Part shown: positions 1 through 30,585 of the stretch, in pieces
Layout of the letters: every line of letters begins with the position of its first letter
Numbering within the stretch: position 1 is the stretch's first letter
Virus record (IMG/VR): IMGVR_UViG_3300007734_000561
Location: 1-30,585 of that record
Length of the DNA: 30,585 bases
Reading direction: 5' to 3' (one strand)
DNA from: a virus
Made by a program: the position numbers and the translations under genes
Notes under the pieces: model-generated
What the model was told of the DNA's origin: nothing
Database searches by the model: none
The model's input: the letters and a program-made list of their open reading frames with translations, nothing else

Positions 1-398
1 CGGGCGCCACCGGCAACGAGATCAACATCGGCGCCGACGTCGACGAGACCCTGGCCAACGCCATCGCCGTCCTCAACGCCTCCGTCGAGGCCGACGTCGA
101 CGACGCCACCTACGACTTCGACGCCTACGACGAGGAGGTTGGCTTCGGCTACCTGCTCATCACCCACGACACCCCCGGCGAGGACGGCAACGCCTTCACC
201 CTGGCCGTGTCCGGCGCTGACCTGGCGACCCACAACGCCACCCTCATCGACGGCGATGACGGCGATGCGATCGCCACGACCTCCGACCCCATCCTCCCCG
301 CCGGCGCCGTCGACTTCATCGAGGTCCGCGCAGGCTGGCGCCTGTCGGTCCTCCGCGTCTCCGCGGACGGCTACGTCTCCTTCACCGAGATGAAGTGA
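1..398 (+). CDS. C-terminal part of a phage virion (tail-type) protein
   Basis: An open frame enters from the left edge (first full codon at base 3) and ends with TGA at 396-398, giving about 131 residues without a start. The N-terminal part reads GATGNEINIGADVDETLANA, followed by a region rich in Asp, Ala and Thr. The pattern 'GNEIxIG...TLANAIAVLNAS' resembles domains in phage tail or baseplate structural proteins that I know only as unnamed families. Third codon positions are almost all C or G, so the frame is coding. It is followed at one-base overlap by the HAD-like gene, so it is probably the last structural gene of a late operon. The exact virion role cannot be told from this fragment. 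Confidence 0.7.
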   Translation, partial: GATGNEINIGADVDETLANAIAVLNASVEADVDDATYDFDAYDEEVGFGYLLITHDTPGEDGNAFTLAVSGADLATHNATLIDGDDGDAIATTSDPILPAGAVDFIEVRAGWRLSVLRVSADGYVSFTEMK

Positions 399-733
399 TG
401 CCTGGCTGGATCGGCGTCGATCTCGACGGCACCCTGGCGGTCTACCACAGCGGCCAGCACGCCGAGATCGGCGCCCCCATCCGGCCGATGGTGGAGCTGG
501 TCAAGACCTGGCTAGCCCGCGGCGCCGAGGTCCGCATCTTCACCGCTCGCGCAGCCCACGCCGTCGAGCACGAGCTGCTGGCCATCGAGGACTGGTGCAA
601 AGAGCACATCGGCCAGGTGCTGCCGATCACCTGCACCAAGGACTTCTCCATGGTCGCCCTGTTCGACGACCGCGCCGTCCAGGTCGAGCCCAACACCGGC
701 AAGCTACTCGGTGAGAGCCCCTACCTACGCTGA
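398..733 (+). CDS. HAD-superfamily phosphatase-like protein
   Basis: A 111-residue protein with the HAD phosphohydrolase signature. Motif I is DLDGT with the nucleophile and acid aspartates at residues 8 and 10. Motif II is IFTAR with Thr49. Motif III/IV is K81-D82 and the acidic FDDR at 89-92. The family hydrolyses phosphomonoesters. Small phage members related to polynucleotide kinase 3'-phosphatase or nucleotidases share this layout, but the substrate cannot be read here. ATG 398 overlaps the preceding TGA by one base; a GTG at 395 is an alternative. There is no cap domain, consistent with a macromolecular or nucleotide substrate. It lies in a cargo position after the structural genes. Confidence 0.8.
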   Translation: MPGWIGVDLDGTLAVYHSGQHAEIGAPIRPMVELVKTWLARGAEVRIFTARAAHAVEHELLAIEDWCKEHIGQVLPITCTKDFSMVALFDDRAVQVEPNTGKLLGESPYLR

Positions 734-748
734 CCCAAGGAGACCGCC

Positions 749-1069
749 ATGCTCAAGCGCATCGCCTACACCTTGCTCGCCGCCGCCTCCCTCCTCCTTC
801 TCGCCGTCCCCGTCCTGGCCCAGCAGCCCCGCCTCTCCGTCGGCGACTGCAAGCCCCACGCCCTCCTCCTCGCCGAGCTGGCCGTCCTCTACAGCGAGCG
901 CACCGTCCTCGTCGGCAAGTCCGACAGTGGCCGCGTGCTCGAGGTGCTGGCCGCCCCCGACGGCTCCTGGACCATGCTGATGGTCCTCCCCACCGGCATG
1001 GCCTGCGCCTCCGCCTTTGGCGAGGGCCTCGAACTCACCCCGCTGCCCGTCCCCGGCAAGGAAACCTGA
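749..1069 (+). CDS. small exported protein with signal peptide
   Basis: A 106-residue protein. It begins with a classical Sec signal peptide: MLKR, then a hydrophobic Leu/Ala stretch to about residue 22, then a likely cleavage after VLAQ/QP near residue 25. The mature part is about 80 residues with two cysteines (in GDCKP and MACAS) that could form a periplasmic disulphide. The middle segment resembles small secreted proteins of alphaproteobacteria and their phages without a known function. AGGAG sits just before ATG 749, and the TGA overlaps the next ATG by one base. Because it is exported and lies at the end of the late operon, a lysogenic-conversion (moron) or lysis-related role is possible. 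Neither is shown by sequence. Confidence 0.65.
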   Translation: MLKRIAYTLLAAASLLLLAVPVLAQQPRLSVGDCKPHALLLAELAVLYSERTVLVGKSDSGRVLEVLAAPDGSWTMLMVLPTGMACASAFGEGLELTPLPVPGKET

Positions 1070-1911
1070 TGCGCTTCCACATCACGCTCGCCAACCTCCA
1101 ACCCAACGACCGACCTTCCGCCTTCTCCCTCGTCGACTGGATCAGGCAAGGGCTCACGGACCTCGGCCACGAAGCCACCTCCGCCGACGACACCGTCCGC
1201 TCCGACGCCACCAACCTGTTCTTCGAGCAGTTCTTCCCCGGCGACGTCGCCACCCTGGCCGGCATCGACTATGGCGTGATCGCCACCGAGTGGACCGAGG
1301 GCGGCATCTGGAACCGCAACGACGCCGACCCCTACTGGCAAGCCCGGTGGCTTGGCTTCAGGGAGGTCGCACAGCGTGCCCGGTTCACCTGGTGCCTGGT
1401 GCCCGAGAGCGTGCCCCACATCCCCCGTGCCGCCCTCCTGGAGCTTGGCTGGGTGCCAGCATTCGAGCGAGCCTCCCTCCCCGACACCTACGACTTCTTC
1501 CACCACGGGTCCTTGACCGAGGACCGCATGACCATCCTCAACGAGCTTGGAAAGCGTGGCCACCGCATCGCTATGCCTGTCGGACTAGCGAGCCCGGCCC
1601 ATCTGGATCGCCTGATCGGCGCCTCCAGGATCAACCTCAACCTCCGTACCACCAGCACCTTCCCGATCCCCTCCGTCGGAAGGATCGGCCATGTGCTGCA
1701 CCTCAACCGCCTGGCGATCAGCGAGTGGGCGCCTTCTACACCCACCCCCGCCGATCTCGTCCCCATGTGCCCGCAAGGCGTCGACTTCGTCGACTTCGCC
1801 GAGCACCAGCTCGCCACCTACGACCCGCACTTCGCGGAGCTGGCCGTCGACGCCTACCGCCAGCGCCCGATGACCCGCTGCCTAGAGCGCGCCCTCGACC
1901 TCGTCCACTAG
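1069..1911 (+). CDS. glycosyltransferase-like protein (putative GT-B)
   Basis: A 280-residue soluble protein. Its C-terminal third has the layout of a GT-B sugar transferase: a short beta strand with INLNLR (about 184-189), then IPSVGRIGHVLHLNRLAISE (about 197-216). This corresponds to the conserved 'RI...L.N...vvSE' region of CgeB-like and phage glycosyltransferases that grips the nucleotide sugar. The N-terminal half (IDYGVIATEWTEGGIWNR) also has the look of the acceptor domain. No DxD motif typical of GT-A enzymes is evident. It could modify host surface glycans or phage components. ATG 1069 overlaps the previous stop. Its last 30 bases overlap the end of the convergent - strand gene. Confidence 0.55.
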   Translation: MRFHITLANLQPNDRPSAFSLVDWIRQGLTDLGHEATSADDTVRSDATNLFFEQFFPGDVATLAGIDYGVIATEWTEGGIWNRNDADPYWQARWLGFREVAQRARFTWCLVPESVPHIPRAALLELGWVPAFERASLPDTYDFFHHGSLTEDRMTILNELGKRGHRIAMPVGLASPAHLDRLIGASRINLNLRTTSTFPIPSVGRIGHVLHLNRLAISEWAPSTPTPADLVPMCPQGVDFVDFAEHQLATYDPHFAELAVDAYRQRPMTRCLERALDLVH

Positions 1912-2346
1912 CTCCGGCAGCTCGAGCTCGATCTTCCTACCCTTCTCCGTCTGCCGCCACGTCTCGCCGGTCTCTAGCCGGCGCTTCTTCCGCCGCGCCC
2001 TGGCCATCTTGTTCGCCCGTTGTATCCGCAGCCGCTTCCCCTCCGGGTCGGCGGCATCCCGCGCCGCGTCCCGCTTCTCCGTCGCCACCTTCGCCTTGAA
2101 CCGCTGCGCCGACTTCATCCCCACCACCTGGTGCATGCGCGCAACAGCCCGTTGGAAAGCGAGCGCCGACTGCCTCGGGCCGATCACTTTCCGCAGCATG
2201 GCCTGGTCCCCGGCATGGTCCTTGGCCCACCGAACCGCCACGCGCAGGACGGCATCCGCCTCCGCATAGCTGAACCAGATGTCGAACCAGTTGTCGCCCG
2301 TTGACTTGCCCCGCGGCAGCCGGCCGTTGACCGAGGCGTCAGGCAA
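1882..2346 (-). CDS. basic hypothetical protein
   Basis: A 154-residue protein of unknown function. The N-terminal half is helical, with Trp-rich segments (DNWFDIWFSYAEAD). The C-terminal third is strongly basic (KRLRIQRANKMARARRKKRR, about 105-124) and then acidic (ELELPELVDEVEG), suggesting nucleic-acid contact. The only start compatible with the neighbour is TTG 2346, a few bases upstream of which lies GAGG; it overlaps the previous gene's TGA region by 8 bases. It is the last gene of the leftward block and converges with the glycosyltransferase-like gene, overlapping it by 30 bases with no terminator between them. Confidence 0.55.
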   Translation of the reverse strand: MPDASVNGRLPRGKSTGDNWFDIWFSYAEADAVLRVAVRWAKDHAGDQAMLRKVIGPRQSALAFQRAVARMHQVVGMKSAQRFKAKVATEKRDAARDAADPEGKRLRIQRANKMARARRKKRRLETGETWRQTEKGRKIELELPELVDEVEGAL

Positions 2347-2599
2347 ACCAGCCTCGCGGGCGCCGGCCGATCTCGCGCAGCCGCGCCTTCTCCTCCTCGT
2401 TGATCCTCACCAGCTTGATCTCCTCCGTGATCTGCACCCGCACCGCGCGCCAGCCCTTGCGATAGAGCTGGCGCCACGTCTGCGTGAAGTTGCACCGCAC
2501 CACCCCGATGGCCTCCCATCGCGTGTGCCTCGTCGACCAGGACATCAGGTGCCCGCGGAACGACTTGATCGCCCAGGCCCTGAGCGGCTTGGTTTTCAT
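2339..2599 (-). CDS. small basic hypothetical protein
   Basis: An 86-residue, Arg/Lys/Trp-rich protein (MKTKPLRAWAIKSFRGHLMS, later QTWRQLYRKGWRAVRVQITE). It has no signal peptide or membrane segment. The composition suggests a small DNA- or RNA-contacting phage protein, but no family is recognised. ATG 2599 overlaps the stop of the upstream gene by four bases (ATGA junction), as expected for translational coupling in a phage operon. Codon third positions are GC-rich as in its neighbours. Confidence 0.6.
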   Translation of the reverse strand: MKTKPLRAWAIKSFRGHLMSWSTRHTRWEAIGVVRCNFTQTWRQLYRKGWRAVRVQITEEIKLVRINEEEKARLREIGRRPRGWFA

Positions 2600-3009
2600 G
2601 CCGCCTTCCTCCCCGCCCCGATGTGCCGCTTCTGGCGCTCCTCCTTCGTCGGCAGCCGGCCGTTCTTATCGAAGAAGTCGATGACCCAGGCGCAGGTCTC
2701 GATGTCGTGCTGTAGACCGCCGAGCGCGCTATGCGGCACTCCGTACCTACGGATGACCCGCTCCTTCTCTGCGAGGTAGAGCGCCCCCGCCCGCACGAGA
2801 TCCTCGCGCGCCGACTTCGGCTTCCACCAGGCCGCATCCCAAGGCCACTTCTCCGGCAGCTTCCTTCCGCCCTCGACCGCGTTGCGGTAGTAGCACGACG
2901 CCGCGATCTTCAAGACGTGGGTGGCGCGGGCGTCGTCGACTGCCGTGGTGTACCCCTCCACCGCGATCTGCCGGCACCGCTCCACCTGGATGTCGATGGC
3001 GCCGGTCAT
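2596..3009 (-). CDS. conserved phage protein of the 'ERxRQIxxEGYT' type
   Basis: A 137-residue protein. It opens with DIQVERCRQIAVEGYTTAVD, followed by WPWDAAWWKPKSAREDLVRA. This is a widespread phage and prophage hypothetical family in which E-R-x-R-Q-(I/V)-x-x-E-G-(W/Y) is followed by H/DD and a W-PWD--WWKP---R-DLV-AGAL block. The family has no established biochemical function. Family members are small, soluble and usually in early regions. I chose ATG 3009, which overlaps the upstream TGA (ATGA); upstream extension reads into the neighbouring gene with a different, Arg-rich composition. Confidence 0.75.
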   Translation of the reverse strand: MTGAIDIQVERCRQIAVEGYTTAVDDARATHVLKIAASCYYRNAVEGGRKLPEKWPWDAAWWKPKSAREDLVRAGALYLAEKERVIRRYGVPHSALGGLQHDIETCAWVIDFFDKNGRLPTKEERQKRHIGAGRKAA

Positions 3010-3326
3010 GGCGTGCCCGCCTTTAGACGGTCGCGCTCGGCGCGCAGGTTCGCCCACACCACGTCAAACGACACGTTGTTATCGTAACCTTCGGCCTCTT
3101 TCGCCTCCCTCAGCCAGCTTTGGTTCTTCCGATACCACTCCGAGTACCGTTCACTCAGGCGCCCCGCGGCGCCAGCCAAGCGGTCGGCTTCGTCGCGCTC
3201 TGCGATCAGGTCTTTAATTCGCCGCTCAAGCTCATCGACCATCGTCGACCGATCAGCGGGCGTGGTGGTCGACACGCTGATGCCCTGGAGCAGGGACGCA
3301 ATGTCCCAGGTTTTGTGGTCCGCCAT
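3006..3326 (-). CDS. coiled-coil hypothetical protein
   Basis: A 106-residue protein starting MADHKTWDIASLLQGISVST. The middle (about residues 30-75) is a charged heptad-like helix (DELERRIKDLIAERDEADRL), consistent with a coiled coil. The C-terminus contains a second helical charged segment. No catalytic motif is seen. The start is fixed by a strong GGAGGAG about 7 bases before ATG 3326. The open frame continues far upstream, but that part is an Ala/Arg-rich shadow of the exonuclease gene. ATG 3326 overlaps the exonuclease stop by one base. Confidence 0.65.
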   Translation of the reverse strand: MADHKTWDIASLLQGISVSTTTPADRSTMVDELERRIKDLIAERDEADRLAGAAGRLSERYSEWYRKNQSWLREAKEAEGYDNNVSFDVVWANLRAERDRLKAGTP

Positions 3327-3805
3327 CAGTAGCTCCTCCTCGGGATCGCCGCCGGCTCCGTCAAGGCGATGTACGCCTCGTGCAACTGCATCGCATCGGC
3401 CAGCGCGTTGTGCTGCACCCCCTTGATCGGCGCCAGCCGCATGAGCTCCCCTGGCCCGATCAGCGGCCGCAGGTCGCGGACGAAGTGCGGCCAATGCTTC
3501 GGCACGTCGAGCATCCGCCCATAGAGCTGGCACAATGCCACCCAGTCGTAGGCCGCGTAGTAGGCCCAGAACTCAGGCTCGTCGCCGGCGAAGTCGATGA
3601 TCTCCTGCGCGATCATCGCCCGCGGCTTCACCGGCCCCGTCAGGTGCGGCAGCACGTTGGCCGTGACCCACGGGCATGCCCGCGAGCGGTCGGTCTCGGC
3701 CGGCTCGGCGTAGTAGGTCTGCCCGCCAGCCCCCACCATGCCGATGCTCAGCAGCTCGATGGTCTTGCCGTCGTCGATGAACTCGGTGTCGAAGCAGGTC
3801 CGCAT
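3326..3805 (-). CDS. DEDDh 3'-5' exonuclease (Rv2179c-like)
   Basis: A 159-residue protein with the exonuclease fold. Motif I is FDTEF with Asp6 and Glu8. Motif II is YYAAYDWVALCQLYGRM with Asp87. Motif III is QHNALADA with His132 and Asp137. The five acidic/His residues bind two metal ions for 3'-5' cleavage. The layout and length match the Rv2179c-type exoribonuclease family (PF16473), which is common in phages and acts on RNA 3' overhangs or short oligonucleotides. It overlaps the DHH phosphoesterase gene by one base, so the two are probably co-translated. The pairing suggests turnover of short RNA or nucleotide products. Confidence 0.85.
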   Translation of the reverse strand: MRTCFDTEFIDDGKTIELLSIGMVGAGGQTYYAEPAETDRSRACPWVTANVLPHLTGPVKPRAMIAQEIIDFAGDEPEFWAYYAAYDWVALCQLYGRMLDVPKHWPHFVRDLRPLIGPGELMRLAPIKGVQHNALADAMQLHEAYIALTEPAAIPRRSY

Positions 3806-4716
3806 CAGAACCTCCCTGCGTCAGGGCCGAGCATTGCGCTCGCCAGCCCCGGCCGCAGCGCCACCCCCGTCCCATGCGGCACCGTGAACCCCGCCGCCCG
3901 CGCATGCCCTCCCCCGCCGAACAGCTTGGCGATCTCCGAGACGTCGAGCCCCGTGTCCTTGGACCGCAGCGAATACCCCCGCCCCTTCGGCCCGTCGATG
4001 TAGCAAGCCGCGAAGGGCTCACCCTCCGCCATCAGGTTCCCGGCATCGCTCGCCATGTGGTAGTTGGCGTTGAGCACCGGCACCTCATGGCCGGCGATCA
4101 CCGCCCGGTAGGAGAAGGAGGCGATGGCATCCTTCACATGCTTGAGGTGGGCGCGGTCGATGGCTTCGCCCTGCCTGATCACGAGCATGCGTCCGGCGTT
4201 GCTCTCGATCTCGCGGCTGAGCTTCTCCACCACCTCGAAGTCGTCCGCGTGCGACCGCAGCACCGAGTGGATTTCTCGCGACCCCTCCAGGCCGAACCTC
4301 CACAGGTCCCGATCCTCGACGTGGTCGACGAGCTTCAGCCGCGGCTCCCCCGCGAAGAAGTGGTCCCACGTCAATCCCGCCCCGCTGCGGTCGAGCGAGA
4401 ACACCACCATGAACCGATCCGCCTGCACCGGCGTCATTCGCGCCATGGCCCGCTCGATCTCGGCCCTCGCCGTCTTGTGGTGGTCGATCAGCAGCACATG
4501 CGCTGCCTGCTCGACCATGGCGACCAGCTCGTTCTCCTTGTAGCTGAAGTCGACGATGATCACCCTCGCGCCGGCGACATCCGGCGGCGGCTGCTGGTAC
4601 TGGGCCGCGATGAACTCGACCTCGCGGTTGTTGTCGTTCGCCCACTTCCAGACGACCCAGGCCGCGACGAACCCGTCGGCGCAGTTTCCATGGAAAATGC
4701 AAATTGTCCTAGCCAC
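3805..4716 (-). CDS. DHH/DHHA1-family phosphoesterase
   Basis: A 303-residue protein with the full two-domain layout. The N-terminal DHH domain has FHGNCADGF (Asp14), VDFS (55-58), the signature DHH at 78-80 and DHVEDRD (131-137), all Mn2+-binding. The C-terminal DHHA1 domain has GGGGHARAAGF (about 266-276), the substrate-binding glycine loop. The family cleaves short oligonucleotides, pAp, or cyclic-dinucleotide products (NrnA, GdpP and RecJ relatives). Its length suits an NrnA-like enzyme rather than RecJ. The start is GTG 4716, with GAGG eight bases upstream; it overlaps the stop of the homing endonuclease gene by 8 bases. Substrate is not determinable from sequence. Confidence 0.88.
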   Translation of the reverse strand: MARTICIFHGNCADGFVAAWVVWKWANDNNREVEFIAAQYQQPPPDVAGARVIIVDFSYKENELVAMVEQAAHVLLIDHHKTARAEIERAMARMTPVQADRFMVVFSLDRSGAGLTWDHFFAGEPRLKLVDHVEDRDLWRFGLEGSREIHSVLRSHADDFEVVEKLSREIESNAGRMLVIRQGEAIDRAHLKHVKDAIASFSYRAVIAGHEVPVLNANYHMASDAGNLMAEGEPFAACYIDGPKGRGYSLRSKDTGLDVSEIAKLFGGGGHARAAGFTVPHGTGVALRPGLASAMLGPDAGRF

Positions 4717-5161
4717 GGTTGGTGCCTCTTTGGTTGAGAGTTTTGGAACGGATGTAGTGTCGCTCGCGACGCCGCCACTCGACGTCCGTGAGGCCGCGCG
4801 ACCCGGGCAGCCTCATGCGCGACTGGAAGGCGATTAGGTTACGGGCCTGCCGCCTCTTGAGCCTCAACAGCGGCTCGATGGAGGTGAGGATACCGGCAGC
4901 TTCTTGGCTCCATGCAGCCCAGGTCCAGGCGGGTCGATGCTTCGACGTGTCGACCTTCTTCCGGCAGACGCGACCCGCTCCCGTGACGCGTTGGCACCAC
5001 TTAAGCAGTTGAAGGTCTGTCATAGTGATGGAAACGCTGGATCTGTATGCGAACCCGCGTGTGCAAGACTTCGCGCTTGCTCCGGTGCGCGTCCGGCTGA
5101 CGGCGATGCAGCCCTCGCCGTCGATCAGGCCAGCCAAGTAAGCGCGCTCGATGAGCCTCAT
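4709..5161 (-). CDS. free-standing LAGLIDADG homing endonuclease
   Basis: A 150-residue protein with one LAGLIDADG helix, YLAGLIDGEGCI, near residues 8-19. Gly and the acidic Asp/Glu of this motif bind metal and form the dimer interface, so a single-motif protein is expected to act as a homodimer. The next segments (VSITMTDLQLLKWCQRVTGA, then PAWTWAAWSQEA) fit the beta-saddle of the family. The C-terminus carries basic segments (WRRRERHYIRS, LNQRG). No intron or intein boundaries are visible around it, so it appears to be free-standing. ATG 5161 has GGAGG seven bases upstream and overlaps the previous stop. Third-position GC is lower than in its neighbours, consistent with later acquisition. 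Confidence 0.85.
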   Translation of the reverse strand: MRLIERAYLAGLIDGEGCIAVSRTRTGASAKSCTRGFAYRSSVSITMTDLQLLKWCQRVTGAGRVCRKKVDTSKHRPAWTWAAWSQEAAGILTSIEPLLRLKRRQARNLIAFQSRMRLPGSRGLTDVEWRRRERHYIRSKTLNQRGTNRG

Positions 5162-5400
5162 CACCCCACCTCCGGGTCCGGCAGCTTGCTGTCATCCTCG
5201 AGCTGCCCGTCGAGCTGGATCTCCCCTCTCGCCAGCGCCCGGAATACCCGCGGCGACACGTAGACGCCACCCCCGCCGCTGCCGGCGAGGATCACGCCCG
5301 TCACCGCGCAGACCATGGCCGCCGCCGAGACCATCTTCGGCTCGTCGCCGGTGTCCTCGTAGATCGGGTGGAGCTCGTATCCCAAGGGATTACGGGGCAT
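5161..5400 (-). CDS. small hypothetical protein
   Basis: A 79-residue protein. A Met/Ala/Val-rich stretch (MVSAAAMVCAVTGVILAGSG, about residues 23-42) could be one membrane span or a buried strand, followed by a Gly-rich turn and a charged C-terminus. There is no recognised family. ATG 5400 overlaps the preceding TGA by one base (TGATG). Its own stop overlaps the homing endonuclease start, so it is part of the same tightly packed transcript. Confidence 0.55.
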   Translation of the reverse strand: MPRNPLGYELHPIYEDTGDEPKMVSAAAMVCAVTGVILAGSGGGGVYVSPRVFRALARGEIQLDGQLEDDSKLPDPEVG

Positions 5401-5597
5401 CAGACTTCCCTCTCGAACTTGGCGACGACCTGCTGCGTCGTCGCGTCGACGACGTGAGCCCAGGTCAGGCTCGTTTCCGCCTTGGTGCGGGCGACCGCCT
5501 CGGCGATCTCCTTGTTGTCTTCGGAGCTGTGCAGGTCCTTCCAGCCCCCGAGCGGGTAGTAGTTGTCGCCGGCGAAGATGAGGTATCGCTTAAGCAT
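5400..5597 (-). CDS. small phage protein of the 'YLIFAGDNYYPxGG' type
   Basis: A 65-residue protein. The opening YLIFAGDNYYPLGGWKDLHS and the late WAHVVDATTQQVVAKF match a common small phage family that reads 'LLFAGDxYYPxGGxxDF...W.HVVD..T..IV'. The family is frequent in phages but has no known role. The fold is probably a single alpha/beta unit. A GGAGG lies about 9 bases before ATG 5597. It overlaps the end of the dCMP deaminase gene by 8 bases. Confidence 0.7.
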   Translation of the reverse strand: MLKRYLIFAGDNYYPLGGWKDLHSSEDNKEIAEAVARTKAETSLTWAHVVDATTQQVVAKFEREV

Positions 5598-6075
5598 CGA
5601 ACGGCACCTCCCTGTATCTGACGCCCGCCTCGACGAGCAGGTTGATGGCGTCCGCCATCGACTCCTGCCACCGATCTGGCACCAGCCGCATCGGCAGGCC
5701 CACCACCTCGCTCACCCCCGCCTGGATGATCTCAACGGCGCACCGCTGACACGGCGCCCCCCAGATCATGCCGTTGATGCTCTGGCACACGAGGTACATC
5801 GAGCACCCCTTCGTCGCTGTGCCCGCCCTCGCCGCACCCAGGATGGCGTTGAGTTCGGCGTGGACGATCAGACTCAGCCGCCTGTCCCGGTCGGCCAGCC
5901 GCTCCGGCGTGTCCGCGATCCCCCGGGGGAACCCGTTGAAGCCGTCCGACCGGACCTCGCGATCCGGCCCGACCAGCACCGCGCCCACCTTGGTCGACGG
6001 GTCCTTGCTCATCGAAGCGGTGAGCAGCGCCTTGCGGAGGAAGTAGTCGTCCCAACGATCACCAGCCATTTTCAT
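5590..6075 (-). CDS. deoxycytidylate (dCMP) deaminase
   Basis: A 161-residue zinc enzyme converting dCMP to dUMP, the precursor for dTMP. The zinc and catalytic residues are HAELNA (His72, Glu74) and PCQRC (Cys109, Cys112). The substrate-side motif is GFNGFPRG (45-52), characteristic of dCMP deaminases. The CxxC loop and length agree with phage and bacterial members. The start ATG 6075 has AGGAG seven bases upstream inside the end of the preceding gene; ATG 6069 is an alternative. It overlaps that gene by 17 bases. No thymidylate synthase is visible in this window, so its partner must be elsewhere in the phage or in the host. Confidence 0.9.
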   Translation of the reverse strand: MKMAGDRWDDYFLRKALLTASMSKDPSTKVGAVLVGPDREVRSDGFNGFPRGIADTPERLADRDRRLSLIVHAELNAILGAARAGTATKGCSMYLVCQSINGMIWGAPCQRCAVEIIQAGVSEVVGLPMRLVPDRWQESMADAINLLVEAGVRYREVPFDA

Positions 6076-6616
6076 CCACGATCTCCTGAAGGGACTTGAA
6101 CGGGTCGTCGAGCAGATCGACCCGCGTTGTTGGCGTGGGGGCATGCACCTTGGCCGCCGCCTCGATCAGCGGCTTGAGGTCCGCCAGCGCCTGCCGCAGC
6201 GTGGCGTTCTCGGCTCGGGCCTCGTCGCGCTCCAGCGTGAGGACGCTCACCTCCTCGCGGAGGTCCGGGAAGCTCGCCTGGAACGTAATCCCCGTCTTGC
6301 TGTCGGTGACCGAGGTGGGCAGCCGCGGCGCCGGCGCGATGATGTCCTCGATGTCGTCGATGACGACCTTGGCCGTCCCCCCCTTGATGAACGTCTGCTC
6401 CTCGCGCATCCGCTGTTGCTCGATCATCCGCACCAGCTTGTCGATCTTGTCGGGCGGCATCCCTGCCAGCGTCGCGCCTTCGGCTATCGACCGCAGCCGA
6501 ATGGCCGCCGCGCTGTCGCCTCGCGGCCGTGTCTTGTCGTCGCTTACAGTCACCTCGAACTCTCGGCCGATGGCCGCGTCGAGTAACTGCTGCATCCGTG
6601 GCAAGCTGTTCGCCAT
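6059..6616 (-). CDS. hypothetical protein with C-terminal coiled coil
   Basis: A 185-residue protein. The N-terminal half has helical segments (MPPDKIDKLVRMIEQQRMRE) and a central acidic strand (AKVVIDDIEDIIAPAPRLPT). Residues about 115-155 form a charged heptad-like helix (LREEVSVLTLERDEARAENA). No catalytic residues are evident. GAGGAG lies five bases before ATG 6616. Upstream are a 147-base gap and a 9-bp inverted repeat, so this may be the first gene of a transcription unit with the dCMP deaminase and the exonuclease/DHH genes. Confidence 0.6.
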   Translation of the reverse strand: MANSLPRMQQLLDAAIGREFEVTVSDDKTRPRGDSAAAIRLRSIAEGATLAGMPPDKIDKLVRMIEQQRMREEQTFIKGGTAKVVIDDIEDIIAPAPRLPTSVTDSKTGITFQASFPDLREEVSVLTLERDEARAENATLRQALADLKPLIEAAAKVHAPTPTTRVDLLDDPFKSLQEIVDENGW

Positions 6617-6763
6617 CTCGTCTCCTCAACCGCCGCCGGAGGCTCTCACCCCCGGCGGCGCTTCGATGATCTGCCATTGCCTGGTTAATTTTAGGAGGGT
6701 CAGGTTTGCCCATGCCGGCCCGGGACTACGTCGATGGGGGCCGCGCCGGTTAGGGATGGCAGA
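6617..6763 (-). promoter_or_regulatory. 147-base leader with perfect 9-bp inverted repeat
   Basis: There is no gene here. Bases 6631-6639 (CGCCGCCGG) and 6652-6660 (CCGGCGGCG) form a perfect inverted repeat with a 12-base loop, about 15 bases upstream of ATG 6616. A local AT-rich stretch (reading TAAAATTAA on the - strand, near 6685) could supply a -10 element. No convincing -35 box was found. It could be a leader hairpin or weak terminator for the preceding gene. Confidence 0.4.
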
Positions 6764-7123
6764 CTATGCAGCGCGCATCGCGTCGCGCCCGGAAAGCGCC
6801 TCCACCCCCGTAGTGCGTCGGCACCGCTCGCGCACCCAGTCGGCGAAGGCGTGCGCCTGCATCCGATTGCGAGCGATGCTGATGGCCGAGGTGAACTCGA
6901 AGCGGAGCGGCTCCTCCACTCCCTTCACCCACATGATCACCGTCGGCGGCTTGACGATGATCGTCCTGTCGTCGGCCGGCGGCATGCCAGCCAGGAACCG
7001 GAAGCCCCTGGCCAGCACGTCCGGCTTCACCGTCGTCGCCTCGCCTGCCTCGATGATCATGCCGCCGATGTTGGCCGGCTCGATGTCGGCCGTGTCGAAC
7101 CCCCACGCGGTGAGGTCAAGCAT
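6764..7123 (-). CDS. hypothetical protein
   Basis: A 119-residue protein beginning MLDLTAWGFDTADIEPANIG. It is alpha/beta in composition, with strands such as RTIIVKPPTVIMWV and a helical, His/Cys-containing C-terminus (NRMQAHAFADWVRERCRRTT). I recognise no family. ATG 7123 overlaps the previous gene's TGA by one base. An open frame continues upstream but is out of register with the coding composition and is a shadow of the next gene. It ends before the 147-base gap. Confidence 0.55.
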   Translation of the reverse strand: MLDLTAWGFDTADIEPANIGGMIIEAGEATTVKPDVLARGFRFLAGMPPADDRTIIVKPPTVIMWVKGVEEPLRFEFTSAISIARNRMQAHAFADWVRERCRRTTGVEALSGRDAMRAA

Positions 7124-7578
7124 CAGGCGACACCCCCATGGGCCTCGGTGAACTCGCGCTCCTTCTTGCGGAGGAGGGCGTTGAGCTTGGCGGTGACCTC
7201 GGACTTGCGGATAGGGTTGCGGTTCTGTGACTTGGTCGTCGCCATGCGCCACCGTTCCGAGCGGTAGCTGAGCGGCATGAACACCGCGGCTTCCTGGGAC
7301 GTGAGCCCCAGGAACTCCGTTGCGGCATCGAGGTTGTCGAGCGGCCCGTTGTCGGGCGTCAGTAGCCTGACGCCGAAGTAGCCGGCGACGATCCCCGCTC
7401 GCCGGAAGGACGGGATCGACGGCGCCAACCCCCAGGCGCAATGCACGGTGCCGCAGTCACGTTCCCGCCACCAGTTTCTCATATCGAACCTGCGCGCCTT
7501 CGTCGGCCGCCACGCCTTGAAGGCCGCGACGAACGTCCTCAACCGCCGCACGTAGCGGCGCTGCGTTGCCTTGTTCAA
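7123..7578 (-). CDS. hypothetical protein with basic termini (TTG start)
   Basis: A 151-residue protein. The N-terminus is Lys/Arg-rich. A central Trp/Cys segment (MRNWWRERDCGTVHCAWGLA, about 32-51) is followed by LLTPDNGPLDNLDAATEFLG. The segment resembles small phage and alphaproteobacterial proteins in which 'CGT.HCA.GW.' precedes an 'A...LGL...EA..LF' block, of unknown function. The two cysteines and the histidine could bind metal. TTG 7578 is preferred: GGGAG lies six bases upstream and the previous TGA ends one base before it. ATG 7599 is the alternative and would overlap the upstream gene. Neither start changes the conserved core. Confidence 0.6.
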   Translation of the reverse strand: MNKATQRRYVRRLRTFVAAFKAWRPTKARRFDMRNWWRERDCGTVHCAWGLAPSIPSFRRAGIVAGYFGVRLLTPDNGPLDNLDAATEFLGLTSQEAAVFMPLSYRSERWRMATTKSQNRNPIRKSEVTAKLNALLRKKEREFTEAHGGVA

Positions 7579-7579
7579 T

Positions 7580-7855
7580 TCACTCTCCCTTCGCCGCATC
7601 GGCGACACCCGCACGAGGACCGCCAGCAGCCGACGCGGCGTCGGTCAGCTCACGGATGCGCTTGCTCAAGACCCAGGCCAGGTCTTCGCGCGCCGACACC
7701 CCGCGCTGCGGCAGCAGCGCCAGCACCTTCGCGATGTTGTCGTAGGCGTCGGCCTTGGGCTGGAGCCGTCCGATCTCGGCGCGCAGGTCTTCGAGCTCCT
7801 GCTTGCAGCGGGTCATCATGTGGATGGCCTCTGCGTTGGTCATGCTGGTGGTCAA
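7580..7855 (-). CDS. small helical hypothetical protein (TTG start)
   Basis: A 91-residue, largely helical protein. The segment LEDLRAEIGRLQPKADAYDN suggests a short coiled coil, followed by a 'LALLPQRG...DLAWVLSKRIREL' region that resembles small proteins of alphaproteobacterial phages; I know of no function. TTG 7855 is chosen because GGAGG lies five bases upstream and the codon overlaps the previous TGA as TTGA. ATG 7843 has no nearby ribosome-binding site. Confidence 0.55.
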   Translation of the reverse strand: MTTSMTNAEAIHMMTRCKQELEDLRAEIGRLQPKADAYDNIAKVLALLPQRGVSAREDLAWVLSKRIRELTDAASAAGGPRAGVADAAKGE

Positions 7856-8469
7856 TTCACCCTCCCCTCGATCCGTGCCAGCAGCGACGCCGCCCGCACG
7901 TTGAACGCCTGGACCTTCTGGTGCATGGCCAGCACCTCGTCGGCGATCTTGTTGCCGTCCTTCGCCAGGTCGGCGATGTCGTCCATGGCCTTGGCCATCT
8001 CAGGCGAGATCTTCAGCTCGCCATAGGCCGCCTCGCGCAGGGTCTCGACCGCCTTGCGCGGCACGTTGACCTCCTTCGCGATGCGCTCGTCCGAGTAGCC
8101 GCTGATGAAGCGGCCGGCCTTGGCGTCAAAGTTGAGCTCGAGCAGGTCTCGCACCTTGCCCCGCTCGTCAGGTGTCAGCGCCCGTGGCTGGCCGGCGGTG
8201 ATGGTGATGGTCGAGGCCGCAGCCCCATTGGTCGCGGTGCTCATCTTCGTCTTCCTTTGCTGGCATCCCGGGCATCGCACTTTGGCCGGCGCGCGGAGGT
8301 CGAGGTCCCACCCCTGCTGCCGAAACCACTTCGCCAACTGCTGGGGCGGTGGCCCCTTGGCGGTGCCCTTGCAAATCACGTTGCCGCACCCCTCGATGGT
8401 GCAGGCGAGCGCAGCGACGCTGCGCCCCTGCTCAGCCGTCCAGGCCCACGGCAGCTCGCGCCTGAACAT
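7852..8469 (-). CDS. zinc-finger and helix-turn-helix phage protein
   Basis: A 205-residue protein with two recognisable parts. The N-terminal part has cysteine pairs (CTIEGCGNVIC at 23-33 and CPGC at 66-69), consistent with a zinc-binding module. After an Ala/Thr linker, residues about 118-150 read GYSDERIAKEVNVPRKAVET, an HTH of the type 'YSDE.IA.E...PR..VE..RE..YG' seen in phage regulatory or DNA-binding proteins. A C-terminal helix follows. It probably binds DNA and could regulate the early operon or replication. ATG 8469 overlaps the preceding TGA by one base, with no clear Shine-Dalgarno sequence, implying translational coupling. Confidence 0.65.
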   Translation of the reverse strand: MFRRELPWAWTAEQGRSVAALACTIEGCGNVICKGTAKGPPPQQLAKWFRQQGWDLDLRAPAKVRCPGCQQRKTKMSTATNGAAASTITITAGQPRALTPDERGKVRDLLELNFDAKAGRFISGYSDERIAKEVNVPRKAVETLREAAYGELKISPEMAKAMDDIADLAKDGNKIADEVLAMHQKVQAFNVRAASLLARIEGRVN

Positions 8470-8843
8470 CAGCGGATCGTGCTGAGGGCGTGCGCGATGC
8501 GGAGTTTGAGGACGATGGTCTCGGCTTCGCGGAGCAACTCGCGCTCCGCCTCGATGCGGCGCTCCGCGAAGCCGTTGCGGAGCCTGACCACGAGTTCGCC
8601 GAGAGGCGTCTCGGCCTGTGTCAAACCTGTGGCATTTGCACCCAACCGGCCGGTCGGGTTATCACCTGGATGCCTCGACGGCATTTCCTGGTCGCGTCGG
8701 AGATTGGTATTCGTCTTGCCGCTTCCCTTCATCCGGGCAGGCGTCGTGCTTCCCGGCGCGATGTTCTCCAGCCCGGCGAAGATGCGGGTAAGGGCTTGAT
8801 CGAACGGCGCCTTGTCGGTCGATGGCTCATGCGTATACGTCAT
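8469..8843 (-). CDS. hypothetical protein
   Basis: A 124-residue protein. It has a flexible, Pro/Thr/Gly-rich middle (about 33-75) and a charged helical C-terminus (LVVRLRNGFAERRIEAEREL). It has no recognised domain. ATG 8843 is chosen because CTAGGAGC lies about eight bases upstream. A TTG at 8933 overlapping the integrase stop as TTGA would add 30 residues but has AGG only one base from it. The 86-base gap to the integrase stop contains short repeats of AAACCTGTGGC type. Confidence 0.55.
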   Translation of the reverse strand: MTYTHEPSTDKAPFDQALTRIFAGLENIAPGSTTPARMKGSGKTNTNLRRDQEMPSRHPGDNPTGRLGANATGLTQAETPLGELVVRLRNGFAERRIEAERELLREAETIVLKLRIAHALSTIR

Positions 8844-8929
8844 CGGCAATGCTCCTAGCATTCCAGTTGTGTGGCGGGGTTGAGGCGTAACCTGGGACAT
8901 CTGTGACCGAAACCTGTGGCCAAACTGCG

Positions 8930-10018
8930 TCAAGCCTGGGGCGGCGGTGAGATCTTCGTGACCGATCCGAGACTATAAACCTTGGACGCGCCGACAATCA
9001 ACTGCGAATTGGCCAAATGGCCATAGTGTTTATCCAACATGACCAGGGACGTGTGACCGAGCAACTTCTGCACCGTCCGAAGGTCCGCCCCGTTCATGAT
9101 CAGGTGGCTGGCATAGGTCCGCCGCAGGTCGTGCGGCACGATGCCCTCGATGCCCGTCTGCTCCAGCAGCACCGTCCAGTGGTGGTGGATGCTGTTCACG
9201 CCGCCCCACTTCTTCCCCCAGGTACTGAGGAAGACGTGGCCCGTCCGATGCGGCAGCGCCTTGAGAACTTCCACCGTATCCTGGTGCAGCGGCACATGGC
9301 GGATGCGCTTCCCGCCCGACCCCTTGCGGCTGACGATGGCGACGTAGGGGTTCTTGGCTTCGAGCATGACCTGCGCCTTGGCATTGGCGCTGTTCGGCCC
9401 TGGCCACACCGCCTCCATCGCCTCGCCGAGACGAGCCCCGGTCTGTAGGAGGAAGACGATCAGCGGGTAGATCGCCGGCGTGGCCGTCTTCGCCGTCGAC
9501 ACCAGCAGCTCGATCTCCTCGAGCGTGAGGAAGCGTTCCCTTCCCTCCCCGCCTGCCGGCAGCGGGATCACCGGCACCGCCTCGATCCGGCCGGTCTCGG
9601 CGGCATGGCCGTACACGGCGCGCAGTTGGATGATGGCACGCCGCATCGTCGACGATTGTACCTTCGGTTGGTCGCCGTCATACCATTCGTCACGGAGGTA
9701 CTGCTCAATCATCACCGGCATCGGCATGGGCGTCGGCACACGCACCTTCTTCCACCACCGGAGAAGGATCTCGACGTTGTAGCGCGTGCCCTTCGACACG
9801 CCCTGTGGCCTGGAGAGGTAGCTGTCCGCGAGCTCGCCGAACGTCAGCTCGCCGCTGTCGATGGGCTGGCCGAGCACCAGCCTCTGCATCATGATGTCGC
9901 GCTGCTTCTCAGCAATCGCCTTGTCCGCAGGCCCGAGCCCGGTGCTCTTGCGGATACGCTCGCCATTGTGCGAGCCCTCGATGTAGAGGCGACCGCCTCT
10001 CTGACTGACCTTCAACAT
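8930..10018 (-). CDS. int: tyrosine-family site-specific integrase
   Basis: A 362-residue tyrosine recombinase that would insert and excise the phage genome at attP/attB. The catalytic residues are in order: Arg196 in TGARLGE, Lys232 in SRKGSGG, His296 and Arg299 in HDLRRTYASH, His322 in LGHTS and Tyr332 in KHYGHL. The N-terminal 60 residues form an arm-binding-like region and residues about 60-150 a SAM-like core-binding domain. Length is typical for phage integrases. ATG 10018 has GGGGG five bases upstream. An upstream extension to 10045 would read through a low-quality leader. It is transcribed leftwards, and its stop lies before the 8469-8843 gene. The attachment site was not identified. 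Confidence 0.93.
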   Translation of the reverse strand: MLKVSQRGGRLYIEGSHNGERIRKSTGLGPADKAIAEKQRDIMMQRLVLGQPIDSGELTFGELADSYLSRPQGVSKGTRYNVEILLRWWKKVRVPTPMPMPVMIEQYLRDEWYDGDQPKVQSSTMRRAIIQLRAVYGHAAETGRIEAVPVIPLPAGGEGRERFLTLEEIELLVSTAKTATPAIYPLIVFLLQTGARLGEAMEAVWPGPNSANAKAQVMLEAKNPYVAIVSRKGSGGKRIRHVPLHQDTVEVLKALPHRTGHVFLSTWGKKWGGVNSIHHHWTVLLEQTGIEGIVPHDLRRTYASHLIMNGADLRTVQKLLGHTSLVMLDKHYGHLANSQLIVGASKVYSLGSVTKISPPPQA

Positions 10019-10038
10019 AGCAACCCCCGTTAGGTGAG

Positions 10039-10081
10039 CACGCAACGTGAGAACCTAAACATTGTCGCAAAGTTTCGACAA
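10039..10081 (-). promoter_or_regulatory. operator candidate upstream of integrase (near-palindrome plus companion motif)
   Basis: The 20-bp near-palindrome TTGTCGCAAAGTTTCGACAA at 10062-10081 has perfect 6-bp arms (TTGTCG/CGACAA). CACGCAACG lies 14 bases away at 10039-10047. The same palindrome core and the reverse complement of the companion motif recur upstream of the gene at 17254-17814. The site lies 44-63 bases upstream of the integrase ATG and could repress or activate it. The regulator is not identified; the LuxR-type protein next door is one candidate. Confidence 0.55.
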
Positions 10082-10107
10082 CTGCTTACGGAGGAGTGGT
10101 CGCCCTT

Positions 10108-10779
10108 TTAGGGCCTATTCCGAGATCCTGTACGACTATTCCGGGATGGCGGCTTGATCTCCCTCTTGGTGCTGTAGAGTTCCGGGTGTTTCATGTGATC
10201 ATGGGCCGGCCTCTGATCTGCCCAGTCGATTGGCAGGTGGGCCGTCCGCAGGTAGTCGTCCGCCTGCATGGCGTCGACCGTGCCCTTGACCAGGGCGATC
10301 ACCTCCGCCCGGGTCATGCGCTCCGGCCCGCCGTCGCCGTCGCTGCCCATGCCCAGATGCTTGCCGACCGCACGGATCATGCCCTTCACCGTCGACACGG
10401 ACATGGGCATGTAGCTCTCGCCCGCCCCCAGCTTGGCGGTGAGCTCCTTCTTCTGCTGGTTGTTGAGCTTGAACGCCTCGGCGATCTGCTCGTTGGACTG
10501 CCCGCGCAGCACGAGCTGAAGCACGGCGTGCTGCTTCGGGGTCATGGCGACGAGCGCCCGCAACACCCGCGGGTCCATCTGCGACTGGCGCCCACCCGCA
10601 TGGCGGTAGGCATCGGCCGCAGCCTCAGCCGCCGCCACGCGGATGTTCAGGTCATAGATGGTGGTGTCCTTCTCTCGGATCGTGTTCCGCGCCTCCTCTA
10701 GCAGGGCGGTCTGCTTGGCCAGCTCGAAGGCGAGATGGCTTGCGGCCGGGTTGTCCCCGGCCGCCTTCCCTTTGGTCAT
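10108..10779 (-). CDS. LuxR-type (GerE) helix-turn-helix protein
   Basis: A 223-residue protein. Its core MTPKQHAVLQLVLRGQSNEQ then IAEAF (about 79-103) matches the start of the LuxR/GerE HTH, which is 'LT.RE..VL.L...G.SN..IA..L'. The second half of the motif is STVKGMIRAVGKHLGM (129-144). Between the two half-motifs lie about 25 extra residues (KLNNQQKKELTAKLGAGESY), an unusual insertion. The N-terminal helix (about 15-60) is coiled-coil-like and no receiver or autoinducer domain is visible. The C-terminus carries the peptide repeat SRNSRTGSRNRP. GGAG lies six bases before ATG 10779. It sits next to the integrase, as lysogeny regulators do, but its targets are not known. Confidence 0.7.
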   Translation of the reverse strand: MTKGKAAGDNPAASHLAFELAKQTALLEEARNTIREKDTTIYDLNIRVAAAEAAADAYRHAGGRQSQMDPRVLRALVAMTPKQHAVLQLVLRGQSNEQIAEAFKLNNQQKKELTAKLGAGESYMPMSVSTVKGMIRAVGKHLGMGSDGDGGPERMTRAEVIALVKGTVDAMQADDYLRTAHLPIDWADQRPAHDHMKHPELYSTKREIKPPSRNSRTGSRNRP

Positions 10780-10793
10780 GTGGTTCTCCAGTT

Positions 10794-11414
10794 CTATGCG
10801 ATGGGGACGTTCAACAGTTTGAGCACGGCGATGATGGTGGCCCACGGCGTGCCGTGGAATTGGGTGGGGGTCTGAGCGTCGAGGCCGGTGTGATAGCCAG
10901 GCACGGCCATGCTGTGGGTATTCCTGGCAGTCCCGTCCGAGCGAGCGACGAAGGAACAGCCGTCAAGGTAGAACGATCCGTCGCCGAAGACGTCGACCGT
11001 CTTGGTCATCACGTTCTTCTTCACGACGGCAACACGCAGGTTGCCCTGCTGCCTCTCGCACACGACGATCAGACTCCCGTCAGGCACCTGCCCGATCCTG
11101 GTGGCATGGGTGTAGCTGCCGAGGATCGAGAACCCACCCTTCACGGTGAGGTCGATCTTGTCGACGACGCGCAGCCACCGCTTGCCGACGAAGCGGGAGC
11201 GGGCCGGTGCGGTGGCCGGCACCGCGGACGGATGCGAGAGCGGCACCGGCGTCGTGTTGCTCGGGTTCGGGTTGAGCGTGAGCGCATAGGGCTTGCCGAA
11301 GTCGGTGCCGAGCCTGGTCAGCGCCAGGTTCACGACGCAGCTCAGCTCCTCCTCGTCGAGGCTGGCGATGATCGGCGACCAGGTGTTGCGGTTGGTGTCC
11401 TGCTGAGTCGTCAT
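10794..11414 (-). CDS. hypothetical protein
   Basis: A 206-residue protein with a low-complexity Pro/Thr linker (about 48-70). The C-terminal half is beta-rich and has strands such as RVVDKIDLTVKGGFSILGSY, LRVAVVKKNVMTKTVDVFGD and TPTQFHGTPWATIIAVLKLL. I recognise no domain. AAGGAGGG lies six bases before ATG 11414, a strong ribosome-binding site. The start overlaps the stop of the upstream gene by one base. Confidence 0.6.
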   Translation of the reverse strand: MTTQQDTNRNTWSPIIASLDEEELSCVVNLALTRLGTDFGKPYALTLNPNPSNTTPVPLSHPSAVPATAPARSRFVGKRWLRVVDKIDLTVKGGFSILGSYTHATRIGQVPDGSLIVVCERQQGNLRVAVVKKNVMTKTVDVFGDGSFYLDGCSFVARSDGTARNTHSMAVPGYHTGLDAQTPTQFHGTPWATIIAVLKLLNVPIA

Positions 11415-11626
11415 CAGATACCCTCCTTGTCGATCTTCTCTCGCGTCCTTGCGATCAGCTTGGCCGCCCAGTCAGCGTTCTCCGCTGCATGAGCAAGGCC
11501 GAGTGCGAGCAACGTGGTAGGCGGCATGGGCTCGGTGATGTCGCACGCAATGTGGACCTCACCATCCTCACGCAAGACGATGCACGAGTCCTTGGGGCCG
11601 ACGATGATCTTGCGGGTCTCAGTCAT
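11414..11626 (-). CDS. small hypothetical protein
   Basis: A 70-residue protein. An N-terminal beta-hairpin-like segment (KIIVGPKDSCIVLREDGEVH) is followed by a helical C-terminus (ALGLAHAAENADWAAKLIAR). There is no signal peptide or recognised family. I chose ATG 11626, with GGGGG six bases upstream; GTG 11629 immediately before is an alternative. The 119 bases upstream are AT-richer. Confidence 0.55.
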   Translation of the reverse strand: MTETRKIIVGPKDSCIVLREDGEVHIACDITEPMPPTTLLALGLAHAAENADWAAKLIARTREKIDKEGI

Positions 11627-11745
11627 CACTCACCCCCGCTGCGCCGTTGTCGACACCTGGCAACATGATAGTCACTCTTGCTCGCATCTTGTAGTGGCAA
11701 GTTGCACATCTTCTGATTTTACCCGTTACCGTCAGTTGCGGGTAG
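11627..11745 (-). promoter_or_regulatory. 119-base AT-richer intergenic region
   Basis: No gene is seen. The region separates the 11746-12747 gene from the downstream pair. Present are TAGTCACTC as a direct repeat (11669-11677 and 11743-11751), an ACCCG/CGGGT inverted repeat just beyond the stop at 11746 and the 8-bp palindrome TGTCGACA at 11648-11655. I could not fix a -35/-10 pair with good spacing, so a promoter is only likely. Confidence 0.35.
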
Positions 11746-12747
11746 TCACTCGCCCCGTTCGGCGATCTTCTCGTTGGCGTACTCGAGGTGCTCGGTGTAG
11801 CCGGCGAGCCCCTGCTTCCACGGCCCGACGAAGTTGATGCGGAGGTCGCGCGCCTGGTCGGACGAAAGGTAGCCCTCCGGCAGGCAGGCCCCAGTGATCC
11901 GGTCGAAGGCGATGGGCCAGTCGCCATTGGTGACGGTGCAGAACACCGTCTCGTTCTCCACCCGATCCACCTTGCACAGCAGCGACGCGAGCTTCTTGCC
12001 GGCGGTGAACCACATGCCCTTGGTGAGGGAGGTAAGGCCGAGGGGGGAGGCGGCCTCGAACTTCGCCGCATCGACGACGATCTGCTCGCGCTTCGGCAGC
12101 GCCTCGTTGATCATGTGCTCGCCGATGCCGTCTGCCTCAAGAGCCGGCAGGCCGTGCTTCGGCTCCTTGCCGGTCGCCGCGTATGCCAGGTTGACGGCTC
12201 CCTTGAGCGTGTCGTAGGCGGCGTTGCCGCCGAGCTCCCAGTAGTCGATGATCTTGCGGCAAGCGGCGAGCGCCGCGTCATTGTCGCCCTCCACCACCTT
12301 CACCGGCACCGCATCGCCCTTGTACCCATCGGGGTATGCCTTGGTCTTGTTGGCGATCACCAGCTCGAGCGTCTTCTCCATGCCCTTGCGGACGTCGAGC
12401 CAGCCGAGCGCGTTCCAGGCCAGCATCTTCTTGTCGAGGACGTTGGCGATCTGCTTCATGCACTCGTCGACCACGCTGGCCACCGCCGCCTTCGACATGG
12501 CGAAGGTGCGCTGCGGCTCGTCGCGGCGGGGCAGGTAGCCGTAGTCGTAGTCGCTGCGCTGCCGGCTGGTGATCGACCCGAGGTCGGTGAGCGGGTCGTT
12601 CATGGTCGCGTCACGCAGCCCGGCGATGCGGCTGTAGTCACCATAGGCACGATGGCTGGCCCGCGGATTGAACGGGGCGGCGGTGTCGCGCGGAGCCTGC
12701 GGGGTAAGACCGACTTCGCTCGCGCGCTTGCTGATGAGTTCCTTCAT
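11746..12747 (-). CDS. hypothetical protein in the CobT/CobS-like operon
   Basis: A 333-residue soluble protein without a signal peptide. It begins MKELISKRASEVGLTPQAPR. The middle is helical (AAVASVVDECMKQIANVLDK) and contains a central AALAACRKIIDYWELGGNAA. The C-terminus has a mixed alpha/beta composition. I do not recognise a family or an active site. GGGAG lies six bases before ATG 12747, which overlaps the upstream TGA as ATGA. It is downstream of, and probably co-transcribed with, the VWA/zincin and AAA+ genes, so it may be a substrate or partner of that complex. Confidence 0.55.
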   Translation of the reverse strand: MKELISKRASEVGLTPQAPRDTAAPFNPRASHRAYGDYSRIAGLRDATMNDPLTDLGSITSRQRSDYDYGYLPRRDEPQRTFAMSKAAVASVVDECMKQIANVLDKKMLAWNALGWLDVRKGMEKTLELVIANKTKAYPDGYKGDAVPVKVVEGDNDAALAACRKIIDYWELGGNAAYDTLKGAVNLAYAATGKEPKHGLPALEADGIGEHMINEALPKREQIVVDAAKFEAASPLGLTSLTKGMWFTAGKKLASLLCKVDRVENETVFCTVTNGDWPIAFDRITGACLPEGYLSSDQARDLRINFVGPWKQGLAGYTEHLEYANEKIAERGE

Positions 12748-12938
12748 GAGATGCTCCCGTGCTGGCGCCAGGCATTGGCCCGGCGCTTGATGATGGCGAT
12801 GACGACGTCGCGGCTGGCGCCCCTGGCTTCACCCGCCACGCCCCACCAGAACAGGTGGCTGCGTATGCGGCACCAGCGGCGCCACCAGGCGGGCACCGTC
12901 ATGGTGCGCCGCTTCGGTCGACGGATGCGTCTAGGCAC
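12744..12938 (-). CDS. small very basic protein
   Basis: A 64-residue protein with many Arg and Trp residues (VPAWWRRWCRIRSHLFWWGV), then a helical C-terminus (RDVVIAIIKRRANAWRQHGS). Its charge suggests nucleic-acid or membrane-surface contact. No family is recognised. GTG 12938 overlaps the CobT-like gene's stop by eight bases. ATG 12902 is an alternative without a clear ribosome-binding site. The ATGA overlap with the next gene supports a real reading frame. Confidence 0.5.
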   Translation of the reverse strand: MPRRIRRPKRRTMTVPAWWRRWCRIRSHLFWWGVAGEARGASRDVVIAIIKRRANAWRQHGSIS

Positions 12939-15057
12939 GCAGCCGGTTCTCGGACTGGATCAGGTTGCTGCTCGCCTCGAAGCGGTTGCCGATGAGGATG
13001 CGGGCGAGCTGGGTCATCGGCTCGCCAGCGATGTCCTCGGCGGTGTGGATGACCACGTACTTGTCGTAGAAGCGTTGGACCGCATCGCTCTGGATGCCGA
13101 GGCCCACGACCTGCGTGCCCTCGCTCTGCATCCAGGCGATGACGTCGCGGACGTATTGCCAGTGGCGCTGCATCGCCTCGTGCTGCGGCTCGTTGCCGTA
13201 GCTGGAGCCCGGCGCCCCGTCGGTGAGGGTGATCATCACCTTCCGCTTCTCCTGCCGCTTGCGGAGGCGGAGGTACGCCATCATGGTCCCGTCCCCGTCG
13301 GGCGTGCCGCTGCTGGCCGCCCACGAGGCAGCCCCCAACCCGATGCGGCAGCGCGCCGTCGGCAGGTCGAAGGGCTTGAAGACGACGAGGTCGACCCCGT
13401 GGATGCGGTCGGCTTTGCCGTGGTGCTGGCGGTTTTCCTTCCCGTCCTGGAACCCCGTCACCTCGCAGGCGATGCCGGCCTGCTCGACGGCGAGGCAGAG
13501 GTTGATGGCCGCCTCCGCGGCGAGGCGGTCGCTGCCGTTGCCCATCGACCCGCTGCGGTCGATCATGAGCGAGACGGCGGTGTCGAAGCCGGGCGCCTCC
13601 GTCCGCCGGCGGTAGACGTCACGCTCGCCCGTGTAGGCGTTGACCAGGCGGCGGTTGTCGAGGCGGCCCTCCTCTTGCCGCTCGCTCCACCCGGTGAGCT
13701 GCTGCGAGAGCAGCGCCCGCTCGATCTTGCGGCGGATCACCGATGCCCGCCCGCCCATGACCCGCTCGTTGTAGGCGGCCAGCCCGAAGTTGAGGCGCAC
13801 CGAGCGATGCGACACGCCGGGCCGGAGCTCGATCACCTTGTCGTCCGCCCGGCTGTAGATGGTGTAGGCAGCAGGGTCAGGGGCGACGTCGAGGATCTTC
13901 TTGAAGTCCCGGCTCGGCAGGAAGGCGTCGACCAGCGGCGTCGCTGCACCGTGGCCACCGGCTCCGCCGCCACCGCTAGCCTGATCCCCGCCGGCTACGG
14001 CAGCAGCAGCACCTTGCCCACCGTCGTCGCCACCGCCGCCATCAGCGCCAGCACCAGCAGTCTTGCCATCCTCGTCATCCTCGTCGGCGCCCTGCTCGGC
14101 GTCCTCGTCTTCGTTGTCGTCGTCGTCGGGGCCATCGGCATCGTCGCCCTCCTCCTTGTTCTCGTCGTCTACGTCGTCAGCAGCAGGTTTGCCGCCAGCC
14201 CCGTCACCATCAGGATCGTCGCTGTCGTTACGATCCCCAGCGCCACCCCCAGCAGGATCGCCCCCACCAGTTCCATCGCTCGGCTTCTTGCCGCCGCCCG
14301 ATCCGCCGCTGCCATCGCCATCGCCCTTCTCTGCCTTGCCCTTGCCGCCGGCCTGACCCTTGACCTTCACGGCCATGGGCGTGGGGCTCGGCAGCGTGAA
14401 GACGTTCGGGTCCTTGATCTGCTCGAAGATCTCGAGCGCCAGCTCCGCCGTCTGCTTGGTGTTCTTGCACCGGGCCAGCTTGTCGAGCTGGTCCTCGGCC
14501 CACTCGCGGATCTCCTCGGGCACCAGCTCCCATGCCTTGGCCGTGATGTCGCCGGCCGCGCCGGCGCGGAGCGAACCGCCGAGGCTCATGGCGTAGGGGC
14601 CGATGCCGCGCAGGGTCATCTGTCCCTGCGCCTGCATGGTCGGTGCGTTGTCGACCATCTCCTTGGCCACCGCATCGGCGCAGCACGCCAGGTGGTGGCG
14701 GCTGCCCGGGTACTGGTCGATCATCTTCTCCTCGACACGCGGGTCTTCGAGGCAGTTGAAGATGGTCTTGAACAGGGGGTCGGGCGTGGCGAGGATCGCC
14801 CTCTCCCACGCCTTGCCGTCGGTGTAGAGCAGGTGCGCCGTCTCGTGGTCGACGTAGCCGGCGCCGATCTGCTGCTGGTCGATGTCGAGGCGGGTGGTGG
14901 GAGGCAGCGAAGGCAGCACGACCTGCGTGCCGGAGGTGTATGCCTGGTCGCCGCGGAAGACGACCGAGATGTTCTTGTTGTGCCCGATCACCTGCGTCGT
15001 GGCGATGCAGGCGTCCTCGAACACGGGCACGGGGACGGCGGAGCGCAGGCCGGTCAT
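12931..15057 (-). CDS. CobT-like VWA protein with N-terminal zincin motif
   Basis: A 708-residue protein in three parts. The N-terminal part has HETAH (71-75) followed by NCLEDPRVE (101-109), the HExxH...NxxED arrangement of a gluzincin-like metal site. The middle (about 232-372) is a low-complexity Asp/Glu/Gly linker, typical of CobT. The C-terminal VWA domain has DRSGS (Asp500, Ser502, Ser504; MIDAS metal site) and TLTDGAPG (610-617). CobT is the VWA partner of the AAA+ CobS in cobalt chelatase, and phage homologues lack the CobN subunit, so a chelatase role is not implied. ATG 15057 has AGGAG eight bases upstream. It lies downstream of the CobS-like gene, with one 44-residue gene between them. 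Confidence 0.85.
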   Translation of the reverse strand: MTGLRSAVPVPVFEDACIATTQVIGHNKNISVVFRGDQAYTSGTQVVLPSLPPTTRLDIDQQQIGAGYVDHETAHLLYTDGKAWERAILATPDPLFKTIFNCLEDPRVEEKMIDQYPGSRHHLACCADAVAKEMVDNAPTMQAQGQMTLRGIGPYAMSLGGSLRAGAAGDITAKAWELVPEEIREWAEDQLDKLARCKNTKQTAELALEIFEQIKDPNVFTLPSPTPMAVKVKGQAGGKGKAEKGDGDGSGGSGGGKKPSDGTGGGDPAGGGAGDRNDSDDPDGDGAGGKPAADDVDDENKEEGDDADGPDDDDNEDEDAEQGADEDDEDGKTAGAGADGGGGDDGGQGAAAAVAGGDQASGGGGAGGHGAATPLVDAFLPSRDFKKILDVAPDPAAYTIYSRADDKVIELRPGVSHRSVRLNFGLAAYNERVMGGRASVIRRKIERALLSQQLTGWSERQEEGRLDNRRLVNAYTGERDVYRRRTEAPGFDTAVSLMIDRSGSMGNGSDRLAAEAAINLCLAVEQAGIACEVTGFQDGKENRQHHGKADRIHGVDLVVFKPFDLPTARCRIGLGAASWAASSGTPDGDGTMMAYLRLRKRQEKRKVMITLTDGAPGSSYGNEPQHEAMQRHWQYVRDVIAWMQSEGTQVVGLGIQSDAVQRFYDKYVVIHTAEDIAGEPMTQLARILIGNRFEASSNLIQSENRLRA

Positions 15058-15188
15058 CGGATCATCTCCTGCTCGATGTCGAAGGCGCACAGCCCGAGCT
15101 GCACGAAGCCGAGGTTGATGCGGAGGAAGGCGGGGCCGCAGCGGATGGTGATGCCCGACCAGCGGGAGACGATGAGGTAGATGCTCAA
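15054..15188 (-). CDS. 44-residue protein between the CobS-like and CobT-like genes
   Basis: A short frame reading MSIYLIVSRWSGITIRCGPA and ending LCAFDIEQEMIR. It fills the otherwise empty 127-base gap exactly. TTG 15188 overlaps the CobS-like TGA as TTGA, with GAGG about eight bases upstream. Its stop overlaps the CobT-like start as ATGA, with the CobT-like AGGAG inside its last codons. Third positions are GC-rich, as in neighbours. Hydrophobic beta-strand character suggests a small folded subunit rather than a membrane span. I recognise no family. Confidence 0.5.
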   Translation of the reverse strand: MSIYLIVSRWSGITIRCGPAFLRINLGFVQLGLCAFDIEQEMIR

Positions 15189-16819
15189 GCGATCACCCTC
15201 GTCGCGAACTCCTTCACCGTCTGCGCGTCCTGCGACACGAGGCGGTTGAGGAAGCCGGAGTGGAGGGCGAAGCGCAGGGGGTCGTGGTTCTTCTGCTTGG
15301 TCGAGGCGCGGATGCGGGTGTCGTACTTGGCGATGGCGATTAGGTCGCCGGGCGTCATCACGTCGATGATCTTCCCTTCCTTGAAGGCTTCACGGACCAT
15401 GGCTGCGAGCTTCAGCAGCAGGTCGACGGTCTTGTCGGACGCACCGGGCGCCTTGTTCTTGATGATCCGCGCCTCCTGATCGGCAGGCAGGTAGTCGAAC
15501 TCGATCCAGGTGGAGAAGCGCCGACGGAGGGCGAGCGGCTGCGCCTTGGTGCCGACGTAGGCACCGCTCTCGTCGCCGGCCAGCTTGGTGTTGGCTGCGA
15601 TGGCGATGCGGCAGAGCGGGTTCGGGGCGATGAAGCGGCCGCCATCCTCGTTGATGAGCAGGCCGCCCGGCTTCTCGGTGACACGGTAGAAGATCGGGAT
15701 CACGTCCGGCCGGATAAAGTCGACCTCGTCCAGGTCGAGGATGCACGGCATCTGGATGGCCTTGACCAGCTCGCCGTCGATGAACTTCGAGACGGTCTGC
15801 CCGGTCGGGCTGGTGAGCAGGGTGTCGCGGCCGATCAGGTCGAGCCGGCCGATCTCGCTGTCGAGGTTGATGCGACGGAACATGAGGCCGGTGCGCTGCG
15901 CTACCTGCTCGAGGAAGGAGGTCTTGCCCGTGCCGGTGTGGCCGGTGCAGACGGCGCGGTCGCCCTCCTCGAAGGCCATGAGGCAGCGAGCCAGGCCCTC
16001 GATGTCGAACTCGAAGAAGGGATCGAGCGGCGGCAGGTAGGGGTTGGGCGCATCCCAGTCGAGGGTGGTGATGTCGAAGTTGAGGATCGACGAGACCTTC
16101 TTGCCGGGGAAGAACACCTCGCCGGCGTTCCGCATGACGACGGTGTAGCCAGGCAGCACGCCGTCGGAGGGCATGGTGGTGGGCACGGCGGGACGGCTGG
16201 CCTGGGTGGCGAGCATGCCGCGCAGCCGGTTGGCCTCGTCGACCGTCTGCTGCATCGACACGCCGGCCTGCTTGAGCTCCTCCTCCTTCTCGGCCATGCG
16301 CTGGAGGATGGTGGCCTGCCCGGTGAAGGCGGCGAGCAGCGGCTGGATGTCGGTGATGCGCCCGCTGGTGGCACCGGTGAGGGCGGAGTTGAGGACGGGA
16401 CGCATCGCGTCGAGGATCACGATGGGTCCGGTGGGAAGGGGTGCGGCGGTGGTGGTGGGGGCGACACCGCTGGCCGCACTGGCTGCCCGTCCCTGCTCGA
16501 TGGCCTGGAACAGGACCTTATCGGCGATCAGCTCGTCGCGCAGATCGGCGCCGCTGTTGTTGTCGGCGAGGGCCTTCACCTGCGCGTCGCTCTGGCGCTT
16601 GAGCGAGGCGAGCAGGCGCTGCGCGGTGTCGACGGAGGCGTTGATCTGCGACTGGTGCCCGTTGGGCAGGGTGGCGTAGAGGTGGTCCTTGATGGCGTGG
16701 AGGACGGCCATCCGCTCGTTCGGGGTGTCGGCGAGAGCGGCCGACGCAGCGGCGAGGGCGTTGACCTGGTTGGTCATCGGGCTGGCGTTGTCGAAGGCGG
16801 TCATCAGAGCAAGGGACAT
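15185..16819 (-). CDS. CobS-like (MoxR-group) AAA+ ATPase
   Basis: A 544-residue protein. The C-terminal AAA+ module has Walker A GHTGTGKTS (293-301), Walker B CILDLDEVDF (359-368), sensor-1-like AIAANT (406-411) and arginine-finger-type LRRRF (431-435). The layout with a Walker B of 'LDLDEVDF' and the following IRPDVIPIF is that of CobS. The N-terminal 250 residues are long and helical (about 70-110, 165-205) and not part of canonical CobS, so they probably serve as an adaptor. It likely powers remodelling of a client by the VWA protein encoded downstream. GGAGG lies four bases before ATG 16819. It is preceded by a hairpin region at 16831-16875. Confidence 0.85.
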   Translation of the reverse strand: MSLALMTAFDNASPMTNQVNALAAASAALADTPNERMAVLHAIKDHLYATLPNGHQSQINASVDTAQRLLASLKRQSDAQVKALADNNSGADLRDELIADKVLFQAIEQGRAASAASGVAPTTTAAPLPTGPIVILDAMRPVLNSALTGATSGRITDIQPLLAAFTGQATILQRMAEKEEELKQAGVSMQQTVDEANRLRGMLATQASRPAVPTTMPSDGVLPGYTVVMRNAGEVFFPGKKVSSILNFDITTLDWDAPNPYLPPLDPFFEFDIEGLARCLMAFEEGDRAVCTGHTGTGKTSFLEQVAQRTGLMFRRINLDSEIGRLDLIGRDTLLTSPTGQTVSKFIDGELVKAIQMPCILDLDEVDFIRPDVIPIFYRVTEKPGGLLINEDGGRFIAPNPLCRIAIAANTKLAGDESGAYVGTKAQPLALRRRFSTWIEFDYLPADQEARIIKNKAPGASDKTVDLLLKLAAMVREAFKEGKIIDVMTPGDLIAIAKYDTRIRASTKQKNHDPLRFALHSGFLNRLVSQDAQTVKEFATRVIA

Positions 16820-16830
16820 AGATCCTCCGT

Positions 16831-16875
16831 TCAGCGGGGTTGCCGCTGTTGTTCTCCCCCTCCCCCTTTGGGGGA
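16831..16875 (-). repeat. CCCCCTTTGGGGG hairpin and second stem upstream of the CobS-like gene
   Basis: Bases 16862-16866 (CCCCC) and 16870-16874 (GGGGG) flank TTT, a short stem of the type found again at 19959-19973, 20069-20083 and 20135-20150. A second stem (AGCGG/CCGCT) lies at 16832-16846, beside the GGAGG of the CobS-like gene. It may be a weak terminator for the preceding gene or a leader element. There is no downstream U-run, so the terminator role is doubtful. Confidence 0.5.
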
Positions 16876-16902
16876 AGGCGCGCGTGGAAGTGGACTAGGC
16901 GG

Positions 16903-17250
16903 TCAGCTTCTGCCGTGGACCGGCATGGCTGAGAGGTCGCCGTCGGGCGTGACCTCGCCGGGCGGGACCGTGATGGGCTGCTGCCCGGAGGCGGCGACCG
17001 CCTCCTCGAGGGACTTGATCCGGGTCGACAGGTTCAGGGCGAAGGTGAGCTTGGCCTGGGCGGCGTTGTAGCCCATGGACTGGAGGTTCGTGCTCACCGT
17101 GTGCCCGCAGGAGGCGGCCATCGAGGTGAGGATGGCAAGGAAGGCGTCCATCGAATTGTCATCGACGACGGTGTGCGCTTCGACCGCGGCCTGCCTGTGC
17201 AGCTCAGCGAGGGCGGCCATGTGCTTGGCGATAAAGTCGAGACGCTTCAT
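16903..17250 (-). CDS. hypothetical protein
   Basis: A 115-residue helical protein starting MKRLDFIAKHMAALAELHRQ. It contains several Met/Ala-rich helices (DAFLAILTSMAASCGHTVST) and ends with a Pro/Gly-rich tail. It has no recognised motif. Its start (17250) lies three bases after the stop of the upstream gene; AAGGTGG about eight bases upstream serves as ribosome-binding site. It ends just before the CobS-like leader. Confidence 0.55.
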   Translation of the reverse strand: MKRLDFIAKHMAALAELHRQAAVEAHTVVDDNSMDAFLAILTSMAASCGHTVSTNLQSMGYNAAQAKLTFALNLSTRIKSLEEAVAASGQQPITVPPGEVTPDGDLSAMPVHGRS

Positions 17251-17253
17251 GGG

Positions 17254-17814
17254 TCAGGCCACCTTCTGCATGACGTGGTTCGGCAGCGCCATGCGAGCGA
17301 GCGCGATGGCACGGCGGAGGGAGCGGCGAGGACCGCCGGCCTGGCGACTGTCGAGGAGGGCGGCGCAGGCGAGGCGCATCAGATCCTCCTCGCCCTTGAA
17401 GGGAGGGGGCACCGCGACCTTGCGGGCGCCCGCCCCGTAGATGTCGGGGTGATGGCCGGCGACGACACCGCAGACGTGGGTGGCGCTGCTGCTCTCGTGG
17501 CCTTCCTTGGCGTCGCCCCATTCGTCGTTGGCGACGGCGAGTTCGCACGCCTCGGTGACGGTCTCGGCCTCGACGGTGACGTGCTTGAAGATCGGCAGCA
17601 GGTACTGGATCTGCACGGTGTAGGGGCGGAGCCGAGGCGGCGGCATGTCGAACTGCGCGAAGGCACGGGGCATGGACGCCTCGACCCGCCGGTCCTCGGC
17701 GATGTTGGCGTCGGTGGGGCGCCCCTCGGTGGCCGAGGAGAGCGCAGCCACGAGCGCGGCGTGGCTGGTCGGTGTACCGACACGGATAGTCGGGGGCGCA
17801 GGATCACGGGACAT
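17254..17814 (-). CDS. hypothetical protein under the 17.84-kb operator candidate
   Basis: A 186-residue protein. The central part RPYTVQIQYLLPIFKHVTVE and then ETVTEACELAVANDEWGDAK resembles small phage/alphaproteobacterial proteins of unknown function, with 'YTV...Y..P....h..VEA....EAC.LA...D.W'. A Pro-rich segment and a basic C-terminus (RRSLRRAIALARMALP) follow. I choose ATG 17814, with GGAGG four bases upstream. The near-palindrome shared with the integrase region begins 23 bases upstream of this start. It is probably the first gene of the unit that runs on through the 16903 gene. Confidence 0.6.
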   Translation of the reverse strand: MSRDPAPPTIRVGTPTSHAALVAALSSATEGRPTDANIAEDRRVEASMPRAFAQFDMPPPRLRPYTVQIQYLLPIFKHVTVEAETVTEACELAVANDEWGDAKEGHESSSATHVCGVVAGHHPDIYGAGARKVAVPPPFKGEEDLMRLACAALLDSRQAGGPRRSLRRAIALARMALPNHVMQKVA

Positions 17815-17836
17815 GGGACCTCCAGTAGCCACTAGG

Positions 17837-17877
17837 TTGTCGCAAAGTTACGACGCGGTCAAGCGTGTCGTTGCGTG
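17837..17877 (-). promoter_or_regulatory. second operator candidate, shared with the integrase upstream region
   Basis: TTGTCGCAAAGTTACGAC at 17837-17854 matches the integrase-side palindrome in all but one of 18 positions. CGTTGCGTG lies 14 bases beyond it at 17869-17877, the exact reverse complement of CACGCAACG near the integrase. Relative to the downstream gene the two motifs are in the opposite order from the integrase side. Likely function: binding site of a dimeric phage regulator controlling the 17254-17814 gene. Confidence 0.55.
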
Positions 17878-17967
17878 ACCACGTAACCGAGGTTGCGTCA
17901 GATAGTGACGGTGACGTGCTGCCAGGCGAAGCTGAGCAGCCCAGGCGACGCTGAAGGGGCCGCTCAT
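17848..17967 (-). CDS. possible 39-residue ORF ending in the operator region
   Basis: The frame begins MSGPFSVAWAAQLRLAARHR, with GAGGG four bases before ATG 17967, which overlaps the previous TGA as ATGA. Codon third positions are GC-rich for about ten codons, then not. Its TAA lies inside the near-palindrome. It could be a leader peptide, or a chance frame over regulatory DNA. Confidence 0.3.
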   Translation of the reverse strand: MSGPFSVAWAAQLRLAARHRHYLTQPRLRGHATTRLTAS

Positions 17968-18329
17968 GCAGCCCTCGCGAACTGCACGAGCGCCTGCTTG
18001 CGCGTCATCACGATGGGCGCCGGCGGGTCGGGCCAGTTGTCGTTGGCCAGGTGCGAGAGGGCGAAGCCCTCGCCGCAGGCGGCCTCGATGGCGAGCAGGT
18101 CCATGAAGACCTCGGGGATCACGGGGTCGATCTCCATGGTCTCGGCCAGCCTGGTCGCGACGTCCACCTTGGCGAGGCGGCGGTCGATGCGGATGATCTG
18201 CCGCTTGGCTTGCCGTCGGTTGCCGGTCCTGGTGCGGGCCGGCCCGGTCGCGCGGGTCTCGGCCAGGAAGAAGGGCGCCGTGGTGTTGGCGGCGACGCGG
18301 GTACGCATGGGGTTGGTGTACATGGTCAT
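17964..18329 (-). CDS. small hypothetical protein
   Basis: A 121-residue protein. It begins MTMYTNPMRTRVAANTTAPF; the basic middle (TGNRRQAKRQIIRIDRRLAK) is followed by an acidic helical part (TMEIDPVIPEVFMDLLAIEA) and ends with MTRKQALVQFARAA. The basic middle may contact nucleic acid. No family is recognised. Start 18329 overlaps the previous stop as ATGA. A weak GGA lies before it, so translation is probably coupled. Confidence 0.5.
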   Translation of the reverse strand: MTMYTNPMRTRVAANTTAPFFLAETRATGPARTRTGNRRQAKRQIIRIDRRLAKVDVATRLAETMEIDPVIPEVFMDLLAIEAACGEGFALSHLANDNWPDPPAPIVMTRKQALVQFARAA

Positions 18330-18544
18330 GGTCCATCCAATAGGAGGCTGGCGAGGTACTTCTTGCCGTCTTCGTGTTCGAGGCTGTAGCGAGCGACGGC
18401 GAGGGAGCCGGCACGGAGCGCGACCTTCGCGACCTTGCCGGATGTGGCGTTGAGGTTGATGCCGGCACGCATCTGCTGGAGGCGCTCCTGGGCCATGGCG
18501 AGGACCGTGGCGAGGTCGTCGAGGGCGTTGCGGGGTACGGCCAT
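18326..18544 (-). CDS. small hypothetical protein
   Basis: A 72-residue protein starting MAVPRNALDDLATVLAMAQE. It is mostly helical, with LQQMRAGINLNATSGKVAKV in the middle and YSLEHEDGKKYLASLLLDGP at the end. I recognise no motif. ATG 18544 lies two bases after the upstream gene's stop. It belongs to a row of four small unknown genes (17964-18992) that look co-transcribed. Confidence 0.5.
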   Translation of the reverse strand: MAVPRNALDDLATVLAMAQERLQQMRAGINLNATSGKVAKVALRAGSLAVARYSLEHEDGKKYLASLLLDGP

Positions 18545-18546
18545 GG

Positions 18547-18822
18547 TCAGCTCGCGAAGTTGCGGTCGCAGTCGGCGATGCGCTGGACACGGGCGAGGCT
18601 GTCGCCCCGGTCCATGAGGGCGCTGGCCAACTCCTGGATGCGCTCGACGGCGATGGCGTCCTTGCGGACGATCTCGTCGTGCAGCGCCTTCGAGACGCGG
18701 GACGGAGCCCGGTCCCACATGCGCTTGCGACCGAGGGCGACGAGGAACAGGGTCCGGCGGAGCTTGGCGGTCTCGGCCAGGCGGCGGACGGTGCGCGCGG
18801 TGCGCTCGCGGAGGGTGGTCAA
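18547..18822 (-). CDS. small basic hypothetical protein (TTG start)
   Basis: A 91-residue protein that is Arg-rich at its N-terminus (MTTLRERTARTVRRLAETAK) and helical (ALHDEIVRKDAIAVERIQEL). It has no recognised domain. TTG 18822 is preferred because GGAGG lies six bases upstream and the codon overlaps the previous TGA as TTGA. A longer frame to 18855 would overlap the upstream gene by 37 bases and lacks a site. Confidence 0.5.
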   Translation of the reverse strand: MTTLRERTARTVRRLAETAKLRRTLFLVALGRKRMWDRAPSRVSKALHDEIVRKDAIAVERIQELASALMDRGDSLARVQRIADCDRNFAS

Positions 18823-18992
18823 CGCGCACCTCCGGCGATCTTGCGCGCCAGCCACACGCTCTTGTGGCGGGCGAGTTCGACGGGCCGCTTGTCGGCGGCG
18901 ATGGCGGCGCGGAACTCCGTGTGCGACCGCTCGCCCATGGGCTTGACGACCTTGTTCCAGAACGTGACAGTGGTGCCCTTACGCATGGTCAT
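18819..18992 (-). CDS. small hypothetical protein
   Basis: A 57-residue protein: MTMRKGTTVTFWNKVVKPMG, then a helical segment and a basic tail (LARHKSVWLARKIAGGAR). ATG 18992 has GGAG six bases upstream; ATG 19004 is an alternative. It is the first gene after the 19005-19341 hairpin region and so may be controlled by it. I recognise no family. Confidence 0.45.
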   Translation of the reverse strand: MTMRKGTTVTFWNKVVKPMGERSHTEFRAAIAADKRPVELARHKSVWLARKIAGGAR

Positions 18993-19004
18993 GGCTAACT
19001 CCAT

Positions 19005-19341
19005 GGCTGTGTCGTAGGAGCCCGCGAACGGATGCTCCTAGCGACGATTGTGGGAAAGCGGGGCTGGGTGTTGGCACACCTGGCCCCGCTGCTTTTTCGG
19101 GGTTGGCCGTAGCGACGACGTCGAGCGTGGGCCGGGCGCTTGACGTGCGGGAGCGAGCATCGGACGCTGGTCGTCCGGCTCGCCCATGGTGCCTAGGGTT
19201 GGGTGGGTCGTAACGGGCTGGCGCTCGGGCCTTCGCAAAGGCCAGCCTGACGGGCAACGGACGTGGCCGCGTCCCGCGCTGTCGTGCGGCACGGGGCTGG
19301 AGCGATGGCCGCTTGCTCCAGCCCCACCGCGATGGCCACGC
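19005..19341 (-). other. 337-base non-coding region with five strong hairpins
   Basis: No frame here has the coding composition of its neighbours. Five stems are seen: 19011-19045 (GTCGTAGGAGC with GCTCCTA and CGAC); 19057-19090 (AGCGGGGC...GCCCCGCT, inner GGTGT/ACACC); 19149-19185 (GCGAGC+CGGACG with CGTCCG+GCTCGC, 12 pairs and a two-base bulge); 19216-19247 (GGCTGGC/GCCAGCC, competing with GGCCTT/AAGGCC); 19293-19325 (GGGGCTGGAGC/GCTCCAGCCCC, 11 perfect pairs). It separates two - strand genes, so it could be a structured leader, 3' region or non-coding RNA. I do not recognise a known RNA family. Confidence 0.5.
19057..19097 (+). terminator. intrinsic terminator-like hairpin with + strand U-run
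   Basis: AGCGGGGC (19057-19064) pairs with GCCCCGCT (19083-19090). An inner GGTGT/ACACC stem with a TGGC loop extends it, and TTTTT follows at 19093-19097. The downstream half can instead pair CCCCG (19084-19088) with CGGGG (19098-19102), a terminator/antiterminator-like choice. The T-run is on the + strand, although the neighbouring genes are on the - strand. Confidence 0.6.
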
Positions 19342-19890
19342 TCAAATGCGCTTGAGCAGGCCGGCGACGAACTCGCAGATGTCCGCCTTCGAGTGCTTGG
19401 CGACCAGGAGGTCGCCGATGGTGTTGAGGGTCGCCTTCGGCGTCGGCTCCGCCGTCTGCGAGGTGGCCTTGGCGATGGGCGCGGGGGTGCTGCGCTTGGC
19501 GGCGAGCTTGGCGCGGCCGTCGGCGAGCACCTGGGCCTGGGCCGGGGTGATCTCGCGCTTCGGGCCGGCCTTGGCCGCCGCCTGGGCGGGCACCGCGGAC
19601 GCCTGCGGAGCGGGCTTGCTGCCCTTGGCGATGCCGAGGTCGGCCAGGCAGGCGACGCGGGTGTCGGCCTCCGGCCGGCGGGCGTCCGCGAGCAGGACCG
19701 TGACGCCGTTGGTGCCGGTCGGCGTGACGGGGATCACCTTGCCCGAGAGCTTGACGGCGAAGCCGGACCCGTCCGTGAACGTGCGCAGCGGGCGGATGAG
19801 CGTCTCGGCCTTGGGCTTGCCGTCGATCCCGACCTGGGTGACGACGACGGTGAGGCTGCGAAGCAGCGACGTGCTGGCGATGGCGGTCAT
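19342..19890 (-). CDS. hypothetical protein, first gene of the leftward block
   Basis: A 182-residue protein. Residues about 1-85 are beta-rich (SLTVVVTQVGIDGKPKAETL, FAVKLSGKVIPVTPTGTNGV). A low-complexity Ala/Pro/Lys linker follows (about 90-155), and a helical C-terminal segment ends it (LNTIGDLLVAKHSKADICEF). No family is recognised. CTAGGAGC lies six bases before ATG 19890. Its position at the start of the - strand block, adjacent to the divergent control region, suggests early expression. An inverted repeat (GCTCAA/TTGAGC) lies at its 3' end. Confidence 0.6.
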   Translation of the reverse strand: MTAIASTSLLRSLTVVVTQVGIDGKPKAETLIRPLRTFTDGSGFAVKLSGKVIPVTPTGTNGVTVLLADARRPEADTRVACLADLGIAKGSKPAPQASAVPAQAAAKAGPKREITPAQAQVLADGRAKLAAKRSTPAPIAKATSQTAEPTPKATLNTIGDLLVAKHSKADICEFVAGLLKRI

Positions 19891-20150
19891 GATGCGCTCC
19901 TAGCGTTGGCATTGCCGGTGGACCGACCGGCGGCGGTTCGACACCCCCCTTCTCCCCTGTCCCCTTTGGGGACTGCGTGCGCCTGGCGCATAGCGTGGGG
20001 AGCGACGCGGCCCGAGAGCCTCGCCAAGCCAACCGGAGGGCCGGTCGGCTCACCCCCCTTCTCCCCTCCTCCCCTTTGGGGAGACGCGGTGCGCGCAGCT
20101 CGCGAGTGGAGGGGTGGAAAAGCCGACGGAACCGGTCCCCTTTAGGGGAC
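19891..20150. promoter_or_regulatory. 260-base divergent control region with CCCCTTTGGGG repeats
   Basis: It lies between the leftward 19890 start and the rightward 20151 start, so it should hold both promoters. No consensus -35/-10 pair is convincing. A near-direct repeat, CACCCCCCTTCTCCCCT plus CCCCTTTGGGGA, occurs at about 19942-19972 and 20051-20082, each with a stem (GTCCCC/GGGGAC at 19959-19973; CTCCCC/GGGGAG at 20069-20083). CCGACCGG (19923-19930) and CCGGTCGG (20041-20048) form an 8-bp inverted repeat. The packaging site could also be here. Confidence 0.5.
20135..20150 (+). promoter_or_regulatory. hairpin covering the ribosome-binding site of the first packaging gene
   Basis: GTCCCC (20135-20140), loop TTTA and GGGGAC (20145-20150) end directly at ATG 20151. 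The right arm contains the only purine-rich Shine-Dalgarno candidate (AGGGG), so folding would hide the ribosome-binding site. It resembles the other CCCCTTTGGGG stems but here lies on a start. Confidence 0.5.
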
Positions 20151-20765
20151 ATGAGCGGCGAAAACCCCCCGAAACTGCGGATTTCTTCCGGTAGGAAGCG
20201 GAAAGAGCGCGGGGTTCTATCCCTACACACTCTGTACCGCAGAGCGACCGCCGCAAACCGGGCTCCGCCCGTCCCGCTGACGCGCCAGCAGATCCTGAGC
20301 CTGCGCCAGGAGGTCTACGCGGCCGTGGTCACCGCGCTCCCGCATGTGACGGCTGCCGTGGCTGGCGAAGGGGGGATTTCCCTGTCAAATCAACAGGTTG
20401 CCCTGTTCCGCACCCTGCTGGCCAAGGTCCTACCGGACCTTCAGGCCACGTATGCCCAGGTAAACGTGCTCACGCAGACGCTGGACCGCATGTCTCGCGA
20501 GGAGCTGGAAGCTATCGCTTCGGGCCAGGAAGTCCCGCATCCCCTCGTAGAGGGCAGTCCGGTCCTGGAAATCCTCAGTCAAGTCAACGACTTGGACACG
20601 ACGACCACGGAACCTGTGGCGGTTTCCTGCCCGGAGGGCACCCCCTCCCCCCCGCCTCTCGCGACACCCCCGGGGGCAGGGGCCGGCCCGCCCGCGACAC
20701 CCCCGGGTGCCATCGTGACTCCCCTACCCCCGCCAATTTCCGAGCAATCCGAAAACCAAGGCTAA
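20151..20765 (+). CDS. putative terminase small subunit
   Basis: A 204-residue protein directly preceding the large terminase region. The core has helical segments PLTRQQILSLRQEVYAAVVT, then VALFRTLLAKVLPDLQATYA and LDRMSREELEAIASGQEV, resembling the 'LLNKVLPDL...LS.EEL.AIA.G' pattern of phage small-terminase-like proteins. The first 35 residues are basic and may bind DNA, and the last 50 are Pro/Thr-rich. The small subunit recognises the packaging site and regulates the motor. ATG 20151 is the best available start but sits on the hairpin described separately. A later start is possible because codon use at the very beginning is atypical. Confidence 0.55.
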   Translation: MSGENPPKLRISSGRKRKERGVLSLHTLYRRATAANRAPPVPLTRQQILSLRQEVYAAVVTALPHVTAAVAGEGGISLSNQQVALFRTLLAKVLPDLQATYAQVNVLTQTLDRMSREELEAIASGQEVPHPLVEGSPVLEILSQVNDLDTTTTEPVAVSCPEGTPSPPPLATPPGAGAGPPATPPGAIVTPLPPPISEQSENQG

Positions 20766-20782
20766 GCCCCATGAGGCCCCAG

Positions 20783-21046
20783 ATGTCCCAGAACGGCGCA
20801 CCGATGATCCTAGATCGCGAAGGGGAGGCCATCCGCACAACCGCAAATGAGCGCGACCTCGTCGCCGTCATCCGCAACCTGGCCCTCCAGAACATCCCGC
20901 CCCAGAACCGCCGCGCGGCCATCACCGAGGCGGTCGGGCGCCTGGTCGTCCACACCACCACCGACCCCCGCGAGCGCATGAAGCCTGGCTTCCAGCAGCT
21001 CGCCTGCACCTACATGGCCAAGACCGGGATCATCATCCCCTCGTGA
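20783..21046 (+). CDS. small hypothetical protein before the terminase
   Basis: An 87-residue protein beginning MSQNGAPMILDREGEAIRTT, with later NIPPQNRRAAITEAVGRLVV. It is helical with basic segments and has no recognised family. GAGG lies six bases before ATG 20783; ATG 20771 in the same frame is an alternative. Its stop overlaps the terminase GTG. The position suits a small packaging accessory protein, which is only an inference. Confidence 0.55.
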   Translation: MSQNGAPMILDREGEAIRTTANERDLVAVIRNLALQNIPPQNRRAAITEAVGRLVVHTTTDPRERMKPGFQQLACTYMAKTGIIIPS

Positions 21047-22746
21047 CCTCTGCCCCCGACTACATTCCCGAGCCGCCGCTCACCAATCCCCGCCCCCGCC
21101 AGGAGGCGGCGCGCAAGCTGCTGGCCATCCGCCAGGCCGAGGAGACCTTCCTCGGCTACGTCCGCCACATGCGGCCGGAGTACGTCCTCCAGGACGGCCA
21201 CCTCGAGATCATCGACAGCCTCGACCACCTGGAGAAGGGCACGCTCCTGAACTCGGCCGGCGAGCCGGTCTACCGCGTCATGACCAACGCCCCGCCCCGC
21301 TACGGCAAGACCGAGATCTGCACCCGCCTGTTCAGCTCTTACTGCCTCGGGCGCAACGCCCGCCGCGCCATCATGCAGTCGTCGTACTCCTCCGACCTGG
21401 CCAACCGCTTCGGCGGCGAGGTCCGCGACATCTGCATCAGCGACCAGTTCAAGCAGGTCTTCCCCAAGCTGACCCTCCGCGACGACCTCCGCGCTCGCGA
21501 CGAGTGGGGCACCACCGCCGGCGGCTCCTACATCGGCCGCGGCCTACAGGCGTCGACCGTCGGCCTGCCCGCCAACTTCCTCAACCTCGACGACCCGATC
21601 AAGAACCGCGAGGAGGCCGACAGCCTCACCAAGCGCACGAAGGTCAAGGACTTCTACATCGGCTCGCTCATTACCCGTAAGGAGATGCTCGGGCCGGCCA
21701 TGCCGTTCGAGCTCGTCACGCTCACCCGCTGGCACCCCGACGACCTGGCCGGCTACATCCAGACCACGCCCGCCTGGCTGAAGGGCCAGTGGAAGCACAT
21801 CGTCGTCCAGTCCCTCCAGAAGATCAAAACCCAGGTCCAGGTCCGCCGCTCCGACCTACCCCCAGGCCACCCCCTATTCCTCCCGACCGACAAGGTCACC
21901 GACCTGCCCGAGGACGAGCGCAACGTCCCCCAGGAGGAGGACCGCTCGATCTGGGAGGCCAAGCTCCCGCTCTCCGAGCTGCTGCACCTGCGATCCCTCA
22001 GCGAGCGCGAGTTCTCGGCCCAGCATCTCCAGTCGCCCTACGTCATCGGCGGCAACGTGCTGAAGGACGAGTGGTGGCAGTTCTACAAGCCCGAGGAGTT
22101 CGACCAGCGGCAGATCTCCAGCCTGGTCATCTCCGTCGACACCGCCTTCAAGGTCTCCGAGCAGGCCGACTACTCCGTCGCCCTCACCGCCGCCCTCACC
22201 CACAGCGGCGACATCTACATCCTCGACGTCGTCCGCCAGAAGCTGGAGTTCCCCGACCTCAAGCGCCGCCTCATCCAGATCAACAGCAAGTGGCGTGGCC
22301 GTGGCCTCAAGGGCATCTACATCGAGGACAAGGCCAGCGGCCAGTCGATGATCCAGGAGCTGCGCCGCGAGAGCGGCGTCTCCGTCATCCCCTACAAGGT
22401 CGTCAACGACAAGGGCTCCCGCGTCGCCGCCGTCACCCCCCTGATCGAGGGCGGCCGCGTCTTCCTGCCCGACGACGCCCCATGGATGGACGCCTTCGCC
22501 CAGGAGGCCCGCGAGTTCCCCAGCTCCGCGCACGACGACCAGGTCGACGCCCTGGCGATGGCCCTCGACGTCCTCAGCCGCACCCTCACCCATGGCCGCG
22601 GCAGCGCCCTCCTCAACGCCCCGATCACCGAGCTGCCGAACCTCCTCGGCTCCCTCTCGCCCCGGAACCCGACCAACCCCCTCCAGGCCATCCTCGGCAG
22701 CGACTTCCGCTCCCTCGAAGATAGGTTCCCGCCCCTCGGCTCGTGA
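21043..22746 (+). CDS. terL: terminase large subunit
   Basis: A 567-residue packaging motor. The N-terminal ATPase has a Walker-A-like NAPPRYGKT (82-90) and Walker B FLNLDDP (179-185), with the coupling region TLTRWHPDD (227-234). The C-terminal nuclease has VDTAFK (Asp366), IEDKASG (Glu429) and HDDQVDALA (Asp498/499, Asp502), the three acidic clusters of the RNase-H-like fold that cuts the concatemer. It translocates DNA into the prohead and docks on the portal, which is encoded next. GTG 21043 overlaps the previous stop as GTGA. Length and order are as expected. Confidence 0.95.
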   Translation: MTSAPDYIPEPPLTNPRPRQEAARKLLAIRQAEETFLGYVRHMRPEYVLQDGHLEIIDSLDHLEKGTLLNSAGEPVYRVMTNAPPRYGKTEICTRLFSSYCLGRNARRAIMQSSYSSDLANRFGGEVRDICISDQFKQVFPKLTLRDDLRARDEWGTTAGGSYIGRGLQASTVGLPANFLNLDDPIKNREEADSLTKRTKVKDFYIGSLITRKEMLGPAMPFELVTLTRWHPDDLAGYIQTTPAWLKGQWKHIVVQSLQKIKTQVQVRRSDLPPGHPLFLPTDKVTDLPEDERNVPQEEDRSIWEAKLPLSELLHLRSLSEREFSAQHLQSPYVIGGNVLKDEWWQFYKPEEFDQRQISSLVISVDTAFKVSEQADYSVALTAALTHSGDIYILDVVRQKLEFPDLKRRLIQINSKWRGRGLKGIYIEDKASGQSMIQELRRESGVSVIPYKVVNDKGSRVAAVTPLIEGGRVFLPDDAPWMDAFAQEAREFPSSAHDDQVDALAMALDVLSRTLTHGRGSALLNAPITELPNLLGSLSPRNPTNPLQAILGSDFRSLEDRFPPLGS

Positions 22747-22782
22747 GGACGACAACCCGACCGACCTCACGTACCGACCCCT

Positions 22783-24675
22783 ATGGCCTGGTACACGAAC
22801 GCCACCATCGAGCCCGACCGCGAGATCGTCTGCGATCTCTCGAACCTGGCCCCCGCCCTCCTTGAGGGGCTGGACATCTCCGCCGCCCTCAGCGACGAGC
22901 AGGAGAAGAAGCTGGTCGAGTTCGTCCGTGCCTGCTTCAGCATGTCGCACGACCGGATCTCCCAGCGGTACTCCCACTGGCAGGCCGCCGACCGCGCGCA
23001 CGACGTCTACGTGCCGGCCGACGCCACCCGGTTCCGCGAGAAGGTCGTCATGGCCGACACCCGGGCCATCGCCGACACCGTGCTCACCTACATCATGGCC
23101 GCGATCACCGGCCGCAACCCGACCTTCCAGCTCGAGGGCCTCAACCGCCGCTCGCGCAAGTCCGCCGCCATCGTCGAGCGCGTCCTTCACCAGCAGATGC
23201 GCCGCCAGGGCTCCGAGATCCATCTCGCCCAGCTTTTCCTCGACAGCATCCGCTACGGCTTCGCGCCGACCAAGATCACCTGGGACGGCAAGGCTCGTTC
23301 CAACATCCTCACCAACTTCAACCCCCGGCGCGTCTTCCCCGACCCTCGCGTCCAATGGGGCAACTGGGCCGCCGCCCAGTTCATCGGCTGCTTCGACTGG
23401 TTCTCCTACGACGCCCTGGTCCAGACCGGCCTCTACCCGAAGCTCAAGCAGTTCCCCGCCCTCCGCCAGACCCGCCAGCGCAGCGGCGATGGCTGGAAGC
23501 ACCATTCCTGGTCCCAGGAAGCGGGGCGCGGCCTGTCGATCAACCCCGCCCAGAAGTCGACCCACCTCGGCAACAACAACTTCTCGCTCGGCGACGCCCG
23601 TCCCTGCGACGAGCTCTGGGTCCGCCTGGCCGGCTACCAGCTCAACCTGCCCGGCATCGACAGCATCTACCTGGTCATCAACGTCCTCGACGAGGATGTC
23701 TGCATCCGCTGCCAGGCCAACCCGAACGGCATGCAGTACCCGTGGGTCCTCGGCTCCCTCTACCAGGATCTCCACAAGCACTACGGCCAGGGCCTCTACG
23801 ACCTGCTCCTCCCCCTCCATGATCTCGCCACCTGGCTGCTCCGTTCCCGCGTCGACAACGTCCAGGCCGCCCTCAACAACCTGATCTTCGTCGATCCCGA
23901 GGCCGTCTCCGTGGTCGACCTGATCAACCGCAACCCCTATGGCGTCGTCCGCACGCTGCCCGGCACCAAGCCCGGCGACGGCGTCCACATCGCGCAGATC
24001 CCCGACGTCACCCGCGGCCACTGGTCCGACATCGGCATGCTGTCCGATCTGAAGCAGCGCGTCTCGGCCGCCTCCGACGCGCAGCAAGGCATGCCCACCG
24101 GCGGCATCCGCACCGCGACCGAGGTCTCGCGCCTCAGCCAGCTCGGCAGCCAGCGCCTCGGCGTGCTCTCCCGCATCCTCTCCGCCACCACCGTTCGGCC
24201 GATGGCCGGGATGATGGTCGGCAACATCCAGGACGCGATCCTCCTCGACGGCTCGATCAAGGTGAACCCGGACACCGCGCCCGGCCTCCTCAGCCCGCTG
24301 ATCAAGGAGGACTACCTCGACTTCTCCATCGCCGATCTCCAGGGCGAGATCGACTACCTGGTCGTCGACGGCACGCTCCCCATCGAACCCACGCGCTCGC
24401 CCGAGACGTGGATGAACATCCTCCAGATCAGCCACCAGGCTGGCCTTGGCATGGAGCTCGACCTCAAGCGCATCGCCCTCGAAGGCATCCGCTCCATGGG
24501 TGTCGGCGACATCGACCAGTACCGCATCTCCCCCGAGCAGGCAGCCGAAGGGCCGACCCCGTCCCAGCAGCTCCAGCTCATGGAGAAGATGCGCGGCGCT
24601 TCCGTCATGCCCGAGGAACAGCTCGACCAGGAAGTCACCAAGGGCAACCTCATCCCGATGTCGGAGGCGGCTTAA
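22783..24675 (+). CDS. portal protein
   Basis: A 630-residue protein immediately after the terminase. Features typical of podovirus-type portals are the N-terminal helical clip (EKKLVEFVRACFSMSHDRIS), the ALNNLIFVDPEAVSVVDLIN stem/wing segment and NRNPYGVVRTLPGTKPGDGV, followed by the long helical C-terminus (TEVSRLSQLGSQRLGVLSRI). It forms the dodecameric ring at the capsid vertex through which DNA passes. No clear Shine-Dalgarno precedes ATG 22783, although the 36-base gap contains a GAGGAC-like stretch after the terL stop. The C-terminal tail (QQLQLMEKMRGASV) is helical. Confidence 0.85.
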   Translation: MAWYTNATIEPDREIVCDLSNLAPALLEGLDISAALSDEQEKKLVEFVRACFSMSHDRISQRYSHWQAADRAHDVYVPADATRFREKVVMADTRAIADTVLTYIMAAITGRNPTFQLEGLNRRSRKSAAIVERVLHQQMRRQGSEIHLAQLFLDSIRYGFAPTKITWDGKARSNILTNFNPRRVFPDPRVQWGNWAAAQFIGCFDWFSYDALVQTGLYPKLKQFPALRQTRQRSGDGWKHHSWSQEAGRGLSINPAQKSTHLGNNNFSLGDARPCDELWVRLAGYQLNLPGIDSIYLVINVLDEDVCIRCQANPNGMQYPWVLGSLYQDLHKHYGQGLYDLLLPLHDLATWLLRSRVDNVQAALNNLIFVDPEAVSVVDLINRNPYGVVRTLPGTKPGDGVHIAQIPDVTRGHWSDIGMLSDLKQRVSAASDAQQGMPTGGIRTATEVSRLSQLGSQRLGVLSRILSATTVRPMAGMMVGNIQDAILLDGSIKVNPDTAPGLLSPLIKEDYLDFSIADLQGEIDYLVVDGTLPIEPTRSPETWMNILQISHQAGLGMELDLKRIALEGIRSMGVGDIDQYRISPEQAAEGPTPSQQLQLMEKMRGASVMPEEQLDQEVTKGNLIPMSEAA

Positions 24676-24948
24676 ATGACCCCCACCAGCACCGAGCTCG
24701 AGCAGCAGCTCCAGCCCCTCCAGCGCCTCTACATCAAGGCGCTGCTCCATGAAGCCGCGGCCGAGCACGCCAAGGAGCACGACCAGCTCAAGGAGAGCTT
24801 CGCCGTCCGCATCCGCGCCCTCAACGAGGCTCTGGCCGAGGAGCGCGCCCACACGAACAAGCTGGAGCGCCTGATCGGCCTCACCCCCGCCAGCCGCCGC
24901 CGCCTCGGCGAGATGATCGACGCCATCAACCGGGCCATCGGCGAATGA
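24676..24948 (+). CDS. small coiled-coil protein
   Basis: A 90-residue protein beginning directly after the portal TAA. Nearly the whole chain is charged heptad-like helix (HEAAAEHAKEHDQLKESFAV, LNEALAEERAHTNKLERLIG), so it is a coiled coil. Its stop overlaps the tail-fibre ATG as ATGA. The position suggests a head- or fibre-joining accessory protein, but no family is recognised. Confidence 0.6.
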   Translation: MTPTSTELEQQLQPLQRLYIKALLHEAAAEHAKEHDQLKESFAVRIRALNEALAEERAHTNKLERLIGLTPASRRRLGEMIDAINRAIGE

Positions 24949-26708
24949 CCGGCATCACCCGCCCCACCGGCGAGCAGCTCCGCTTCGAGAGCGCCCTCAC
25001 CGGCTCTCACGTCCTCGACGACTACCTCGAAGACGCCGAGGTCGGCGGCCGCACCCTGGCCGACCTCATGGGCGACCTGTTCGACAGCGACACCGGCTCC
25101 TTCGTGCCGTTCACCCACCGCGGCACCTACGCCAACACCACCGCCTACAACAAGGGCGACCTCGCGCGCACCACCGCCGCGACCGACCTGTCCTCGGTCC
25201 CCGCGACCTATTGCTGCGTCGTCGCCTACACCTCCGCCGTCAGCATGAATGCCGACATCGCCAACTGGCGCCTGGTCGCCAAGGACGGCGACGTCGGCGC
25301 CACGGGTTCCACCGGCGCAACGGGCGCCACCGGCGCGACCGGTGCGACCGGTGCCGCCCCGACCATCACCACGACCAGCACCACCAGCCGCACCATCGGC
25401 GCCGGCAGCTTCACCTTCACCACCGCTGCCGCCCTGACCGCTGCCATCGGCACGCCGCTGACCTTCACCAGCCGCGCCAACTCCGCCAACTTCCTCAGCG
25501 GCGCCGTCACCGCCATCGCCGGCACGTCCGTCACCATCCTGGTCGGCGCCAACGACTATGGCGGCTCCGGCGCCCAGGCCGACTGGGACGTGAGCTTCTC
25601 CGGCTTCCGCGGCCCCGTCGGCGCCACCGGCGCGACCGGCTCCCCTGGCGCCGCCAGTGAGAGCGCCGCCGGTATCGTCGAGATCCCGACGCAAACCGAG
25701 CACGACACCGGTACCGACGACGGCCGCGCGTCCTCGCCACTGAAGATCGCCGCCGCGCCTTACACCATCGGCAAGAACGTCTTCATCAACGGCGCGATGG
25801 AGATCTGGCAGGCGGGCACCGGCTCAACCACGGCGACGGCGGGTTCGCGGAACTACCTCGCCGATCAGTGGTATGTGAACCCGTCGGGCGCCAACATGGC
25901 GATGGCACGGTCGACCACCGTGCCGACCGCGAGCAACAAGGCGCGCTACTCGCTTCAGGTGACCGGCGCCACCAGCGGCACCACCTGCCTGATCGGCACC
26001 CGCGTCCCCGCGGCCGACGTGCCGGCGGTGAAGGGCTATGCGACTTTCTCGTTCTACGTCGACAACGCCACCGGCGGTGCTTTCACGCCGAACCTTCTGA
26101 TCGGGACGCCGGGCGCGGCCGACGACTTCACCACCGTCACCAACCGCCTGACCCAGGCGATGCAATCGTGCCCGGACGGAGCGATCACCCGCGTCACCTA
26201 TACGGCCGACATCTCGGGCTACACCAACCTCGCGAACGGCCTGCAGGTAGAGCTGCAGGTCCCCAGCGGATCGCTCGACAGCGGCGCCAAGGTCGTCCGC
26301 GTGACGATGTGCCAGGGCGAACTAGGCCAAGTGGCGACGGCCTTCGAGCGGCTGCCGGTCGCCCTCATCCTGTTTCAATGCCAGTATTTCTATCGAGTGT
26401 TCGCGACGGCGGACGGGAACCTCGGCCACGGCTTCGCCGACGGCGCCACGACCGGCACCATCGCCTTCGATCTCGGGCCGCCCATGCGGGTGGCGCCGAC
26501 CTTCTCCGCATCCAACGTCACGCATTTCCAGGTCGATGCCGTCTCGGGCGGCTCGGGAGCGACCACGGGGCTGACGGCGGCCGGCTCCTGGACCAAGTCC
26601 GTCGATCTCCGGCCCGTGCGGTCGGGCTCGTCTTGGACCGCCGGCCAGGGCATTCGTCTGCTGGCGGCGAACGCCTCGGCGGCACTCACCTTCAGCGCGA
26701 GGCTCTGA
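24945..26708 (+). CDS. tail fibre / receptor-binding protein with collagen-like repeats
   Basis: A 587-residue protein. The N-terminal about 60 residues are probably the virion-anchoring part. A small domain at 57-112 (GTYANTTAYNKGDLARTTAA to ANWRLVAKDG) resembles the carbohydrate-binding module in phage fibres. Two collagen-like Gly-X-Y runs follow, at 115-138 (eight triplets) and 220-237 (six). After about residue 275 it turns into NVFINGAMEIWQAG, and the C-terminus has the pattern of a phage tail module ('NG..EIWQ.G...... aDqWyv', ...'FERLPVALILFQCQYFYRVF'). It should determine host range. Third-position use changes near 25.79 kb. Position between portal and capsid genes is unusual. Confidence 0.75.
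   Translation: MTGITRPTGEQLRFESALTGSHVLDDYLEDAEVGGRTLADLMGDLFDSDTGSFVPFTHRGTYANTTAYNKGDLARTTAATDLSSVPATYCCVVAYTSAVSMNADIANWRLVAKDGDVGATGSTGATGATGATGATGAAPTITTTSTTSRTIGAGSFTFTTAAALTAAIGTPLTFTSRANSANFLSGAVTAIAGTSVTILVGANDYGGSGAQADWDVSFSGFRGPVGATGATGSPGAASESAAGIVEIPTQTEHDTGTDDGRASSPLKIAAAPYTIGKNVFINGAMEIWQAGTGSTTATAGSRNYLADQWYVNPSGANMAMARSTTVPTASNKARYSLQVTGATSGTTCLIGTRVPAADVPAVKGYATFSFYVDNATGGAFTPNLLIGTPGAADDFTTVTNRLTQAMQSCPDGAITRVTYTADISGYTNLANGLQVELQVPSGSLDSGAKVVRVTMCQGELGQVATAFERLPVALILFQCQYFYRVFATADGNLGHGFADGATTGTIAFDLGPPMRVAPTFSASNVTHFQVDAVSGGSGATTGLTAAGSWTKSVDLRPVRSGSSWTAGQGIRLLAANASAALTFSARL
25287..25358 (+). repeat. collagen-like Gly-X-Y repeat, eight triplets
   Basis: The DNA repeats a nine-base GGC-GCN-ACC unit encoding G-A-T (with G-D-V, G-S-T and G-A-A variants). 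Such repeats slip easily and change fibre length. Confidence 0.85.
25602..25655 (+). repeat. second collagen-like Gly-X-Y repeat, six triplets
   Basis: The units are GFR, GPV, GAT, GAT, GSP, GAA. It is separated from the first run by about 80 Thr/Ser/Ala-rich residues, which suggests a trimeric stalk in two parts. Confidence 0.8.
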
Positions 26709-26710
26709 TC

Positions 26711-27220
26711 ATGCGGACCTACATCGACTTCGGCGCCGTCCTGACATGGAATGGCATGACCATCCCGAAGGACCCGAAGAACGCCGACTACCGCGAGGCT
26801 CTCGCGATGGTCGGCGCGGAGACGGCGGAGATCGTTGCCTACGAGAAGCCGAGCCCGACCGATGCCGACCGGGTATCGGCGAAGCAGGCGATAGACGACG
26901 CCGCTGAACGGTGCCGGCTGCTCTGGATCACCGGCGGCGCCGGCCAGGCGATGGTCTATCAGGAGAAGCGGGCCGAGGCGGTGCGCTTCGTCGCCGAAGG
27001 CGGAGAGCCCGAGGACTTCCCGATCCTCTCGGCCTCGGTCGGGATCGAGGGCGAGGATCTCGCCGCCGTCGCCGCGGTCGTGCTGAGCACCGCCGCGGCG
27101 TGGACGGCGCTCGCCGCCTCAATCGAGGGCTTGCGCCTCTCCGCCAAGAGGTCGGCCGGCCTCGCCGGGACCTGGGCCGAGATCGACGCCTCCCAGGCCG
27201 TCGACTGGCCGACGCCTTAA
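26711..27220 (+). CDS. fibre-associated protein, tail-fibre-assembly-like layout
   Basis: A 169-residue protein directly following the fibre gene (start two bases after its stop). The middle ADRVSAKQAIDDAAERCRLL and then QAMVYQEKRAEAVRFVAEGG, followed by an Ala-rich helical C-terminus (AAWTALAASIEGLRLSAKRS), has the layout of accessory or assembly proteins found behind tail-fibre genes. Members vary widely in sequence and I cannot assign a family. A chaperone or fibre-tip role is inference from position. Codon use resembles the C-terminal part of the fibre gene, so both may have been exchanged as a cassette. Confidence 0.5.
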   Translation: MRTYIDFGAVLTWNGMTIPKDPKNADYREALAMVGAETAEIVAYEKPSPTDADRVSAKQAIDDAAERCRLLWITGGAGQAMVYQEKRAEAVRFVAEGGEPEDFPILSASVGIEGEDLAAVAAVVLSTAAAWTALAASIEGLRLSAKRSAGLAGTWAEIDASQAVDWPTP

Positions 27221-27275
27221 AAAACGGGAACCTCGCGAGGAAGACGTAGCGCCCGAGCGCGCGTAGGAGCCAAGC

Positions 27276-27554
27276 ATGCAGATCGAAGTCAGCATGGTCA
27301 TCGAGCTGGCCGTCCTCGCCGCCGCCCTCACCGGCTACGCCTGGCGATACAACCTCTACGTCGAGAAGAAGATCGAGCAGAACCGCGTCGGTGCCGAAGC
27401 CCGCATCGCCGCCGTCGAGGCCCGACTCGAAGCCGTCCGTGCCGAGAGCGCCAAGCGCGAAGACCTGCACCGCATCGAGACTGCCCTCACCGGCGTCCAC
27501 GAGCGCATCGACCAGATCTACACCCTCATGCTGAAGACCGCCTCGACCCCGTGA
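27276..27554 (+). CDS. small membrane protein with coiled coil (holin- or spanin-like)
   Basis: A 92-residue protein. Residues about 7-22 (MVIELAVLAAALTGYAWR) form one membrane span. The rest is a charged coiled coil (EQNRVGAEARIAAVEARLEA, then KREDLHRIETALTGVHERID). Such single-span, coiled-coil proteins occur in phage lysis regions as inner-membrane spanins or holin partners, and also as membrane-anchored regulators. AGGAG lies six bases before ATG 27276. No endolysin is visible in this window, so the lysis role is uncertain. Confidence 0.5.
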   Translation: MQIEVSMVIELAVLAAALTGYAWRYNLYVEKKIEQNRVGAEARIAAVEARLEAVRAESAKREDLHRIETALTGVHERIDQIYTLMLKTASTP

Positions 27555-27844
27555 CCCGCACCCCCACCGCCATCGACGCCGACCTCCGCGCCGCCAAGGA
27601 GCTGGCCGCTTCCCGTGGCTGGGAGCTGATCCGCCAGCACCTGAAGGACGAGGTCTACAAGCTCTCCGTCACCAAATCCCGCAACGTCCACGCGACCCAG
27701 CGCCAGAGCGACATGAGCGACGGCGCGATCAGCGCCACCGACGGCTTCCTCCACCTCGCCGACACCATGGTCGTCCGCCTCGAAGGCGAGAAGGCCATGC
27801 TCGCCGCCGCAGCCGATACCCCCGAAGGAGCAACCAATGCCTAA
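27551..27844 (+). CDS. small hypothetical protein
   Basis: A 97-residue protein with helical segments (DLRAAKELAASRGWELIRQH, FLHLADTMVVRLEGEKAMLA). No domain is recognised. GTG 27551 overlaps the previous stop as GTGA, and the stop overlaps the next start by eight bases, so it is in the same translation chain as the scaffold. It could be a head accessory protein by position. Confidence 0.55.
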   Translation: MTRTPTAIDADLRAAKELAASRGWELIRQHLKDEVYKLSVTKSRNVHATQRQSDMSDGAISATDGFLHLADTMVVRLEGEKAMLAAAADTPEGATNA

Positions 27845-28802
27845 CCCCGACCTCGACGCCCTCAACGCGACCATCCTCGGCGACAAGGCCGCCGACCCCG
27901 CTGCCCCGGCTGCTGTCGCCGGTGGCGGCGGCACGGCCGGCGAAGGCGCCGCCCCCGCCGAAGACATCGACGCGATGCTCCGGGACGTCATCGACATCGA
28001 CATGGGCAAGGGCGGCAAGCGCCAGCTCTCCAAGAAGCAGATCGCCTCGATGGTGGAGCGGTATGGCGAAGCCTCGTCCCAGCTCGACGAGAACTCGCCC
28101 GTGCTCGCCCTCGTCGCCAAGATCCGCGAAGCCTCGCCCGACGCCTCGCCCGACCAGATCGCCCAGTTCCTGGCCCAGGCCGCGCAGTCCTACAAGCCCG
28201 ACCCGAAGAAGAAGGACGGCGAGCCCGCCGCCAATGCCGACGGCGGCGACGCTTCCCTGCCGAGCGACGACGACCTCACCAAGTGGGAGAAGGAGAACGC
28301 CGCCTCCCTCCCGCCTGGCTATCGCCAGATCGGCACGCTCATGCAGACCCTGGTCGGCACCATCGCCCAGCAGCAGGGCATGCTAAAGCAGGTGCTCGAA
28401 GCCTCCGGCGCCGCCGCGCAGGCCGCCGGCAAGCTCACCACCGAGGCGGTGAGCACCAAGAACACCAACGCCCGCGAGCGCATCGGCATGAACCTCGACC
28501 GCGCCCAGACCCAGCTCCAGCTCGCTGACGACGACGCCCAGCCGTTCATGGCCTTCGCCCTCGACCGCGGCTACGTGCCCGAGGACTTCGGCCGCTTCGA
28601 CCTGACCGTCAAGGTCATGACCGACTACAAGAACGCCAAGGCCGGCCCCGAGTTCGAGCGCCTCAAGAAGATCGCCGAGCGCCGCCAGGCGTTCTCCGGC
28701 TCCCTCGGCGCCGCGCCCCAGAGCGCCCCCGGCAAGCCCGCCGCCGGCGCCGACACCACCTTCGAGAACCTGGTCTCCGGCCAGATGGCCAAGCTGGGCT
28801 GA
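27837..28802 (+). CDS. putative scaffolding protein
   Basis: A 321-residue protein upstream of the capsid gene. Composition is typical of a scaffold: acidic and Ala-rich N-terminus, a helical centre (QLSKKQIASMVERYGEASSQ), long stretches of Gln/Ala/Asp, a helix at about 205-250 (ERIGMNLDRAQTQLQLADDD), and a C-terminus with a basic helix (EFERLKKIAERRQAFS). Scaffolds assemble the prohead and leave before or during packaging. There is no protease motif. GGAG lies six bases before ATG 27837. The identity rests on position and composition. Confidence 0.6.
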   Translation: MPNPDLDALNATILGDKAADPAAPAAVAGGGGTAGEGAAPAEDIDAMLRDVIDIDMGKGGKRQLSKKQIASMVERYGEASSQLDENSPVLALVAKIREASPDASPDQIAQFLAQAAQSYKPDPKKKDGEPAANADGGDASLPSDDDLTKWEKENAASLPPGYRQIGTLMQTLVGTIAQQQGMLKQVLEASGAAAQAAGKLTTEAVSTKNTNARERIGMNLDRAQTQLQLADDDAQPFMAFALDRGYVPEDFGRFDLTVKVMTDYKNAKAGPEFERLKKIAERRQAFSGSLGAAPQSAPGKPAAGADTTFENLVSGQMAKLG

Positions 28803-28804
28803 TC

Positions 28805-29050
28805 GTGATCAACCGGGCGGCGGCCGACCCCGACCCGCCGCCCGTCTATCTCTGCACGCGGTGCGACCGTCGCGTGCTGGTCGAGTTCGACACTCACACC
28901 ATCAACGTCGTGATCAAGCGCGGCGTCTGCTTCAAGTGGTGCCGCGAGCCCGTCTACCTTCCGGCCAATAGCAACTTTCGACGCACCACAAAAATAACGG
29001 TTGCGTCTCCGACCAACTCCACGCATCTGAGAGACATCCAAGCCTCCTAG
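28805..29050 (+). CDS. possible small zinc-ribbon-like protein
   Basis: An 81-residue frame from GTG 28805. CTRCD (17-21) and later CFKWC (42-46) give a C-x2-C...C-x3-C pattern that could bind zinc. Third positions are GC-rich until about codon 55 (28970), after which codon use changes abruptly. The last 27 codons overlap an inverted repeat and the capsid leader. It may be a truncated or hybrid gene, or the true gene may end elsewhere. No strong ribosome-binding site was found. Confidence 0.4.
   Translation: MINRAAADPDPPPVYLCTRCDRRVLVEFDTHTINVVIKRGVCFKWCREPVYLPANSNFRRTTKITVASPTNSTHLRDIQAS
28972..29007 (+). promoter_or_regulatory. inverted repeat and weak third operator-like site upstream of the capsid gene
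   Basis: GACGCA at 28980-28985 and TGCGTC at 29002-29007 flank an A-rich loop. AACTTTCGAC at 28972-28981 resembles AACTTTGCGAC of the integrase-side palindrome with one base missing, and GGTTGCGTC at 28999-29007 also occurs at 17891-17899. The AT-rich loop stands out in this GC-rich DNA. Confidence 0.4.
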
Positions 29051-29182
29051 CGACCGCCTGCGGGCCGTCGAGCGGGAAGCCCGGATTGCAAGGCAACCAA
29101 GCGGCAGGGCCGCAGCGGAAGCCGGACCAAACCCAAGGCTCACCCCAGGCGCATTGCGCCCGCTCTCTAGGAGGATCTTCTC
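29043..29182 (+). promoter_or_regulatory. capsid-gene leader with complementary anti-SD and SD sequences
   Basis: No gene is seen. CCTCCTAG at 29043-29050 is the exact complement of CTAGGAGG at 29167-29174, the ribosome-binding site of the capsid gene (eight bases before ATG 29183). Between them lie short stems, for example GGCGC/GCGCC around 29150 and GCGGC/GCCGC around 29101-29113. Pairing would block translation unless opened. Confidence 0.5.
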
Positions 29183-30373
29183 ATGCCGAATGGCCCCGCT
29201 GGCATCCAGGGTCTCCGCGGAACCGGTCAGTTCTCGACGGACTTCCGCCCGACCAACTACCGCGAATACTACACCCTGCTCGAGCCGAACGGCTCCGCGC
29301 CGCTCAACGCGCTGCTCTCCATGGCGCAGTCCGAGGCGACCGACGACCCGAAGTTCAACCAGTTCCAGGATGAGCTGCCGGATCGGACCCTCGTGATCGA
29401 CCATGGCGCCGGCTACACGACCGAGACGACCCTCCAGCTCACCTCCGGCTCGCAGGTCGGCTACGTCGTCACCGGCACCGTCATCGTGAACCCGCGCACC
29501 GGCGAAGTGATGCGCGCGACCGCGAACGGCGACACCGGCGCCTACACCATCGTCGTCACCCGCAACATCGGCGGCACCGCCTACACGATCACCGACGTCG
29601 ACGACCTCATCATCGCGGGCCACGCCGCGGTTGAAGGTGGCGACACCCCGGGTGCGCTCTCGTTCGACCCGACGATGACCTACAACTACACCCAGATCTT
29701 CAAGACCGCGTTCCAGCTCACCGGCTCGACGGCCAACACCCACTTCCGCACGGGCTCGAAGGAGACCGAATACACCAACAAGGCCCTCAAGCTCCACATG
29801 ACCGACATCGAGCGGACCATGTTCTGGGGCAAGCGGTCGGAGGTGAACGGCTCGACGGCCCAGCCGCTGCGCTACACCGGCGGCATCCTGACCACGCTCT
29901 CGCAGATCCTCGACGGCGACACGCAGACCACCGCGGGCACCATCACCGAGGAGGCGTTCGACGACTACCTGATCGGCACCGTCTTCGCCTTCGGGTCGAA
30001 GGAGAAGATCGCCATCGGCGGCGCGACCGTGGCTGGCCACCTCCAGAAGTTCGGCAAGAACCGCTGGTCGCCGTCCGTGGTCGACAACACCTACGGGGTG
30101 AACATCACCCGGTACGCCACGATGGCCGGCTCGCTGAACTTCATGCTGCACCCGCAGTTCCGCCAGATGCCGCAGATGGCCAACATGCTGGTCATCCTCG
30201 ACCTGCCGTACCTGCGCTACCGGCACATGGCGAACCGCGACACCCAGCTCCTCAAGGATCGCCAGGGCAACGGCACCGACGGCAAGATCCACGAGTTCCT
30301 GACCGACTGCGGCCTCGAGTTCCTCCAGAACAAGGTCCACACGGTCATCAAGAACTGGGACGCCATCGCCTAA
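29183..30373 (+). CDS. major capsid protein (SU10/DUF5309 type)
   Basis: A 396-residue protein. The strand-rich part TGTVIVNPRTGEVMRATANG and the segment NYTQIFKTAFQLTGSTANTH, then KETEYTNKALKLHMTDIERT and MFWGKRS, are the hallmark of the SU10 major capsid (DUF5309) family. In it an 'N.TQIF......tGTa...' strand precedes the 'El..Q..K...El.rDiE...L.G' helix. Hundreds of copies form the shell. CTAGGAGG precedes ATG 29183. An intrinsic terminator follows the gene, as often seen for highly expressed capsid genes. Confidence 0.88.
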   Translation: MPNGPAGIQGLRGTGQFSTDFRPTNYREYYTLLEPNGSAPLNALLSMAQSEATDDPKFNQFQDELPDRTLVIDHGAGYTTETTLQLTSGSQVGYVVTGTVIVNPRTGEVMRATANGDTGAYTIVVTRNIGGTAYTITDVDDLIIAGHAAVEGGDTPGALSFDPTMTYNYTQIFKTAFQLTGSTANTHFRTGSKETEYTNKALKLHMTDIERTMFWGKRSEVNGSTAQPLRYTGGILTTLSQILDGDTQTTAGTITEEAFDDYLIGTVFAFGSKEKIAIGGATVAGHLQKFGKNRWSPSVVDNTYGVNITRYATMAGSLNFMLHPQFRQMPQMANMLVILDLPYLRYRHMANRDTQLLKDRQGNGTDGKIHEFLTDCGLEFLQNKVHTVIKNWDAIA

Positions 30374-30401
30374 GAGGACGACGTCTCGACCGACTACTGG
30401 C

Positions 30402-30434
30402 AAGGGGGGAGGGCAACTTCCCCCCTTCCTTTTT
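30402..30434 (+). terminator. intrinsic terminator after the capsid gene
   Basis: AAGGGGGGA (30402-30410) pairs with TCCCCCCTT (30419-30427), eight-base loop, followed by TTTTT at 30430-30434. The next gene's GGAG lies directly behind the T-run, so read-through would be partial and the terminator would set the capsid/next-gene ratio. Confidence 0.8.
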
Positions 30435-30443
30435 GGAGCCAAC

Positions 30444-30585
30444 ATGTCCGAGACCGACCAGGCCGACACCACCACGAAGCCGGCCCCGAAGACCTCCGTC
30501 CCGCCGTCCAAGACCCACACGATCTTCTTCTCCAAGGAGAAGGAGCTCTACGCCATCGAGATCGAGGTTGGGACCCATGACAGCA
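30444..30585 (+). CDS. N-terminal part of a post-capsid gene
   Basis: A frame with a GGAG ribosome-binding site just before ATG 30444 runs to the right edge (47 residues visible, no stop). The first about 23 residues are Thr/Lys/Pro-rich, followed by HTIFFSKEKELYAIEIEVGT. The position suggests a head completion or decoration protein. Nothing more can be said from the fragment. Confidence 0.55.
   Translation, partial: MSETDQADTTTKPAPKTSVPPSKTHTIFFSKEKELYAIEIEVGTHDS

Follow-up and report, generated by a model that had tools for sequence, protein, structure and literature searches.

The 337-base spacer at positions 19005-19341 of the viral record analysed here (the window, by which we mean the whole stretch of 30,585 nucleotides) is real non-coding sequence, strongly folded and with a genuine excess of structure. 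It lies between two - strand genes, gene 1 (19342-19890) and gene 2 (18819-18992), and we give about an even chance to the reading that it is intercistronic punctuation, made up of a 3'-end or terminator hairpin for gene 1 and an opposing terminator. Evidence for the placement of the gene 1 hairpin, which we call H1, is good, and evidence for its action is moderate because a U-tract is missing; for anything past the placement and action of H1 it is weak. A vague 'structured RNA' is turned in this way into a testable piece of punctuation, and it is a three-way-junction RNA found in a sub-clade of relatives, and described by no Rfam model, that merits a closer look rather than the spacer of the window.

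The phage and its relatives

Judged from its genes, the window is a CRP-810-type phage, a bacterial virus of marine type. Its CobS, terminase and capsid proteins are 36%, 47% and 53% identical to those of Roseobacter phage CRP-810, its integrase, LuxR-annotated protein and CobT also match that phage, and homologous terminase, portal, capsid, cobS/cobT and integrase genes stand in conserved order. CRP-810 and 251 environmental relatives form one phage family (PMC11288001), and the main text of that paper does not mention a terminator, a hairpin or an intergenic element. The closest relative that we found is IMG/VR 3300031159_000072 (L015; capsid 61%, portal 63-64%, terminase 54%), and a search for prophage relatives in 385 genomes of Poseidonocella's class returned just the one already known. 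The 30,585-base record may represent a circular genome in full, cut within a gene; an open frame at 30444-30585 continues in frame into an open frame at 1-398 across the record ends.

Two other features of the window deserve description. Where the leftward and rightward genes diverge, a palindromic TCCCCTTTNGGGGA-like motif occurs three times (19959-19973, 20069-20083 and 20136-20149), two of these copies being preceded by CACCCCCCTTCTCCCCT, and a fourth copy, CCCCCTTTGGGGGA, lies at 16862; the palindromes are possible operators, and their count with mismatches allowed is not significant window-wide. In the tail fibre-like gene at 24945-26708, 9-base repeats at 25277-25377 and 25583-25665 give a collagen-like Gly-Ala-Thr repeat.

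Coding status and folding of the spacer

Gene 1 (- strand, 182 aa), recognized by coding score, homologues and profile search, opens the leftward operon, and its family is conserved in a CRP-810-type sub-clade. Gene 2 (- strand, 57 aa) starts with an ATG at 18992, with GGAG upstream, and a search for its homologues returned none. A first-pass annotation had described the sequence between them as non-coding, and this is borne out: frame-specific GC is flat across 19059-19355 and strongly periodic in both flanking genes, and in a codon-usage score all six spacer frames fall far short of the usage typical of the phage, gene 1 and gene 2 both being positive. We rejected a hidden gene (the 84- and 92-aa open reading frames have neither codon signal nor homologues), a tRNA or tmRNA (none detected), a mobile-element or plasmid origin (no match) and a relic of a 67-aa reading frame that L015 carries behind gene 1 (zero protein-level similarity). 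Searches of phages, plasmids and the relatives' loci compared turned up no recognisable relative of the 337 bases.

The same annotation had called the spacer rich in hairpins, a description that holds; what stands out is the strength of its folding and the length of its stems rather than their number. The minimum free energy is -195 kcal/mol on the + strand (z -4.85) and -161 kcal/mol on the - strand (z -3.99), values that none of 100 shuffles equalled on either strand, and among about 300 segments of 337 nt the spacer, on the + strand, is the top structure for its GC. Window-wide scans place both record stems within it: the longest Watson-Crick stem, with loops of up to 14 allowed, is the 11 bp at 19293-19325, and the longest stem allowing G·U is the 15 bp, with two G-U pairs, at 19057-19090, each length being reached by 0.2% of shuffles (1/500). 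The - strand forms five to six separate hairpins with mean pair probabilities of 0.7-1.0. The count of stems with seven or more pairs is ordinary, at 2 against 0.5 expected without G-U pairs (p 0.09) and 9 against 6.6 expected with them (p 0.21).

A further proposal, that some stems are mutually exclusive in the way of riboswitches and attenuators, did not survive: the alternative pairings at 19080-19106 and in the inner part of 19227-19242 are possible on paper and have a probability of 0.00 on both strands. With no two folds of comparable stability and no Rfam class, we rejected a riboswitch or attenuator leader. The annotation's failure to match a named RNA class agrees with our own search, in which no family of Rfam 15 reached its gathering threshold in the spacer and every sub-threshold match (E up to 1) stayed below 60% of the gathering score. 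On the + strand at 19020-19095, over hairpins H5 and H4 described below, symR scored 29.1 bits against a gathering score of 61 and asX6 28.4 against 50, weak matches that probably amount to a hairpin plus a terminator. The sequence TCGTCGCTASG occurs on the - strand at 19037-19047 and 19108-19118, the sole exact copies in the window, 71 bases apart and both in the spacer; as a phage-wide promoter or repeat it was rejected, since the nine matches obtained when one mismatch is tolerated, against 2.8 expected, take in ordinary runs of codons.

Individual hairpins

H1 (19293-19325, - strand) is a perfect 11-bp stem, GGGGCTGGAGC, with an 11-nt loop, -23.6 kcal/mol, and lies 16 nt past the gene 1 stop, where the stem of an intrinsic terminator would be expected. 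It has no U-tract, the stem being followed by GTGCCGC (GTGCCGCACG), and by the usual rule it is therefore not an efficient intrinsic terminator; the relatives' terminators keep their U-tracts even at high GC, as in L015. The same 11-bp stem is also found in four other contigs, none of which shares genes with the window phage.

H4 (19057-19098, + strand), which is antisense to the flanking genes, is the sole hairpin of the spacer with a U-tract. Its GC-rich 15-bp stem (-28.9 kcal/mol) runs into GCTTTTTC, with TTTTT, and is unbroken on the + strand only, its two G-U pairs being A-C on the opposite strand; a search of viral contigs for the H4 pattern gave no occurrence. Together with the intrinsic terminator of the capsid gene (30402-30434, + strand, AAGGGGGGAGGGCAACTTCCCCCCTT followed by CCTTTTT, -21.0, 28 nt past the major capsid gene), H4 is the strongest terminator-like match of the whole window, and the capsid-gene terminator suggests that this phage uses U-tract terminators of the H4 kind. 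Upstream of H4 the + strand holds no gene, just a weak promoter-like site, TTGACG-17-GACAGT, at 18943-18971 (8/12 consensus match), 86 nt before the hairpin.

The remaining structures are less distinctive in position. H2 (19215-19248, - strand) has a 7-bp outer stem, GGCTGGC/GCCAGCC, with a pair probability of 0.89 on the - strand and 0.79 on the + strand, and H3 (19147-19186, - strand) consists of two 6-8 bp stems flanking a 2-nt bulge, with a probability of 0.82 on the - strand and 0.04 on the + strand, where it is absent. An additional stem, ACGTCGAGCG/CGCTTGACGT, at 19117-19147 has no assigned strand, its probability being 0.88 on the + strand and 0.71 on the - strand, where one pair is broken. 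H5 (19012-19046, - strand; TAGGAGC/GCTCCTA) stands immediately upstream of the ribosome-binding region of gene 2.

Terminators behind the first leftward gene

Homologues of gene 1 occur in L015 (38% identity over the aligned part), L056 (32%) and L017, L023, L036 and L037 (33-42%), as well as in L022 and, through an additional scan, in L103, L105, L107, L109, L110 and L113. A hairpin follows the 3' end of gene 1 in all 13 loci examined, the window included. Its stem is 9-12 bp within 70 nt past gene 1 in ten of these, again including the window, and 6 bp in the remaining three, against 26 of 180 reading-frame ends in general with a stem of 9 bp or more, a background that itself includes the gene 1 ends. 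Stem sequences are unrelated across types (CTCTAGGGGAA, AGGGTAGTC and AGCCCGCCC), and the hairpins of L015, L109 and L110 lead into at least five consecutive T, which makes them canonical terminators.

The pattern extends beyond gene 1 itself. Other members of the phage family start their leftward genes with a different gene that is likewise closed by a canonical terminator, as in CRP-810 (gp01) and, 8-23 nt past the stop, in L021, L025, L041, L053, L060, L064, L067, L068, L081, L085, L089, L091, L093 and L096; in L078 the terminator sits after the second gene (66 aa) instead. Because CRP-810 gp01, these loci and the gene 1 loci L015, L109 and L110 all carry one, closing the first leftward gene with a terminator is, as read from the compared sequences, a common habit of the CRP-810-type family. 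What else stands in the slot behind gene 1 varies by sub-clade, from a 67-aa reading frame in L015 to the three-way junction, extra hairpins in L109 and nothing beyond the terminator in L110. The L015 frame (11583-11783, - strand) has a good ribosome-binding site (MSRPRFDWTKPYLPLRSTAALYS...) and no homologue in the relatives' loci compared.

One option offered by the first-pass annotation was a 3' element of the 19342 gene, which the family comparison favors for H1. In the arrangement that we envision, transcription of the leftward and probably early operon would pass through the spacer just past its first gene, and H1, read from 19325 to 19293, would mark the 3' terminus of the gene 1 mRNA. 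Standing in for the intrinsic terminator of the relatives, H1 might act as RNA without a U-tract, either terminating weakly or protecting and defining the mRNA end, and the yield of gene 1 could as a result exceed that of the genes downstream. H4 would be an opposite-facing intrinsic terminator that halts rightward, antisense transcription, and H2, H3 and H5 would be local folds in GC-rich spacer sequence that is not translated. Besides the missing U-tract of H1, two observations count against this reading: H4 faces no annotated + strand gene, and the spacer exceeds that of most relatives in length and has hairpins beyond those that a terminator requires. More broadly, the common closure of the first leftward gene by a terminator in a globally distributed phage family suggests that gene 1 is produced in excess over the rest of its operon.

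A three-way-junction RNA in the same slot

In an AT-rich sub-clade, the sequence that separates gene 2 from the hairpin of gene 1 contains an RNA of 73-80 nt (L102:3544-3616, L108:3530-3602, L103:1799-1878, L111:3511-3590, L105:3479-3554, L106:3479-3555 and L107:3378-3454) with a 12-bp closing stem, a hairpin bearing an NUUAA loop and a second hairpin. Pairing holds in 98.8% of the cells of its structure, and both sides have changed in 7 of 25 pairs, against 0-1 both-side changes and 32-43% paired in a control with partners slid by one to three columns, in a set of seven sequences only, of three or four types, from which the structure itself was read. No Rfam family matches it. Some members carry a short reading frame, complete with ribosome-binding site, across the RNA (32 codons long in L102 and L108, for example), but that of L111 ends after five codons. 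The slot folds differently in L104 and L109. A covariance model, R1, scores 74-96 bits in the member loci and at best 13.3 bits in the window (E 0.26), no match and on par with its matches in coding sequence, so the window spacer was rejected as a member.

Alternative explanations

Other readings of the spacer can be set against punctuation. A slot that often gains and loses its contents could have left a relic here, a lost small gene with scattered hairpins and no function beyond H1, which we regard as unlikely though credible: the variation of the slot among sub-clades, the failure of the 337 bases to match anything in the searched collections and the absence of a codon signal all fit, yet perfect 11-bp and 15-bp stems and z values near -4 to -5 are unexpected in drifting sequence. 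Somewhat less likely is a small antisense RNA of the + strand, about 120 nt from near 18978 to near 19098 and ending in H5 and H4, which would cover the ribosome-binding site and start codon (18992) of gene 2 and block its translation. In its favor, the window's strongest terminator-like hairpin lies on the + strand, the stem is continuous on that strand alone and the + strand has the best fold. On that strand too stands the promoter-like site, one of nine of its kind when both strands of the window are counted; its pairing with H4 was noticed post hoc, and it is just an 8/12 match inside the gene 2 coding sequence. Relatives have no comparable antisense terminator at the equivalent place, and the symR and asX6 scores are far under threshold.

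Quite improbable, in our estimate, is the reading in which the leftward transcript carries a structured RNA with a function here, one that is processed or binds a protein or ligand and would be a GC-rich counterpart in function of the three-way junction. The window spacer is strongly folded, and in L102, L103, L105-L108 and L111 the same slot, past the gene 1 homologue, contains an RNA that shows compensatory changes; against this reading stand the R1 score in the window, the absence there of the conserved NUUAA loop, the terminator and 67-aa reading frame in the slot of the nearest relative, L015, and the slot of L110, which holds a terminator only. It would be a long shot to suppose that structured regulatory RNAs of one family occupy the gene 1-adjacent slot in CRP-810-type phages, among them both the AT-rich three-way junction and the window's sequence-unrelated, GC-rich array of five hairpins, possibly with an antisense RNA on the opposite strand.

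Comparison with known systems

Cis-antisense RNAs of other phages and plasmids block translation, and examples that end in an intrinsic terminator are lambda OOP and P22 sar. The window resembles such systems in having a predicted terminator on the strand opposite a gene start and a weak promoter-like site upstream; it differs in that the promoter is weak and the arrangement is not conserved in relatives. The three-way-junction RNA resembles the window spacer in occupying, on the strand of the genes, the slot that separates gene 1 from gene 2, after a gene 1-adjacent hairpin (L102, L103, L108 and L111); the junction and the NUUAA loop are both missing from the spacer. Set beside the first-gene terminators of the CRP-810-type family (CRP-810 gp01, L081, L085 and L096), H1 differs in being without a U-tract and in being followed by about 270 nt and further hairpins, but it is like them in being a GC-rich hairpin within about 25 nt of the stop, in sense orientation and with a stem sequence free to vary.
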